From an uncultured SAR86 cluster bacterium (GTDB taxonomy: Bacteria; Pseudomonadota; Gammaproteobacteria; Magnimaribacterales; Magnimaribacteraceae), in assembly GCA_937773605.1 (NCBI GenBank), contig CALJVP010000002.1, positions 62,001 to 126,000 of the forward strand: DNA of 64,000 bases, given 5' to 3'. The notes below the pieces were generated by a model. It worked only from the letters and a program-made list of their open reading frames with translations. It did not search any database and was not told the DNA's origin. Positions 1 to 64,000 of this stretch are shown here, piece after piece (position 1 is the first letter of the stretch; each line of letters begins with the position of its first letter). Made by a program: the position numbers and the translations under genes.

Positions 1-1
1 G

Positions 2-490
2 TCCATTGCAAACGCTGCCGCTGTAAGAGTGGGAAATAATGTTGGAGCAAATAATATGATAGGAGCTAAATACAGTTCTTATTTTTCACTTCGTTTAGCA
101 ATTCTTTGTGCATTAATCGCGAGTCTGATAATAATTCTAAATGCTGAGTCAATGGCAAGAATATTAAACAACAACCCTGAAGTTATATCTTTAGCGGTAA
201 TACTTTTATCCTTTGCAGCATTTTTCCAAGTTGCAGATGGATTGGCAATGGGAGCTATCGGAGCCTTAAGAGGTTATAAAGATACCTTTGGTCCTATGAA
301 AATTATGGCTATCTCGTATTGGGGTGTTGGATTGCCTGTTGGTGTAGTACTTTCAATCACAGATATAATTGTAGAACCCATGGGGGCGGTCGGAATGTGG
401 ACAGGCATCTGTTGTGGCTTAATAGTTGCGGCCACATTAATGGTTCGTAGAGTAAGAAAAATTACCAACCAATTTATAAATGATCAATAA
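2..490 (+). CDS. MATE-family multidrug efflux transporter, C-terminal part (cut by window start)
   Basis: The reading frame is open from base 2, so the true start lies upstream of the window. The visible 162 residues begin with a segment reading IANAAAVRVGNNVGANN, matching the conserved NorM/MATE motif near the start of the second six-helix bundle. Four or five hydrophobic helices follow. MATE proteins export cationic drugs or metabolites in exchange for Na+ or H+ across the inner membrane. A GTG at 29 is in frame but lies inside this motif, so it is not the true start. The stop at 490 overlaps tusA by 11 bases, suggesting coupled translation. The family is clear; the substrate cannot be judged. 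Confidence 0.85.
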   Translation, partial: SIANAAAVRVGNNVGANNMIGAKYSSYFSLRLAILCALIASLIIILNAESMARILNNNPEVISLAVILLSFAAFFQVADGLAMGAIGALRGYKDTFGPMKIMAISYWGVGLPVGVVLSITDIIVEPMGAVGMWTGICCGLIVAATLMVRRVRKITNQFINDQ

Positions 491-734
491 ATTAGATGCT
501 AAAGGCTTAATCTGTCCTGAGCCAATTATGTTGCTTCATAAGGCCATAAAAGAAGCCAAGCATGGTGATAGAATAGAAGTCTTTGCTACTGATCCAACCA
601 CTGAAAGAGATATAGAAAAGTTTTGTAATTTTCTAGGTCACTTACTTTTAGAGAAAAAAATAGAAGATAAAGAATTTTATTATCTTGTTGAGAAGAGAGA
701 TAAGAATATAATTGAAACCAATTTGGAGAATTAA
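480..734 (+). CDS. tusA: TusA-family sulfurtransferase
   Basis: An 84-residue protein with the TusA/SirA fold signature: an LDAKGLICPEP segment puts the catalytic cysteine at residue 12 in the CPxP motif. TusA accepts persulfide sulfur from IscS-type desulfurases and passes it on for tRNA 2-thiouridine or other sulfur-containing products. The length is normal for the family. The ATG lies inside the end of the MATE gene and the stop abuts the next gene (735), so the three appear cotranscribed. An iscS is present in this window at 19886-21100. Other TusA-like proteins (YeeD, YedF) share the motif, so the exact sulfur pathway is inferred. Confidence 0.85.
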   Translation: MINKLDAKGLICPEPIMLLHKAIKEAKHGDRIEVFATDPTTERDIEKFCNFLGHLLLEKKIEDKEFYYLVEKRDKNIIETNLEN

Positions 735-1760
735 ATGACTACATACACTAATCAACAATGGCTTTTAGATAAACGTCCTAGCGGCATGCCTACGGATGAT
801 TGCTGGAAACTCAATGAAGAGGAAGTTCCTGAATTAAAAGAAGGCGAGCTTTTGATTAAAGTTCTTTACTTATCCATAGATCCTTACATGAGAGGCAGGA
901 TGAATGACGGAGAATCCTATGCCGCCCCTGCAGCTATAGGAGAACCTATGACAGGAGAAAGCGTAGGTGTTGTAGTTGAAAGTAAATCTGATAAATTCAT
1001 AAAAGGCGACTACCTATGTACACATCAAGGATGGCAGAGCTACATAGTAGCAAATGAAAAAGATCCTCAATTGTTTAAAGCTGACCCATCTATCGTTCCT
1101 TTGTCGACCTATCTTGGTACTGTGGGTATGCCAGGAAGAACGGCATACTTTGGCTTGCTTAGAGTTGGGCTTCCTAAATCAGGAGAGACTATTGTAGTGT
1201 CTGCTGCTTCTGGAGCAGTGGGAACTGTGGTTGGGCAAATGGGTAAAATCTTAGGATGCAGAGTGGTTGGGGTAGCAGGCGGAGAAGTGAAATGCTCTTA
1301 CGTTAAAGATGAGTTAGGATTTGATGATTGCATTGACTACAAAGCAGGGAATTTAGAAGAAGACTTGAAGAACGCTTGCCCTGATGGCATTGATATTTAT
1401 TTTGAAAATGTTGGCGGACCGGTTAGTAAGGCTGTAGCTAAACTCTTGAATCCTGGTTCCAGAGTTCCTATTTGTGGATTTATATCTGCTTATAACTCTG
1501 AAGACATGACTCAAGAAGAAACTCCTTTCCATGTATTTGGAGCTCTAGATCCTGCTCCTGAGCACAGATTCTTTGTTGTCACCGAGTGGTTTAAAGAATG
1601 GAGAAGTGCAACAGATGAATTGTCTCAATGGATTTCAGAGGGGAAAATTAAATACAGAGAAACAGTCACTGATGGTTTCGAGAATGCCCCACAAGGTTTG
1701 CGTGACGTTTTAACTGGTAAGAATTTTGGAAAGCAAGTTATAAAGGTAGCTGAAGAATAA
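735..1760 (+). CDS. Zinc-independent NADP-dependent MDR oxidoreductase (CurA / YncB type)
   Basis: A 341-residue medium-chain dehydrogenase/reductase of the zinc-free leukotriene B4 dehydrogenase / curcumin reductase branch. The N-terminal GroES-like half contains a SIDPYMRGRM segment typical of this branch. The Rossmann half has the NADP loop AASGAVGTVVGQMGK (around residues 157-171), followed by DYKAGN and FENVGGP. Such enzymes reduce the C=C bond of 2-alkenals and related enones with NADPH. The ATG follows the tusA stop immediately. The gene ends 1 base from the convergent crotonase gene. The natural substrate is unknown. Confidence 0.85.
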   Translation: MTTYTNQQWLLDKRPSGMPTDDCWKLNEEEVPELKEGELLIKVLYLSIDPYMRGRMNDGESYAAPAAIGEPMTGESVGVVVESKSDKFIKGDYLCTHQGWQSYIVANEKDPQLFKADPSIVPLSTYLGTVGMPGRTAYFGLLRVGLPKSGETIVVSAASGAVGTVVGQMGKILGCRVVGVAGGEVKCSYVKDELGFDDCIDYKAGNLEEDLKNACPDGIDIYFENVGGPVSKAVAKLLNPGSRVPICGFISAYNSEDMTQEETPFHVFGALDPAPEHRFFVVTEWFKEWRSATDELSQWISEGKIKYRETVTDGFENAPQGLRDVLTGKNFGKQVIKVAEE

Positions 1761-1761
1761 G

Positions 1762-2607
1762 CTAGTTACCTTCCCATTTGAACTCATTCTTTTCTTCGAT
1801 ACTATTATCTGAATCTAGTAGTGCTCTCATTGCTTTTGCTGCATCGTTGGATCTCATGGTTACATCAAAGGCTTTTTGTTCCATCATAAGCCCCTCCTCT
1901 AAAGACACATCAAGACCGTGATGAATTATCTTTTTAACTTGTCTTAAGGCAATCGGTGCTCGCGAAGCTAAATCCGAACAGTACGATACAAGCTCTTCAT
2001 AAAAATTCTCATGCTCTACAAGCTTATTTACAATTCCAAAGTCCAAAGCTTGGCCAGGAGACAATAGTCTTGCATGCAATATTAAGTCCAGGGCCCTAGA
2101 AGAACCTATTAATCTGGCTAATCTTTGCGTTCCTCCGCCTCCGGGTAATATACCAACAGATGTTTCTGGTAAGCCGATAGCAAAAGGCCCGTCTGACATG
2201 ATGCGTAAATCACAACCCAAGGAAAATTCACAACCTCCTCCAGCCGTATTTCCATTAATACCTGCAACTACGATGGCATTTAATTCCCTCAATCGAAGAA
2301 GCATCTTATGAAAATTATGAAGCTCTTCAGGAGCAGACGTGTCTGAATCGACTTCATTACCTTCAGAGATATTTTTTTCAGCAGAAGCAGCTAATTCACC
2401 TACTTCGTAATGTTTTATAAAGACATCTTCGCCTTCACCTGTAAAAGCCAGGACCCTTAGATCTTCTTTTTTTTCCATCTGATCCAGAAAATCATGAACC
2501 TCTAGAACCCCTTTTGATGTGAAGGTATGAGTTGGAGGATTACATAAAACACAAATAACTAAATGACCACGATCTTCAATCTTTAAATGTTGATATTCTT
2601 TTACCAC
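1762..2607 (-). CDS. Enoyl-CoA hydratase/isomerase (crotonase) family protein
   Basis: A 281-residue crotonase-fold protein. The oxyanion-hole segment reads [19 protein letters not shown] and is followed by [22 protein letters not shown], the usual placement of the catalytic glutamate and the family signature. Its start overlaps the end of sucD by 7 bases, so it is the last gene of the sdh-suc operon rather than part of a beta-oxidation cluster. That is an unusual neighbour for TCA genes. There is an acidic 30-residue insertion (about residues 78-95) between the first strand pair and the CoA-binding segment. Substrate and direction (hydration versus isomerisation) cannot be decided from the sequence. 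Confidence 0.85.
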
Positions 2608-3473
2608 CCTGTCACCTCAGCTATACCTTTACCAATGTCTGCAGGGCTTTTAACGGTGTGGACTCCTGCAGCTTCCAATGCTTTAAATTTATCTTCAGCC
2701 GTTCCTTTTCCTCCAGCAATTATTGCTCCTGCATGACCCATCCTCTTACCTGCAGGTGCTGTAACCCCTGCGATATAAGAAACCACAGGTTTGGTTACAT
2801 TGGATTGAATAAATTCAGCTGCGGCCTCTTCTGCTGTCCCTCCTATCTCTCCTACCATGACAATTGCTTCTGTCTGAGGATCGTCCTGAAATAATCCCAA
2901 GATATCAATAAAACTTGATCCTGGTATAGGATCTCCACCTATTCCCACGCAACTAGTTTGGCCAAAACCTAAATCAGTTGTCTGCTTTACCGCTTCATAG
3001 GTTAAAGTTCCTGATCTTGAAATTACACCTACTTTGCCCGGAAGGTGAATATTACCGGGCATGATTCCCATCTTGCATTCACCTGGGGTAATTATTCCCG
3101 GACAATTGGGTCCAATTAAACGTACCCCTAAATCATCACATCTTACTTTAACTTCCAACATATCAATGGTTGGTATGCCCTCAGTGATGCATATAATTAG
3201 TGATATTCCCGATTCAGCAGCTTCCAGTATGGATGCCTTACAGAATCTAGCTGGTACAAAAATTATGCTGGCTGAGGCACCCGTTTGATCGACGGCCTCT
3301 TTGACCGTATTAAAAACAGGAAGATCTAAATGAGTCTGTCCACCTTTTCCAGGAGTAACACCTCCAACCAGATCAGTGCCGTATTCTATGCACTGAACGC
3401 AATGTTGCGTTGCTTGACCTCCCGTAAATCCCTGACAAATGACTTTAGTTTTCCTATCTATGAGAATACTCAT
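2601..3473 (-). CDS. sucD: Succinyl-CoA synthetase alpha subunit
   Basis: A 290-residue protein, normal for SucD. The N-terminal CoA-binding domain has [19 protein letters not shown]. The segment [18 protein letters not shown] near the C-terminus holds the histidine that is transiently phosphorylated. With SucC it converts succinyl-CoA, ADP or GDP and phosphate to succinate, CoA and NTP in the TCA cycle. The start overlaps the sucC stop by one base (TAATG), and the end overlaps the crotonase start, so translation is coupled along the operon. Identification is secure. Confidence 0.97.
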
Positions 3474-4642
3474 TAAAGCTCTCCTCTTGAAGCCTTAACC
3501 GCTAAGTCAGCTGCCTCTTCTAAACTTGAAGCAGGAATAATATTTAGATCGCATTCATCCAATGTCTTAAGTCCCACCTCGGCATTATTTCCTTCAAGTC
3601 TTACAACAACAGGTACTGATACTCCCATCACAGTTAAAGCTTCCACTATCCCATTTGCTATTACATCACAACGAACAATACCTCCAAAAATATTAATTAA
3701 AACGGTATTAACGTTTTCATCGGATAAGATAATTTTGAAAGCTTCGGATACCCTCTCTGAATCTGCAGTGCCTCCCACATCTAAAAAGTTAGCTGGCTCT
3801 CCCCCATGGAGCTTAATAATATCCATGGTCCCCATAGCCAAACCAGCTCCGTTAACCATGCAACCTATGTTTCCATCTAAAGCAACGTAGCTAAGGTCCC
3901 ATTCAGCTGCTTTTGCTTCTCTTTCATCTTCTTGTGAAGCATCCCTCATTAGGGTTAAAGCCTCCTGCCGATAAAGGGCATTGGAATCTACGTTTATTTT
4001 AGCATCCAAGCAAAGTAAATCACCCGCCTCAGTTACAACCAACGGGTTTACTTCTAATAAAGCCAAGTCCTTTTCTAAAAAAAGGCGAACTATACCTTCA
4101 TAAATATTTCTAAATTGGGAGCTCTGCTTTTCATCAAGGCCAAGAAGAGTAGACAATTTGTCCGCATCAGAACTATTTGTCCCTTTTATTGGATCGATCT
4201 CAATTTTAAAGATTTTTTGTGGTGTATTTTCGGCAACTTCTTCAATATTTACTCCTCCTTCTGTTGAAGCCATTACAACCAGCCGTTGCGATGCCCTATC
4301 AATTACGGCTCCTAGATACAACTCATTAGCAATACTGGTGCATGTCTCCACCAAAATTTGATTAACAGGCTGACCTTTTTCGTCTGTTTGAAAGGTAACT
4401 AAATTTTTTCCTAACCATTTGTCTGCAAAAGCTCTGATTTGTTCAACATCGTCTGCAACTTCCACTCCACCGGCCTTACCTCTCCCTCCGGCGTGCACTT
4501 GCGCTTTTACAACCCATTTGGAACCACCCAAAGACAAGGCCGCTTCTTCAGCCTCTTGCGAAGAAGAAGTTGCCACTCCATCTGAGACAGCTATGTTAAA
4601 TTCTCTAAAAAGTTGTTTGGCTTGATATTCGTGAAGATTCAT
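3473..4642 (-). CDS. sucC: Succinyl-CoA synthetase beta subunit
   Basis: A 389-residue ATP-grasp protein beginning [12 protein letters not shown], the classic SucC start. It contains [15 protein letters not shown] in the nucleotide-binding region and the C-terminal [16 protein letters not shown] segment of the CoA-ligase domain. It follows the lpd relic by 15 bases with a GGAAAAG ribosome site. In the usual proteobacterial operon sucA, sucB and often lpd come directly before sucC; here they are gone, yet sucCD is intact. The enzyme must therefore receive succinyl-CoA from another source, which I infer to be the KorABC-type enzyme at 21760-26656. Confidence 0.97.
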
Positions 4643-4657
4643 TTCTTTTCCTATTGT

Positions 4658-4852
4658 TTAACTAGATAGCTTTTCCTTTTGCTCACAAGATAGATTCGTG
4701 AATTGGTTCAGACCATGATGATTGATGGGGATTGTAATACATAAATCTTCAACTGAAGATTTCACTCTTAAAGGTAATTGAGGACTATGAAAGTTTGAAA
4801 TGCAGCCACTCAGATCTGATCCAATAACAATTAAATCAAAGTGATCAGCCAT
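4658..4852 (-). pseudogene. Probable relic of lipoamide dehydrogenase (lpd) with a large internal deletion
   Basis: A 64-codon ORF lies 13 bases after sdhB with a good ribosome site (GGAGAGTGGAAAG). Its first 30 residues (MADHFDLIVIGSDLSG, then SPQLPLRV) line up with the FAD-binding start of Lpd (FDVIVIGAGPGG, then SAQLGLK), but the GxGxxG loop is degraded. Its second half (SVEDLCITIPINHHGLNQF) resembles the Lpd C-terminus (SAEDIxxTxHAHPTLxEA), with the catalytic HP...E replaced by HH...Q. I read it as the two ends of lpd joined in frame after loss of about 400 codons. The site between sdhB and sucC is where sucA-sucB-lpd lie in relatives. It may still be translated, perhaps to keep coupling between sdhB and sucC. 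The alignment was done by eye, from memory of the family. Confidence 0.6.
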
Positions 4853-4865
4853 CTTTCCACTCTCC

Positions 4866-5609
4866 CTATTGCCTTTTTCTGCTTATAAGTTTGTTTCTTA
4901 TATTAGAAATTGCCTCTGTTGGATTTAATCCTTTAGGGCAAACAGACACACAATTCATAATTCCATGACATCTGTATAGGCTAAAAGCATCTTCTAAATC
5001 GTCCAACCTTTCTTCAGTGGCCTCATCCCTTGAATCAGCAATAAAGCGCCATGACTGCAAAAGAGCTGCTGGACCTAAGAACTTATCAGGATTCCACCAA
5101 AAAGATGGACATGAAGTAGAACAACAACCGCACAGAATACATTCATAAAGACCATCTAACTCTTCTCGTTCTTCTGGGCTTTGGACTCTTTCTTTCTCTG
5201 GATTATCAGTCTTAGTAATCAAGTAAGGCTGTACTTTCTCTAATTGATCATAAAACAGTTTCATGTCTACTATTAAGTCTCTAATAACGGGGAGTCCTGG
5301 CATCGGTCTCAGAGTTAATTTATTTCTTTTTACAGCTTCTGATAAAGGAGTTATGCATGCCAGACCATTTTTTCCATTGATGTTCATACCATCTGAACCG
5401 CAAACACCCTCTCTGCAAGACCTTCTGTAAGACAAGGAAGGTTCTTTGGCTTTTGCTAAATGCAAAGCATCTAAAACCATGATGTCTTTGTCGGTAGGAA
5501 CTTCGATGTCTACATCTTGCATGTACGGCTTATCATCAATTGAAGGATCAAAACGATAAATACTCATGCGAAGAGTTTGAAGATGTGAAACAGGAATTAC
5601 AGAGCTCAT
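4866..5609 (-). CDS. sdhB: Succinate dehydrogenase iron-sulfur subunit
   Basis: A 247-residue protein. The [2Fe-2S] ligands are C65, C70, D73 and C85 in CREGVCGSDG...GLAC. The C-terminal half has CILCGCCSTSCPSFWW and CHGIMNCVSVCPKGLNP for the [4Fe-4S] and [3Fe-4S] clusters. It carries electrons from SdhA to the quinone site at the inner membrane. I kept the start at 5609 because an AAGGA site lies upstream. The internal ATG at 5567 would match the usual N-terminus but has no ribosome site. It begins 2 bases after sdhA and is followed by the lpd relic. Confidence 0.96.
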   Translation of the reverse strand: MSSVIPVSHLQTLRMSIYRFDPSIDDKPYMQDVDIEVPTDKDIMVLDALHLAKAKEPSLSYRRSCREGVCGSDGMNINGKNGLACITPLSEAVKRNKLTLRPMPGLPVIRDLIVDMKLFYDQLEKVQPYLITKTDNPEKERVQSPEEREELDGLYECILCGCCSTSCPSFWWNPDKFLGPAALLQSWRFIADSRDEATEERLDDLEDAFSLYRCHGIMNCVSVCPKGLNPTEAISNIRNKLISRKRQ

Positions 5610-5611
5610 TT

Positions 5612-7405
5612 TTAATACGTCCTTACCGCAGGTTGAAAGGCTTGAACAGTTTTTGGTCTGTAATTAACATCTCTTTTACTGACCTCTTTAGTTTTAGAAA
5701 AATAGATTGAATGTTTCAACCAGTCGTCGTCATTCCTTTCTGGATAATCATCCCTTGCATGAGCCCCTCTGCTTTCTTTTCTCTCATTAGCAGTTATAGC
5801 TGTTGCTTCGGCAACTTCGAAAAGGTTTTGCATTTCTAGTGCCTCAATTCTTGCGGTATTGAAAGCGGCAGATTTATCTTGAAGATATATATTCTCTACT
5901 GCTTCTCTGGAGTCATTTAACATCTCTATGCCCTTCACCATCAGATCTTCTCTTCTGAATACACCAAAATTATTTTGCATGTTTTGTTGCATTCGTTCTT
6001 TTAGAACGGCTACTTGTTCTCCTTCAGTTGAAGAGTTAAGACGATTTAGCCTCTCAAGCGCTTTATCTATATCATCGGTTGAAGCTTTCTTTAAATCAAC
6101 ACCTTGCTTCATGGACTCCTCTATATGAATACCTGCTGAACGCCCAAACACTACTAAATCTAGTAGGGAGTTTCCACCAAGTCGATTGCCTCCATGCACC
6201 GATACACAGGCCACTTCTCCTGCAGCATACAAACCTTCAATTACAGTATCCTTTCCTTCTTTGATAGTTATGACCTGTCCGTTTAAATTCGTTGGTACGC
6301 CTCCCATCATGTAATGGCACGTAGGAACTACAGGGATAGGTTGAACCGCAGGATCAACACCCGCAAAAGTTTTTGATAATTCAGTTATTCCCGGCAACCT
6401 TTTGTGAACAACTTCGGGTCCAAGATGATCCAATCTTAAGAAGATATGATCTGCATTAGGACCGCAACCTCTGCCTTCTAGGATTTCTTGGGCCATGGAT
6501 CTGGCTACCACATCACGACCTGCTAAATCTTTAGAATTCGGAGCATAACGCTCCATAAATCTTTCGCCGTCTTTATTTAGTAAATACCCGCCCTCTCCTC
6601 TGCAACCTTCAGTCACTAAAGTCCCGGCACCATGAATTCCCGTAGGATGGAATTGCCACATTTCAATATCTTGCACTGGCAGCCCTGCTCTAAGGGCCAT
6701 ACCGATTCCATCACCTGAATTAATTAAAGCATTCGTGGTTGAAGCGTAAATTCTTCCAGCTCCGCCCGTAGCAAGAACAGTTGCCTTAGAACGTATATAA
6801 AATATTTCACCACTTTCTATCTCAAAAGCAACAACTCCAACAACAGCTCCATCATCATTTAAAACCATATCAATTGCGAACCACTCATTGAGAAAATTTG
6901 TACCCGCTTTAAGATTTGCTTGATACAAGGTGTGTAATAGGCTGTGACCCGTTCTATCTGCTGCAGCACAAGTTCTTGTAGCCTGGCCTCCCTTTCCATA
7001 ATCTTTAGATTGACCTCCAAAAGGTCTTTGATAAATTTTTCCTTCTTCGGTTCTGGAAAAAGGCAATCCCATGTGCTCCAGTTCAAAAACAGCTTTAGGA
7101 CCTTCGCTGCACATATACTCTATGGCCTCCTGATCTCCGATATAATCTGACCCTTTAACGGTATCGAACATGTGCCATCTCCAATCGTCATCAGGATCGT
7201 CACTTTGAATTGCACACGTTATTCCACCTTGAGCAGATACAGTATGCGATCGAGTAGGAAATACTTTAGAAATTACGGCGGTATTTAGGCCTGACTCAGC
7301 CAACTGAAGAGAAGCCCTTAAACCTGCTCCGCCTCCACCAATAATAATTCCATCAAATTCCATCACTGGGAGATCTTTAGCATTTATTACTTCATTAACT
7401 TTCAT
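5612..7405 (-). CDS. sdhA: Succinate dehydrogenase flavoprotein subunit
   Basis: I place the start at 7405 ([20 protein letters not shown]), giving 597 residues. A longer in-frame start at 7465 would overlap sdhD by 55 bases and add a non-conserved N-terminus. The FAD loop [15 protein letters not shown] is followed by SHTVSAQGG, which contains the FAD-attaching histidine, and by [11 protein letters not shown] and RGEGG of the active site. Near the C-terminus are [16 protein letters not shown] and YRP. It oxidises succinate to fumarate as part of complex II. It starts 5 bases after the sdhD stop, within sdhCDAB. Confidence 0.96.
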
Positions 7406-7410
7406 ATTTT

Positions 7411-7764
7411 TTACCAGATAATTAAAAGGGACCAAATAAGTACAACTGAAATTACTAGAAAACAAAAAATTCTATAAGAAGAATAAACTATTTTACTTAA
7501 GTCACCCAATCTAGCAGGGGTAAAATAATCCGAACCAATTGCCCAAGTTCCGAACCAAGTATGGACAGCAAAAGAGATTAAAAATAGACTTGAAAATATT
7601 CTAGTTACGAAGCCTTCGAAGAAAGTTTTCCACAGGCTGTAGTCTATGCTGGGCGTTGAAACTATAAAGTAAATCAAGTAAATAATGTAAAGAAACATGA
7701 GCATTGCACATGCCCTTACAATTATAAATTCGTTTGTACCTGACTCAAAAAATTTCACAGACAT
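7411..7764 (-). CDS. sdhD: Succinate dehydrogenase membrane anchor subunit
   Basis: With the start at 7764 ([18 protein letters not shown]) the protein has 117 residues and its ATG overlaps the sdhC stop by one base (TAATG). A start at 7824 is possible but would run deep into sdhC. Three hydrophobic helices are visible, with a histidine in [14 protein letters not shown] that fits the SdhD haem/quinone region. This small subunit diverges quickly, so the call rests on position between sdhC and sdhA as well as topology. It anchors complex II in the inner membrane. Confidence 0.88.
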
Positions 7765-8150
7765 TACCAGATATAAATTAAAAACCACAAAGAGAGAATA
7801 AAACTCAATGCAAAAACAATCCAAGACAAGGCCTGGCCAGATTTAAGAGTTTCTCCAAATCCAAAAACTTCACCTAGGATCTTTTTTAGACCTGCAAGGA
7901 TATGATAAATAAAGCCTACAGCTATAAACACAGCCATTAACTTCAAAAGGACATTATTTTCCATATAACCCTTTAATAGACTGAAAGATTCGGTTGATTG
8001 CAAAGACAAGTGAAGCAACCAAACAACCAGTGGAAAGCATATAAATAACGCAAATCCAGATATTCTATGAAGAATTGAAGCAAGGCCGATCACTGGCAAG
8101 CTTATAGTTAGTAAATTTAAGTTTACTGGACGATTATCTTTTTCTATCAC
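7764..8150 (-). CDS. sdhC: Succinate dehydrogenase cytochrome b556 subunit
   Basis: A 128-residue membrane protein starting RPVNLNLLTISLPV, followed by the SILHRISG motif that defines SdhC and lines the quinone site. There are three transmembrane helices. The histidine in GFIYHILAGLKKI is the expected haem b ligand. The start codon is GTG (8150). It is the first gene of the sdhCDAB-sucCD operon, transcribed from the 87-base gap after the MFS gene. gltA, which often precedes sdh, is not next to it. Confidence 0.93.
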   Translation of the reverse strand: MIEKDNRPVNLNLLTISLPVIGLASILHRISGFALFICFPLVVWLLHLSLQSTESFSLLKGYMENNVLLKLMAVFIAVGFIYHILAGLKKILGEVFGFGETLKSGQALSWIVFALSFILSLWFLIYIW

Positions 8151-8189
8151 TATCTTTAATAGGGTTTGCTTTTGAGCGCGCTAAAGCCA

Positions 8190-8222
8190 AACAATTATAA
8201 TTTGTGATTAAACTAAATACCA
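8190..8222 (-). promoter_or_regulatory. Possible sdhC promoter
   Basis: The 87-base gap between the MFS gene and sdhC contains a TATAAT hexamer on the minus strand (8199 down to 8194), about 45 bases before the GTG start. No convincing -35 hexamer sits 17 bases upstream. No clear terminator hairpin for the MFS gene is visible in the same gap. Confidence 0.3.
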
Positions 8223-8237
8223 TCATAAAAAACGCTA

Positions 8238-9485
8238 CTATTGAAAAGACTTCTCATCTAATTGAAAAATTAAAAAAGATGCTATCAAAAAAAGGGGTAT
8301 GGTGAACAAAAAAGGAAAGGTTAGATTGGCTTGATAAAGAAAACCGCTTAAGAGAGGGCCTAAGGCAAAACCTACACCCGGGGCTATCATTGCTAAGCCT
8401 ACAGCTGCACCTTGATTGTTTTTATCTGCATTTAGGGACGCTGAAGCAGTATAACCGGGTGATGCCAACCCCATACCTAAACCCATCAAGCTCATTCCAA
8501 TAAGAACCCAATTAAAGTTATATGAAAAGACTATGACAATCGAACTCGCTAAAAAGAAAGGTATAGACCACCAAATTAAACGTAATGGTGAACCTTTAAA
8601 GCTTTGAACGATAGTCAACTGAGAAACTATAGACATTGCAGCCATTGAGCCTAAAACTAAAGCTGTTGATTTAGCTGTTTCATTTAAAGATAGCAAAAAT
8701 CTATCCTGTAAGTAGTAGGCGGTAACAGATTGAAAAATAGCGAAGCTTGTAAAAATAATAACGCCTATTGCAAGAAGATATTTAAGATTTTTATCTAAAA
8801 CAGGCCTAGATAATGGAGCATCTTCTAAAGTTCGAGTTGGAGTAGTTGGGAGGAAAACAAAAGCAAAAATAATAGCTGCAAACATTATAAATGACATAAT
8901 TAGTAAAGGTGTAAGCAGTCCAAAATTCTGAATATCAACAGAAAACAAATTAATTCCTATTAAAGATCCAACCAAAACCGGTCCAGCTATTGTTCCTATG
9001 TTGTTGGCTGCTCCAAATTTTCCCATACCAGCTGAGCGATCTTCATCTGATGTAATGTCAGCAACATAGGCTCCAGTGGCCGGCCTTGATGCTGCTCCTA
9101 AAGCAGAATTGAGCATTCTTGCTAGCAATAAGATAAGCAGCAGACTAAGACCTGAAAAGTATCCACTAAGTCCATAAGAAACAAAGAAACAAAAAAATAA
9201 TGTAGATAAAACATAGCCCGATAGCCCCATTATCAAAACTGTTTTTCTTCCTATCTTGTCACTTAATTTTCCCCAATAAGGGGTAAAGATAATAAACATA
9301 GCGGCAGAGATTGAAATGAGACTATTAATCTGAACCTCAGAAAATCCAAATTCTCTTCCTATGATAGGCATTGATTGCCAGTAGACGGACTGCCCCATAC
9401 TCACAAAAAGTATGATGAACATTAAGATAGAGAGAACTTTATTGTCTGTTTGTTTTAAGCTCTTAGATCCTTCTAAATTTTGCAT
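8238..9485 (-). CDS. MFS transporter (TetA/multidrug exporter-like)
   Basis: A 415-residue, 12-helix major facilitator. The loop between helices 2 and 3 has GKLSDKIGRKTVLIMG, the MFS motif A. The segment RPATGAYVADITSDEDRSAGMGKFGAANNIGTIAGPVLVG fits the helix 4-5 region (motif C) of the drug:H+ antiporter group, which includes TetA. The N-terminus carries about 20 polar residues before helix 1. Its start overlaps the end of the S9 peptidase by one base, so the two are probably cotranscribed. The substrate is unknown; uptake or export of peptides is possible only as speculation from the neighbour. Confidence 0.85.
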   Translation of the reverse strand: MQNLEGSKSLKQTDNKVLSILMFIILFVSMGQSVYWQSMPIIGREFGFSEVQINSLISISAAMFIIFTPYWGKLSDKIGRKTVLIMGLSGYVLSTLFFCFFVSYGLSGYFSGLSLLLILLLARMLNSALGAASRPATGAYVADITSDEDRSAGMGKFGAANNIGTIAGPVLVGSLIGINLFSVDIQNFGLLTPLLIMSFIMFAAIIFAFVFLPTTPTRTLEDAPLSRPVLDKNLKYLLAIGVIIFTSFAIFQSVTAYYLQDRFLLSLNETAKSTALVLGSMAAMSIVSQLTIVQSFKGSPLRLIWWSIPFFLASSIVIVFSYNFNWVLIGMSLMGLGMGLASPGYTASASLNADKNNQGAAVGLAMIAPGVGFALGPLLSGFLYQANLTFPFLFTIPLFLIASFLIFQLDEKSFQ

Positions 9486-11623
9486 TAATTATTATCTGAT
9501 CTAAGGAGAAATGCATACTCCATAGCAACTTCTTCAAGACTAGCAAACCTTCCACTGACTCCGCCATGTCCAGCTGTTAAATTTACTTTAAATAATATGG
9601 GGTTGTCAGAAGTATTGTAATCTCGAAGTTTCGCTACGTATTTTGCTGGTTCATAATATTGAACTTGAGAATCCCACAAACCTGCCGTTACTAGAATGCT
9701 TGGGTATGAGTAGGAATCAATATTGTCATAAGGCGAATACTTCATTATGTATTTAAATGCCTTTTTGTTTGCAGGATTGCCCCACTCATCGTACTCACCT
9801 GTTGTAAGTGGTATCGTTTCGTCAGACATAGTGGTTATGACATCAACAAAAGGAACGTTTGAAATAATTCCATTATATAAATCTGGTTCCATATTGATTA
9901 TTGAACCCATTAATAAACCGCCTGCACTGCCTCCGCCTGCATAGACCCTGCCTGCCTGTCCATAACCCAGACTAATCAAGCCTTTCGTTACGTCAATGAA
10001 ATCATGAAAAGTATTTAACTTATTAAATATTTTTCCATCTTCATACCACTCCCTTCCTAAGTCTTGACCACCCCTTACATGTGCAATAGCAAAGATGAAT
10101 CCGCGATCAAGTAAAGATAATCTTGTGGAACTAAATCCTGCATCAACAGATATCCCATAAGAGCCATAACCATATACAAAAAGAGGGTTTTTTCCTTTTT
10201 TGTATAAATCTCTTCGATACACAAACGAGACGGGTACTAGAGTTCCATCTCGAGCTTTAATTTCCTTCCTCTGAACCTTGTATAGGCTTGGGGAAAAAGG
10301 ACCCTTTATTTCAGCTTGTTTTAGTTTTCTTTTTCTACCAGTCTGTAGATCAACAGAATAAATAGCATCTGGAGATCTCATGCTTGAATACCCATAATAG
10401 AGCTTCTTGCTTGCGTATTCAGGATTAGCTGCCAGATAGGCCGTATAAGAGGGGTCGTTAAAACTTACCACTTTTTCAGCATCACCCTTCTCATCAACTA
10501 TTCTTAAACGCCTCAGTCCCGATTGCCTTTCCATTAAAACGATATTTTTTGGATAAGACAGAACGGATTGCAGTAAAACGTCTTCTTTGTGTGGAATGAC
10601 TTCTTGCCAATTGGATCTTTTTTTTGATTCGCGAAGAGCTGATTCCATGAGCCTAAAATTCTTTGCCTTCCAGTTCGTGTGAATTAAGAATCGATCTTGC
10701 TCAGGATCATGCTCTACAGAATATAAATGATCTAAGGTCCTAGGGAAAAAAATGATTGGGCTCTCTAAAGGCTTGGAACTCTCCAATAAGAGTGTCTCTG
10801 AACTTGTGGTACTGGATATATCTATTTCAATAAATTCCATGGACCTTGAGTTTCCTACCGACACATGGAATGTTGGATCTTTTTCTTCGTATATCAGAAC
10901 ATCTTCAGATTGCTTAGATCCAATTAAATGTCGATAAACCTGGAAAGGAAGAAGCGTCTCTGGATCTCTTCTTACGTAGAACAAATAGTTACTATCAGAA
11001 GACCAGGCCATATCTCCTGAAGTACCGCTAATTTTAATTTCAGAGACTTTTTTTGTTAATAAATTCTTAAATTTAATTAAATATTCGCGCCTACCCGTCG
11101 TGTCTTCAGCATAAGCCAAAATCTGTTCGGTCGGAGCTATGCTCCAATTTGCTAATTGATAGAAATCTGTACTAACTGCCAGTTTATTTACATCCAACAA
11201 TATCTGCTCTGGTGCGTTCTTGTTAGCACGCCTTATAATTATGGCATGCTCTTTATTGGGTTTATATCGCCTGAAATATTCATAAGAACCCATTCGAATA
11301 GGAACAGACTCTTCTTTTTTTGGAATCCTATCTGTTATTTCTTTAAAAAGTTTTTTTCTTGAATCTTGTCCAGAAGCAAACCAATCCTCTAGATACTTAT
11401 TTTCTGACTTAAGATGATTTAAGATTTTTTTACTTTTTCTTGAGTCATCGCGCATCCAGTAATAGTTATCAATTCTTTCAATTCCATGGGCTTCCATTGA
11501 AAATGGAATCTTTTTTGGCGATGGTGGTTTAAGTTCAGTCAATTCTTTACCTTGTATTATATTCGTAGTTGAGAAGAGGAAGCAGACTAACAGAAAATTC
11601 TTTACACCCCTCCACTCTTTCAT
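9485..11623 (-). CDS. Exported S9A prolyl-oligopeptidase family peptidase (oligopeptidase B-like)
   Basis: A 712-residue protein with an N-terminal signal peptide (hydrophobic residues 10-22, then NIIQGKELTE). A beta-propeller domain covers about residues 40-450 and an alpha/beta-hydrolase domain about 460-712. The triad is visible: S566 in GGGSAGG, D651 in LWDSQVQY and H686 in AGHGGVSGR. Oligopeptidase B cleaves short peptides after basic residues. The PSILVTAGLWDSQVQYYEPAKYVAKLR stretch is characteristic of that group. Unlike cytosolic PtrB, this one appears periplasmic, fitting peptide scavenging. One-base overlaps with der and with the MFS gene place it in a continuous transcription unit. 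Confidence 0.88.
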   Translation of the reverse strand: MKEWRGVKNFLLVCFLFSTTNIIQGKELTELKPPSPKKIPFSMEAHGIERIDNYYWMRDDSRKSKKILNHLKSENKYLEDWFASGQDSRKKLFKEITDRIPKKEESVPIRMGSYEYFRRYKPNKEHAIIIRRANKNAPEQILLDVNKLAVSTDFYQLANWSIAPTEQILAYAEDTTGRREYLIKFKNLLTKKVSEIKISGTSGDMAWSSDSNYLFYVRRDPETLLPFQVYRHLIGSKQSEDVLIYEEKDPTFHVSVGNSRSMEFIEIDISSTTSSETLLLESSKPLESPIIFFPRTLDHLYSVEHDPEQDRFLIHTNWKAKNFRLMESALRESKKRSNWQEVIPHKEDVLLQSVLSYPKNIVLMERQSGLRRLRIVDEKGDAEKVVSFNDPSYTAYLAANPEYASKKLYYGYSSMRSPDAIYSVDLQTGRKRKLKQAEIKGPFSPSLYKVQRKEIKARDGTLVPVSFVYRRDLYKKGKNPLFVYGYGSYGISVDAGFSSTRLSLLDRGFIFAIAHVRGGQDLGREWYEDGKIFNKLNTFHDFIDVTKGLISLGYGQAGRVYAGGGSAGGLLMGSIINMEPDLYNGIISNVPFVDVITTMSDETIPLTTGEYDEWGNPANKKAFKYIMKYSPYDNIDSYSYPSILVTAGLWDSQVQYYEPAKYVAKLRDYNTSDNPILFKVNLTAGHGGVSGRFASLEEVAMEYAFLLRSDNN

Positions 11624-13002
11624 TATTTTTTCCTTCTTCGAACAAGACGAGCTCTCTTTTTCTTTTGTCTATCAGTCAGAATATTTGGCTTATCCTTAAA
11701 AGGATTCTCCTTTTCACTAAACTTAATTATGAGTGGCGTCGATCCAAGTTTTAGATGGGTACGATAAAAATTCTCCAAAAACTTTTTGTAAGAATCTCCA
11801 ATAAGCTTAAGGTTATTGCCGTGAAGAATTATGGTTGGCGGATTCTTTCCACCAGCATGGGCATATCTTAATTTAGGCCTAAACCTTCCGGACATTGGAG
11901 GGGGTTGTCTTTGCAAGGCAACTTTAAGAATCTTATTCAAAATAGGAGTTTGTAGTTCTCTAACACTTGAAAGATAGGCCTTTTCAGCTAACTTAATTAA
12001 GACATTGATACCTTTGCCTTCTTTAGCTGATATAAATTGAGTTTCTAAAAAACTAGCAAACCTCAATTTTCTATGAATATTTTCTTTCAAATCTTCCTTT
12101 TGTTTTTTTGAAAGTAGATCTAATTTATTTGCAGCTATGATCGCCGGTCTTCCCAAGGCAAGAGCCAAGCCTAAGAGGTGAATATCTTGATCTACAATTG
12201 TTTCAGAAGAATCCAATACAAGAATAACTACGCTAGACCTTCTTATCGACTCCAATGATTGAGAAACTGAAGACTTCTCCGTCTCCTCCTTTATTGATCT
12301 TTTTCTTCTCATGCCAGCCGTGTCTACAAGAGTGATGTTTTTACCTTTCCAATTAAGGGGAACTTCAATGGAATCTCTTGTAGTACCAGATTCCGGAGAA
12401 ACCAAGACTCTCTCTTCTCCAATTAATTTATTTATAAGCGTAGATTTTCCGGCATTTGGTCTTCCTATGATTGATATCTTTATACCACCTTCCAAAGACT
12501 GAATAACATCGTCTTCATTGTCTTCAAGGTCCTCTAAAGTCTGCCTTATATCTCCTAATCCTTGGTTATGAGCAGCTGAGAAAATTAGTGTATTTTTGAA
12601 ACCTAGTTTTTCAAATTCCACTGCATTAGTTTCTTGTTTTATTCCATCGACTTTATTGATTAATAAATATATTTCTTTATTTGTTTTCCTTAAAGAAGAA
12701 GCAATCTCTTCATCTAATGGCATTAATCCATCTATGCCATCAACTATAAAAAACAATATGTCAGCTTCTTGAATTGCATTCTCTGCTTGGTTTTTAACTG
12801 CTACGGATATGTCATTACTCTCAGAACTAATTCCACCAGTATCTATCAAGACTGTAGAAGAATTGTTTAAGTGACCATATTGCCTGTCTCTGGTTAAGCC
12901 AGCAAAATCAGCTACCAAAGCAGATTTAGAACCTGTTAAGATATTAAATAGAGTTGATTTACCAACGTTTGGTCTTCCAACTATGGCAACAACAGATGAC
13001 AT
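11623..13002 (-). CDS. der: Ribosome-assembly GTPase Der (EngA)
   Basis: A 459-residue protein with two tandem G domains: the first P-loop GRPNVGKSTLFN (residues 8-19) and the second GRPNAGKSTLIN (about 180-191). NKVD and NKLD base-recognition motifs and DTGG/DTAG switch segments are present. A C-terminal KH-like domain (about 350-440) contains PPPMSGRFRPKLRYAHAGG. Der is essential for 50S subunit maturation. The tail KKKRARLVRRRKK is strongly basic, as expected. It ends the isc-to-der gene run, 27 bases after bamB. Confidence 0.97.
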   Translation of the reverse strand: MSSVVAIVGRPNVGKSTLFNILTGSKSALVADFAGLTRDRQYGHLNNSSTVLIDTGGISSESNDISVAVKNQAENAIQEADILFFIVDGIDGLMPLDEEIASSLRKTNKEIYLLINKVDGIKQETNAVEFEKLGFKNTLIFSAAHNQGLGDIRQTLEDLEDNEDDVIQSLEGGIKISIIGRPNAGKSTLINKLIGEERVLVSPESGTTRDSIEVPLNWKGKNITLVDTAGMRRKRSIKEETEKSSVSQSLESIRRSSVVILVLDSSETIVDQDIHLLGLALALGRPAIIAANKLDLLSKKQKEDLKENIHRKLRFASFLETQFISAKEGKGINVLIKLAEKAYLSSVRELQTPILNKILKVALQRQPPPMSGRFRPKLRYAHAGGKNPPTIILHGNNLKLIGDSYKKFLENFYRTHLKLGSTPLIIKFSEKENPFKDKPNILTDRQKKKRARLVRRRKK

Positions 13003-13029
13003 GACATACCAAAAATTTTGAGTTAAGAA

Positions 13030-14193
13030 CTAACTAACTGAAAGGTAAAATAACCTTCCAGAATCATCTAAAACTACCAGATAAGAACCTTCAGAGACAA
13101 CTTCCAGTATAGGTCTATTAGATACCTTCTTCCTTCCAACAAAAGATCCATTTTTTGCGTCAAGAATATGGACATAACCTTCAAAGTCACCTACAACGAA
13201 ATTACTTCCTAAAGCAGCAGGAGAAGAAATGCCTCTAAGTTTTAATCCGTCTTGTTGCCAAAGTATTGCTCCCGATGTTAAGCCAAATCCTTTTATAGAA
13301 TCTTTTTCATCTATAGCAATTATTCTTGATCTTACGACCGCAAGGTCGTGAATTGAAGAAATTTTTTCTTGCCAAGCCACCTGCCCTTGTTGCAAGTCTA
13401 TTGCAGTTATATTGCCCTGATAAGAAGCTGATACCAATATATTATCAGAGACAATGGACTTACCATCTACATCAACAACTCTCTCAAGTTCTGACTTACC
13501 TTCATTTATTGTGACTGGTATTTCAAGACGAATAGCGCCTGAATCAGGATAAATCATGGACACCTTCCCGTTAGCAAACCCTGTAAATATGAACCCTTTA
13601 GATAGAATTGGGGTTGCAGTCCCTCTTAAGGTTAATTTAGGGATGGTATTCTGATGAACCCATTTTTGCTCTCCATCTTTAACACTAAAGCCAGTAATTT
13701 TTCCATCAGAAGTTTGAGCCGCAACCGTACTTCCATTTGTAACCGGAGGAGAAAGTATTTCACTTGAAGTTTGAGACCGCCAGATTTCTGCTCCATCTCT
13801 CAAATCTAAAGTAACAAGATCTCCATTTAAAGTTCCATAGAATATTTTCTTGAAACCTACCGTTATTGCTCCAGAGGCTAAATCTTCAGTTTCTCTTGTC
13901 CATAAGTCTGATCCAGAATTAGAGTTTATGGCTGCTAAATAACCATTTGAAGATATGTGAATAATCGTATCGTTAGAAAATGCAGGAACTAATCGTCCAA
14001 AATTATTATCGCTACCAAATTTTTTATTCCATTGTGAATTTAAGTTCACGCTCTCAGTGATTGTAATTAATTCAGCAGGTCCCTCTTCTTCTTCTTCATC
14101 ATCACCCCAGAATTTTAATCCACTAAGAGTAGAGCAAGCACCTAATGAAAGATACAAAGTACAAATAAATAAAAATCTTATAAATCTTTTCAT
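13030..14193 (-). CDS. bamB: Outer-membrane assembly lipoprotein BamB
   Basis: A 387-residue lipoprotein: signal peptide with lipobox LGACS (cysteine about residue 20), an acidic DDEEEEEG linker, then an eight-bladed PQQ-type beta-propeller with repeats such as GTLNGDLVTLDLRDGAEIWRS and GDFEGYVHILDAKNG. BamB supports the BamA insertase in folding beta-barrel proteins at the outer membrane. It lies between yfgM and der exactly as in other gammaproteobacteria and abuts the yfgM stop. bamC is also in this window (27389-28375). Confidence 0.95.
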   Translation of the reverse strand: MKRFIRFLFICTLYLSLGACSTLSGLKFWGDDEEEEEGPAELITITESVNLNSQWNKKFGSDNNFGRLVPAFSNDTIIHISSNGYLAAINSNSGSDLWTRETEDLASGAITVGFKKIFYGTLNGDLVTLDLRDGAEIWRSQTSSEILSPPVTNGSTVAAQTSDGKITGFSVKDGEQKWVHQNTIPKLTLRGTATPILSKGFIFTGFANGKVSMIYPDSGAIRLEIPVTINEGKSELERVVDVDGKSIVSDNILVSASYQGNITAIDLQQGQVAWQEKISSIHDLAVVRSRIIAIDEKDSIKGFGLTSGAILWQQDGLKLRGISSPAALGSNFVVGDFEGYVHILDAKNGSFVGRKKVSNRPILEVVSEGSYLVVLDDSGRLFYLSVS

Positions 14194-14829
14194 TTATCCA
14201 CCCTCTTGAAGGTCAGATATTTTCATGCTTATCAAGGATCTAATTGGCTGGCTATTACTTAGTTCTAATGCCTGAAGGTAACTTAACTTAGCTTCGCTTA
14301 TTTGATTAAGAGATTTTTCAGCATCGCCCTTTACTTCATACAGACTTGCCGTCAAAGCTTGCTCATCCCTTAAAAGGTCCACAACACTATCAGCCTTACC
14401 TTGTTCCAAATAAATTCTTGCTAATCTTAGTTTGGCAATACTTTCTAAGGGATTGAATTTAGATCCCCAAGAAGAAGATCTCGCAATGACCCAATTAAGA
14501 TTCTCTTCGGCTTGTTCGAGATTGTTGTTATCTACGGCTATTTTAGCTAAGTGTAATGCTGCAAAATCTGCATACAATGTATCGGAATAAAGGTTTATGA
14601 TTTCTTCAGCTCTTGCTCTCTTGTCTTCTGTACTAGAAATTAAGAAATCATCATAAAGCTTCGCAGACTCTAATTGCTTGGCGTCAGAAGAAGAAATTGA
14701 GTAGTCTCTGTAAATAATAAAAATAACTGATGCAGCCAGCAACAACCCCAATATATATTTATATTTATCCCACCAAACTGATAAAAGATCTATTTGTTCG
14801 TCTGATGAAGCTGAAAAAAAGTTAGCCAT
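14194..14829 (-). CDS. yfgM: YfgM-like tetratricopeptide membrane protein
   Basis: A 211-residue protein with a short cytoplasmic N-terminus, one transmembrane helix (about residues 26-43, YILGLLLAASVIFIIY) and a periplasmic TPR-like domain. The motif WWDKYKY before the helix is typical of YfgM. YfgM associates with the SecYEG-PpiD translocon and assists periplasmic folding. The ATG overlaps the hisS stop by one base, and the gene leads directly into bamB, the conserved hisS-yfgM-bamB-der order. Confidence 0.92.
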   Translation of the reverse strand: MANFFSASSDEQIDLLSVWWDKYKYILGLLLAASVIFIIYRDYSISSSDAKQLESAKLYDDFLISSTEDKRARAEEIINLYSDTLYADFAALHLAKIAVDNNNLEQAEENLNWVIARSSSWGSKFNPLESIAKLRLARIYLEQGKADSVVDLLRDEQALTASLYEVKGDAEKSLNQISEAKLSYLQALELSNSQPIRSLISMKISDLQEGG

Positions 14830-16112
14830 TATTTTTCCTTTAAAAATGTGTTCTGTATTTTCCCAATTAGACTTTCTAAGTCCATGGTCTCTTGTTCTGA
14901 TTTTTCTCTTAAATCCTTACAAGAAACAAGCCCATCATCTAATTCGGAATCTCCTAAAATTAGAGCTAATCTTGCACCAGATTTGTCAGCTTTTTTAAAT
15001 TGGGATCCTGCACTCTCTGACCCTAAGTTTACTTTTAAGTTCAGTGATGGGATTCTATCTCTTATTTGTTCTGCATACATCATTGCTTGTAAAATACTTT
15101 TCTCTCCAAAACAAACAAAAAAGCAATCTATGCTTTGATTTTGTAGATATTTATTGTCAATGGTTTCTTTAATAAGGAGCATAAGTCGCTCCATGCCAAT
15201 TGAGAAACCTATAGCCGGGCAAGGCTTTGCTCCTAATTCTTCAATTAAATTATCGTATCTTCCACCCGCGCATATTGTGTCTTGTGCGCCCAGGTTGTCT
15301 GTTTTCCATTCAAAAACGGTTTTATTATAATAATCTAAACCCCTAACAAGCTTAGGGTTTACATCGTAGGAAATTCCAAGCGAATCTAATATTGTCATTA
15401 GCTTCTTAAAATGAGCCTCAGAGTCTTCGTCTAGATAATCACTAATTTTAGGTGCAGCCTTTAATAAGGATTTAATTCTTTCCGATTTAGAATCTAAAAC
15501 TCTTAAAGGATTATCATTTAATTTTTTTAAGATGTCCTCATCTAATTGATCTTTAAGAGGTTGAAAGTATTTCAGTAAATCCTCGGTGTATCTTAATCTG
15601 GTACTTTCATTACCTATGCTGTTTATCTCAAGGTACACATTGTCTTCTATACCAAGCCTCTTCCATAGTCTCGAGGACAATTTTATAATCTCTGCATCTA
15701 TTTCAGATCCTTCAATTCCGAACACTTCTACGCTGGATTGGTGGAACTGTCTTGATCTTCCTTTTTGAGGTCTTTCATATCTAAACATTGGGCCGTTGTA
15801 CCACAGTCGAGGTGTGTCAACTCTAAGAAGGTTATTTTCGATACAAGCTCTAACGCAACTTGCTGTTCCTTCCGGTCTCAAGGATAAGCTGTCCCCACCT
15901 TTATCTTCAAAAGTATACATTTCTTTAGAAACCATATCGGAGGCTTGATTGGATCTATGAAACAACTCTGTGCTCTCTACGATTGGGAACCTGATCTCTT
16001 GATAGCCATATGAAGAAAAAGTGCTACTGATTATTTCTTCAGCATAACGCCAATAAAGTGCTTGCTCTGGCGGTATGTCATTCATACCTCTGACTGATTT
16101 AATTTTTGCCAT
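14829..16112 (-). CDS. hisS: Histidyl-tRNA synthetase
   Basis: A 427-residue class II synthetase. The N-terminus has KSVRGMNDIPPEQA. Motif 2 appears as LRPEGTASCVRACIENNLL with MFRYERPQKGRSRQFHQ. The histidine-A signature LVRGLDYYNKTVFEW is followed by AGGRYDNLIEELG, and motif 3 as GFSIGMERLMLLI. A C-terminal anticodon-binding domain follows. It charges tRNA-His in the cytoplasm. The start lies 1 base after the ispG stop and the end overlaps yfgM. Confidence 0.97.
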   Translation of the reverse strand: MAKIKSVRGMNDIPPEQALYWRYAEEIISSTFSSYGYQEIRFPIVESTELFHRSNQASDMVSKEMYTFEDKGGDSLSLRPEGTASCVRACIENNLLRVDTPRLWYNGPMFRYERPQKGRSRQFHQSSVEVFGIEGSEIDAEIIKLSSRLWKRLGIEDNVYLEINSIGNESTRLRYTEDLLKYFQPLKDQLDEDILKKLNDNPLRVLDSKSERIKSLLKAAPKISDYLDEDSEAHFKKLMTILDSLGISYDVNPKLVRGLDYYNKTVFEWKTDNLGAQDTICAGGRYDNLIEELGAKPCPAIGFSIGMERLMLLIKETIDNKYLQNQSIDCFFVCFGEKSILQAMMYAEQIRDRIPSLNLKVNLGSESAGSQFKKADKSGARLALILGDSELDDGLVSCKDLREKSEQETMDLESLIGKIQNTFLKEK

Positions 16113-16113
16113 C

Positions 16114-17229
16114 TTAATTTGACCTTACAATGACGGAATCTAGGTCTGATTTAATTTTTTTCACCTTATCTCTTATTAACTTCTCAAGATGTTCTGCAAG
16201 ATCTTCGCTTTCTACTTTATGATCTGGCTTTCCGTCTATATAAATTAAATTTTTGGGTGAACCTCCAGTTACGCCAATAGTGGTATGTTTAGATTCACCA
16301 GGACCATTTACATAACAACCGATAACGGCAACATCTAAATCTTCTTTTATATCCTCTAATCTACTTTCTAATTTGTTCATTGTTCCGATAACATCAAAGT
16401 TCATTCTTGAGCAACTAGGACATGCAATAAAATTTATACCTCTAGATCTTATTTTAAGGCTTTTTAGAATATCCCAGCCTACTTTTATTTCATCTACAGG
16501 ATCTGAGGCTAAAGAAACTCGCAATGTGTCTCCGATACCTTCAAGCAGCAATGCACCCATTCCGACAGCTGACTTAACTGTTCCTGATCTAAAACCACCA
16601 GCTTCTGTTACGCCTAAATGCAAAGGCTGGTCAATTAGTTTCGAGATCTTTCTATAGCTCTCAATTGTTAAAAATACATCTGAAGCTTTGATGCTAAGTT
16701 TAAAATCATTAAAATTTAGTTGCTGAAGAATATTTATATGACCTAATGCTGATTCAACTAATGCATCTGCATTAGGCTCACCATACTTTATTTGTAATTT
16801 TCTCTCTAGCGACCCGGCATTTATACCCACTCGAATAGGGACACCATTATCCTTAGCAGCTGAAACTACTTGTTTGACCTTTTCTTCTTTCCCAATATTT
16901 CCTGGATTTATTCTTATGCAATCTGCTTTACCTTTAATGGCCTCCAATGCCATCATGTAGTCGAAGTGAATATCCGCCACCAATGGGACATTGGAGCTTT
17001 TCTTTATTTTAGCAAAGGCATTTGCAGAATCTATATCAGGGACCGAAACTCTAACGATATCTGCGCCAGCATCTTCTAACTGTCTTATTTGCTTCAAAGT
17101 GCCTTCTACGTCTGTGGTTTTGGTGTTTGTCATGCTCTGGATAGAGATATCTGCACCTCCACCCACAAGCACATCGCCAATTTTAATTTGGCGAGACTTT
17201 CTTCTATTATTTTGATCTTGGAAACTCAC
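16114..17229 (-). CDS. ispG: 4-hydroxy-3-methylbut-2-enyl-diphosphate synthase
   Basis: A 371-residue GcpE/IspG. The N-terminal TIM barrel has [20 protein letters not shown], and the C-terminal cluster domain has [11 protein letters not shown] and [18 protein letters not shown], providing the three cysteines and glutamate of the [4Fe-4S] cluster. It performs the penultimate step of the MEP isoprenoid pathway. ispD and ispF of the same pathway are also in this window (48855-50029). The start codon is GTG (17229) and lies 23 bases inside the end of the rodZ C-terminal ORF. Confidence 0.97.
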
Positions 17230-17656
17230 TGCATTTTCCTGAAGGCAATACTACACAACTTACGTTATTTTCCCTATTAGAAGACTCTAATAAATCTATA
17301 ACTATTCCATTAAATATTAAATTAGCATTTTTAGCATTACCCACAATAACTTTAAATGGTCCTTTTGACCTAACTTCCAGAGAAGTCTCCTCTCCAGCTA
17401 ATTTATAAACTAATTTTTCAAATTCATTCTCTACTGATACCCAACATTCTTTTAAAAAATAGAATTCCAATATGTCTTCCGTAACAAAGGCTTCCTCTGC
17501 AGTTTGGGCTTCAATTTTTTTATTTATTAGTTCAATTGAGGGGGCAATGTCTTCTTCATTTTTTAATGAATCAATTTCTTCTAGCTCCATTCCAGTTTCT
17601 ATAATTAATGTTTCAACAAATTTCTCTTCAACGCGATCTTCAACCGAGAGTCTCAA
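17207..17656 (-). pseudogene. rodZ: rodZ, 3' part: periplasmic domain in a shifted frame
   Basis: A 149-codon ORF opening with TTG at 17656, in the +1 frame relative to the 5' part and overlapping it by 17 bases. It has no signal or transmembrane segment of its own. The sequence (ECWVSVEN, then EVRSKGPFKVIVGNAKNANLIFNG) matches the C-terminal beta domain of RodZ, which normally sits in the periplasm tethered through the N-terminal part. Separately translated it would stay in the cytoplasm. The shift window is only about 15 bases (GTT GAG ACT CTC GGT TGA). Skipping one G of the GGT codon would restore one protein of about 280 residues. This points to a single-base indel or assembly error. Confidence 0.75.
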
Positions 17657-18053
17657 CTAACACTTCTTCTGAGCATGAAGGAGAAAGGTAGATAAACAAT
17701 GAAAATAATAAGAAAAGAGCAACTACTAGAATGTACTTCTTGGATATAACAAAGATGTCTTTTCCTCTTGCAGGCTTAATGCTTGGAGTTACTTTTTTAT
17801 TTATTAGATTTTCTGAATATCGCTCTACTATGAAGTCAGGGTCAATTCCTAATTTTTTTGCATATGCTCTCAAATAACCTTTTATGTATGGATCTCCTCC
17901 CGGCATCACGCCGTAGTCCTCTTCTTCTAAGGCTTGAAGGTATTTTTCTGGAATATTTAACTCGGTAGAGAGTCTTTTGTAGCGTAACCTTCTTTTTTTT
18001 CTTGCCTCACTTAGGAGTTGGCCTGAAAATTTTTCTTCTTGCGGTTCAGCCAT
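17640..18053 (-). CDS. rodZ: RodZ, 5' part: cytoplasmic HTH plus transmembrane segment
   Basis: 137 residues. An XRE-like helix-turn-helix that contacts MreB (about residues 10-85) contains LSEARKKRRLRYKRLSTELN and the RodZ hallmark YIKGYLRAYAKKLGID. A basic linker and one transmembrane helix follow (about 108-125), and the frame stops shortly after the membrane exit. RodZ links MreB to the elongasome and controls rod shape. The periplasmic domain continues in another frame (17207-17656), so the gene as given is broken. It follows ndk by 11 bases; rlmN and pilF, which lie between ndk and rodZ in relatives, are missing. Confidence 0.85.
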   Translation of the reverse strand: MAEPQEEKFSGQLLSEARKKRRLRYKRLSTELNIPEKYLQALEEEDYGVMPGGDPYIKGYLRAYAKKLGIDPDFIVERYSENLINKKVTPSIKPARGKDIFVISKKYILVVALFLLFSLFIYLSPSCSEEVLVETLG

Positions 18054-18064
18054 TCAATTAAAAA

Positions 18065-18472
18065 CTAGTCAGAAAAGAAATAAGCGATCTCTCTTGCAGC
18101 AGATTCTGGTGAATCAGAACCATGAACGGCATTTGCGTCTATTGATTCTGCGAAATCAGCTCTTAGAGTTCCTGGAGCTGCTTCTTGAGGGTTAGTACTG
18201 CCCATTATTTCTCGGTAACTTAAAATAGCATTTTCACCTTCTAAGACTTGAACTTGTATTGGCCCTGAAGTCATGAATTCGACTAAAGCAGGAAAGAAAG
18301 GCCTTTCCTTGTGCTCAATATAGAAACCTTCAGCTTGCTCTTGCGAAAGATGGAGCTCTTTTTTTTGAGTAATATTGAGACCTTGAGCTTCCAATCTTGA
18401 GCAAATCTCTTCTACATGCCCTTTACCATAAGCATCCGGTTTGATAATTGATAGAGTTGTTTCTAATGACAT
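18065..18472 (-). CDS. ndk: Nucleoside diphosphate kinase
   Basis: A 135-residue Ndk with TLSIIKPDA at the N-terminus and the phosphohistidine motif [10 protein letters not shown] near the C-terminus. It balances NTP and dNTP pools using ATP. The length is slightly short of the usual 141-143 residues but all active-site segments are present. It sits in the conserved place after iscX, with its own likely promoter in the 53-base gap upstream. Confidence 0.96.
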
Positions 18473-18493
18473 ATTATTCCTATAGTTTTAAAG

Positions 18494-18518
18494 GCGCGCA
18501 TTATACTTATTCATACAA
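18494..18518 (-). promoter_or_regulatory. Probable ndk promoter with GC-rich discriminator
   Basis: On the minus strand a perfect TATAAT (18505 down to 18500) is followed at once by GCGCGCC, a striking GC run in an AT-rich gap. Such a discriminator is typical of promoters repressed by ppGpp/DksA. The -35 region upstream is poor. Predicted transcription starts about 20 bases before the ndk ATG. Confidence 0.45.
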
Positions 18519-18525
18519 AAAAAGG

Positions 18526-18720
18526 TTAATTCATCTCTTCCATCCACAACATTTGTATGGCTTCTAATATCTTTTCATTAGACCTGTCAGCATCATCTTC
18601 AAAGCCTTCCAAATCTAGCACCCACTTTCTCAAGTCAGTAAACAAAACATACTGAGGGTCAACTTCAGGGAATTTTTCATAAAGTTCAATGGCTATATCA
18701 TTAACGTCAGTCCAAAGCAT
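18526..18720 (-). CDS. iscX: Fe-S assembly protein IscX
   Basis: A 64-residue acidic protein with the IscX hallmarks WTDVNDIAIELYEKFPEVDP at the start and FTDLRKWVLDLEGFEDD in the middle. IscX binds IscS and modulates cluster assembly as an iron-dependent adaptor. It directly follows fdx (3 bases) and closes the isc operon, the conserved position. Confidence 0.95.
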   Translation of the reverse strand: MLWTDVNDIAIELYEKFPEVDPQYVLFTDLRKWVLDLEGFEDDADRSNEKILEAIQMLWMEEMN

Positions 18721-18723
18721 GTT

Positions 18724-19062
18724 CTAGTGACTCTCGGATACCATGTTAATGGTGTATCTAGGCAGCTCTATTTCTAGATCCTCTTCACCAACTATTATTT
18801 GACAACTTAACCTTGATTGAGATTCAAGACCCCATGCTTTATCTAGCATATCTTCTTCAGCTTCAGATGCTTCATCTAATCCAGAAAAACCTTTCCTCAC
18901 TACCACGTGGCATGTAGTACAAGCACAAGATAATTCACAGGCGTGTTCAATTGAAATACCGTTATCTAAAAGCGTTTCGCAAAGACTTTCGCCGGGAGTA
19001 ACTTCTAATTCAATGCCATCTGGGCAAATCTCCGGATGAGAACCTACCTTTATCTTTGTCAT
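18724..19062 (-). CDS. fdx: ISC-type [2Fe-2S] ferredoxin
   Basis: A 112-residue adrenodoxin-type ferredoxin with the cluster motif HACELSCACTTCHVVV (cysteine spacing C-x5-C-x2-C) and a fourth cysteine in SRLSCQIIVG. Further family features are DMLDKAWGLE and ELPRYTINM. It supplies electrons for cluster assembly on IscU. In relatives hscB and hscA lie between iscA and fdx; here only 23 bases separate the two genes, so the chaperone pair is absent from this operon. Confidence 0.95.
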   Translation of the reverse strand: MTKIKVGSHPEICPDGIELEVTPGESLCETLLDNGISIEHACELSCACTTCHVVVRKGFSGLDEASEAEEDMLDKAWGLESQSRLSCQIIVGEEDLEIELPRYTINMVSESH

Positions 19063-19085
19063 TCTTTAAATAATCTTTATCTAGA

Positions 19086-19454
19086 TTAAATTTCTACTTC
19101 AAAGCTTTCACCACAGCCACAAATTGCTTTCACATTTGGGTTGTGGAATTTGATTCCTTCATTGACTCCATCTCTTTCAAAATCAACTTTCGTTCCTTTA
19201 AGGTACAAAAAAGAGTCGGAATCAATAAACACAGATATCTCATCAAATTTAAATACTAGATCATCCGGGCTCTTAGAATCTACATAATCCAAAGAGTAGG
19301 TATATCCAGAGCAACCTGTAGATTCTGATACTGAGAATCTAATCCCTAAACTTGAATTTTTATTATTCAAATTTTGCTTAAAGTGTTTTATAGCACTAGG
19401 ACTTAATTCAAAACTATTCGGATCAAAGGAACTAGGCTGAGAAAGACTTGTCAT
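19086..19454 (-). CDS. iscA: A-type Fe-S carrier protein
   Basis: A 122-residue HesB/IscA-fold protein with the cysteines in STGCSGYTY and in AICGCGESFEV, the three-cysteine A-type signature. The N-terminus is about 15 residues longer than E. coli IscA (SLSQPSSFDPNSF), and the core resembles IscA and SufA about equally. It delivers [4Fe-4S] clusters to apo-enzymes. The position after iscU argues for iscA. The client load in this window is large: IspG, SdhB, KorABC and FdxA all need clusters. Confidence 0.9.
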   Translation of the reverse strand: MTSLSQPSSFDPNSFELSPSAIKHFKQNLNNKNSSLGIRFSVSESTGCSGYTYSLDYVDSKSPDDLVFKFDEISVFIDSDSFLYLKGTKVDFERDGVNEGIKFHNPNVKAICGCGESFEVEI

Positions 19455-19463
19455 TGTTGTGGC

Positions 19464-19868
19464 TTATATTTTTGATTCGTAATCTTTGATGGCTTGATGA
19501 ATACTATCTTCAGCAAGAACAGAACAATGAATCTTTATGGCCGGAAGTTCAAGAGCATCAACAATATCTTGATTCTTGATTTCTTTTGCTTCTTCTAGAG
19601 TTTTTCCTTTCAACATATCAACTAATTCACTAGAAGAAGCTATTGCTGAGCCGCAACCGTACGTTTTGAATTTCACGTCACTAATAACATGTGAATTATT
19701 TCTTGGTTCACACTTGATTTGTAGCCTCATCACATCACCACAAGCCGGCGCTCCTACCATCCCTGTTCCAATATCAGATTCAGAAGGGTCCCACCTTCCA
19801 ACACTATGCTTTTCTGGCTCCTGTAGAGTTTTTTCAAACTTATCTATTACTTTCTTGCTATATGCCAT
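19464..19868 (-). CDS. iscU: Fe-S cluster scaffold protein IscU
   Basis: A 134-residue scaffold. Cluster ligands are C43 and D45 in GAPACGDVM, C72 in TYGCGSAIASSS and C115 in KIHCSVLAED, all conserved. The HscA-binding loop, normally LPPVK, reads LPAIK (108-112). This change matters because hscA and hscB are missing from the operon. There is also a small insertion near residues 14-28 relative to E. coli IscU. It assembles [2Fe-2S] clusters using sulfur from IscS. Confidence 0.96.
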   Translation of the reverse strand: MAYSKKVIDKFEKTLQEPEKHSVGRWDPSESDIGTGMVGAPACGDVMRLQIKCEPRNNSHVISDVKFKTYGCGSAIASSSELVDMLKGKTLEEAKEIKNQDIVDALELPAIKIHCSVLAEDSIHQAIKDYESKI

Positions 19869-19885
19869 TTTTTTTCCTCAGTTCA

Positions 19886-21100
19886 TTAACTAGTTGACCA
19901 TTCAATCGTATCTAAATCTACTCCATCCTTATACATGTCCCATAAAGGAGATAATTCTCGTAGTTTCTCTACCGCATTCCTTACCAGACCAATCGTATAT
20001 TCAATTTCTTCTTCTGTTGTAAACCTTCCTATGGCAAATCTAATTGAACTGTGGGCTAACTCATCCTTCAATCCAATAGCTCTAAGCACATATGACGGTT
20101 CTAAACTTGCAGAAGTACAGGCTGAGCCTGAAGAAACTGCTATGTCTTTCAAGGCCATTATAAGTGATTCACCCTCAACGTAGTTAAAACTTACGTTAAG
20201 AAACCCTGCCGCCCTATGCTCTGGATCTCCGTTTAGATAAACCTCTTCCATGTCTTTTAGTCCTTCCCAGAATTTATCTCTCAACGATTTTATGCGTATA
20301 TTATCTTCAAACATGTCTTCTTTTGCTATCCTGAAAGCCTCGCCCATTCCAACAATTTGATGGGTAGCTAAAGTGCCAGATCTCATGCCTCTTTCATGGC
20401 CACCTCCATGTATTTGAGCCTCAAGTCTAACTCTAGGTTTTCTTCTTGCGTACATAGCTCCTATTCCCTTAGGACCATAGGTTTTATGAGCAGAAAAAGA
20501 CATTAAGTCTATTTCAAGTTTAGACAAATCGATAGGGAGTTTTCCTGTGCTCTGGGCTGCATCTACATGAAAAATAATACCTTTTTCTCTTGTTATTTTT
20601 CCTATAGATTCAATATCATTTATAACTCCAATTTCATTGTTAATATGCATCAAAGAAACCAGAATTGTTTTGTCTGTAATTGAGTTAAGAACCATCTCTG
20701 GAGTAATTATTCCATTAGAATTGGGGTCCAAATAGCTTATTTCGAACCCTTCTCTTTCTAATTGTCTACAACTATCAAGTACAGCCTTATGTTCGACTTT
20801 TGAAGTAATGATATGGTTCCCTTTAGATTTATTAAATCTTGCAGAGCCTTTAATAGCTAAGTTATCAGATTCAGTAGCACCCGAGGTCCACACTATTTCT
20901 CTAGGGTCACAATTAACCAGACTGGCAACATTAGATCGTGCTTCTTCTGTTGCTTCTTCAGCTTTCCATCCAAAAGAATGAGATCTTGAAGCTGGGTTAC
21001 CAAAATTACCATCCAGAGAAAGGCATTCTTGCATCTTTTTTACAACCCTAGGGTCAGCTGGAGTTGTTGAAGCATAATCGAAATAAATTGGTAATTGCAT
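19886..21100 (-). CDS. iscS: Cysteine desulfurase IscS
   Basis: A 404-residue PLP enzyme beginning [17 protein letters not shown]. The PLP lysine lies in [19 protein letters not shown] and the mobile catalytic cysteine in [18 protein letters not shown]. It converts cysteine to alanine and supplies persulfide sulfur to IscU, TusA (gene at 480-734) and tRNA-modifying enzymes. It sits 4 bases after iscR and 17 before iscU. Confidence 0.97.
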
Positions 21101-21104
21101 TGAT

Positions 21105-21560
21105 TTATCCTGCAGCTATTAGTAGCTTTTTATTGTTGTTTAAAGTCAAACTCTTGTTATTGGAATCTCTTAAGACATCTTCTAAAGATCTGTCCATTAA
21201 AAAAGATTGAACTTGATTATTTAAATCCGTCCATAAATTATGTGCTAAACATTTCGATCCAGCACTACAATTACCTTCTCCTGAACATTGAGTAGCATCC
21301 ATTCTATCTTCCACAGCTGAAATTATTTGTCCTATCTTAATCTCATTGCTTGGTCTAGATAGTTTATATCCTCCACCTGGGCCTCTATGAGAAGTAAGAA
21401 TACCTGCTTTTCTTAAGTTCCTAAATAATTGTTCTAGATATGGTCCAGGAATTGATTGCCTCAATGATAGATCTGCAATAGAAATAAAGTCGTTATTTTC
21501 ATGCATGGCAAGATCTAACGCCGCAGTAACAGCGTATTTACCTTTTGTAGTTAAATGCAT
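21105..21560 (-). CDS. iscR: Fe-S-sensing transcription factor IscR
   Basis: A 151-residue Rrf2-family regulator starting [19 protein letters not shown]. The wing motif [14 protein letters not shown] is intact, and the [2Fe-2S] ligands are three cysteines at five-residue spacing plus a histidine (CSGEGNC...KCLAH), as in E. coli IscR. Holo-IscR represses the isc operon. The promoter overlaps a type-1-like site (21574-21600). The -10 lies only 7 bases before the ATG, with no ribosome site, so the mRNA is probably leaderless. Confidence 0.96.
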
Positions 21561-21567
21561 GTGGGGT

Positions 21568-21600
21568 ATTTTATATTCTTGACAAGATTTGTCAAGAATA
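21568..21600 (-). promoter_or_regulatory. iscR promoter with overlapping IscR type-1-like operator
   Basis: A perfect inverted repeat with 12-base arms and a 3-base centre spans 21574-21600 (TATTCTTGACAA / TTGTCAAGAATA). The inner 25 bases match the E. coli IscR type-1 consensus at about 20 of 25 positions by hand alignment. The same bases provide a perfect -35 TTGACA (21595-21590), and a TAAAAT -10 follows after 16 bases (21573-21568). IscR bound here would block RNA polymerase, giving autorepression. Confidence 0.7.
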
Positions 21601-21622
21601 GGTACACATAGTCAATTAAAAA

Positions 21623-21636
21623 AGGTACATGTACCT
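21623..21636. promoter_or_regulatory. Perfect 14-base palindrome between iscR and the kor operon
   Basis: AGGTACATGTACCT is fully self-complementary with no spacer and lies in the 199-base divergent region, 124 bases before the korC-like start. Related GGTACA and TGTACC words recur at 21601-21606 and 21707-21712. It could be an operator for an unidentified dimeric regulator, or a leftover from the mobile element that may have donated the korC N-terminus. Confidence 0.4.
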
Positions 21637-21723
21637 GTATTATTAGCAGTAATTGATATTTATTTCCAATTATTTATACAAAGTGCTTTCAAATATGGTT
21701 ATATTGTGTACCATATGTTGGGG

Positions 21724-21738
21724 ATTCAAACTTTGAAT
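21724..21738. promoter_or_regulatory. 15-base inverted repeat just upstream of the kor operon
   Basis: ATTCAAA-C-TTTGAAT, with seven-base perfect arms around one central base, lies 21 bases before the korC-like ATG, and a TATATT -10-like word occurs near 21699. It would fall in the 5' untranslated region or start of transcription. Either an operator or a small RNA hairpin is possible. Confidence 0.35.
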
Positions 21739-21759
21739 AAACTAAATTAAGAAAATAGT

Positions 21760-23775
21760 ATGGATACTAGATATCTTTTTAAAAGGTACAACACTTGGTG
21801 GGTTAAGTTAGCTGTACCTAGAACTTTAAGAGAACAACTTGGTTACGATTTAAGAGAATCTCTTAAAACTCACGATCTAGAAAAGGCTAAAGAGCTTAGA
21901 TGGGAAGTTGTAGATAATCTCAAAAATAAGATTGAGATTGCGAAGCATCAATTAGATCCTGCACCTGTAGAAGGTCTACCTAAAACTCCTGTGGAGAAAT
22001 TCTTGCCTCCAACAGATGTAAAAGACCCTCAGTACTATCATAAAGTAGTTGATTGTCAGCATGCCTGCCCTGCTCATACCCCTGTACCAGAGTACATAAG
22101 ACAGATTGCTCAAGGAAATTACAACGAAGCTTATATGATGAATTGGGAATCGAATGTTTTTCCTGGTATTTTAGGAAGAACTTGTGACAGGCCTTGCGAG
22201 CCTGCTTGCAGAAGAGTAAGAACTCATGATAAGGCAGTTGCTATTTGCAGACTCAAAAGAGTTACTTATGATTATAAAGATGAAATATCTAGTTTATTGC
22301 CTACAGCCCCTGAATCAAATGGTAAAAGAATTGCACTAATAGGAGGAGGTCCTGCCTCACTGACTGTAGCCAGAGACCTCGTCCTTATGGGCTATCAGTG
22401 CGTTTTATTTGAAAGAGATAAAAGAGCTGGTGGTCTTATGCGAACAAATATCCCCTCTTTTAGATTGCCTGAAGAAGTCCTTAATGAAGAAGTAGATCAA
22501 ATAATTAATCTTGGTATAGAAACTCGCTTCAACACAGAGATAACGAGTATGAAAGAGCTTCTTAATGAAGACTTTGATGCAATATTTGTCGGAACCGGAG
22601 CTCCTAAAGGGAGAGATATCAATATAGAAGGAAGAGAAGAAGCTAAAAAAAGTATACATATTGGAATTGATTGGCTTACTAGCATTGCCTTTGAACATAC
22701 AAAATCTATAGGTAAGAAAGTTATTGTTCTCGGAGGAGGAAATACAGCTATGGACTGCTGTAGAACCTCTATAAGACTTGGAGCTGATGATGTAAAGGTG
22801 ACTGTAAGGAGTCCTTTTGATCAAATGAAAGCGTCTGAATGGGAAATTGAAGATGCAATGAATGAAGACATACCAATCTATGATAATCATGTACCAAAGA
22901 AATTTATTATCCAAAATAATAAATTAGTTGGTATGGAATTTGAGAAAGTTGAAGCTAAATTTGATGACAACGGAAAACGGTCTCTAGTACCAACAGGAGA
23001 GGATCCTGTAATTTTTGAATGTGATGATGTTCTTGTTGCTATTGGACAAGATAATGCATTTGAGTGGATTGAAAGAGACATTGGAATAGAATTTGGTGAA
23101 TGGGATATGCCAATTGTCGATAAAATTACCTTTCAATCAACAAATCCAAAAATATTCTTTGGAGGTGATGCTGCTTGGGGACCTGAGAATATTATCTGGG
23201 CTGCTGCACATGGACATCAAGCTGCTATATCAATAGATAAATTCTGTAATGAGAACGATCTCTATGAAAGACCAGAACCCGGAACTACTCTTGTTAGCCA
23301 AAAAATGGGGGTGCATGAATGGTCCTATGATAATGACATATCGCAAGCAAGTAGGTTATTAGTACCTCATGCAGATAAGACAATTGCCCTAAAAGATTTA
23401 AAGATGGAAGTTGAATTAGGTTTTGACGAACAAATGGCTTTGGACGAAGCTAATAGGTGCCTCAATTGTGATGTACAGACTGTATTCTCAGAAGAGTTAT
23501 GTATTGAGTGTGATGCTTGCGTAGACATATGCCCTACAGACTGTATTAATTTTATATCCAATGGAACAGAAGAAGAAGTAAGGAATAGTTTAAGAATACC
23601 TGCCTTAAACTTAAACCAAGATATTCTTGTTTCAGATAATCTCCTTCAAACAGCAAGAGTTATGATTAAAGATGAAGATGTCTGTCTCCACTGCGGTTTA
23701 TGTGCTGAAAGATGTCCGACAGGGGCATGGGATATGCAAAATTTCTTATATGAGGAGGCTAAAGCTTATTCATGA
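21760..23775 (+). CDS. NAD(P)H-linked, GltD-like Fe-S flavoprotein subunit of 2-oxoacid oxidoreductase (KorC type), with integrase-like N-terminus
   Basis: 671 residues in four parts. (1) Residues 1-60 (YLFKRYNTWWVKLAVPRTLR, ESLKTHDLEKAKELR) resemble the N-terminal domain of phage-type tyrosine recombinases (DUF6538-like), not any flavoprotein. (2) About 90-170: GltD-type Fe-S domain, cysteines 99, 103, 142, 146, 150. (3) About 188-495: FAD loop GGGPAS (195-200), NADP loop GGGNTA (325-330) and GGDAAWG. (4) About 565-660: ferredoxin part with C581, C584, C587, C591 and C642, C645, C648, C652. It probably passes electrons from the 2-oxoacid-oxidising subunits to NAD(P)+, as in the KorABC 2-oxoglutarate:NADP+ oxidoreductase known from Azoarcus/Thauera. 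The stop overlaps the next gene by 4 bases (ATGA). The cofactor (NAD or NADP) is not settled. Confidence 0.8.
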   Translation: MDTRYLFKRYNTWWVKLAVPRTLREQLGYDLRESLKTHDLEKAKELRWEVVDNLKNKIEIAKHQLDPAPVEGLPKTPVEKFLPPTDVKDPQYYHKVVDCQHACPAHTPVPEYIRQIAQGNYNEAYMMNWESNVFPGILGRTCDRPCEPACRRVRTHDKAVAICRLKRVTYDYKDEISSLLPTAPESNGKRIALIGGGPASLTVARDLVLMGYQCVLFERDKRAGGLMRTNIPSFRLPEEVLNEEVDQIINLGIETRFNTEITSMKELLNEDFDAIFVGTGAPKGRDINIEGREEAKKSIHIGIDWLTSIAFEHTKSIGKKVIVLGGGNTAMDCCRTSIRLGADDVKVTVRSPFDQMKASEWEIEDAMNEDIPIYDNHVPKKFIIQNNKLVGMEFEKVEAKFDDNGKRSLVPTGEDPVIFECDDVLVAIGQDNAFEWIERDIGIEFGEWDMPIVDKITFQSTNPKIFFGGDAAWGPENIIWAAAHGHQAAISIDKFCNENDLYERPEPGTTLVSQKMGVHEWSYDNDISQASRLLVPHADKTIALKDLKMEVELGFDEQMALDEANRCLNCDVQTVFSEELCIECDACVDICPTDCINFISNGTEEEVRNSLRIPALNLNQDILVSDNLLQTARVMIKDEDVCLHCGLCAERCPTGAWDMQNFLYEEAKAYS

Positions 23776-25589
23776 AGAAAATAGAATCAGTAAATGACTT
23801 TGTAATTAAATTTGCTAATGTAAATGGGTCGGGTTCAGCTAGCGCAAACCAAATGTTTGCGAAAGGAGTTTTTCGTTCAGGGATACCAGTTAGTCCAAAA
23901 AATATTTTTCCTTCTAACATTCAAGGTCTACCAACTTGGTTCGAAGTGAGAGTCAATGAAAAAGGATATCTTGGCAGAAGAGAGGGTATAGATATTTCTG
24001 TTGCCATGAACCCTCAATCCTACGGCGAGGATATTAAAGAACTAAGATCGGGTGGATATTTAATTTATGACTCTTCTTGGAAACGAGATTTTGGAAGAGA
24101 AGATATAAATGTTCTTGGAATTCCTCTAACAGAACTTTGCGTCAATGAATTCTCCAACCCTAAACAAAGATTACTCTTTAAAAATCTAGGTTATGTAGGT
24201 GTTCTTGCTTCAATACTTGAGATGGATAAAGATATTTATATAACTCTTATCAATGAACAGTTTAAAGGTAAAGAGAAATTAATAGAACCAAACGTTAAAG
24301 CCTTAGAAATAGGTTATTCTTATGCAGAAGAGAACTTCAAAGGTTTATGTGATATCAAAGTCAATAAATCAGATAAAACAGAAGGGCTAATATTAACAAG
24401 TGGTAATGATGCAGCTGGTTTAGGCTGTGTTTATGGCGGAGCTACCTTTTGCGCTTGGTATCCTATAACACCTTCTACATCACTTGCAGAGTCTTATAGT
24501 AATTACAGCGAGAAATTACGAATAGAAATAGGAACTGATAAAAATAAATTTGCATTTATTCAAGCTGAAGATGAGCTGGCAGCAATTGGAATGACCATTG
24601 GAGCAAATTGGAATGGGGCTAGAGGGTTTACAGCAACTAGCGGCCCAGGAATATCTCTTATGAGTGAATTTATTGGACTGGCTTATTTTGCAGAAGTGCC
24701 TTCAGTAATTTTTGATGTACAACGAGGAGGTCCATCAACTGGAATGCCAACAAGAACACAGCAATCAGATCTCCTGGCATGCGCTTATGCTTCTCACGGA
24801 GATACCAAGCATGTTCTGTTAATTCCTTCGGATCCTAAAGAGTGCTTTGATTTCTCTATAGAGGCCTTTGATTTAGCCGATAGACTGCAAACTCCTGTAA
24901 TGGTCTTATTAGATTTAGATTTAGGAATGAATGACTGGTCAACTAAAGAATTTGATTGGGATGATTCTAAAGAATATGACAGAGGGAAAGTATTATCTAA
25001 GGAAGATCTGGATGGTATGGAAAAATTTGGTCGATACCTTGATGTTGATGGAGATGGTATACCCTATAGAACTTATCCTGGAACCCATCCAGACAAAGGG
25101 GCCTACTTCACTAGAGGGACATCTCATGATGAGTACGCAAGATATACAGAGGACGGAGATAAAAATGCTGAAGTCTTGTCTAGGTTACTAAAGAAATACC
25201 AAACAGCTTCTGAGCTTGTACCTAAGCCAGTTTTTAATCAAGAAGAAAGCACTAGCTCAATAGGAATAATATATTTCGGAAGTACTGATTGCTCTATGCA
25301 AGAAACACTTGATCAACTTGATGAAGAAAACCTGAATGTAGATGCCATGAGGCTGCGTGCTTTCCCTTTTAATTTAGAAGTATGGGAATTTATAGAAGAT
25401 CATGACCTATTGTTCATCGTAGAACAAAATAGAGATGGTCAAATGAGAACCTTAATTATGGCCGAAGGTGGAATTATTCCAGATAAATTAGTATCCATCT
25501 TGTGTTTTGATGGCCAACCTATAACCGCCTCCTACATAAAGAATAAAATCAATGCTCACCTGTCAGGTGTTCCAGCAAAAATAGCTTAA
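23772..25589 (+). CDS. korA: 2-oxoacid:acceptor oxidoreductase, fused gamma-alpha subunit (KorA type)
   Basis: 605 residues. The gamma domain (about 1-190, with NGSGSASANQMFAKGVFRSGIPV) is joined to the alpha domain (about 203-600). The alpha domain contains the pyrimidine-binding motif YPITPST (230-236), ATSGPGISLMSEFIGLA and QRGGPSTGMPTRTQQSD, which binds the substrate carboxylate in this family. With KorB it decarboxylates a 2-oxoacid with CoA, giving acyl-CoA and two electrons. The gamma-alpha fusion and length are as in 2-oxoglutarate ferredoxin oxidoreductases. Because sucAB-lpd are missing from the TCA operon, 2-oxoglutarate is the most likely substrate, but a branched-chain or other 2-oxoacid is not excluded. 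Confidence 0.88.
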   Translation: MKKIESVNDFVIKFANVNGSGSASANQMFAKGVFRSGIPVSPKNIFPSNIQGLPTWFEVRVNEKGYLGRREGIDISVAMNPQSYGEDIKELRSGGYLIYDSSWKRDFGREDINVLGIPLTELCVNEFSNPKQRLLFKNLGYVGVLASILEMDKDIYITLINEQFKGKEKLIEPNVKALEIGYSYAEENFKGLCDIKVNKSDKTEGLILTSGNDAAGLGCVYGGATFCAWYPITPSTSLAESYSNYSEKLRIEIGTDKNKFAFIQAEDELAAIGMTIGANWNGARGFTATSGPGISLMSEFIGLAYFAEVPSVIFDVQRGGPSTGMPTRTQQSDLLACAYASHGDTKHVLLIPSDPKECFDFSIEAFDLADRLQTPVMVLLDLDLGMNDWSTKEFDWDDSKEYDRGKVLSKEDLDGMEKFGRYLDVDGDGIPYRTYPGTHPDKGAYFTRGTSHDEYARYTEDGDKNAEVLSRLLKKYQTASELVPKPVFNQEESTSSIGIIYFGSTDCSMQETLDQLDEENLNVDAMRLRAFPFNLEVWEFIEDHDLLFIVEQNRDGQMRTLIMAEGGIIPDKLVSILCFDGQPITASYIKNKINAHLSGVPAKIA

Positions 25590-25600
25590 TAGAGAAAAAG

Positions 25601-26656
25601 ATGACTTATATTACCAAACCAATAAACCATCATCCCAGATTAGAAACTAACAAGTTGGGTTTAACAAGAAGAGACTATGAAGGTGCAGTCTCTACTTTAT
25701 GTGCAGGATGTGGGCATGATTCTATCAGCGCAGCAATTGTTGAAGCTTGTTTTCAATTAAGCATAGAAGCTTATCGCGTTGCTAAACTATCAGGTATAGG
25801 CTGCTCCTCTAAAGCTCCTGCTTATTTTTTAAACCAATCTCATGGTTTTAATTCAGTTCACGGAAGGATGCCTTCAATTGCTACTGGAGCAGCTATGGCT
25901 AATCATGAATTACTGTATTTAGGAGTATCGGGCGATGGAGACAGTGCCTCAATAGGAATAGGTCAATTTATTCATTGCGCCAGAAGGCAATTAAATATGA
26001 CTTACTTTGTTGAAAATAACGGAACATACGGCCTTACTAAAGGCCAATTCTCAGCTACCAATGATCTAGAATCAAAGAGTAAATATGGAGATGAAAACCT
26101 ATTTCCTGCCATCGACTTGCCTAGTATGGCAATACAGCTTGGAGCTAGTTTCGTAGCCAGAAGCTTTTCCGGAGACAGAGATCAATTAGTTCCTTTGATT
26201 AAAGCTGCAATGTGTCACAAAGGTTTTTCTCTATTAGATATTATCTCTCCTTGTGTAACTTTTAATAATCATAACACTTCAACAAAGAGCTATGATTACA
26301 TAAGGGAACATAACGAAGCTTTATCTAAGCCAGATTTTGTCCCTTTAGGTAAAGAAATAACAACTAGTTACGAACCGGGAGAAAGTTCTGAAGTTTCTTT
26401 GCATGACGGTTCAACTTTATCTTTAACTAAGCTTGCTCTAGATTACGACCCCACTGATAAAATAATAGCCATAAAAAATATCCAAGAATCACAAAGGGAT
26501 GGAAAGGTACTTACCGGGCTTCTTTATGCAGATCCAAGTGCTAAAGACTTAAAAGAGATATTGAATATTACCGATCAGCCTTTAAATACACTAACTCAAG
26601 AACAATTGTGTCCTGGTAAATCAGCTCTAAAAGACATAAACGACAACCTGAAATAA
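25601..26656 (+). CDS. korB: 2-oxoacid:acceptor oxidoreductase, TPP-binding beta subunit (KorB type)
   Basis: 351 residues. An N-terminal CAGCGHDSISAAIVEA with GIGCSSK provides cluster cysteines. The TPP/Mg motif GDGDSASIGIGQFIHCARR is followed by VENNGTYGLTKGQFSAT. Later DIISPCVTFNNH supplies another conserved cysteine. It binds thiamine diphosphate and the proximal [4Fe-4S] cluster and pairs with KorA. It starts 11 bases after korA. It ends 8 bases before the convergent purC end, with no terminator hairpin between them. Confidence 0.9.
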   Translation: MTYITKPINHHPRLETNKLGLTRRDYEGAVSTLCAGCGHDSISAAIVEACFQLSIEAYRVAKLSGIGCSSKAPAYFLNQSHGFNSVHGRMPSIATGAAMANHELLYLGVSGDGDSASIGIGQFIHCARRQLNMTYFVENNGTYGLTKGQFSATNDLESKSKYGDENLFPAIDLPSMAIQLGASFVARSFSGDRDQLVPLIKAAMCHKGFSLLDIISPCVTFNNHNTSTKSYDYIREHNEALSKPDFVPLGKEITTSYEPGESSEVSLHDGSTLSLTKLALDYDPTDKIIAIKNIQESQRDGKVLTGLLYADPSAKDLKEILNITDQPLNTLTQEQLCPGKSALKDINDNLK

Positions 26657-26664
26657 AAGAATAA

Positions 26665-27372
26665 CTAAATAACTCCTAATTTCTTGGCTATAATTTCATA
26701 GGATTCAACTACATCACCTAAATTTTGTCTAAAACGATCTTTATCGAGCTTTTCTCTAGTCTCAGAATCCCACACCCTACATCCGTCTGGGGTAAATTCA
26801 TCACCCAACAATAAGTCTCCTTTGTAAGATCCAAATTCTAATTTGTAGTCAACCAATATCATTCCAGAATCAGAAAAGAGTTTCTGCAACGACCTGTTAA
26901 CTGCAAATGTTAACTCTTGCATTTTATCAATTTGATCCTGAGTAGCCCAACCAAAAGATCTTATATGGTAATCATTGATCATAGGGTCTCCCAATTCATC
27001 ATCTTTATAAAAAAATTCAAATGTAGAAGGGTCTAAATCCTTGCCTTCTTCTAAACCCAATCTCTTACATATACTTCCTGCAGTTACGTTTCTAATTACA
27101 CACTCTACAGGGACCATTTCCAGTTTCTTTACCAAACTATCTGTATTAGATAGCAACCTTTCGAAATGCGTTGGTATGCCCTCTTTCTCAAGAAATTCCA
27201 TGATAAATGCATTAAACCTATTATTGATACTTCCCTTGCCTTCAAGACTTTCAACCTTCTTACCATCAAAGGCAGAAGTGTCATCTCGATAATGAAGAAT
27301 TAAATAATCAGAATCATTAGTTTCATATAATGATTTAGCTTTCCCAGTGGTGATTAAAGTTCCTTTATCCAT
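26665..27372 (-). CDS. purC: Phosphoribosylaminoimidazole-succinocarboxamide synthase
   Basis: A 235-residue SAICAR synthetase. The N-terminal GKAKSLYET and [16 protein letters not shown] bind ATP, the middle has [19 protein letters not shown], and [10 protein letters not shown] and [11 protein letters not shown] form the active site. It joins aspartate to CAIR in purine synthesis. It follows bamC by 16 bases, keeping the enterobacterial dapA-bamC-purC order. Confidence 0.97.
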
Positions 27373-27388
27373 ATTTTTATTTATTTAA

Positions 27389-28375
27389 TTACGATAGTGA
27401 TTGATTAATTTCAGACAAGAGGTCACGTTCAAATAATTTTGAATCCTCGCTATCTCCTCCAACAGTAACAATACATTTATTAGTACCAACCTTCTCAACT
27501 GATATTTTAAAACTTCCTCCAGAAGATTTACTCCTAGTAAACATATTCCTAACAAAACCTTTTTCTTCTTCGTTAGAGAAATCAACAAAGAAAACTCCTG
27601 CCTCTCTATCTAAGTCAACAACTGTTATAAGGGCCTCTTTGAGCGCCCGGTCTACAGCAGCCCATGCTCTAGCATACTCAAGATTTAATTCAATAAAGCT
27701 GGAAGAGTCTTCGTTTTGTTTAAGTATAGCTTTTTGTCCTACGTTAAGATTTAAGGCAACTAAAGAAGTTCCTCCGGACGAGGAGGATTCTGATAAAAAA
27801 TCTAGGGCAGATAACAAGACCTTTTCTTCAAGGTTATTTTCTCCTGCTATTCTTATCCATTCATCACTGTCATTTAAAGAAACATGCGAGATGAAGATTT
27901 CAGAGCTAGCTTGTCTTATTCCATGCTCTATTTTCATAACCAGCTTAGTCTGAAGACCGTTTAAGTTGACAAGCTTACTTTCTATTACACCTGTGTTGGG
28001 ATCTTCTTCTGACAAGCCATACTTATTACCACTCCAGAAATCTTTCATAATTGGCCAAGCGCTACTAGGGAGAGTCTCAACGTATATCCATCTGATCTCG
28101 CCTAACTTATGCAACCTAACTTCATTGGTAGTTCCTGAAGAAAAGACTTGTTGTGGCAAGGGAACTTCATAAAGATCTTCTACACCACTGGATGCCCCTT
28201 GAGGTAAGGGATAAAAATCAACAACTGGTTTTGAATTAACCGGAACCACCAGAGATTTTGACTCAGATTCCTTAAGATAATCATCAATCCCATCATCAAA
28301 CATTAAACTACAACCTGAAATATTAAACAGAAGAATTACTGATATTAGTGTTCTTGTTGAAATCATAGTGTTCAT
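27389..28375 (-). CDS. bamC: Outer-membrane assembly lipoprotein BamC
   Basis: A 328-residue lipoprotein: signal peptide with lipobox ISGCS (cysteine about residue 22), an unstructured region with DDYLKESESKSLVVP resembling the BamC lasso that binds BamD, then two helix-grip domains (about 95-210 and 225-325). The sequence is poorly conserved, so the call leans on the lipobox, domain layout and position between dapA and purC. The ATG overlaps the dapA stop by one base. Confidence 0.85.
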   Translation of the reverse strand: MNTMISTRTLISVILLFNISGCSLMFDDGIDDYLKESESKSLVVPVNSKPVVDFYPLPQGASSGVEDLYEVPLPQQVFSSGTTNEVRLHKLGEIRWIYVETLPSSAWPIMKDFWSGNKYGLSEEDPNTGVIESKLVNLNGLQTKLVMKIEHGIRQASSEIFISHVSLNDSDEWIRIAGENNLEEKVLLSALDFLSESSSSGGTSLVALNLNVGQKAILKQNEDSSSFIELNLEYARAWAAVDRALKEALITVVDLDREAGVFFVDFSNEEEKGFVRNMFTRSKSSGGSFKISVEKVGTNKCIVTVGGDSEDSKLFERDLLSEINQSLS

Positions 28376-29274
28376 TAATTTAATAGACTTAATTCGCTTA
28401 AAAGAAGTTCCATTTGGTCATAATATTTTTCGTCTAAAGTTGTTAGTGGAAGCCGCAACCCTTCAGGTACTCTTCCCAACCTATTTAATATCCATTTTAC
28501 AGGTATTGGGTTAGATTCAATAAATAACAATGCATTTAATTTTTCTAATCTAGAATTTAATAATATAGCTTTTTCCCTATCGCCCAGAAGTGCAAGGGTA
28601 CAAATTTCTGAAATCAAACTTGGAACTACATTTGCAGTTACAGATATAGTCCCCGAACCCCCCTTCAATATAAATTCAGTGGAAGTGGGATCGTCTCCTG
28701 AATACAATAAGAATGATTCATCGGCAATTTGTTCCTTCAAACCTTCTTTTAAAATGTCCAATCTACCTAAATCCCCCGTCGCTTCTTTTAGACCAATAAT
28801 ATTCTCATGAGTAGAAAGCTTAAAAACAGTCTCGGGTAGTAAATCGCAACCTGTTCTAGAAGGCACATTGTAGAGAATTTGTGGTATTTCTACTTCGTTG
28901 GCAATTTCTAAATAGTGGGCTATCAATCCTGATTGAGTCGGCTTGTTGTAGTAAGGAGTGACTAAGAGAGTAGCATCAGCCCCAGCTTTCTTCGCCGCAG
29001 AAGTTAAATAAATAGCTTCTTTAGTAGAATTTGCTCCTGTTCCAGCAATGATAGGAATTCTTTCTTTGGCGTGCTTAGAAGACTGTTCTATTATTTGCAC
29101 ATGCTCAGCGACATCTATGGTGGCTGACTCACCTGTAGTACCAACCAAAACTAGGCCCGATGTTCCTGACTCTACATGCCAATCTATTAGATCAAAAAGG
29201 CTTTGCCAAGCAATGCTTCCATCCGATTCCATGGGTGTTACTAAGGCAACAATTGATCCTTTAAGTTTATACAT
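28375..29274 (-). CDS. dapA: 4-hydroxy-tetrahydrodipicolinate synthase
   Basis: A 299-residue TIM-barrel aldolase. GTTGES binds the pyruvate carboxylate, Y135 in YNVPSRTG is the relay tyrosine and K163 in GLKEATGD forms the Schiff base. It condenses pyruvate with aspartate semialdehyde in lysine and meso-diaminopimelate synthesis, feeding the peptidoglycan genes later in the window. It is divergent from bcp over a 74-base gap. Confidence 0.96.
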   Translation of the reverse strand: MYKLKGSIVALVTPMESDGSIAWQSLFDLIDWHVESGTSGLVLVGTTGESATIDVAEHVQIIEQSSKHAKERIPIIAGTGANSTKEAIYLTSAAKKAGADATLLVTPYYNKPTQSGLIAHYLEIANEVEIPQILYNVPSRTGCDLLPETVFKLSTHENIIGLKEATGDLGRLDILKEGLKEQIADESFLLYSGDDPTSTEFILKGGSGTISVTANVVPSLISEICTLALLGDREKAILLNSRLEKLNALLFIESNPIPVKWILNRLGRVPEGLRLPLTTLDEKYYDQMELLLSELSLLN

Positions 29275-29348
29275 TTATATAAATGTTAATCAGTGGTTTA
29301 AAAAGTATTATCAAGACTTTATTATAAGCGGATTGTATAGGAGGATAT

Positions 29349-29816
29349 ATGCCAGCACCGAAAATAAATTCAAGAGCTCCCATTTTTAAAGGGGAATGCA
29401 CCGGAGGAAAAATTGCTCATCTTTCAAAGTTAAAAGGGAAAAAAGTTGTGCTCTATTTTTATCCAAAAGACAGCACCCCTGGATGCACGACTGAAGGCCA
29501 AGACTTTAGAGACTTAAAAAAGAAATTTGATAAAGAAAATACTGTCATATTTGGTTTATCACGTGAGTCCATAAAATCACATGAAAATTTTAAAGAGAAA
29601 CAAAGTTTTAATTTTGAATTAATCAGTGACCCTGATGAAAAAATATGTAAACAATACGATGTGATAAAGGAAAAAAGCATGTATGGAAGAAAGTACATGG
29701 GCATAGACAGAAGTACTTTTTTGATAGACGAAAAAGGAAAGCTAGTAAAAGAATGGAGAAAAGTGAAAGTTACTGGGCACGCCGAGGAAGTTCTATTAGC
29801 AGCGAAGGAGATCTAA
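29349..29816 (+). CDS. bcp: Thioredoxin-dependent peroxiredoxin (Bcp/PrxQ)
   Basis: A 155-residue peroxiredoxin of the PrxQ group. The peroxidatic cysteine lies in YFYPKDSTPGCTTEGQDF. In E. coli Bcp a resolving cysteine follows five residues later; here that position is not cysteine, so it may act as a 1-Cys enzyme or use the later cysteine in DEKICKQYDV. A strong AGGAGG ribosome site (29339-29344) precedes the ATG by 4 bases. The end overlaps the convergent perM end by 4 bases. It reduces peroxides in the cytoplasm. Confidence 0.92.
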   Translation: MPAPKINSRAPIFKGECTGGKIAHLSKLKGKKVVLYFYPKDSTPGCTTEGQDFRDLKKKFDKENTVIFGLSRESIKSHENFKEKQSFNFELISDPDEKICKQYDVIKEKSMYGRKYMGIDRSTFLIDEKGKLVKEWRKVKVTGHAEEVLLAAKEI

Positions 29817-30883
29817 TCATTCAAAGTTGAATTAATTTTTTTTGGTTCTGGCCATGAGTTAAAAATAGCCTTTATAAAAGTTGCTAATGGGATTGCAAAG
29901 AATAAACCCCAAAACCCCCATATCCCGCCAAAGAATAGTATCGTTATAATTATCACAACCGGATGTAAGTTGTTCCTAGTAGAAAATAAAAAAGGAACTA
30001 AAACATTCCCATCCAGGACTTGTATCAAAAGATAAGAGCTCATGAACCATAAGAACTGGCTGTTTAACCCCCATTCATACAGGCCTAGAAAAGCAACAGG
30101 TATGGTTACCAGGATGGCCCCAAAGAAAGGTATTACGACCGACAAACCCACCAGAATGGCCATCAAAACAGCATAAGGCAAACCAAATAGAGCAAATACT
30201 ACATAAGAGCATAATGCCACAATTGTCATCTCTATTACCTTGCCGGTTACGTAGTTATACAATTGACCATTCATCTCAGAAAATACTGAATTCATGAAAC
30301 CTCTCTTTTTAGGCAAGAATCCAGTGAGCATTGGTAATAGGATAGTTTTATCTTTGAGAAAGAAGAAAACCATTATGGGAATAAGGATCGCGTAAAGGAC
30401 AGCACTGAACATAAAAGAAATGGTACCTGCTAGCTGGCCCAAAGCTTGACTCAACAGATTATTTACCTGATCACTAAAATTTAGAAATAGAGAATTAATA
30501 TCTTCTTCTGAAAATACATCGCCATAAGTCACAGCAAGTTCCCCTAAGGTTTCTTGGAAGGCTACTACGATTGTAGGTAGATTCTGTAGCAAAGAATTTA
30601 TTTGAGACCCTAAAGAGGGCAAAGTAATAAAAATGCTCAGATAGAAACCAAAGAAAATAACCAGAGTTAGAAGTAAAGAAATTGTCGATGAGATTTTTAA
30701 TGATTCAAAGCTTTTTAATAATCCATTCAACAAGAAAGCGATAACAATGCTTATGAAAACTGGTAAAAGGATATCTCCAAAAAGCAGTATGAAGATTGAA
30801 CATAACAACAATAAAAGACCAAAAAAAATAGACTCTTCATTAGAGAAGAATCTCGCCATAAATTTTTCTAAAAGATCTTTCAT
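29813..30883 (-). CDS. perM: AI-2E family transporter (PerM-like)
   Basis: A 356-residue membrane protein with about seven or eight hydrophobic helices. The family signatures include PIMVFFFLKDK, and in the second half GLPYAVLMAILVGLSVVIPFFGAI and the C-terminal GGIWGFWGLFFAIPLATFIKA. Members export small solutes or ions such as AI-2, Na+ or others; the substrate here is unknown. PerM is adjacent to bepA in many gammaproteobacteria, as here (divergent, 93-base gap). Confidence 0.85.
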   Translation of the reverse strand: MKDLLEKFMARFFSNEESIFFGLLLLLCSIFILLFGDILLPVFISIVIAFLLNGLLKSFESLKISSTISLLLTLVIFFGFYLSIFITLPSLGSQINSLLQNLPTIVVAFQETLGELAVTYGDVFSEEDINSLFLNFSDQVNNLLSQALGQLAGTISFMFSAVLYAILIPIMVFFFLKDKTILLPMLTGFLPKKRGFMNSVFSEMNGQLYNYVTGKVIEMTIVALCSYVVFALFGLPYAVLMAILVGLSVVIPFFGAILVTIPVAFLGLYEWGLNSQFLWFMSSYLLIQVLDGNVLVPFLFSTRNNLHPVVIIITILFFGGIWGFWGLFFAIPLATFIKAIFNSWPEPKKINSTLND

Positions 30884-30976
30884 AATATTAAAATAGGAAC
30901 TGGTTAAATTAAACGCTGTCTAATTAAACCCTAAGTTACTAAAACTAATATAATTATTATACCTTGATCAATAAAT

Positions 30977-32425
30977 ATGATAGATTTTTTTAAATCAATG
31001 AAATGGGCAACTCTAATTTTTCTAATTTCTTATTCTGTTTTTATTAATTCAGAAGAAGAAACCTTACCTGAACTGGGCAATGCTTCTTCGTCTGCCATAT
31101 CTATAGCTTCAGAGTTTAAATTAGGTAGGCTTTATATGGCCCAAATAAGAAGGAGCGTGCCTGGTTATGATGACCCAATAACTCAGGACTATGTAGAGCA
31201 CCTTATTTATAGACTTGCCGAGTATAGCCAGTTACAAGACAGAAGACTTGAGGTCACTTTAATAGATCAAAAATCAGTGAATGCCTTTGCAGCTCCTGGG
31301 GGAGTTATCGGAATAAACGGCGGTTTAATATATCAAGCAGAAACGGAAGGTGAATTTGCATCAGTTTTAGCACATGAAATAGCGCATTTAAGTCAAAGAC
31401 ATTTTGCTAGAAGACTCCAAAGACAAAAAGACAGAAGCCTAGCCAATGCTCTGCTAATTTTAGCTAGTGTTGCTGTCGCTGCTGCCACAAACCCAGAAGC
31501 AATTCTTGCTGGTCAGCAAATAATTAATCAACAATCGTTAGCTTACAGCCGAGGCAATGAACAAGAAGCGGACCGGGTTGGGTTCACAACCATGGTTAGG
31601 GCGGGGTTTGACCCTGAAAGTATGGCAAATATGTTCGAAATTCTTCAATCTCTTAGCCGTCTATCAGGCTCAGATAACCTTGAATTTCTCAGATCTCACC
31701 CCTTAACCAAAAAGAGAATTAGTGACTCAAAAATTAGAGCAAATGAAGTTAGCGGTAGAAATTATAGAAATAATTTAGATTATGATCTTGTAAGGAACAG
31801 ATCTAAAGTCCATTTTACTAAGCAACCAAGGCAAGCAATAACTCAATTTAAACAAGATCTCAGGCGGTCTAAGTCAGAAAGGCAAAGAATCTCTTCATTG
31901 TATGGTCTTGCTTTATCTTACTCTAAAGGTGGTGATGATCTAAATGCCCTAACCTTCTCAAGAAAAGCACTGGCTTTAGATAAAGAAAATCTTTTATTGC
32001 AGATGCTTCTAGTTGAAGTCCATTTAAATGCAGGAAATAATCTTGAAGCAGAAGCATTATCTAAGTCTTTACTTGAAGTTAACCCCGCAAACTATCCTCT
32101 TACAGTGTTTTACTCAAAAACCCTTACAAATAATCAAAAATTTGAAGAAGCCGAAGAAGTCATAAGAAAATTATCTCTAACTAGAAATACTGACCCTCAA
32201 GTGTGGTATTGGTTGGCTGAAATTCAAGGGTTAGCAAAAAACATAATAGGATTGCATCAATCAAGAGCAGAATATTTCTTCTTAACAGGCAGTTACGACC
32301 TTTCTATTAAGCATTTGAGATGGGCTTTAGAGTTATCAGGCAACAACTTTCAACTTTCTGAATCTATTTATAATAGGATTGAAAGAGCTCATCAGGCCAA
32401 GGAGGATCTAAAAGATTTCTCCTAA
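30977..32425 (+). CDS. bepA: Periplasmic M48 metalloprotease / chaperone BepA
   Basis: A 482-residue protein: signal peptide (hydrophobic about 9-23), an M48 domain with the zinc motif HEIAH and downstream glutamate in NEQEADRVGF, and a C-terminal TPR domain (about 290-470). A conserved NAFAAPGGVIGINGGLI precedes the active site. BepA helps assemble LptD and degrades stalled outer-membrane proteins at the BAM complex. BamB and BamC are both encoded in this window. It ends flush with the convergent hinT stop (no bases between). Confidence 0.92.
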   Translation: MIDFFKSMKWATLIFLISYSVFINSEEETLPELGNASSSAISIASEFKLGRLYMAQIRRSVPGYDDPITQDYVEHLIYRLAEYSQLQDRRLEVTLIDQKSVNAFAAPGGVIGINGGLIYQAETEGEFASVLAHEIAHLSQRHFARRLQRQKDRSLANALLILASVAVAAATNPEAILAGQQIINQQSLAYSRGNEQEADRVGFTTMVRAGFDPESMANMFEILQSLSRLSGSDNLEFLRSHPLTKKRISDSKIRANEVSGRNYRNNLDYDLVRNRSKVHFTKQPRQAITQFKQDLRRSKSERQRISSLYGLALSYSKGGDDLNALTFSRKALALDKENLLLQMLLVEVHLNAGNNLEAEALSKSLLEVNPANYPLTVFYSKTLTNNQKFEEAEEVIRKLSLTRNTDPQVWYWLAEIQGLAKNIIGLHQSRAEYFFLTGSYDLSIKHLRWALELSGNNFQLSESIYNRIERAHQAKEDLKDFS

Positions 32426-32767
32426 TTAACCCGGTGGCCAAGTAAAAGGCCTTCCTGCAATCAAGTGTACATGTAAATGAAAAACCGTTTGTTGTGCTTC
32501 AGCTCCGTTATTAACAACCAACCTAAAAGCGTCTTCAACTCCTAAATCTCTTGCGACCTCACCTGCCACATACATTAAATGGCCTAAAAGATCTTTGTCT
32601 TCTGGAACCGCATCTGAAATCTTGGGTATATTTTTTTTTGGAATTATTAAGATGTGATTAGGTGCAACTGGGTTTATGTCCTTGAAAGCCATAGAAAGAT
32701 CATCTTCATAAATTATCTCTGCTGGTATCTCTCTGTCTATAATCTTTTGAAAAAGGGTATCAGTCAT
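32426..32767 (-). CDS. hinT: HIT-family purine nucleoside phosphoramidase
   Basis: 113 residues from the start I prefer (MTDTLFQKIIDREIPAEIIY), which matches the usual HinT N-terminus. An upstream in-frame ATG at 32779 would add MSRI. The HIT motif FHLHVHLIAGR carries the catalytic histidine triad. HinT hydrolyses adenosine 5'-phosphoramidates and related aminoacyl-adenylates. It is small, cytosolic and widely conserved. It is convergent with bepA. Confidence 0.93.
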   Translation of the reverse strand: MTDTLFQKIIDREIPAEIIYEDDLSMAFKDINPVAPNHILIIPKKNIPKISDAVPEDKDLLGHLMYVAGEVARDLGVEDAFRLVVNNGAEAQQTVFHLHVHLIAGRPFTWPPG

Positions 32768-32803
32768 AATTCTGGACATTATTCATTTACAGCTAAAATC
32801 TTA

Positions 32804-33073
32804 TTATAAATCAGATGATTCATCATAAGAGAAAACTTTACCATCTTTAGCTTCCGAAGATTGAACCAATCTAACCTCATAGCCATCAACTTCAGAAATC
32901 TCTTTTATACCATCTATATGCATATTCCTGTCTTGAAATTCTTCTAAAGCTAAGACTTTAGTTTTAGCATCTTTTGGATCAGAAGCAGCAATGAAATAAT
33001 TTATATGGGATTCATAAATACCTTCACCAATTGAATGGTCATAAAAACCTACGTGCATCATATATAAATTCAT
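32804..33073 (-). CDS. DUF1543-like small protein
   Basis: An 89-residue soluble protein, LYMMHVGFYDHSIGEGIYESHINYFIAA, with later HIDGIKEISEVDGYEVRLV. The pattern of a YxxxVG start, a central helix and a DGY(E/D) segment fits DUF1543. Function unknown. A run of small genes (hinT, this one, the DUF3147 gene, crcB) lies on the same strand and may be one unit. Confidence 0.65.
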   Translation of the reverse strand: MNLYMMHVGFYDHSIGEGIYESHINYFIAASDPKDAKTKVLALEEFQDRNMHIDGIKEISEVDGYEVRLVQSSEAKDGKVFSYDESSDL

Positions 33074-33105
33074 CTTTTCTCCTTTTTATTATCTAAAGTT
33101 TAAAA

Positions 33106-33456
33106 CTACTTAAGCCTAATCTCAAATAAGCCTAATAAGTAAATATAGAGCGAATAAACCATAGCTGTTATCAATACAGCAATAAATAGTGACGGTACAA
33201 ATCCAATATTTAACTTCAGGCAATAAGGAAGAACGATAAAAAAAGCTAAAGAAGGAGGAATCATAAGCATTATATTAGTGGACAATAAAGTTATCTCTTC
33301 TACATCTTGTCTTTCAATATAGATCCAACTGAGGGCAAGTAGTGAGGTGAGAGGGATAGACGCCAAAATGCCTGCAAAAATTGTTGAGCGCCTAGAAATT
33401 TCTGAAATCAAAACAACAACAATTGAAGTGATTAAAATCTTGAGGAATAAATACAT
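33106..33456 (-). CDS. DUF3147-like small membrane protein
   Basis: A 116-residue protein with four predicted transmembrane helices. EISRRSTIFAGILASIPLTSLLALSW and the closing hydrophobic hairpin fit DUF3147. There is no known function. It lies 22 bases after crcB on the same strand. Confidence 0.65.
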   Translation of the reverse strand: MYLFLKILITSIVVVLISEISRRSTIFAGILASIPLTSLLALSWIYIERQDVEEITLLSTNIMLMIPPSLAFFIVLPYCLKLNIGFVPSLFIAVLITAMVYSLYIYLLGLFEIRLK

Positions 33457-33478
33457 TTAATTTCCTTTATCAGATTTA

Positions 33479-33841
33479 CTATCTATTGGTTAAGAACACA
33501 CCAACCCAAGTTCCTAATAAACAAACCAGCACGGTCAGAACTACATACAGGGCAGCAAGTGCTACTTGACCTTGATTGAGTAAATCCAATGATTCTCTTG
33601 AAAATGCAGAGAAGGTTGTAAAAGCTCCTAAGAAACCTATGAAAACAAGGGGTTGATAAATTTCTTGATATTTGGGATCCAATGAGTTGATCATTAATCC
33701 AAGAAAAAAACAGCCCAGAAAATTTACCAAAAGTACGCCCATAGGCATTGGTAAAAAATTTAGTTTTTCTATCCATTCTGATAAGTAAGACCTGGATAGA
33801 GCTCCCAGAGCTCCTCCTATACCAATTAAAAGAAATTTCAT
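33479..33841 (-). CDS. crcB: Fluoride channel CrcB/Fluc
   Basis: A 120-residue, four-helix protein. GGALGALSRSYLS in helix 1, NFLGCFFLG in helix 2 and GFLGAFTTFSAFS in helix 3, with the break that binds the central Na+, are the Fluc hallmarks. It works as an antiparallel dimer that lets fluoride leave the cell. No fluoride riboswitch is visible upstream; the preceding gene is tRNA-Lys, 7 bases away. A tRNA processing event may therefore free the crcB message. Confidence 0.93.
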   Translation of the reverse strand: MKFLLIGIGGALGALSRSYLSEWIEKLNFLPMPMGVLLVNFLGCFFLGLMINSLDPKYQEIYQPLVFIGFLGAFTTFSAFSRESLDLLNQGQVALAALYVVLTVLVCLLGTWVGVFLTNR

Positions 33842-33848
33842 TTAGAAG

Positions 33849-33924
33849 TGGTGGGCCGTCTGCGACTCGAACGCAGGACCAATTCGTTAAAAGCGAACTG
33901 CTCTACCGACTGAGCTAACGGCCC
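33849..33924 (-). tRNA. tRNA-Lys (anticodon TTT)
   Basis: A complete 76-base cloverleaf on the minus strand: acceptor GGGCCGT/ACGGCCC, D arm GCTC/GAGC, anticodon stem GTTCG/CGAAT with loop CTTTTAA, T arm CTGCG-TTCGAGT-CGCAG, discriminator A and encoded CCA. It lies directly after cpoB, the same place where lysine tRNA genes lie after the tol-pal operon in E. coli and Pseudomonas. Confidence 0.97.
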
Positions 33925-33949
33925 GAAAAAAAAAGCGTATCTTATAGGT

Positions 33950-34642
33950 TTAATCAATTAAATTCGACTCTTCTTGAATATTTTCTAAAGATTTTTTTGC
34001 AAGTTGTGTCACGGCACTATTGGGGTAGGTATCAATAACAGATTTAAAGTAATCCACAGCAGCCAAACCTTCTCCAAGACTAACTGCAATTTCTCCTAAT
34101 TTATAAAGTGAATCAGGCGCCCTTTTATGATCAGAGTACTTATCGATGATAATCAAATAACTTTCTCTGGCATCTTCTAACATCTTTTGAGCTAGAAATA
34201 ACTCTCCAGACCAAAAATAGGCATCCGGGGTGTACTCTCCATCCGGTGAGCTTATGATAATTTTTCTGAATTTATCCAGGGCTTCCGCATACATAGCAGC
34301 TTCAAAAAGCTCTAAAGCTTCCGTAAATGATATCAAATCAATATTCTGGATCTCTTCGTCTTCTAGAATATTTTCAATATCTTCTGGATCAATATCTTTA
34401 TTGTTCTTAAGTAAAGATAGATCATAAATTCTTTTATCTGTCTCTAAGTAACGTTGTTGATTTAACTCTTGCAGCCTCTCAATAAGATAAGAGTTTTCTT
34501 CAACCAAATTCCTTAAAACAACAATCTCTTCTTCCAAGGCAGCAATGTTTTTATAAAGTAATTCAATTTTTTCTGAATCATCTGAGAATATAAACTGCGT
34601 TTGCAGCAAACATAAAAAAAGTAATTTATACAAGAGTTTCAA
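33950..34642 (-). CDS. cpoB: Cell division coordinator CpoB (YbgF)
   Basis: A 230-residue exported protein: signal peptide (about 1-20), a coiled-coil trimerisation helix (about 25-70, IELLYKNIAALEEEIVVLRNLVEEN), then TPR repeats (about 105-225) with DAYFWSGELFLAQKMLEDARESY. CpoB binds TolA and links outer-membrane constriction to septal peptidoglycan synthesis by PBP1B. It closes the tol-pal operon, 13 bases after pal. Confidence 0.92.
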   Translation of the reverse strand: MKLLYKLLFLCLLQTQFIFSDDSEKIELLYKNIAALEEEIVVLRNLVEENSYLIERLQELNQQRYLETDKRIYDLSLLKNNKDIDPEDIENILEDEEIQNIDLISFTEALELFEAAMYAEALDKFRKIIISSPDGEYTPDAYFWSGELFLAQKMLEDARESYLIIIDKYSDHKRAPDSLYKLGEIAVSLGEGLAAVDYFKSVIDTYPNSAVTQLAKKSLENIQEESNLID

Positions 34643-34655
34643 CAGCTTATGTTAA

Positions 34656-35123
34656 TTAGAAAGTTTTAATTAAAGCCCTTCTGTTTTTTGACCAAGAACT
34701 TTCGTTTGACCCTCTGGCAGAAGGCTTTTCTTCTCCATAACTAACCGTCATTATATTGGCCTTAGACACTCCATTGATTATCAAAAGTTCTGCTATGGCA
34801 TTTGCCCTTCTTTCTCCCAATGCTAAGTTATACTCTCTAGTGCCTCTCTCGTCACAATGCCCTTCTACTCTCACATTCAATCCATTCTTTTTAACTATAG
34901 CTGCAAGATTTTTGATCTTATCAGAACCAATAGAATCTATATTGTAGTTGTCATAACTAAAATAGACTGTGCTGGATGAAGTCAGACTAGATTCTGAATA
35001 AACATTAGTGGTGCTAGCCGATACAGCAGTAGCGTCGCTTGTTCTTTCAATGGACGTACTTGTACAAGCGCTTAGGCCAAACACAATAGCAGTAAATATT
35101 AAAAATCTTCTCTGTAATTTCAT
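34656..35123 (-). CDS. pal: Peptidoglycan-associated lipoprotein Pal
   Basis: A 155-residue lipoprotein with lipobox LSACTS (cysteine about residue 20), a short linker and an OmpA-like peptidoglycan-binding domain: VYFSYDNYNIDS, VEGHCDERGTREYNLALGERRANAI and SYGEEKPSARG. It ties the outer membrane to the cell wall and to TolB during division. It follows tolB by 32 bases. Confidence 0.96.
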   Translation of the reverse strand: MKLQRRFLIFTAIVFGLSACTSTSIERTSDATAVSASTTNVYSESSLTSSSTVYFSYDNYNIDSIGSDKIKNLAAIVKKNGLNVRVEGHCDERGTREYNLALGERRANAIAELLIINGVSKANIMTVSYGEEKPSARGSNESSWSKNRRALIKTF

Positions 35124-35155
35124 GGTGATCTCCTTTTTAATTATTATACTTTATT

Positions 35156-36460
35156 TTAATACTTATCTAATATGGGTGACCAAGCTGGCTCTCTAGCCCC
35201 TCCAGAAGCCGAGGGCAATATAAATTTAGTCTTTCCATTAATGGTCACTCCTGCCAAAACATCTGTGTCAGCGATTTTATCTTTTGTAGCATAAATAATT
35301 ACATTCCCATTGGGTGAGACTGATGGAGATTCATCTAGAAAAGTATCTGTAAGTATAGAAATCTTACCCGTTTTTAGGTTGTGTAAGGCTATGTGGAATA
35401 CTCCTTTTTTCCTGTGCACGTAAATTATTTTTTTTCCATCCGGAAGATATCTGGCTCTTGCATTATAGGTACCTTCAAATGTCTTTCTCTTAACTCTCAT
35501 CGAAGAAACATTTAATTCATATATTTGAGGCGATCCGCTTCTGTTAGAAGTAAAAATTAAAGATTTACCATTTGGAGACCAGTCTGGTTCTGTGTCGATA
35601 CCATAATGGTCTGTTAATTGTCTCCAGTTGTTATTTTTTAAATCATACAAATATAAATCAGGGTTTCCACCTTTTGAAAGCACTGCCGCCAAGGATTTTC
35701 CATCGGGAGACCAAGAAGGAGAACTGTTTATACCTTTTTCATGTTTAAGAGCTCGCCTATTACCGGTAGATAGCTCTTGTGTGTATATTCTGGAAGTTCC
35801 TTCTTCAAAGGAAACATAGGCTATCTGCTTACCGTCAGGAGACCAATCAGGAGAAAGTATTGGCTGGCTGGATAAAAATAAAGACAGGTCTCCCTCTCCA
35901 TTAATATCAGTGATTCTTAAATCGTAACTTTCTTTATTTGCTGCTGGCTTATCAACATAAGCAATTCTCGTTGAAAAGATTCCAGGTATGCCATTAATTT
36001 TTTCATAGATTCTATCGCTTATATTATGACCTATTCTATTGAGAGATTTTAGGGAACCCATCATTATAGCTTTGTGAACATTCTTTTGCCTTGAGACATC
36101 TAATATCGAATAAGAAATATTCACTTCTCCCTCTGTCTCTGATTTCAGAACTGAACCCACTATTAAGTAATCTACTTTAAGTAGTCTCCAATCCCTATAA
36201 GAAACCTCTTCTTCTAAAGTTGGATAGCTCAACATGTCCTCGGGGCTTAATACAGAGAACTCAGCAAAAGATTCCAAATCCTTTTTAACAATTTCATGAA
36301 GATAGAGAGGGGGAGCTTGCTCAAGAGTCCATTCAAAGGGAACCATTGCAACTTTAATGGGTTCGTCTGTTCCACCTGTTATTTCTATTCTTAGTTGAGA
36401 ATAAAAATAAGAACTTGAAAAAATTAGAAGGGATAAAATAATCTTATTTAAAAACTTCAT
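35156..36460 (-). CDS. tolB: Tol-Pal system protein TolB
   Basis: A 434-residue periplasmic protein: signal peptide, an N-terminal domain (about 25-170) and a six-bladed propeller with repeated SPDWSPDGKQIAYVSF, SPSWSPDGKSLA and EPDWSPNGKSLIFTSN blades. It binds Pal and TolA. The segment after the signal peptide (RIEITGGTDEPIKVAMVPF) is the TolB opening pattern. It follows tolA by 7 bases. Confidence 0.96.
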   Translation of the reverse strand: MKFLNKIILSLLIFSSSYFYSQLRIEITGGTDEPIKVAMVPFEWTLEQAPPLYLHEIVKKDLESFAEFSVLSPEDMLSYPTLEEEVSYRDWRLLKVDYLIVGSVLKSETEGEVNISYSILDVSRQKNVHKAIMMGSLKSLNRIGHNISDRIYEKINGIPGIFSTRIAYVDKPAANKESYDLRITDINGEGDLSLFLSSQPILSPDWSPDGKQIAYVSFEEGTSRIYTQELSTGNRRALKHEKGINSSPSWSPDGKSLAAVLSKGGNPDLYLYDLKNNNWRQLTDHYGIDTEPDWSPNGKSLIFTSNRSGSPQIYELNVSSMRVKRKTFEGTYNARARYLPDGKKIIYVHRKKGVFHIALHNLKTGKISILTDTFLDESPSVSPNGNVIIYATKDKIADTDVLAGVTINGKTKFILPSASGGAREPAWSPILDKY

Positions 36461-36467
36461 TCCTTCA

Positions 36468-37076
36468 TTACGGTTTAAAGATTAGAGTGAAGTTTCTAAA
36501 ATTATCATCAAATAATTTTGCTGACATAGATAAATTTTCAAATTTGTTAACCCTGGCAACTGCAATTAACGCCGAGCGATCAAAAGCTTCATTTCCGCTT
36601 GGTCTCTTAATTTTGACATCCAGTATTTCTCCTGTTGGTACTAAAGAAAGTACTAGCTCGACACTCAACCCTTCAGGAACGATCGGTTTTTTCCACACTG
36701 CCCTTATCTGTTCTTCGATGATGGAAGAGAAGATTAAAATTCTATTTTTTTCGTTTAAATTTATTTTCTTTTCTTTGACAATAGTGGGCCTGGCAGTCTT
36801 ACTTTTTAGAATAAGAATCTCCTGACTCGGCTTTAAAACCATCTCATTGATATCTACTTGAGCTTTTGATTCTGGGGTAACTTCATTAATGACAATTCTT
36901 CTATATTCTTTTTTAGATATTGATGCCGGTTGTTCAAAGACCAGATAAGCAGGTATTGGGGCTGAGTATTCAGCTTGAAAATCCAATAAATCTATATTTA
37001 GAATATTGGATAAGGATAAAACCAACCCCATGTGAATTAATAATGAAATGAAGAATCCTGCAAAAAGATTCTGCAT
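36468..37076 (-). CDS. tolA: Short TolA-like protein
   Basis: A 202-residue protein: one N-terminal transmembrane helix (about 5-25, containing the SxxxH-like face FISLLIHMGLVLSLS), a linker of only about 90 residues and a C-terminal TolA/TonB-like domain (about 115-200, EEQIRAVWKKPIVPEGLSVE and RPSGNEAFDRSALIAV). E. coli TolA is 421 residues with a long Ala/Lys-rich helix; that part is absent here. Position between tolR and tolB makes the assignment firm. It passes force from TolQR to TolB-Pal, and a short linker implies a narrower periplasmic reach or a different geometry. Confidence 0.88.
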   Translation of the reverse strand: MQNLFAGFFISLLIHMGLVLSLSNILNIDLLDFQAEYSAPIPAYLVFEQPASISKKEYRRIVINEVTPESKAQVDINEMVLKPSQEILILKSKTARPTIVKEKKINLNEKNRILIFSSIIEEQIRAVWKKPIVPEGLSVELVLSLVPTGEILDVKIKRPSGNEAFDRSALIAVARVNKFENLSMSAKLFDDNFRNFTLIFKP

Positions 37077-37498
37077 TATTCTGATTTAGGAGGCTTAGTT
37101 ATTAGGCCTATATTTTTTGATCCTAGTTGTTGAAGAAGAGCCATTAAAGTCATAACTTTCTCGTATTTAACCTCTTCATCTCCTCTTATGACTACCTGCA
37201 TATTCTTGTCTGCTTTTAATATCTTCGAAATCTCTTGTGAAATCTCGTCAAGTGTCAAAGGCTGATTCCTTGTAGCATCTGTTTCTAAAAAGAAAGAGCC
37301 ATCAGATCTTACAGAAATAATGAGGGGTTCAGAATTCTCTACTGGAAGCGCATCAGATGATACTTCGGGTAAATTAACTGATATACCTTGAACCATCAAA
37401 GGAGCTGCCACCATAAAAATAACTAAAAGAACCAACATGACATCAATATAAGGAACTACATTGATATCTGAAATCAAGTTCCTTCTTCTCTTTAACAT
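37076..37498 (-). CDS. tolR: Tol-Pal system proton-channel subunit TolR
   Basis: A 140-residue ExbD/TolR protein. The single helix begins INVVPYIDVMLVLLVIFMVAAP with the conserved proton-path aspartate in YIDVML, followed by a periplasmic domain with VVIRGDEEVKYEKVMTLMALLQ. It couples the proton gradient to TolA movement together with TolQ. The end overlaps the tolA start by one base. Confidence 0.95.
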   Translation of the reverse strand: MLKRRRNLISDINVVPYIDVMLVLLVIFMVAAPLMVQGISVNLPEVSSDALPVENSEPLIISVRSDGSFFLETDATRNQPLTLDEISQEISKILKADKNMQVVIRGDEEVKYEKVMTLMALLQQLGSKNIGLITKPPKSE

Positions 37499-37503
37499 GC
37501 CTA

Positions 37504-38172
37504 TTACCTTGAGTGTATTTCTCTATGCAATACAGCTGCAAATTCATCCATAAAGCTTTCATAGCCCGACAAGAGGTAATCACTTTCAGATATGAAACGG
37601 TTGTAAGCTATAAGCGCTGGTATGGCAGCAAAAAGACCTATTGCTGTTGCGATTAGTGCTTCTGATATACCTGGAGCTACAGCAGCTAAAGTTGCTTGGT
37701 TTGCGCCTGCAAGTCCTCTGAAAGAGTTCATTATTCCCCACACGGTGCCAAATAAGCCTATATACGGACTAACTGAAGCCACAGTGGCTAAAAAAGGGAG
37801 ATGATTTTCAAGAAGCATCTGTTCTCTTGATAATGAAACTTTCATATTTCTTAAAACACTTTCCATAACAACTTCAGCTTCAAGGTCTTGTGAACTTAAC
37901 CTCTTGTAGTCGGTGTACCCCGATCTAAATATGCATTCAGCTCCAAAAGGAACGTGTTTTTCGTCATTACCTATTTCTAGAATTCTTTCAACTCCGAGGT
38001 CAGACCAAAAAAGGTCTTCAAAAGAAGATAAATTATCTTTTGATTTGCTGATAAAAATCCATCTTTCAAAGATAAACATCCACGATAAGATTGAAGCAAT
38101 AATTAATATAACTATTACTGATTTGACTACAAAACTAGCATTTAGAAAAAGAGTTAAGATTGAAGTGTCCAT
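37504..38172 (-). CDS. tolQ: Tol-Pal system proton-channel subunit TolQ
   Basis: A 222-residue ExbB/TolQ protein with three helices. SVSPYIGLFGTVWGIMNSFRGL and AVAPGISEALIATAIGLFAAIPA are the conserved channel helices carrying the pore threonines. Five subunits enclose the TolR dimer. It lies 5 bases before tolR and 5 after ybgC. Confidence 0.96.
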   Translation of the reverse strand: MDTSILTLFLNASFVVKSVIVILIIASILSWMFIFERWIFISKSKDNLSSFEDLFWSDLGVERILEIGNDEKHVPFGAECIFRSGYTDYKRLSSQDLEAEVVMESVLRNMKVSLSREQMLLENHLPFLATVASVSPYIGLFGTVWGIMNSFRGLAGANQATLAAVAPGISEALIATAIGLFAAIPALIAYNRFISESDYLLSGYESFMDEFAAVLHREIHSR

Positions 38173-38177
38173 AAATA

Positions 38178-38576
38178 TTAAAGTAAATTTCTCATTCTCG
38201 AATATAGCTCCTGAGGAAGCGGGTAAGGTGTAAAATTCTTACCATCAATACATCCGCATCTTATATCACCACTGCAAAGTAGCATATCATTTCGGTAAGC
38301 TTCTTGCTTAAAATCAAAAGTAACTTTACCCAGCTTGATAAGGCTTGTTTTAATTATTAACTCATCGTCAAGTCTGGCGGGTTTTTGAAGGATAAGGTTT
38401 AGATCTCTCACTATAAATATAGCTCCAGATTCCATAAGAGCTTTCTGTTCATAACCAGCTGTTCTTAGGAGTTCTGTTCTAGCTCTTTCAAAAAATTTAA
38501 GATAATTTGCATAATAAACAACACCTTGGGCATCGGTATCTTCATAATAAACTCTCAGTTTATATTTATGCATCAA
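38178..38576 (-). CDS. ybgC: Tol-Pal associated acyl-CoA thioesterase YbgC
   Basis: A 132-residue hot-dog-fold thioesterase with YYEDTDAQGVVYYANYLKFFERARTELLR, whose aspartate is catalytic in the 4-hydroxybenzoyl-CoA thioesterase family. It hydrolyses acyl-CoA or acyl-ACP, possibly in phospholipid metabolism, and is the standard first gene of the tol operon. The start overlaps the nuclease gene by 4 bases (ATGA). Confidence 0.95.
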   Translation of the reverse strand: MMHKYKLRVYYEDTDAQGVVYYANYLKFFERARTELLRTAGYEQKALMESGAIFIVRDLNLILQKPARLDDELIIKTSLIKLGKVTFDFKQEAYRNDMLLCSGDIRCGCIDGKNFTPYPLPQELYSRMRNLL

Positions 38577-38989
38577 TCCTCAAGGTCATGCTCTCTGATA
38601 TCATCCTTATAAAGCTCTTTTAGTAAAAAAATGAAATCATCCCAAAGTAAATCTGCATTAAAAGGTGAATCTAGATGCAGAGACGGATTTATTGCGCCAA
38701 GGGGAACTCTTACTTTAATAGGCCTCCTATCAAATTTGTAGACCAACGCAGGAATTCCTTTAGTTTTTGTAGCGTCTAAGACTTGTTGCCACCAAGCTTC
38801 TAAAGGCTCTGCCCCTGAAGCGTATCGCTTACATTCTATATACCATTGTCCTATCATCAGATCTGGAAGATGTTTTTCTCTTGTTTGTTCTAATATTCTT
38901 CTGATGTTTTTCTCTAAACCGAGATCAGCGGTGAGCAAATTCGCAATCTCTCTTTCAAAAGAAGCACCCTTATTTCTAGAATTAGCCAT
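38573..38989 (-). CDS. Phage-type PDDEXK nuclease (Holliday-junction-resolvase-like) at the ruvCAB site
   Basis: A 138-residue protein. The N-terminus NKGASFEREIANLLTADLG has the Sx(K/R)GxxxER pattern of Hjc-like resolvases. LEQTREKHLPDLMIGQWYIECKRY gives the PDDEXK catalytic set: E in FERE, D in PDL, E-x-K in IECK. The EAWWQQVLDATK...PALVYKFDRRPIKVRVPL end resembles small nucleases in phage replication modules. It sits between yebC (one-base overlap) and ybgC (four-base overlap), where relatives carry ruvC-ruvA-ruvB. I infer a non-orthologous replacement for RuvC, acting on recombination intermediates. A general phage-derived nuclease is the alternative. Confidence 0.75.
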   Translation of the reverse strand: MANSRNKGASFEREIANLLTADLGLEKNIRRILEQTREKHLPDLMIGQWYIECKRYASGAEPLEAWWQQVLDATKTKGIPALVYKFDRRPIKVRVPLGAINPSLHLDSPFNADLLWDDFIFLLKELYKDDIREHDLED

Positions 38990-39738
38990 TACGAATCTAA
39001 ATGCTCCATCATTTCATCAGGAAAATCAGCATTAGAATGAACACTTTGCGTATCATCCAAGTCTTCAAGAGCCTCTAGAAGTCTAAACACTTTCAAGGAA
39101 GTCTCTAGGTCTATGGATACTGCTGTCTCTGGCACTAAAGAGATTTCTGAATCTATCAATTCAATGGAATTATCTAAAAGCACTCTTCGTACATTCTCAT
39201 AATCTTCTGGCAAGGTTGAAATTGATATTAAACCTTCATTGCTAACCTCGATATCTTCCGCACCAGAGTCTATAGCCAACTCAACGATTAATTCTTCATC
39301 CTTACTGGAAGTAATTTGAATCATTCCTTTTTTTATAAAGAGGTAAGCAACGGAACCTGTTGTGCCCAAGTTACCACCTGCTTTGGTAAATGCATGCCTA
39401 ACCTCGGCCACTGTGCGATTATTATTATCAGTCATGGATTCAACTAATATGGCAATTCCACCTGGGCCATACCCTTCAAAAGAAACTTCTTCAAGATTTT
39501 CGCCATCTTCTCCCCCTGACCCTCTTTGAACTGCTCGTTCTATGGTGTCTTTTGTCATATTTGCAGCTAAGGCCTTGTCTATTGCAGTCCTGAGCCTAGG
39601 GTTGTCATCAGGCACTCCTCCACCTAATTTGGCGGAAACGGTGATCTCTCTAATTAAGACTGAGAAGACCTTTCCTCTCTTAGCATCTTGGCGGCCCTTT
39701 CTATGCTTTATGTTGGCCCATTTAGAGTGTCCAGCCAC
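38989..39738 (-). CDS. yebC: YebC/PmpR family protein
   Basis: A 249-residue protein starting MAGHSKWANIKHRKGRQDAKRGK, the strict YebC signature, with GYGPGGIAILVESMTDNNNRT in the middle domain. YebC proteins have been described both as DNA-binding regulators and as ribosome-associated translation factors. Standard length. It starts exactly at the aspS stop and is followed by the nuclease gene instead of ruvC. Confidence 0.96.
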   Translation of the reverse strand: MAGHSKWANIKHRKGRQDAKRGKVFSVLIREITVSAKLGGGVPDDNPRLRTAIDKALAANMTKDTIERAVQRGSGGEDGENLEEVSFEGYGPGGIAILVESMTDNNNRTVAEVRHAFTKAGGNLGTTGSVAYLFIKKGMIQITSSKDEELIVELAIDSGAEDIEVSNEGLISISTLPEDYENVRRVLLDNSIELIDSEISLVPETAVSIDLETSLKVFRLLEALEDLDDTQSVHSNADFPDEMMEHLDS

Positions 39739-41517
39739 TTAAGTCTCCTTGTTTAGATCTTGAACCTTTAAATTCAATTCATTTAGTTGCTCAAAAGACG
39801 CTGCACCAGGTGCATCAGTCATCAAGCAAGAAGCAGACTGTGTTTTAGGAAACGCTATAACGTCTCTTATGGAATCTGACTTCGTCATTAACATTATCAT
39901 TCTGTCAAATCCAATAGCTAAACCAGCGTGAGGAGGACACCCATGCTGAAGAGCAGACGTTAAGAATCCAAACTTTTCTTGGGCCTCCTCGTGATCAATG
40001 TCTAAAATCTTAAGAACCTCAGATTGCATTTCATGATCATGTATTCTGACGGAGCCACCACCAAGCTCAGTCCCATTCAAAACCACATCATATGCATCAG
40101 TTAAGGCCAAGAGGGGGTTGTCTTTTAATTCTTCAATAGAACACCTAGGAGCGGTGAAAGGATGATGCAACGGAGTTATTTGTCCTGAACTTGCTATCTC
40201 AAACATAGGAAAATCCACAACCCAACAAGGCGCCCACTCTGAAACTAATAAATCCAAATCTTTAGCTACGAGATCTCTTAAAGCTGACAAAGAATCGTTT
40301 ACCACCTTTCGTTTACCGGCTCCAAAGAAAATAATATCTCCTTTTTTTGCTTCTAAAGTAATTAAAATTTGATTGATAATATTTTCATCAATAAATTTTA
40401 TGATTGGTGATTGGAGCCCTTCTTTTCCTTTGGAAGGGTCTTCAACCCTTATATAAGCCAAACCTTTTGCTCCGAATGTTCCTACAAAATCCGTGTAATC
40501 ATCTATTTGTTTTCTAGAAAGAGACTCACCCTTCGGAACACGAAGCGCTGCTATCCTACTTTCATCTGAGTTAGCTGGCTCACTAAAAACCTTAAAGTCT
40601 GAATCAATAAATAAATCTTTTACCTCTATAAACTCTAAAGGGTTTCTTAAATCTGGCTTATCTGTGCCGTATTTTTCTATTGCTTCTGCATAAGTTAAAT
40701 GTGGAAATTCTCCTAAATCAACATTCATAGTCTCTTTGAAAGTCTTAGAAATCATTCTTGTAACTAATTCGATTATGTCATTGGCCTCAACAAAAGCACT
40801 TTCTAAATCTATCTGGGTAAATTCTGGCTGTCTATCTGCTCTTAAGTCTTCGTCTCTAAAGCATCTAGCAAATTGATAGTATTTTTCAAATCCTGAAGCC
40901 ATAAGGGTTTGTTTAAATAATTGAGGAGATTGAGGTAATGCAAAGAAAGAGCCAGGGTAAGTTCTGCTTGGGACAAGATAATCTCTTGCTCCTTCAGGAG
41001 TTGCTTTAGTTAATAGAGGAGTTTCTATCTCTAGAAAGTTTTCATCGTTCAAAAAATTTCTTAAAGAATGAGATACTTTTGCCCTTAGTCTTAGTTTGGC
41101 CTGCATAGCATCTCTTCTAAGGTCCAAAAACCTATATTTTAGTCTTGTCTCTTCTCCAACAGAGGTATATTCATCGAGCTGAAAAGGCAAAGCTAGTGAA
41201 TTATTTAATATGGTTAAGCCTGAAGCATTTATTTCAATTTCTCCAGATAAAAGGTCTGGGTTTATGGTCCCTTCCGGTCTTTCTTGCACAGTACCCATAG
41301 ACAATAAGACAAATTCAGACCTACAAGTCTCTGCCAAGCTAAATGAGTCTTTGTTATCTGGATTATAAACAACCTGAACTAAGCCTGTTTCATCTCTAAT
41401 ATCAAAGAAAATAACACCGCCATGATCTCGCCTTCTATGGATCCATCCGGCTATTGCAACTTCTTGACCTATATTTTTTTTATCAATTGACCCGCAATAA
41501 TGAGTTCTAAATGTCAT
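39739..41517 (-). CDS. aspS: Aspartyl-tRNA synthetase
   Basis: A 592-residue class IIb synthetase: N-terminal OB-fold anticodon domain ([19 protein letters not shown]), motif 2 region [20 protein letters not shown], a GAD insertion domain (about 285-420) and motif 3 [13 protein letters not shown]. The C-terminal [22 protein letters not shown] segment is the bacterial-type signature. It charges tRNA-Asp, and tRNA-Asn too if Asn-tRNA is made by amidation. It is transcribed into yebC. Confidence 0.97.
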
Positions 41518-41531
41518 AACTTAAACCTTAC

Positions 41532-41816
41532 TTATTTTGATGAGTCTGATTTGACAGGCTCATCTTTAGTTGTCTTCTTATTTTCAGTTCCATTAACCGT
41601 GCTTTGATTATCATTATCACTCTTAGCAATATTCTTTTTATTTCCAGTTTTAAAATCAGTTTCATACCAGCCCGTTCCCTTTAGCCTAAAATTAGGAGCG
41701 GTTGGAACTTGCTTTAAATCAGGATGATCTGACTTATAAGCATCGAGTTCAGATATACGCATTTGTAATTCAAACACTTCTTCTGTTTTTTTATTCTTAA
41801 AGATATAAGTAGGCAT
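41532..41816 (-). CDS. FmdB-family regulator relative lacking all zinc-ribbon cysteines
   Basis: 94 residues upstream of aspS, where gammaproteobacteria carry an FmdB zinc-ribbon gene. The second half (NFRLKGTGWYETDFKTGNKKN) matches FmdB, but the first half, normally with four cysteines, has none and reads MPTYIFKNKKTEEVFELQMRISELDAY. That looks more like the cysteine-free FmdB-like proteins of T4-type marine phages. The tail is polar and low in complexity. It could be a hybrid by recombination or an independently degenerated gene. Function unknown. Confidence 0.7.
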   Translation of the reverse strand: MPTYIFKNKKTEEVFELQMRISELDAYKSDHPDLKQVPTAPNFRLKGTGWYETDFKTGNKKNIAKSDNDNQSTVNGTENKKTTKDEPVKSDSSK

Positions 41817-41826
41817 TTTTTAGTAT

Positions 41827-41846
41827 TTTAAGTTTTCTAACTTAAA
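41827..41846 (-). promoter_or_regulatory. Perfect hairpin in the leader of the FmdB-like gene
   Basis: TTTAAGTT and AACTTAAA, eight-base perfect arms around a four-base loop, end 10 bases before the ATG. The gene has no recognisable ribosome site. It could be an RNA hairpin affecting translation or a dimeric operator. The stem is AT-only and therefore weak as RNA. Confidence 0.35.
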
Positions 41847-41959
41847 TAAAGTATATAAATCTTAAATTTGTTCAAATATTGAGTAATTATAGCAATATAA
41901 GCTTAATACCTTCTTAACTAATACCGATATGGTAATATTAATGAAAAACCAAGTTAACT

Positions 41960-43240
41960 ATGAAAACAAGCAACTTACTGCTCGCAACTCAAAGAGAAAA
42001 TCCTTCAGATGCGGAGACCGTTAGTCATCAGCTGATGATTAAAGCAGGTCTAATACGTCAAGTTGCAGCAGGTATTTATAACTGGCTTCCCACAGGTAAG
42101 AAGGTTTTGAGGAAGGTTGAAGAAATCATAAGAAAAGAAATGGACTCATCAGGTGCACAAGAAATACTTATGCCCATGGTCCAACCCACCTCGTTATGGG
42201 AAGAATCTGGAAGAATTCAACAATATGGAAAAGAATTATTAGTATTTCAAGATAGACATGAAAGGAGCTTTTGCTTAGGACCTACTCATGAAGAAGTAAT
42301 TACTGATCTATGTCGTAATGTTATTAAAAGTCATAGAGAACTTCCGATAACGCTTTACCAAATACAAACTAAATTTAGGGACGAAATAAGACCAAGATTT
42401 GGTGTTATGAGATCAAGAGAATTTATTATGAAAGATGCCTATTCATTTGATTTATCCCCGGAAGGCCTAGACAAAAGTTATTCAACCATGAAAGAAGCAT
42501 ATCTGAATATATTTCATAATCTGGGCCTGGAATATAGAATCGTAAAAGCTGACAGCGGTGCTATTGGAGGTTCAGACTCTGAAGAGTTTCATATACTTGC
42601 AGACTCGGGTGAAGATTTATTAGCATTTAGTGACTCTAGTGATTATGCCATCAATGCTGAGTTACTAGTTGAACTTCAGGATGAGCAAGACCCAAATTCA
42701 CTTGAAGGAAAACCCAGCCCTGATGGAAAAGGGAATCTACTATTAAAAAAAGGTATCGAAGTTGGCCATATTTTTAAGTTGGGAAGAAAATATTCAGAAA
42801 GCTTAAAGCTAAGGGTTCAAGGTGATGATGGAGACGTATATCCTGAGATGGGATGCTATGGTATTGGAGCGTCAAGAATAATTGCAGCTTCAATTGAACA
42901 AAATCATGACGAAAAAGGGATAATTTGGCCTAAGTCTTTGTGTCCATATGAAGTTGTTATAGTTGAAGCCAATCCTAAGAAAAAAGAAAGCATTAAAAAC
43001 ACCTGCGAAGAGGTCTATGAACTCCTAGCTTCAAATAATGTAGATGTGCTTTGGGACGACAGAGATAAAAGGCCAGGAGTTAAATTTACAGATATGGAAT
43101 TGATAGGTATTCCAATAATGATAATTATTGGCGATAAATCAACTGAAGATAATAAAGTTGAAATTAAAGTTAGGCTTGAGGAGAAAACAGAAAGAGTTTC
43201 CCCTCAAGACATTCTTCAGAAATTATCAGAAATTAGCTAA
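41960..43240 (+). CDS. proS: Prolyl-tRNA synthetase without the INS editing domain
   Basis: 426 residues against about 570 for typical gammaproteobacterial ProRS. The catalytic core is complete: motif 1 region [27 protein letters not shown]-like loop [11 protein letters not shown], motif 2 [27 protein letters not shown], motif 3 CYGIGASRI and the anticodon domain. Between motifs 2 and 3 (after [13 protein letters not shown]) only about 60 residues remain instead of the roughly 180-residue INS domain that removes Ala from tRNA-Pro. This is the short form common in alphaproteobacteria. It implies either trans-editing by a free-standing protein or tolerance of mischarging. The end overlaps the convergent thiolase by 8 bases. 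Confidence 0.95.
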
Positions 43241-44411
43241 GCCTTTCTATAATCATGGCGTTAGCTGTTCCGCCGCCTTCACATATAGCCTGTAATCCAT
43301 ACCTAGCTTCTCTTCTTTCTAGTTCATGTAGAAGAGTTGTCATCAATTTGGCACCTGTGCCGCCCAAGGGATGCCCAAGAGCCATTGCACCGCCATTAAC
43401 ATTGAGTTTTTCTAGGTCCGCTCCTAGTTCATGAGCCCATGCCAGAGGAACGGGAGCAAAAGCTTCGTTTACTTCATATAGATCAATGTCTTCTATAGAA
43501 AGATCAGCTTTATTAAGAACATTCTTAGAAGCAGGTATAGGGCCAGTTAACATGATAACTGGATCGTCACCTGCAAGTGCTAGAGCAATGATCTTAGCAC
43601 GAGGTTTAATGCCTAATTTTTTTAATCCAGCGTCATTAACTATCATAATGGCGGCTGCTCCATCACAAATCTGACTGGATGTTCCAGCTGTTAATACGCC
43701 ATCTTCAGAAAGAACATTTAAGCCTGATAAACTTTCTGGACTAGCATCAAATCTGATGCCTTCATCGACAGTTACCATTTCTTTTTCTCCAGAAGGTAAA
43801 TCTCCTTCCACTGGCACTATCTCTCTATCAAAATAACCTTCTTCAGTAGCATTAATTGCCTTTTGATGACTAGCAAAAGCAAAAGAATCTAATTGTTCTC
43901 TTGATAAGTTCCATCTATCAGCCATCATTTCTGCACCTGCAAATTGGCTAAATTGAACTCCAGGATATCTTTTAGTCATGCCTTTGCCATCAAAAGGTTG
44001 ACCATGGCCAGCTTTATAACTATCTACAATAGCTGCTCCAATTGGAACCTGACTCATGACTTCAACTCCACCAGCTATTACTATGTCTTGTGTTTCAGAC
44101 ATAACAGCTTGCGCTGCAAAATGTATAGCTTGCTGAGAAGAACCGCATTGTCTGTCTACAGTTGTTCCTGGAACAGATTCTGGTAATGACGAACCTAAAA
44201 CAGCATTTCTTGCAACATTACCTGACTGTGCACCAGCCTGACTTACGCAACCAAAGATAACATCATCTATTAATTCACCTTTAACTCCTGTCCTTTCTAC
44301 TAGTTCGTCTAAAACTAAGGCTCCTAAATCAGAAGGATGCCAACCACTTAATTTTCCATTTTTTCTTCCACCTGGCGTTCTTACCGCACCAACTATATAC
44401 GCATTTCCCAT
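43233..44411 (-). CDS. Acetyl-CoA acetyltransferase (thiolase)
   Basis: A 392-residue thiolase: nucleophilic cysteine in [23 protein letters not shown], histidine in [17 protein letters not shown] and the second cysteine in [14 protein letters not shown]. It forms or cleaves acetoacetyl-CoA or longer 3-ketoacyl-CoA. It stands alone after recA, where recX often lies, without other beta-oxidation genes beside it; the crotonase at 1762-2607 is the only related enzyme here. A GGAG ribosome site precedes the ATG. Confidence 0.9.
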
Positions 44412-44433
44412 TTTTTTTCTCCTTGTAATAAGA

Positions 44434-44462
44434 AAGCACCCTATCTTTACGAAAGGATGCTT
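44434..44462 (-). terminator. Possible recA terminator hairpin
   Basis: On the minus strand AAGCATCC pairs with GGGTGCTT (eight pairs, one G-T) around a 13-base loop and is followed by TTCTTATTA, a weak U-rich tail. It lies between recA and the thiolase. Sequence further upstream contains another perfect hairpin (44464-44482). Confidence 0.45.
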
Positions 44463-44463
44463 T

Positions 44464-44482
44464 TATAGGAGTTGATCCTATA
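44464..44482. repeat. Small perfect inverted repeat after recA
   Basis: TATAGGA and TCCTATA, seven-base perfect arms around a five-base loop, lie directly beside the possible recA terminator. No T run follows on either strand, so it is more likely an RNA-stabilising hairpin or part of a composite terminator than an intrinsic terminator by itself. Confidence 0.35.
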
Positions 44483-44516
44483 CTAAAAATAAGAAAAGAA
44501 AAACCCTATGAAATAT

Positions 44517-45536
44517 CTAGTCTTTACTGCTGATAGCATCTAACACTTGTTTTTCAATTGTGCTCTGTAATTTTGGATTCTCTTCTAGAAATTCAATTGA
44601 ATTAGCTTTCCCTTGACCAATCTTCTCTCCGTTATAACTATACCAAGCACCGGCCTTCTCAATAATATCAAGATCAACTCCCCTATCAATTATCTCACCT
44701 AATCTATTAATTCCTTTATTATAAATTATTTGAAATTCAGCCTGCTTAAATGGTGGTGAGACTTTATTTTTTACAACTTTAACTCTGGTTTCATTGCCAA
44801 CAGCTTCATCTCCATCCTTTACGGTACCTATTCTTCTGATGTCCATCCTCACAGAAGCATAGAATTTTAGTGCATTTCCTCCAGCCGTAGTTTCAGGGCT
44901 ACCAAACATGACTCCTATCTTATGTCTTATTTGATTTATAAAAATCACTAAAGTGTTAGATCTCTGGACATTACCTGTTATTTTTCTAAGGGCTTGAGAC
45001 ATTAACCTGGCCTGCAGCCCAACATGATGATCTCCCATCTCTCCTTCTATCTCAGCCTTTGGGACTAGCGCTGCTACTGAATCAATCACCAGTATATCGA
45101 TTCCACCTGAAGCAACCATGATGTCTGCGACCTCTAGGGCCTGCTCACCTGTATCTGGTTGAGATACCAACAAGTCATCAACATTAACACCCAACTTCTC
45201 AGCATATATTGGATCTAAAGCATGTTCTGCATCTATAAAAGCTGCCGTGCCTCCCATTTTTTGGCACTGTGCTATGACTTCTAAGGTTAAAGTAGTTTTT
45301 CCAGAAGATTCAGGTCCATAGATCTCGCATATTCTGCCTTTGGGCAACCCGCCTATTCCTAGAGCAATGTCTAAACCCAGAGAACCAGTAGGGATAGAAG
45401 GTATTTTTTCATGCCTCTTTTCTCCCATACGCATAACTGTACCGGCCCCAAACTGCCTTTCTATCTGACCAAGAGCGGTATCTAATTGTTTTGTTTTATC
45501 GACTTCTTTGATAACTGTCACCTTTTTTTGAGCCAT
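44517..45536 (-). CDS. recA: Recombinase RecA
   Basis: A 339-residue RecA with Walker [10 protein letters not shown] (residues 74-82), the Walker B strand [37 protein letters not shown] region, and loop 2 [20 protein letters not shown]. It drives homologous recombination and LexA cleavage. Its own promoter carries a LexA box. recX is not adjacent. With ruvCAB missing from its usual site, RecA products must be resolved by other nucleases or by ruvCAB encoded elsewhere. Confidence 0.98.
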
Positions 45537-45564
45537 AATTTTCTCCCAATGAATTATTATGACT

Positions 45565-45595
45565 ATTATACAAAATACTGTATAAATAAACAGTA
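45565..45595 (-). promoter_or_regulatory. recA promoter with LexA (SOS) box
   Basis: The 20-base site at 45576-45595 reads TACTG-TATAAATAAA-CAGTA, a CTG-N10-CAG LexA box with symmetrical ends very close to the E. coli consensus. It overlaps the -35 (CTGTTT, 45593-45588) and the spacer of a promoter whose -10 is a perfect TATAAT (45570-45565). Cleavage of LexA would release recA. A GGGAG ribosome site precedes the ATG. Confidence 0.9.
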
Positions 45596-45599
45596 TTAT

Positions 45600-46094
45600 T
45601 TAATTTTCTTTTACCAACCGTATTGCATTGATTAAAGCACACTCTACAGTAGCATATCTCACCTCGTTCCTGTTCCCAGAAAAAAGCTCAGTTGTACTAT
45701 GAACCTCCTCTCCTTCTCTCAACCAGGCGATACAAACAGTTCCAACTGGTCTTTCTTTTGTGCCTCCCCCCGGTCCTGCAATTCCACTTATAGCAACACC
45801 TAATTGTGAGTTGCTGAGACTTAAGGCTCCTTCTACCATTTCACAAACGACTTCTTCGCTTACAGCTCCATAATTCCTTAGGGTTTCTTTCTTAACTCCC
45901 AACACTTTTGTTTTAGCAGTATTTGAATAAGTTATGAACCCAGTGCCATACCACTTAGAACTTCCTGGTACTCCGGTAACTGATTGTCCAACCCATCCCC
46001 CGGTGCAAGATTCTGCTGAAGTAAACAAGAGATTTTTTTCTGTGAGCAATTCACCAAGCTCGGCACTTAATGATTCCAGTTTTTCTAAATTCAA
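45600..46094 (-). CDS. pncC: CinA C-terminal-type nicotinamide-nucleotide amidase
   Basis: A 164-residue CinA C-terminal domain with SAESCTGGWVGQSVTGVPGSSKWYGTGFITYSN, AVSEEVVCEMVEGA and GIAGPGGGTKERPVGTV. It deamidates nicotinamide mononucleotide in NAD recycling. The start codon is TTG (46094). It sits beside recA as in Pseudomonas, but mutS, which lies next there, is missing. Confidence 0.93.
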   Translation of the reverse strand: MNLEKLESLSAELGELLTEKNLLFTSAESCTGGWVGQSVTGVPGSSKWYGTGFITYSNTAKTKVLGVKKETLRNYGAVSEEVVCEMVEGALSLSNSQLGVAISGIAGPGGGTKERPVGTVCIAWLREGEEVHSTTELFSGNRNEVRYATVECALINAIRLVKEN

Positions 46095-46205
46095 TGTTTT
46101 CTTTAGGTTAATGAGGGGTTAATTAGAACAGAAAACAAGTCTTTGTCTAGATACTAGTTACGTTGAATACTTTAACTGATAAAATTGGTTCTTTAATTAT
46201 CTAAT

Positions 46206-46529
46206 ATGACATTTATAGTTGGCGATTCTTGTGTGAAATGTAAGTTAACAGACTGCGTTGAAGTTTGTCCTGTTGATTGTTTTTATGAAGGGCCAAACAT
46301 GTTAGTTATAAACCCTGATGAATGCATCGACTGTGCTTTATGTGAACCTGAATGCCCGATAGATGCTATTTTTTCTGAAGATGAAGTCCCTGCAGATCAA
46401 ATACCTTATATTGAATTAAACGCAGAACTTTGTATGGAATGGCCAAATATTATTGAACAAAAAGCCCCTTTGGAAGATTCAGATAAGTGGAGAGAGGTTA
46501 AAAATAAAATTGGGTATATAGAGAAATAG
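46206..46529 (+). CDS. fdxA: Seven-iron ferredoxin FdxA
   Basis: A 107-residue ferredoxin with an N-terminal cluster region containing [23 protein letters not shown] and a second region [16 protein letters not shown], matching the [3Fe-4S]/[4Fe-4S] FdxA group of Azotobacter and Pseudomonas. It is a low-potential electron carrier and a possible partner of the KorABC-type enzyme. It is divergent from pncC over a 111-base gap and ends flush with the convergent DUF368 gene. Confidence 0.94.
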
Positions 46530-47375
46530 TTACTCCCTACTCTTGTCTAAAATATAAACTAATATAGAGCCTACCAGCAATCCCCCTAATACAGGGAATA
46601 CATTCTCAGTAAACTCCGGTAGATTTAAATCAAATACACCTTCTTTCCAGATAATAGGGATGCTGAATAAAACCAATCCAAAAAAAGTGCTTAAAATAAG
46701 TTTCTGCCTACTCTCGTATAGCCTTCTAATAACTCTTACACTTGAAAAAAGACCGACAACACATCCTAAGATAAAAACAGATAAAATTGTCATTTCAAAA
46801 TTCTTCAAAGCGCCAACGATGGTTGTATAGACCCCTAAAAGTAACAAGATAAAACTACCAGATATGCCTGGAAGCACAAGAGCACAGATTGCTATGAAAC
46901 CAGAAATAAAAAGGTAAAAAAGATTAACCTCTGATGGATTAATTGAAGGAGTTGCAAATAAGATTGAAGCCACAACTGCCGATATAATCAATCCATAAAA
47001 TAAATCAATATTTATCTTTTCTGGTTTTAATGGCTCTATAAACAAAGAAAAGAAAAGTAGGGACGATAGAGAAGACTTAAAAAAAATAGGATAGGAAGAT
47101 AATAAAAAAACAATTAGATTTGATAATAAAAATATGGCAAAAATCATGCCTAAAGCCAGACTTAAGAGAAAATAAAGATCTATTTGGTCAAAAGCATCCT
47201 TAAATTTTCCAGACATAAGCTTAGTCAAAAAACTAATATTGAACTCACTTAATGAATTAATAAGCCTCACATAAATCCCTAAAATTAAAGCAACTGTCCC
47301 TCCGGATATACCGGGTATAATCTCAGCTATTCCCATAGCGAAACCTTTAAAAAAAACTTTGAGGTGAATATTCAT
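46530..47375 (-). CDS. DUF368 polyprenyl-phosphate translocase (PopT-like)
   Basis: A 281-residue protein with about eight transmembrane helices and two inverted repeats, each with a GISG motif: GIAEIIPGISGGTVALILGIY near the start and ALVLPGISGSFILLLLGVY near residue 165. DUF368 proteins have been shown to recycle undecaprenyl phosphate across the inner membrane. It takes the place that rpoS-nlpD occupy between fdxA and pcm in Pseudomonas. Carrier recycling fits the nearby murG, murD and ftsW genes. Confidence 0.85.
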   Translation of the reverse strand: MNIHLKVFFKGFAMGIAEIIPGISGGTVALILGIYVRLINSLSEFNISFLTKLMSGKFKDAFDQIDLYFLLSLALGMIFAIFLLSNLIVFLLSSYPIFFKSSLSSLLFFSLFIEPLKPEKINIDLFYGLIISAVVASILFATPSINPSEVNLFYLFISGFIAICALVLPGISGSFILLLLGVYTTIVGALKNFEMTILSVFILGCVVGLFSSVRVIRRLYESRQKLILSTFFGLVLFSIPIIWKEGVFDLNLPEFTENVFPVLGGLLVGSILVYILDKSRE

Positions 47376-47384
47376 TACTGAGAA

Positions 47385-48071
47385 TTAGTCTATCAGACCC
47401 CCTAAGAGAGGAACAAATAGAACCTCTTCAAGCTCTTCAGTTTTAAACTCTTCAACGGCAACTCTGGTTACAAGTGTTAGTTTCTGAGTTGATCCATTGC
47501 CTATCGGAGAAATAAGCCTTCCCCCTATTTCAAGTGATTTATAGAGGTATTCTGGTACAGCTAACGGAGCAGCAGCTAATAAGATTGCATCATATTTTTT
47601 TGTTTTGTTCTCAAATTTAGAACCATCATCATGAAGAAGTTCAGCATTCCTTATTTTTAAATCTTTTAGGATATGTTTTGCTTTTTCATGAAGAGGCTTT
47701 ATACGTTCTATACTTATAACCTTTTCAGAAAACTTAGAGAGAATAGCCGTTTGATAACCACAACCTGTCCCAATCTCAAGAACAGCACCCAAAGGTCTTT
47801 GAGACAGTCTTTCATTTTGAATTAACAGTTCAGTCATCCTAGCAACGATGTAAGGTTGAGAAATTGTTTGTTGATGACCTATAGGTAACGCTAAATCTTC
47901 ATAAGCCCTTGAAGCCAGAGCTTCATCTAAAAATAAATGTCTTGGTGTATCTCTCATAACTTCCAAGACCCTGACATCACTTATTCCTTGGTCAGTTAAT
48001 CGCTCAACTAAACGCTGTCTGGTTCTAAGGGAAGTCATCCCTTTTCCTGAAATCTTTTCTTGAGCTCTCAT
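47385..48071 (-). CDS. pcm: Protein-L-isoaspartate O-methyltransferase
   Basis: A 228-residue methyltransferase. The N-terminal RTRQRLVERLTDQGISDVRVLEVMRDTPRHLFLDEA and LPIGHQQTISQPYIVARMTELL are family features, with SAM motif I as VLEIGTGCGYQTAIL. It repairs isoaspartyl residues in aged proteins. The ATG overlaps the surE stop by 4 bases. surE-pcm pairing is conserved; nlpD and rpoS that follow in relatives are not here. Confidence 0.96.
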   Translation of the reverse strand: MRAQEKISGKGMTSLRTRQRLVERLTDQGISDVRVLEVMRDTPRHLFLDEALASRAYEDLALPIGHQQTISQPYIVARMTELLIQNERLSQRPLGAVLEIGTGCGYQTAILSKFSEKVISIERIKPLHEKAKHILKDLKIRNAELLHDDGSKFENKTKKYDAILLAAAPLAVPEYLYKSLEIGGRLISPIGNGSTQKLTLVTRVAVEEFKTEELEEVLFVPLLGGLID

Positions 48072-48850
48072 TTATTAAAAACTTCCTTTAACCAGTTATG
48101 TAATGAATTAGAAGAATCGCTATAAAGAAAATCAGGTGAAATTGGTGTTATTGATACTTCATTTCTCTCTAAAGTAGCTATATCAGAGTCGATATCATTT
48201 GATGGATATTTATCACGATGTGAAGTCCAATACTCAACTTGGCCTTTTGAATTCTCTATCTTATTAGGTGGATTTCTTGACCCCCAAGTTCCAACTTTTG
48301 TTTTAACTACTTTTAAATTTTCTGTAAAAGGAATATTTGGAACATTAACATTCAAGGTGATGCTTGGATTTAGGATCAAAGACTCAATGTGTAAAATGAG
48401 ATGTTGTGCTACAAGACCTGCCGTCTCAAAATTAGGTTCTTGCTCTCCTTTAGAACCTGGCTGGCCAAAAGCGGCCGAGGAAATTGCAATTGAAGGCAAC
48501 ATTAATTCTGATGCTTCTAAGGCTGCACCCACTGTACCTGAATACAAAAGGTCTTCACCCATATTTGCTCCAAGATTTATACCTGAAATTACTAAGTCGG
48601 GTTTCCAAGGACAAAGTTCATGAATACCCAAGTGAACACAATCAACAGGTCGTCCATTTAAAGACTTAAAGTTCTGCTTCACATCTTTAACTTTCATTGG
48701 CCTATTTGTTGTAATTGATGAGCCAGCTCCACTTTGATTTATTTCTGGCGCAACAACAAAAACTTCAGCTATTTCTTTTAAATGTTCATACAAGCAATTT
48801 ATACCTGGAGCATCTACTCCATCATCATTTGAGATAAGAATTTTTAGCAT
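48068..48850 (-). CDS. surE: 5'/3'-nucleotidase SurE
   Basis: A 260-residue metal-dependent nucleotidase with ILISNDDGVDAPGI at the N-terminus, ISGINLGANMGEDLLYSGTVGAALE in the middle and the C-terminal DIATLERNEVSITPIS. It dephosphorylates nucleoside monophosphates and short polyphosphate. The next gene upstream is ispF after 4 bases; truD, which lies between the two in most relatives, is absent. Confidence 0.96.
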   Translation of the reverse strand: MLKILISNDDGVDAPGINCLYEHLKEIAEVFVVAPEINQSGAGSSITTNRPMKVKDVKQNFKSLNGRPVDCVHLGIHELCPWKPDLVISGINLGANMGEDLLYSGTVGAALEASELMLPSIAISSAAFGQPGSKGEQEPNFETAGLVAQHLILHIESLILNPSITLNVNVPNIPFTENLKVVKTKVGTWGSRNPPNKIENSKGQVEYWTSHRDKYPSNDIDSDIATLERNEVSITPISPDFLYSDSSNSLHNWLKEVFNK

Positions 48851-48854
48851 GGGT

Positions 48855-49322
48855 TTAATCGATCAAAGCTACAGCATGACAAGACAAACCTTTCTTTTCT
48901 CCTTCAAAACCAAGAAAATCAGTAGTGGTAGCTTTGCAGTTGACTGAATCTATTTCTATACATAAATCTTGGGATAGATTTTCTCTAATCTTACCTATAA
49001 ATCTATTTAATTTAGGTTCTTGACCTATAAAAGTTATATCAATATTTTGAATTAAATAATTTGCATCTTTTATTTTCGAAACCACATCTCGTAATAATTC
49101 TCTGCTTGATATATTTTTAAATTTATTGTCTTCAGAAGGATAAAGCGTTCCTATGTCACCAAAGCCTGCCGCACCCAATAAGGCATCGATCAGTGCATGA
49201 ACAATTAGATCTCCATCAGAGTGGGCATCGATAGAGTAATTGCAAGTTATAGCAACTCCTCCAAGGATCACGCCACTGCCCTCAATTAATCTATGTGCAT
49301 CGTACCCATGACCTATCTTCAT
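48855..49322 (-). CDS. ispF: 2-C-methyl-D-erythritol 2,4-cyclodiphosphate synthase
   Basis: A 155-residue trimeric enzyme starting KIGHGYDAHRL, which gives zinc ligands, with HSDGDLIVHALIDALLGAAGFGDIG and the C-terminal KATTTDFLGFEGEKKGLSCHAVAL. It makes the cyclodiphosphate in the MEP pathway, three steps after DXP and just before IspG. The start overlaps the ispD stop by one base. Confidence 0.97.
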   Translation of the reverse strand: MKIGHGYDAHRLIEGSGVILGGVAITCNYSIDAHSDGDLIVHALIDALLGAAGFGDIGTLYPSEDNKFKNISSRELLRDVVSKIKDANYLIQNIDITFIGQEPKLNRFIGKIRENLSQDLCIEIDSVNCKATTTDFLGFEGEKKGLSCHAVALID

Positions 49323-50029
49323 TAAAATATTCTTCCTTGCGCAGTGAGTATTGATTTTACTAAATTTAGATCTTCTGGGTGAGTAATTTTAATATTATCA
49401 GTGGATCCTAAATGGGTTTTTATTTGTCCTAAAGACTCTTCTAACATTCCAGATTCATCTGTAAATTCCTTCCCTTCTTCTAGTTTCTCAAAGACAGCTT
49501 CTAGGATTCCTCTTTCAAATACTTGAGGAGTATAAACCTTCCAAAGGTCTTTTCTATCGACAGTTCTTATTACATCAAGATTTTTTGGGTCAATCTTTTT
49601 TAACGTATCGGAAACTGGACTTCCTAAAACGGCACCATCATGACCTCCACTACAAAAATCCTCAAGCATTGCTCTAATATCAGAACTTCTAACACACGGT
49701 CTTGCGGAATCATGAATCAATATATTCTGATAATCAACTGAAGAGGTCTTCCAATAGTTAACAGCCCTCTGTACTGATATTGTTCTGGTTTTTCCTCCTT
49801 TTATAAAATTAATTTTAGGATTGTCTAATGACTCAATAGATTTCCAATGAGTGTCTTCGGGAGCAACAGGTATACAAATACCGAGGCATTCTGAAAAATC
49901 CAATAAAGGCTCTAAGCTAATCTCCATTACTGTCTTATTATCAATCAGAGAATATTGTTTGGGCTTGTCAGATTTAAATCTCTTACCAACACCCGCAGAA
50001 GGCAATATAGCTACAAATGGATAGATCAA
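49322..50029 (-). CDS. ispD: 2-C-methyl-D-erythritol 4-phosphate cytidylyltransferase
   Basis: A 235-residue nucleotidyltransferase: PSAGVGKRFKSDKPKQY binds CTP, ILIHDSARPCVRSSDI and later VIRTVDRKDLWKVYTPQVF belong to the catalytic pocket. It makes CDP-methylerythritol in the MEP pathway. The start overlaps the end of ftsB by 4 bases, the standard ftsB-ispD-ispF arrangement. Confidence 0.96.
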   Translation of the reverse strand: MIYPFVAILPSAGVGKRFKSDKPKQYSLIDNKTVMEISLEPLLDFSECLGICIPVAPEDTHWKSIESLDNPKINFIKGGKTRTISVQRAVNYWKTSSVDYQNILIHDSARPCVRSSDIRAMLEDFCSGGHDGAVLGSPVSDTLKKIDPKNLDVIRTVDRKDLWKVYTPQVFERGILEAVFEKLEEGKEFTDESGMLEESLGQIKTHLGSTDNIKITHPEDLNLVKSILTAQGRIF

Positions 50030-50385
50030 TTTACTTCTGATGAAATAGAGATATCTTCTTCAAGAGTGGCTTCAAAAATATAAAATTTCTCTCCAGGTTT
50101 TATTAGACCTAATTCAGATCTTGCAAGACCTTCGATGGTCTCTCTTCCCGAGCTGAGTTTAATCTTCTCTTCTTCTAACAATTTATTTTCATTTTCAAGC
50201 CTTATTCTTTCTTCTGTTAGTGCCGATATCTCTTTTTCTAAGACTCTCAGATCAGACCTACTCTGTTCTCCAAACCAAATATTTTTCTGAGTAAAGACAA
50301 CAACTAAAAATAAGACAGAAATAGCTATATAAAATCTTAGATCTTTAGACTTAGTCTTTTGTATAAATTTGTTTAACCAAAGCAT
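50026..50385 (-). CDS. ftsB: Cell division protein FtsB
   Basis: A 119-residue bitopic protein: a short cytoplasmic N-terminus, a transmembrane helix (about 18-33), a periplasmic coiled coil (about 40-80, KEISALTEERIRLENENKLLEEE), then ETIEGLARSELGLIKPGEKFYIF. It bridges FtsL and FtsQ and activates septal synthesis by FtsWI. The start lies 13 bases inside eno. ftsQ is not at its usual place after ddl in this window. Confidence 0.9.
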   Translation of the reverse strand: MLWLNKFIQKTKSKDLRFYIAISVLFLVVVFTQKNIWFGEQSRSDLRVLEKEISALTEERIRLENENKLLEEEKIKLSSGRETIEGLARSELGLIKPGEKFYIFEATLEEDISISSEVN

Positions 50386-51653
50386 AAGGAAGTTTGTTTC
50401 TCAATTATAAGAAGTCTGTTGTATTTCGCTACCCTATCCGACCTGGAAGGTGCGCCAGTTTTGATCTGACCACTTCCCATGCCTACTGAAAAATCAGCAA
50501 TAAATGAGTCTTCCGTCTCGCCAGAGCGATGAGAAATAACTGAGTTGAAATTATGGCTCGAGGCAGTTTGAATGGCATCTATGGTCTCACTAAGAGTACC
50601 GATTTGATTTAGCTTAACTAAAACAGCATTGGCTGCTTTTTTTTCAATGCCTTCATTTATTCTCAACGGATTAGTCACAAACAAGTCATCTCCTACTATT
50701 TGTGTATCCGCTCCTAACTCCGAATTTAAATTAATCCAACCTTCCCAATCATCTTCATCAAGTCCATCTTCTATAGATGAGATAGGGTAATTTGATCTTA
50801 GATCTTTTAAATATGAAACCATATCATTTGAAGAGAATTTTTGATCCATACCCTCTAAGTTATAGATTGAGTCGTTATAGAACTCTGTAGCTGCAACATC
50901 AAGACAAAGAAAAACCTGTTCTCCTGGGACATAACCTGCCTTCTCAATTGATTCCATTATCAGATCTAATGCTACTTGAGGAGAGTCTAGGTTTGGCGCA
51001 AAACCTCCCTCGTCTCCAACTGCAGTATTTAAATTCTTTTTCTTCAATATCTCCTTCAAAGTGTGAAAGATTTCTACTCCGGAACGTAAAGAATCAGAGA
51101 AAGACTCAAAGCCACTTGGTTGTATCATAAACTCTTGGAAATCTATTGGGTTGTCAGCATGAGCTCCTCCGTTAAGAATATTCATCATGGGGATTGGAAG
51201 TTTTTGATTAACTTCAGCACCTAAGTTTTCTTTAGCTTGAAGATGAATAAAATCAAATAACTCTAAATTAAGCACTTGGGCTGCTACTTTAGAGCAAGCC
51301 ATGGAGACACCTAATATAGCATTTGCTCCAAAATTACTTTTGTTTGGAGTGCCATCAGATTCTATTAATAGACTATCTATTTCTTTTACATTGATAGGGT
51401 CTTTGCCTTTAAGAATAGAATTAATCTCACTATTTATAGCATTGACTGCACTTAAAACGCCTTTACCTAAATATCTAGAGTCGTCATTATCTCTTTTTTC
51501 ATTAGCCTCATACTTTCCAGTTGAAGCTCCTGAAGGAACAAAAGCCATTGATTTTTCATTATTATTAAGTATAACTTCTGCTGCAACAGTGGGGTTGCCT
51601 CTAGAGTCTAATACCTCGTATGCACGAACTTGTTTTATGAAATTATTGCTCAT
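50373..51653 (-). CDS. eno: Enolase
   Basis: A 426-residue enolase: YEVLDSRGNPTVAAEV, NGGAHADNPIDFQEFMI, GDEGGFAPN, EDGLDEDDWEGW and the signature VLVKLNQIGTLSETIDAI followed by SHRSGETEDSFIADF. It interconverts 2-phosphoglycerate and phosphoenolpyruvate, supplying PEP for KdsA next door. Standard length; placed between kdsA and ftsB as in Pseudomonas. Confidence 0.97.
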   Translation of the reverse strand: MSNNFIKQVRAYEVLDSRGNPTVAAEVILNNNEKSMAFVPSGASTGKYEANEKRDNDDSRYLGKGVLSAVNAINSEINSILKGKDPINVKEIDSLLIESDGTPNKSNFGANAILGVSMACSKVAAQVLNLELFDFIHLQAKENLGAEVNQKLPIPMMNILNGGAHADNPIDFQEFMIQPSGFESFSDSLRSGVEIFHTLKEILKKKNLNTAVGDEGGFAPNLDSPQVALDLIMESIEKAGYVPGEQVFLCLDVAATEFYNDSIYNLEGMDQKFSSNDMVSYLKDLRSNYPISSIEDGLDEDDWEGWINLNSELGADTQIVGDDLFVTNPLRINEGIEKKAANAVLVKLNQIGTLSETIDAIQTASSHNFNSVISHRSGETEDSFIADFSVGMGSGQIKTGAPSRSDRVAKYNRLLIIEKQTSLCFG

Positions 51654-51654
51654 A

Positions 51655-54131
<2,477 letters not shown>

Positions 54132-54228
54132 CTAATATAGCCATAAGAAGAGTAGTAAATAAATCTTCTTAAAGATGGGAGGACAGGTTAACAAAAACCT
54201 TAAATTACAACAAGAGAAAGCTATTCTT

Positions 54229-55305
54229 TTAGCCAGTTAAATCTAATGGCTTCTCTAATTCTGCCCAAGAAATATCACCATCTGTAGAATGCGACTCGAA
54301 CTCAAGAACTCCAAGCTTATCGTAGAGAGGTCTTACTTTATCGGTTAATAGTCCTATTCTTGATAGATTTGGAACGACCCTTGAAAAAAGTAACCTTTGA
54401 AATTCAAGAGCAAAACCTGCATTGTTTGAGAAATCTCTTGCTTCATTTTCATCCCAACCAAACCTTCTAAATACATCTGTAGGAAATAATCTTTCTTTAC
54501 TAATAACGCAAGCTTCATAAGCAAACATAGCTCTATCTTCTTTTTCTTCTTCTGATAAATTTTCAATGTATTCTTCAAGATAATTCACTCCAAAAGTAAC
54601 ATGTCTTGCCTCATCCCTAATAATAAGATGAAGAACATCTTTTAATACTGGGTCTGGAGTGACTGCTTTGGCAGTATTAAAAGCGGCTAAAGCTAGCCCT
54701 TCGATGATAATTTGCATACCTATTAGTTTCAGGTCCCATCTTTCGTCAGTTAAAATCTTATCAAGAAGACTTTTTAGACCTGAGCCTATTGGGTACATAA
54801 GTTTAGAGCGTTCTTGAATATATTTAGTAAAAGCCTCTACGTGCCTCGCTTCATCAAATGCTTGCGAGGCAGCATATAATTTTGCTTGATAGGTAGGGGC
54901 ACAAGAAACTAATTGAGAAGCAACTAATAGAGCGCCTTGTTCTCCATGGAGAAATTGACTAAATTGACTAGCCCCTCTGTGTCTTAGAAATTCTCTTTTT
55001 TTATCATCACTCAAATTCTTATATGGAGGATATTCGTCCCAAAACATCACCGGTATATCATCAGAAACTACAAGCGGCCTATTCCAGTCAATGTCTAACG
55101 AAACGTTCCAGTTCAATTTCTTACCAAGTTCATATAGCTTGGCGATCCTATTATCTTGAATTGTGTAATCCCAGTTATAAGCCCCAGTAAGAGGAGTTTT
55201 GAAGATCTCAGCAACATCTTCAACATCTTGAGAGCTAAGCTTTAACTCTTCTTCATTGTAATCAAGAATCTTACGTGGAGTCTCTTTTGTATATTTTACT
55301 TTCAT
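54229..55305 (-). CDS. Ferritin-like diiron oxygenase/oxidase of unknown substrate
   Basis: A 358-residue helical protein with a complete ribonucleotide-reductase-like diiron site: E122 in HGEQGALL, E152 and H155 in DEARH (151-155), E202 in IIIEGLALAAF, E232 and H235 in a second DEARH (231-235). No radical tyrosine context or R1 partner gene is nearby, so this is not a normal NrdB. The closest picture I can give is the ferritin-like AurF/R2-like oxygenase superfamily. It lies between dnaB (9 bases) and pyrG on the same strand. The substrate is unknown. Confidence 0.75.
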   Translation of the reverse strand: MKVKYTKETPRKILDYNEEELKLSSQDVEDVAEIFKTPLTGAYNWDYTIQDNRIAKLYELGKKLNWNVSLDIDWNRPLVVSDDIPVMFWDEYPPYKNLSDDKKREFLRHRGASQFSQFLHGEQGALLVASQLVSCAPTYQAKLYAASQAFDEARHVEAFTKYIQERSKLMYPIGSGLKSLLDKILTDERWDLKLIGMQIIIEGLALAAFNTAKAVTPDPVLKDVLHLIIRDEARHVTFGVNYLEEYIENLSEEEKEDRAMFAYEACVISKERLFPTDVFRRFGWDENEARDFSNNAGFALEFQRLLFSRVVPNLSRIGLLTDKVRPLYDKLGVLEFESHSTDGDISWAELEKPLDLTG

Positions 55306-55314
55306 ATTAAATCC

Positions 55315-56712
55315 TTAGTCATCCTCATTTTCATCATAAAACTGGCCTGGGAACCTATCACTCTTAGCTAAATTTTGGAAAGTAGCTATTTCTCTTCTAA
55401 AAGCTAATTTAGTCGTACCGGTAGGCCCATTCCTTTGTTTAGCAATGTTAATCTCAGCTTGACCTCTACTTTCGAGATCACTTTCATCATAATATTCATG
55501 CCTATAGACAAATGCTATAAGGTCTGCATCTTGCTCAATAGCTCCTGAATCTCTTAAATCTGCAAGAATTGGCCTTTTATTAGGTCGAGATTCTACGGCC
55601 CTATTTAATTGAGAAAGACCCACAACAGGAACGTTTAATTCTTTAGCCAGCGCCTTTAAAGACCTACTTATCTCACTAACTTCTTGTACCCGATTATCTC
55701 CTCTTCCAGGTACTTGCATTAAACCTATATAGTCAATAACTATTAGAGCTAAATCTGGATTTTCACGCTTTACTCTTCTTGCTCTTGCTCTCACTTCAGA
55801 TGGAGATAAGGCAGGAGTATCATCAAGTAAAATCTTCTTTTGACTTAAGATTGATAAAGCTTTGTCAATTCCCTCCCAGTCTGCTTCTTGCAATTGCCCT
55901 CTCATAATTCTTTGAATGTCTATATTTGAAATACTTGCAATAAACCTTCTTATGACTTGCTCTGAGGACATTTCCATACTGAAGAGGAGAACCGTTTGAT
56001 CAGTTTGTTTAGCTACATTCTCAGCTATATTAAATCCTAAAGCACTCTTACCCATAGAGGGCCTTCCTGCAATAATAATTAGATCTGATTTTTGTAACCC
56101 TAGAGTTATCTCATCAATATCTGCAAAACCTGTGCTTACTCCAACCAGTGAATTGCCACTCTCAGCTGATTCTTGAATCTCAGCATACACTGGCCCTAAT
56201 AATTCTTTAGCTGTTCTTGGACCTATCGACCTGCTTACATCATCTCTTAAACTTAAAATACTTTCTTCAGCTTCATCAATAACCCTGTCACTACCTGAAG
56301 CATCAGATTCTTTTGCAATCTGTGAGATATTTTCTGCGGTAATTATCAGTCTTCTTAGATTTGATCTTTGTTTAATTATATCTGCGTAACTCTCAATATT
56401 TGCTACGCTTGGGGTTTCTCTTGCCAACAGCGTTAAGTAGTCCTTTCCACCAGAATTGATTAACTTAGGAAGATCTCCATTGCCTTCTATAGCTTCTTGA
56501 ACAGTGATCACATCTACAGGCTTGCCTTCATCTTGAAGGTTGTAAATAGTCTTAAAGATTAACTTATGTTCATCTTTATAAAAGTCATCCTCTCTAATAA
56601 CAACATGAACTAAGTCCCAAGCCTCATTCTTCAGCATAATGCCACCCAAGACGGCTCTTTCTGCTTCAATTGAGAAAGGTAATTGTTTGTTCTTAAATAT
56701 TTCTTGGGCCAT
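55315..56712 (-). CDS. dnaB: Replicative DNA helicase DnaB
   Basis: A 465-residue helicase: N-terminal primase-interacting domain (LPFSIEAERAVLGGIMLKNEAWD), a linker, then the RecA-like motor with Walker A AGRPSMGKSALGFNIA, ALIVIDYIGLMQVPGR and GLSQLNRAVESRPNKRP. It unwinds DNA at the replication fork as a hexamer. It follows the rpsF-rpsR-rplI operon as in E. coli, Pseudomonas and many others, after a 78-base gap with unusual interleaved repeats. Confidence 0.97.
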   Translation of the reverse strand: MAQEIFKNKQLPFSIEAERAVLGGIMLKNEAWDLVHVVIREDDFYKDEHKLIFKTIYNLQDEGKPVDVITVQEAIEGNGDLPKLINSGGKDYLTLLARETPSVANIESYADIIKQRSNLRRLIITAENISQIAKESDASGSDRVIDEAEESILSLRDDVSRSIGPRTAKELLGPVYAEIQESAESGNSLVGVSTGFADIDEITLGLQKSDLIIIAGRPSMGKSALGFNIAENVAKQTDQTVLLFSMEMSSEQVIRRFIASISNIDIQRIMRGQLQEADWEGIDKALSILSQKKILLDDTPALSPSEVRARARRVKRENPDLALIVIDYIGLMQVPGRGDNRVQEVSEISRSLKALAKELNVPVVGLSQLNRAVESRPNKRPILADLRDSGAIEQDADLIAFVYRHEYYDESDLESRGQAEINIAKQRNGPTGTTKLAFRREIATFQNLAKSDRFPGQFYDENEDD

Positions 56713-56746
56713 AAAACAGAAGAGAAGTTATTTCAGTGACGATCTT

Positions 56747-56778
56747 TTATTCTCCCATTGATAGAGAATAAATCAATG
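56747..56778 (-). repeat. Two interleaved perfect inverted repeats between rplI and dnaB
   Basis: In transcript direction the order is CATTGAT, TTATTCTC, ATCAATG, GAGAATAA. The first pairs perfectly with the third (7 bp) and the second with the fourth (8 bp), all within 32 bases. The two hairpins exclude each other, which gives a two-state element in the leader of dnaB. No T run follows, so a plain terminator is unlikely. Confidence 0.6.
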
Positions 56779-56790
56779 AATATTTAATAC

Positions 56791-57246
56791 TTATTCTTCT
56801 AAAATAGCTTCGATCGTAATTGAAATCGTTTGAACAACTTCTGGGTGAAGTTCTATATCTATTTTATAATCCCCAACTTCTTTTAATGCACCTTCAGGAA
56901 GTCTTACAGAACTCTTCTCAACTTCCAGTCCCTGCTCAATTATTGCATCTGAAATTTCTCTTGTTCCTATAGACCCATAGAGTGTTCCTTCTTCGGAAAC
57001 CGGAACTGCAAGTTTTATTTTTATCTCTTCTAATTGCGTAGCTAATTTAGAGGCAATTTCTTTTCTATCCGACTCTGCAGATAGAAGAGCAGATTTTCTT
57101 GCTTCATATTCAGCTTTATTATTTTCGTCAGCTCTAATAGCCTTACCAGAGGGAATTAAAAAATTTCTGCCGTAACCAGATTTAACATCAACTAGATCTC
57201 CTGGCTCTCCGAGTTGTGAAACTTGTTGTAATAGTATTAATTCCAT
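56791..57246 (-). CDS. rplI: 50S ribosomal protein bL9
   Basis: A 151-residue protein: N-terminal RNA-binding domain with MELILLQQVSQLGEPGDLVDVKSGYGRNFLIPSGKA, a long connecting helix and a C-terminal domain with LYGSIGTREISDAI. It sits at the base of the L1 stalk and helps keep the reading frame. It lies 5 bases after rpsR in the standard operon. Confidence 0.97.
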   Translation of the reverse strand: MELILLQQVSQLGEPGDLVDVKSGYGRNFLIPSGKAIRADENNKAEYEARKSALLSAESDRKEIASKLATQLEEIKIKLAVPVSEEGTLYGSIGTREISDAIIEQGLEVEKSSVRLPEGALKEVGDYKIDIELHPEVVQTISITIEAILEE

Positions 57247-57251
57247 AATTC

Positions 57252-57518
57252 TTAGTGATAGTGTGAATCTGTGTAAGGTATGAGAGCCAAGTGACGCGCT
57301 CTTTTAACTGCTTTGTTTAACTGTCTTTGATATTTAGCTGAAGTACCTGTCATCCTTGCAGGAATAATTTTACCAGTTTCCGTAATGTATTCCTTCAATA
57401 GTTTAATGTCTTTAAAATCTACTTCCTTAATACCAAGCGATGTAAATTTACAATATTTAGGACGATTATCAAAATCTGTTCTTCTTCTTTTAAAATTTTT
57501 CTTTTGCTTTTTTGCCAT
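57252..57518 (-). CDS. rpsR: 30S ribosomal protein bS18
   Basis: An 88-residue protein, slightly longer than E. coli S18, with [38 protein letters not shown] and [21 protein letters not shown]. It pairs with bS6 on the platform of the 30S subunit. One base separates it from rpsF, consistent with strict co-expression. priB, found between rpsF and rpsR in enterobacteria, is absent. Confidence 0.97.
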
Positions 57519-57519
57519 T

Positions 57520-58092
57520 TTATTTCTCTGTTTCAGGTTCTTCTGATGCCACCTCTATAACATTTTCTACTTCTGATACTACTTCAGCTTCTTCTGGTTC
57601 TGGTGCTTCTGAAGCTGCTTCTGCTTCTGGTTCTGGTTCAGCTTCTTGCTTAGCCTCTGCTTCGGCTGCTCTTCGTGCAGTTTCTTTCATTCTACTCTTT
57701 TCTTTCAAAGCCTTTTCTTCTTGATATTTTCTTTGTTTTTCTTCCTCATAGCTCTCTTTTTCGCTGTCTTCTCTGGTTTGCGCTAATAAAGCTGAGGAGT
57801 CTGAATGTGCCTCTTTAGTATTAAGAACGAGATTTCTTATGACCGAATCATTGAATTTAAAAGAATTCTTAATTTCATCAATAGCGGTCTGACCGCATTC
57901 TATATTTAAAAGTGCATAAGCTGCTTTAAATTGATCTTGTATAGGATAAGCAAGCCTTCTATTGCCAATATTCTCAGAACGATGAACCGTTCCTCCAGAA
58001 TCTGTAACTATTGAAGAAAGCTTCGTTATTATCGTAGGTGCTTGATCGGATTGATCAGGATGAACTAGAAAAACTATTTCATAATGTCGCAT
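57520..58092 (-). CDS. rpsF: 30S ribosomal protein bS6 with long acidic C-terminal extension
   Basis: 190 residues. The first 95 form a normal S6 domain ([52 protein letters not shown]). The remainder is an extension: a charged helix-like stretch (about 108-150, [21 protein letters not shown]) and an Ala/Glu/Pro-rich acidic tail ([18 protein letters not shown]). E. coli S6 ends at 131-135 residues and carries added glutamates. Here an acidic tail is genetically encoded, perhaps taking the same place. The start is ATG at 58092. Confidence 0.95.
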
Positions 58093-58112
58093 GTGTACCC
58101 CTTGGTTATTAA

Positions 58113-58131
58113 CTCCCGCTTAAGCGTGGAG
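58113..58131 (-). promoter_or_regulatory. Hairpin in the rpsF leader, possible S6:S18 autoregulatory site
   Basis: In transcript direction CTCC-A-CGC pairs with GCG-GGAG around a TTAA loop, a seven-pair stem with one bulged A, 20 bases before the rpsF ATG. S6:S18 leaders in many bacteria bind the S6-S18 dimer in this position. The match to the known motif was not tested, so the functional call is tentative. Confidence 0.35.
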
Positions 58132-58164
58132 TAAGGTATTAAAAAAGAGGCATTCTATTTGACG

Positions 58165-59130
58165 TTAAGACTTAGCGCAAGCCAAATAAAGTATCTCAAG
58201 TATTAAGTCATTAAAGCCAATGCCTTCTAGTGCAGCTGATTTTGGTACAAGGCTAGTCTCAGTTAAGCCAGGTACTGTGTTAATCTCGATGAGCTGGAAG
58301 TTATTATTATTATCTTTTATAAGATCTACTCTCCCCCATCCTTCACACCCCAAAGATTTAAATGCATGCCAACAAAAATCTTTAAGTGTAGTTAAGTTAT
58401 CAGGCTCTATGCTTGCCAAGGTATATTTGGTTTCTTTGCTTAGGTATTTTGCTTCATAGTCATAGAAAGCTCCCTTTGCTTCTATAGCAACAGGAGGCAA
58501 AACGCGATCTCCTAAAATTGTCACTGTAATCTCAACACCATCAACGAAGGCTTCAGCAAGGACTGTATCATCGTACTTTATTGCCTCTGTAATTGCCTCT
58601 TCTAAGCTCCCTTCTCCTGGTTTCACTATGCTAATACCATAGCTCGAACCTTCGTTAGCTGGTTTTACTACGAAAGCCTTATCTAGAGCAGTAATATCAT
58701 CAGAACCCGATAAGAATGGGGTTATTTCCATATCTGATTTACCCGCATTTGTAATTTCTACAAAATCCGGAGTTGGCAAAGAAACTTCTCTCCAAACTTT
58801 TTTTGTTTCTACTTTATTCATTGCCAATTTACAGGCCGCAGCCTTGCTACCGGTAAACAATATTCCTTTATCAGTTAATAAATCTTGAATGAAACCGTCT
58901 TCACCCCCTCTACCATGAAGAGCTATAAAGGCAATATCAAAACCCTCTAGTTGTAATTTAGATTCTTCAGGAGAAACAAGGTCTATTGCTTTTGCATTTA
59001 TTTGCATCTCTGTAAGGCTTTTTAAAACAGCATTTCCTGATTTCAATGATATTTCTCTTTCTGCGGACCAACCGCCCATAAGGACGGCCACTTTCTTATT
59101 GCCTAAAAAAGATAAATCTCTATTCTTCAT
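58165..59130 (-). CDS. ddl: D-alanine--D-alanine ligase
   Basis: A 321-residue ATP-grasp ligase: VAVLMGGWSAEREISLKSG at the N-terminus, IALHGRGGEDGFIQDLLTDKGILFTGS, KPANEGSSYGISIV and the C-terminal EINTVPGLTETSLVPKSA. It makes the D-Ala-D-Ala end of the peptidoglycan stem peptide. It follows murC directly with no murB between, as in Pseudomonas, but ftsQ-ftsA-ftsZ do not follow. Confidence 0.97.
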   Translation of the reverse strand: MKNRDLSFLGNKKVAVLMGGWSAEREISLKSGNAVLKSLTEMQINAKAIDLVSPEESKLQLEGFDIAFIALHGRGGEDGFIQDLLTDKGILFTGSKAAACKLAMNKVETKKVWREVSLPTPDFVEITNAGKSDMEITPFLSGSDDITALDKAFVVKPANEGSSYGISIVKPGEGSLEEAITEAIKYDDTVLAEAFVDGVEITVTILGDRVLPPVAIEAKGAFYDYEAKYLSKETKYTLASIEPDNLTTLKDFCWHAFKSLGCEGWGRVDLIKDNNNNFQLIEINTVPGLTETSLVPKSAALEGIGFNDLILEILYLACAKS

Positions 59131-60522
59131 TTAATTGCCGTAAGCCTTCATCAAAGACTCTGAAATTTTTGAAATATTCCCGGCGCCTTGCATCAAGATA
59201 ATGCCCTCATGATTTTCTAGAGATTCCTCTATAGCAATGTTTACTTTTGATTCTTCTGATAAGCAAACATTTAGAGTGGTATCTTTTAATTTTTTTAATA
59301 AATCCTTACTTTCGTAATTCTTAATTAAATCTTCTCCAGCTGGATAAACATCCAACAATATCAATTGGTCAACTAATTGTAAGACTTCAACAAACTCTTC
59401 GAACAGATCTTTAGTTCTAGAATATCTATGAGGCTGAAACACCATTGTCAGTTTCTTTTTAGGATGAGACTCTCTAATAGATTCAATTGTATTTTTGATT
59501 TCAGAAGGATGATGCCCGTAATCATCTATTAAGATTAGATTAGAGTTTTTAATGTTCATATTGCCCACTACCTGCATACGCCTGCTGATACCCATAAAGT
59601 TCTTTAAGGCAACTTGAATGATGGATGTATCAATACCTTCTTCTATTGCCAACACACAAGCTGCAGATGCATTGAGAGCGTTATGCCTTCCTAGCATATT
59701 AAGATCAATTTGAATTGATTGACCAGAATAAGTTAATAAGAAATGGGATCTAAATTCAGAAGGCTCATAATTGCTAATAACGTAATCATTTGTTTCGTCG
59801 AAGCCGTAAGTCACATTAGGCCTTGAACATTGGGGTAAAAGCTTCTGAACCTCAGGATCATCACCACAGGCTATTAGAAGCCCATCAAAAGGAAGTTTTT
59901 TTACAAATGACAAGAAGGCTTTGCGCAGATTCTCAAAATCATTTCCGTAATTAATAAGATGGTCTTCCTCTATATTGGTAATGATAGAAACTGAAGGCTG
60001 TAACATTAAAAAAGACTGATCGCTCTCATCAGCTTCGGCAACAAGGTAATCGCCTTTCCCTAATTTAGCGTTTGAAGCAAAACTATTAATAATTCCTCCG
60101 TTTATAAAAGTAGGATCTAGGCTTGCTTCTGTAAAAATAGATGCCACTAAGCTTGTTGTGGTTGTTTTTCCATGGGTACCTGCTATTGCTATACCTCTTT
60201 TCATGTTCATTAAACTGGATAACATTTCTGCTCTAGCGAGAACAGGTATTCCTTTTAACTTGGCTGCAATTAACTCTGGGTTACCGTGATCTATGGCGCT
60301 TGATATTACTATCATGTCAGCTGTATCTATATTAGAAGCCGCGTGACCTATGTGAATCTCAGCACCCATAGATCTCAACCTATCAATTATTTCTGAATCA
60401 GAAATATCAGAACCAGAGACTTCATAATTTAAATTTATTAAAACCTCAGCTATGCCGCTCATACCACTGCCGCCTATTCCAACAAAAAAGATCTTTGATA
60501 ACCTTGATCTATATTTTTTCAT
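59131..60522 (-). CDS. murC: UDP-N-acetylmuramate--L-alanine ligase
   Basis: A 463-residue Mur ligase: FFVGIGGSGMSGIAEVL for UDP binding, P-loop GTHGKTTTTSLVASIF, EADESDQSFL and DDYGHHPSEIKNTIES. It adds the first amino acid to UDP-MurNAc. The start lies 14 bases inside the end of murG; the end abuts ddl. Confidence 0.97.
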   Translation of the reverse strand: MKKYRSRLSKIFFVGIGGSGMSGIAEVLINLNYEVSGSDISDSEIIDRLRSMGAEIHIGHAASNIDTADMIVISSAIDHGNPELIAAKLKGIPVLARAEMLSSLMNMKRGIAIAGTHGKTTTTSLVASIFTEASLDPTFINGGIINSFASNAKLGKGDYLVAEADESDQSFLMLQPSVSIITNIEEDHLINYGNDFENLRKAFLSFVKKLPFDGLLIACGDDPEVQKLLPQCSRPNVTYGFDETNDYVISNYEPSEFRSHFLLTYSGQSIQIDLNMLGRHNALNASAACVLAIEEGIDTSIIQVALKNFMGISRRMQVVGNMNIKNSNLILIDDYGHHPSEIKNTIESIRESHPKKKLTMVFQPHRYSRTKDLFEEFVEVLQLVDQLILLDVYPAGEDLIKNYESKDLLKKLKDTTLNVCLSEESKVNIAIEESLENHEGIILMQGAGNISKISESLMKAYGN

Positions 60523-61567
60523 TAATTATTTTATATATATCTTTTACCGATGAAGTGCTAAAAGCTTTTTTTGCATTCAAGCCCATCTCTTCTCTTCTTT
60601 TAATATCTTTTTCTATATTTGAGATCAGATCAAGTAGAGAAGAAGAATTATCTAATTTTGACTCTACTATTTCTGCTCCACCTAAGCTCTTTAAATAAAG
60701 TGCATTATAGTACTGATGATTATCTGTAGCCCATGGTAGAGGCATTAATATTGAGGCTTTACCAAAGGCTGCTATCTCACTTATTGTCATTGCTCCTGAT
60801 CTGGCTATTATTAAATCAGCCTTCTCATATTCTTGCCCAATATTCTTAATGTAATCTAAAACTTCATGTTTTATTGATAACCCTAGATATGCTTGCTTTA
60901 AAGAAGGAAAATCAGTTGGACCAGATTGATGAACAATATTCCAATGCTCATAATCTTCAGCTTCTTCTAGTGCTTGAATAAAAATCTTATTTAATTGCGA
61001 AGAACCTTGACTCCCGCCAAGAACAAGGATGTTGAATTCTTGACTAATCTTACTCACAACTTGTGATTCGTTAAAGAGTTCACCCCTGAGAGGGTTGCCC
61101 ACAAACTCAGTTCTATTATCAGCCTTGAACGTTTCCGGGAAACCTTCAAAAGTTATCCTTGAGAATTTGTTTAGAATTCTGTTTGATAGGCCAGCCACAC
61201 TGTTCTGCTCATGAATAAATAGTGGAATTCTTAAAAGAGGAGCAGCCAAACCAATCGGAAGACTTATATAGCCTCCCGTTGAAAAAATAGCATCTGGTTT
61301 AAAGCTAATTAATAAGTAAATAGCCTTAATATAAGCAACACAGAGCTCAAATATCGCTTTAATTTTTTCAATAAATTTCTTTCCCAAGAAACCTGACACA
61401 GAAAGCGTTATAAAGTTAAAGCCTTCTTCTCTGGCAATACCCTCCTCAAGAGATTTTGTTCTTCCTACCCAAATAACTTCTGCAGAGTTTTCCTTAAATA
61501 CCCTTGCAACAGACAAAGCTGGGTAAACATGCCCACCTGTTCCTCCAGCTACAACAATAATCTTCAT
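60509..61567 (-). CDS. murG: UDP-GlcNAc:lipid I N-acetylglucosaminyltransferase MurG
   Basis: A 352-residue GT28 enzyme: GGTGGHVYPALSVA, FSTGGYISLPIGLAA, HEQNSVAGLSNRIL and the donor-site loops GGSQGSSQLN and ARSGAMTISEIAAFGKASILMPLPWATDNHQ. It turns lipid I into lipid II on the inner face of the membrane. The start overlaps the ftsW stop by one base. Confidence 0.97.
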   Translation of the reverse strand: MKIIVVAGGTGGHVYPALSVARVFKENSAEVIWVGRTKSLEEGIAREEGFNFITLSVSGFLGKKFIEKIKAIFELCVAYIKAIYLLISFKPDAIFSTGGYISLPIGLAAPLLRIPLFIHEQNSVAGLSNRILNKFSRITFEGFPETFKADNRTEFVGNPLRGELFNESQVVSKISQEFNILVLGGSQGSSQLNKIFIQALEEAEDYEHWNIVHQSGPTDFPSLKQAYLGLSIKHEVLDYIKNIGQEYEKADLIIARSGAMTISEIAAFGKASILMPLPWATDNHQYYNALYLKSLGGAEIVESKLDNSSSLLDLISNIEKDIKRREEMGLNAKKAFSTSSVKDIYKIINEKI

Positions 61568-62739
61568 TAAAAAGCTGCTCTTCTAGAAACATGAGCTACA
61601 GGCATTGCTACTTTTGTTTCATAATCGATTCTTAGTACCAAACCTATGAGAGAGCACATCACCAATAGATTTGTTCCTCCATAGCTGATAAAAGGGAGGG
61701 TCAATCCTTTTGTCGGTAGAAGGCCTGTAGCAACACCAACGTTGATAAACGTATGGAGACCTAAGAGGATGGCTACTCCATAGGCTGCAAAAAAACCAAA
61801 ATACTGGTTTTTTATTAACGCTTGTTTTGCTATGTAAAAGCATCTAAAAGCCAAGCCAAATAAAAGGCTTATGATCACTATTCCTCCAAGAAGACCCATT
61901 TCTTCAACTACCACAGAATAAATAAAATCAGTGTGCACATCTGGAAGATATCCCATTTTCATTAAACCTTCTCCAAGACCTACTCCAAACCAGTCTCCTC
62001 TTCCTATAGACATCAAAGACAATGTTAATTGATACCCGGTCCCAAAGGGATCACTCCATGGATCAGTAAAAGAAATTATTCTTTCCCACCTCCATGGCAC
62101 AAAGATAATTAGAGCTAAGATTCCTATTAAAGCTAGAAACAAAACTAATAAAAATTGCCTTAAATGGACTCCTGCTAAAAAAAGCACTCCTAAGACGGTC
62201 GCAAGAATTACTGCAGAAGTTCCTAAATCTGGCTGAAGAAGTATTAAAGAGACTACTAAGACTATAAGAAAAGCTGGCTTAAAAAACCCAAACCAATGCG
62301 TCTGTAAATCAGTAATTCTTCTTACTGAGTAGGCAGATACATACACAATACTTATGAACTTCATCACTTCAGAGGGTTGCAATCCAATACCTCCAATCCT
62401 TATCCATCTATTTGCTCCATTAACTTCCACTCCTATCCCGGGCATAAAAACAAGCAGTAATAAAAGCATACCAAAAAAAAGTAACCACTTATCGAACCTC
62501 TCCCAGAATGAGAGTGGTGTAATGCTAATTAAGAACAGCAATAAACACCCTGCAATGAAATGAAATGACTGCTTAATTAGCATACTAAATGGATAGCCAG
62601 AAATAGAATCTGAGAACTGGACAGAGGCAGAAGCAAGTATTATTAAACCGAATATTGAGACTAAAAAGAATATAGATAAAAGGAAAAAGTCTACTTTTGA
62701 AAAATCAATAGGTCCAAATAAGCTTCTAAAGTTTAACAT
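61567..62739 (-). CDS. ftsW: Septal peptidoglycan polymerase FtsW
   Basis: A 390-residue SEDS protein with about ten helices. NGANRWIRIGGIGLQPSEVMK carries the catalytic region, followed by LLQPDLGTSAVI, a GYLPDVHTDFIYSVVVEEMGLLGG loop and LPFISYGGTNLLVMCSLIGLVLRI. With FtsI it polymerises lipid II at the septum. It lies 4 bases after murD. Confidence 0.97.
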   Translation of the reverse strand: MLNFRSLFGPIDFSKVDFFLLSIFFLVSIFGLIILASASVQFSDSISGYPFSMLIKQSFHFIAGCLLLFLISITPLSFWERFDKWLLFFGMLLLLLVFMPGIGVEVNGANRWIRIGGIGLQPSEVMKFISIVYVSAYSVRRITDLQTHWFGFFKPAFLIVLVVSLILLQPDLGTSAVILATVLGVLFLAGVHLRQFLLVLFLALIGILALIIFVPWRWERIISFTDPWSDPFGTGYQLTLSLMSIGRGDWFGVGLGEGLMKMGYLPDVHTDFIYSVVVEEMGLLGGIVIISLLFGLAFRCFYIAKQALIKNQYFGFFAAYGVAILLGLHTFINVGVATGLLPTKGLTLPFISYGGTNLLVMCSLIGLVLRIDYETKVAMPVAHVSRRAAF

Positions 62740-62743
62740 TCGA

Positions 62744-64000
62744 TTAGATGGAACCTACCAAACTACGAAACTCCTCTCCTCTCTCTTCATAATCTTTATA
62801 CATGTCTGTGCTAGAGCAAGCGGGAGAAAGGATAACTACGTCTCCTTTTACAACATCCAAAGAGATTCTTTTCATAGCTTCTTTCATATCTTCTACTAAT
62901 TCAACATCTGTATTAATTAAGAAAGGAGCAATGAGATCTTTGTGTATTCCAAAAATATAAGCTTTCTTTAGTAACTTTTCTGGGATATTTGTTAGCTCTT
63001 GAAAATCCTGACCCTTAGAATCACCTCCACAAATTAAGATTGCCTTACCTTCTCCGTACTTATCATAAACAGATTCCAAAGCCTTTAAAACGGAAGCCAC
63101 GTTAGTTGCCTTCGAATCATTGATAAAAGTCACACCATCTTTTAAATCAAGAATTTCGTATCTGTGAGGAAGCCTTTGGTATGAATTCAGAATCCTCAAA
63201 CAATCTTTTATAAAAGATTCTCTTTGTGGTTTGTCATAAAAATTTATTTCTTCGTTAAGAACTAAATAAGCAAAAAGTATAGATATTGTAGCCTTAATAT
63301 TCTCTACATCATGCAAAGGCCATTCATACTTAAGGTCATCGAAGCAATAATCATAGTCTTTAAAGATTTCTTGGAAATAAATACATTTTTCAGTGCTTGA
63401 ACTTGATTGACCTTCTCTAATTGCTAATTTACTTTGTATAAATACTTTATTCTTAATACTCTTGTATTCTTCAAGAGAAGAATGCCTATCTAGATGATCT
63501 TGAGTGACATTTAATAAGACGGCAATATCTGAAGAAATTGAAGAGCTTAACTCTAGTTGATAGCTGGAAACCTCTATAAGAGCTATATCAATATCTTCAT
63601 CAATATTATCTAAAACCGGGTTTCCTATATTTCCTAAAGCTTCAACTCTTTTTTTACCTAAGAAGTGAGAAAAGAGTTTATGTGACATAGATGTAACAGT
63701 TGTTTTCCCGTTGGTTCCTGTTATTAAAATCTTGGTACAAGAATGAAGTTTTAAAAAAATATCAATATCTGTTTCTGTCTCTATATTTAAGAAATTTGCC
63801 TGCCTTAAGATAGGATTATTTTTTGATATTCCTGGGCTTACATATACTTTAGAAATCTTCTCTAGAGCATCAACATTAAACTCACTAGTACATTTATATC
63901 CATGCTCTGTAAGCCATTGAATTCCCTTTAGATCTTTTCTAGACTCCATTACTTCAAAAGGGATTCTCAGCTTATGCAAATATTTTGCAATGCTTATACC
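62744..64000 (-). CDS. murD: UDP-N-acetylmuramoylalanine--D-glutamate ligase, cut by window end
   Basis: The frame stays open to base 64000 (GISIAKYLHKLRIPFEVMES), so the N-terminal few residues including the first glycine-rich UDP-binding turn lie outside. The ATP loop ITGTNGKTTVTSMSHKLF, VLLNVTQDHLDRHSSLEEY, FINDSKATNVASV and ILSPACSSTDMYKDYEERGEEF are typical MurD. It adds D-glutamate to UDP-MurNAc-L-Ala. In relatives mraY would follow upstream. Confidence 0.95.
   Translation of the reverse strand, partial: GISIAKYLHKLRIPFEVMESRKDLKGIQWLTEHGYKCTSEFNVDALEKISKVYVSPGISKNNPILRQANFLNIETETDIDIFLKLHSCTKILITGTNGKTTVTSMSHKLFSHFLGKKRVEALGNIGNPVLDNIDEDIDIALIEVSSYQLELSSSISSDIAVLLNVTQDHLDRHSSLEEYKSIKNKVFIQSKLAIREGQSSSSTEKCIYFQEIFKDYDYCFDDLKYEWPLHDVENIKATISILFAYLVLNEEINFYDKPQRESFIKDCLRILNSYQRLPHRYEILDLKDGVTFINDSKATNVASVLKALESVYDKYGEGKAILICGGDSKGQDFQELTNIPEKLLKKAYIFGIHKDLIAPFLINTDVELVEDMKEAMKRISLDVVKGDVVILSPACSSTDMYKDYEERGEEFRSLVGSI

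Follow-up and report, generated by a model that had tools for sequence, protein, structure and literature searches.

An integrase-derived domain as the probable regulator of its own Fe-S enzyme operon at the iscR-kor locus of SAR86 bacteria

In the SAR86 genome studied here, iscR, which starts at 21560 on the minus strand, and kor, an operon of three 2-oxoacid oxidoreductase genes starting at 21760 on the plus strand, diverge from 199 bp of DNA, which raises the question of whether the two are controlled together or separately. The genome's close relatives in a named collection are MAGs and single cells of SAR86. Positions refer to the window, the 64,000-nucleotide stretch that was analysed, and its features are collected in Table 1. 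The initial annotation proposed co-regulation of both genes from one shared region. The explanation that we consider likely is one of two independent controls placed back to back. The iscR side would be under ordinary isc autoregulation through a predicted IscR site. On the kor side, an integrase-derived domain, DUF6538, fused together with its sites to an Fe-S enzyme, would regulate its own gene, probably by repression.

Table 1. Features of the iscR-kor locus (window coordinates)
Feature	Position	Strand	Remarks
Rest of isc operon: iscS, iscU, iscA-like, ferredoxin	18724..21100	-	ORFs; names from translated sequences
iscR	21105..21560	-	Rrf2-family regulator; three Cys and one His of IscR cluster ligation; PF02082 2.5e-36
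iscR promoter TTGACA-16-TAAAAT	21568..21595	-	11/12 consensus matches
IscR type-1-like site	21575..21599	.	core of the 27-base repeat 21574-21600; overlaps iscR -35
Box 1, AGGTACA	21600..21606	+	in the three g1 genomes; absent from most other genera
Boxes 2a/2b, palindrome AGGTACATGTACCT	21623..21636	.	core GGTACATGTACC in 15/20 genomes
Box 3, TGTACCAT	21707..21714	-	20/20 genomes, 49-61 nt upstream of kor start
15-base inverted repeat	21724..21738	.	chance, outside the system; 1/20 genomes
Kor reductase	21760..23775	+	DUF6538, GltD-like NAD(P)-binding flavoprotein and 4Fe-4S ferredoxin domain; Pfam/NCBIfam
DUF6538 domain of Kor reductase (residues 5-56)	21772..21927	+	PF20172 36.2 bits, cut-off 27; proposed box reader
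Two more GGTACA words within DUF6538 coding sequence	21784..21819	+	21784 AGGTACA, 21813 TGTACCT
2-oxoacid:acceptor oxidoreductase alpha/gamma subunit	23772..25589	+	TIGR03710 580 bits, over cut-off
2-oxoacid:acceptor oxidoreductase beta subunit	25601..26656	+	best TIGR02177, under its cut-off

The identity of iscS was confirmed by homologues, and the best NCBIfam match of the IscR protein is TIGR02010 (169 bits, under its cut-off of 207.6). For conservation, 20 same-family genomes were aligned, the window's own counted in; all keep the divergent iscR-kor order, with an intergenic length of 179-297 bp. The three inverted repeats reported by the initial annotation are all present. The first, at 21574-21600, has perfect 12-bp arms around a 3-nt centre and is the sole such repeat in 64 kb, where shuffles give 0. 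The palindrome at 21623-21636 and the repeat ATTCAAACTTTGAAT at 21724-21738 are likewise perfect, with 7-bp arms and, in the latter, a 1-nt centre. Repeats with 7-bp arms are unremarkable by length: the window contains 8 with no gap versus 6.2 in shuffles, and 13 with a gap of 0-1 versus 13.4. Only the 27-base repeat is improbable by length alone. The initial annotation had made its reading depend on conservation of the repeats in close relatives. The IscR-like site is found in 20/20 genomes and the palindrome core in 15/20; lack of conservation is confined to the 15-base repeat, which occurs in the window's own genome alone and was rejected as an operator for that reason. The three repeats are three different things.

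The 27-base repeat had been read as an IscR type-1-like site over the iscR promoter, and this holds. Its core matches the E. coli consensus ATASYYGACTRWWWYAGTCRRSTAT at 20 of 25 positions, the best score in the window, and the counterparts in all 20 same-family genomes match at 20-22 of 25; in the source of the consensus (PMC3899308), characterised P. aeruginosa IscR sites match it at 68-76%. The site covers the iscR -35 hexamer TTGACA at 21590-21595. Since the -10 hexamer TAAAAT ends 7 nt ahead of the ATG (21560-21573), and a -10-like hexamer, TATAAT in several cases, lies at a similar distance in relatives, the iscR mRNA is probably leaderless. [2Fe-2S]-IscR would repress its own promoter through this one site. 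The arrangement resembles isc autoregulation in E. coli and Pseudomonas aeruginosa, in which a type-1-like site also lies over the iscR promoter heading iscR-iscS-iscU-iscA-fdx; unlike in those bacteria, one site is seen here, the promoter is probably leaderless and the divergent partner is a Kor operon with boxes of its own (PMC3899308). Four relatives of genus g6 (L007, L008, L013 and L015) carry a near-perfect Fur box (17/19) between iscR and kor, which is absent from the intergenic region of the window's genome.

The recurring GGTAC/GTACC words noted by the initial annotation are more frequent in the region than expected by chance and, together with the 14-base palindrome, appear to be conserved operator-like boxes with the core GGTACA. 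Of the 27 copies of GGTACA/TGTACC in the 64 kb, 6 lie within 21601-21818, and 5 of the 115 copies of AGGTACA in the window's 1.3 Mb genome fall within 220 bp at iscR-kor. The 5/20 genomes that lack the palindrome core keep a single TGTACC box instead. Box 3 overlaps the likely kor -10 hexamer (TACCAT), and in many of the 20 genomes a -35-like TTTCAA/TTGGTA can be recognised by eye about 16-17 bp upstream of it. The two words inside the DUF6538 coding sequence may be coding coincidences because they lie on conserved codons (KRYN and AVP). Other copies of GGTACATGTACC in the genomes searched (L039-L042) were considered as regulon members and rejected, as they lie inside unrelated coding sequences.

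The Kor reductase begins with DUF6538, a basic domain (pI 9.4) whose mean pairwise identity is 0.69 over residues 1-58 versus 0.20 in the linker that follows. Elsewhere DUF6538 is found N-terminal to the Phage_integrase domains of tyrosine integrases, and both domains occur together in L138 and L185. The window's Kor reductase has no Phage_integrase catalytic domain by Pfam and is therefore not an integrase. In the order, 94 of 151 genomes have a DUF6538 match, one per genome, and its carrier varies. It is the Kor reductase in f1, part of f3 (another family of the same order) and several g18 genomes; among full-length matches within the order, no Kor orthologue without DUF6538 was seen. In ten f3 genomes read, the carrier is IscS (L021, L132, L135-L137, L141-L144 and L147), heading iscU and ferredoxin (seen downstream in L132 and L135) where iscR otherwise stands. 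In genus g15 it is the Rieske protein PetA (L129, L130 and L140), with GGGTACA boxes upstream. In other f2 genera DUF6538 stands alone, in proteins 147-170 aa long that have a hydrophobic anchor at the C-terminus (L128, L131, L133, L134, L139 and L146), as if they were membrane-tethered DNA-binding proteins. G147 carries the domain on a true tyrosine integrase and, outside SAR86, two gammaproteobacteria carry it on KorA.

Neither DUF6538 nor iscR has a match in the same-family genomes G007 (1 contig), G005, G017, G021, G114, G121 and G020; their Kor reductase matches are GltD-like paralogues only, with an additional Kor fragment in G020. A SAR86-like DUF6538-Kor gene lies on a 'Cytophagales' MAG contig (L233), which is probably mis-binned. 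A scan of viral contigs yielded no relatives of the SAR86 domain, a profile search of PDB chains returned nothing relevant and an hhalign alignment of DUF6538 with PF13356 gave no profile match. DUF6538 is named in no paper of the literature searched.

The domain and the boxes are strongly linked in the sequences compared. GGTACA is found within 250 nt upstream of 69/69 DUF6538 genes examined from SAR86 and two other gammaproteobacteria, with 198 boxes in 17,250 upstream nt versus 64 in 230,331 nt of the same loci, a 41-fold enrichment, although many of the 69 genes are close relatives and the counts are not independent. The box-bearing carriers are of six kinds: Kor reductase, IscS, Rieske PetA, KorA, the membrane-anchored stub and a real integrase. 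In an unbiased count of upstream 6-mers over 21 representatives, GGTACA ranks first, in 21/21. Because of the relatedness among the 69 genes, this count and the integrase comparison below are the stronger evidence. Among 15 Kor orthologues without DUF6538, all from other lineages, 13 have no box, and none was found at a divergent integrase within the order (L145).

The association extends to 104 DUF6538 integrase-type genes from Proteobacteria other than SAR86. Their top upstream 6-mer is GGTACA (26 versus 2.0 expected, p 1e-21) and their top 7-mer TGGTACA (21 versus 0.5, p 4e-28). The p-values carry no correction for multiple k-mers, of which there are 2,080 canonical 6-mers and 8,192 7-mers; the ranking is unaffected by this. 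Only about a quarter of these genes have GGTACA within 100 nt upstream; after removal of similar upstream regions, 23/95 are still positive. The boxes include 7 tandem pairs exactly 13 bp apart, and 27/32 have the same orientation. As a control we used integrases with the PF13356 arm domain (59 genes, enlarged from a first set of 20). TGGTACA is found in 1/59 of these versus 21/104 DUF6538 genes (Fisher p 5e-4), and GGTATC/GATACC lies upstream of 17/59 (L380-L449) versus 2/104 in the DUF6538 set (p 5e-7). Bare GGTACA is less discriminating, being only weakly rarer in the controls (7/59, p 0.067). It thus seems that the genes of each arm-domain family are accompanied by a word particular to that family, which is what is expected if the domain reads that word. 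The domains of tyrosine integrases that read arm sites sit N-terminally. DUF6538 resembles them in being N-terminal and in having repeated short sites beside the encoding gene, and its position and boxes suggest an arm-site function; its Kor, IscS and PetA carriers differ in being without a recombinase catalytic domain.

These observations are best accommodated if DUF6538 is the N-terminal part of a tyrosine integrase family with the same boxes beside its own genes and if, in SAR86, a metabolic enzyme acquired it by fusion along with its sites. The GGTACA boxes (21600, 21623-21636 and 21707) would then be operators read by the Kor reductase's own DUF6538. The protein joins enzyme and domain in one chain (Pfam) and would bind DNA through the latter, and a conserved candidate operator is present at its own promoter, which it would most likely shut, with negative feedback on the Fe-S enzyme operon as the result. 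From the boxes, their conservation, the domain and its association with the boxes over six kinds of protein and the integrases, we infer physical binding, autoregulation and, in preference to activation, repression. Two features favour repression: the overlap of box 3 with the likely kor -10, and the frequent position of boxes 8-50 nt before the start codon in other carriers.

An alternative is that a separate SAR86 transcription factor reads the boxes, and that the DUF6538 coding start and its promoter moved together between genes. As the domain is always N-terminal, the promoter could have travelled along with it, and paired boxes are also found at ccmA, a gene without DUF6538. Against this, DUF6538 integrases from many Proteobacteria are accompanied by the same word although these bacteria have no SAR86 host factor in common, and the word at PF13356 integrases is another one. 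We consider such a factor unlikely.

Control of both iscR and the Kor operon by IscR from the shared region, the earlier reading, fares worse. It draws on the conserved type-1-like site between the genes and on the richness of the Kor operon in Fe-S clusters. However, that site overlaps the iscR promoter and lies some 160 bp away from where kor starts, a point near which no IscR-like site was seen. In f3, moreover, iscS is directly divergent from kor with no iscR at the locus, and several AGGTACA boxes are still present upstream of kor. The boxes thus appear to follow the DUF6538 domain and not iscR, and their persistence where iscR is missing makes IscR control of kor very improbable. Least probable is that an integrated element left the boxes behind as relics of its arm sites, with no present function: DUF6538 integrase genes are indeed flanked by the same boxes, but relics would decay, and the SAR86 boxes are kept across families while the intervening sequence has diverged. 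The initial annotation had suggested that the other palindromes bind a second regulator or are leftovers of the element that supplied the integrase-like N-terminus. In outline, a second regulator tied to that N-terminus agrees with the self-regulation by DUF6538 preferred here; decaying leftovers do not agree with boxes at 69/69 genes.

Self-regulation through DUF6538 might not be confined to the carrier's own operon. The hisI-ccmAB interval of G000, G002, G004 and G008, which represent three genera, contains paired TGTACC boxes (L095:1056-1072; also L149, L175 and L161), and that of G001 a degenerate form. These boxes, found post hoc, are absent from the genomes read of genera g4, g5 and g6 and of f3, and most f1 genera with DUF6538 also lack them, so that genomes without the domain give no informative contrast at this locus. 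The ccmAB genes are a possible second target, and action of the fused enzyme in trans would follow if this regulon is real. At ccmA the box covers the -35 region and is followed by a conserved -10, a placement that would suit an activator and makes activation a less favoured possibility. In the window's genome, paired TGTACC boxes also stand directly before a GNAT gene that is divergent to a TonB-dependent receptor gene (L096:1008-1032).

Enzymes that regulate their own genes have precedents. PutA is an autogenous 'trigger' enzyme carrying a DNA-binding domain. The Kor reductase likewise combines a metabolic enzyme with a putative DNA-binding domain and has candidate operators at its own promoter; it differs from PutA in that DUF6538 comes from an integrase family and has the same site at several Fe-S-related proteins that are otherwise unrelated. 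AP2 transcription factors have been proposed to derive from the DNA-binding domains of mobile elements. The proposed history of DUF6538 is similar in that a mobile-element domain would have been recruited for host gene control, and different in that it is bacterial, involves fusion to enzymes and has apparently retained the ancestral site.

A broader and more speculative view, which we hold only tentatively, is that DUF6538 with its GGTACA sites is a floating regulator. Kept as a single copy in the genomes of most SAR86 lineages, it may move between carriers (Kor reductase, IscS, Rieske PetA and the membrane anchor), take over the operon of each, act in trans, for example on ccmAB, and, at isc loci that have lost iscR, serve as the Fe-S regulator in place of IscR. 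SAR86 is among the most abundant marine bacterial groups and is hard to study genetically. With this analysis DUF6538 acquires a proposed function and, in GGTACA, a proposed recognition word. The predicted operator can be tested directly, and the word gives a means of locating the arm sites of DUF6538 integrases in general. The analysis also suggests that DNA-binding parts of mobile elements have been reused to control core Fe-S metabolism in SAR86.
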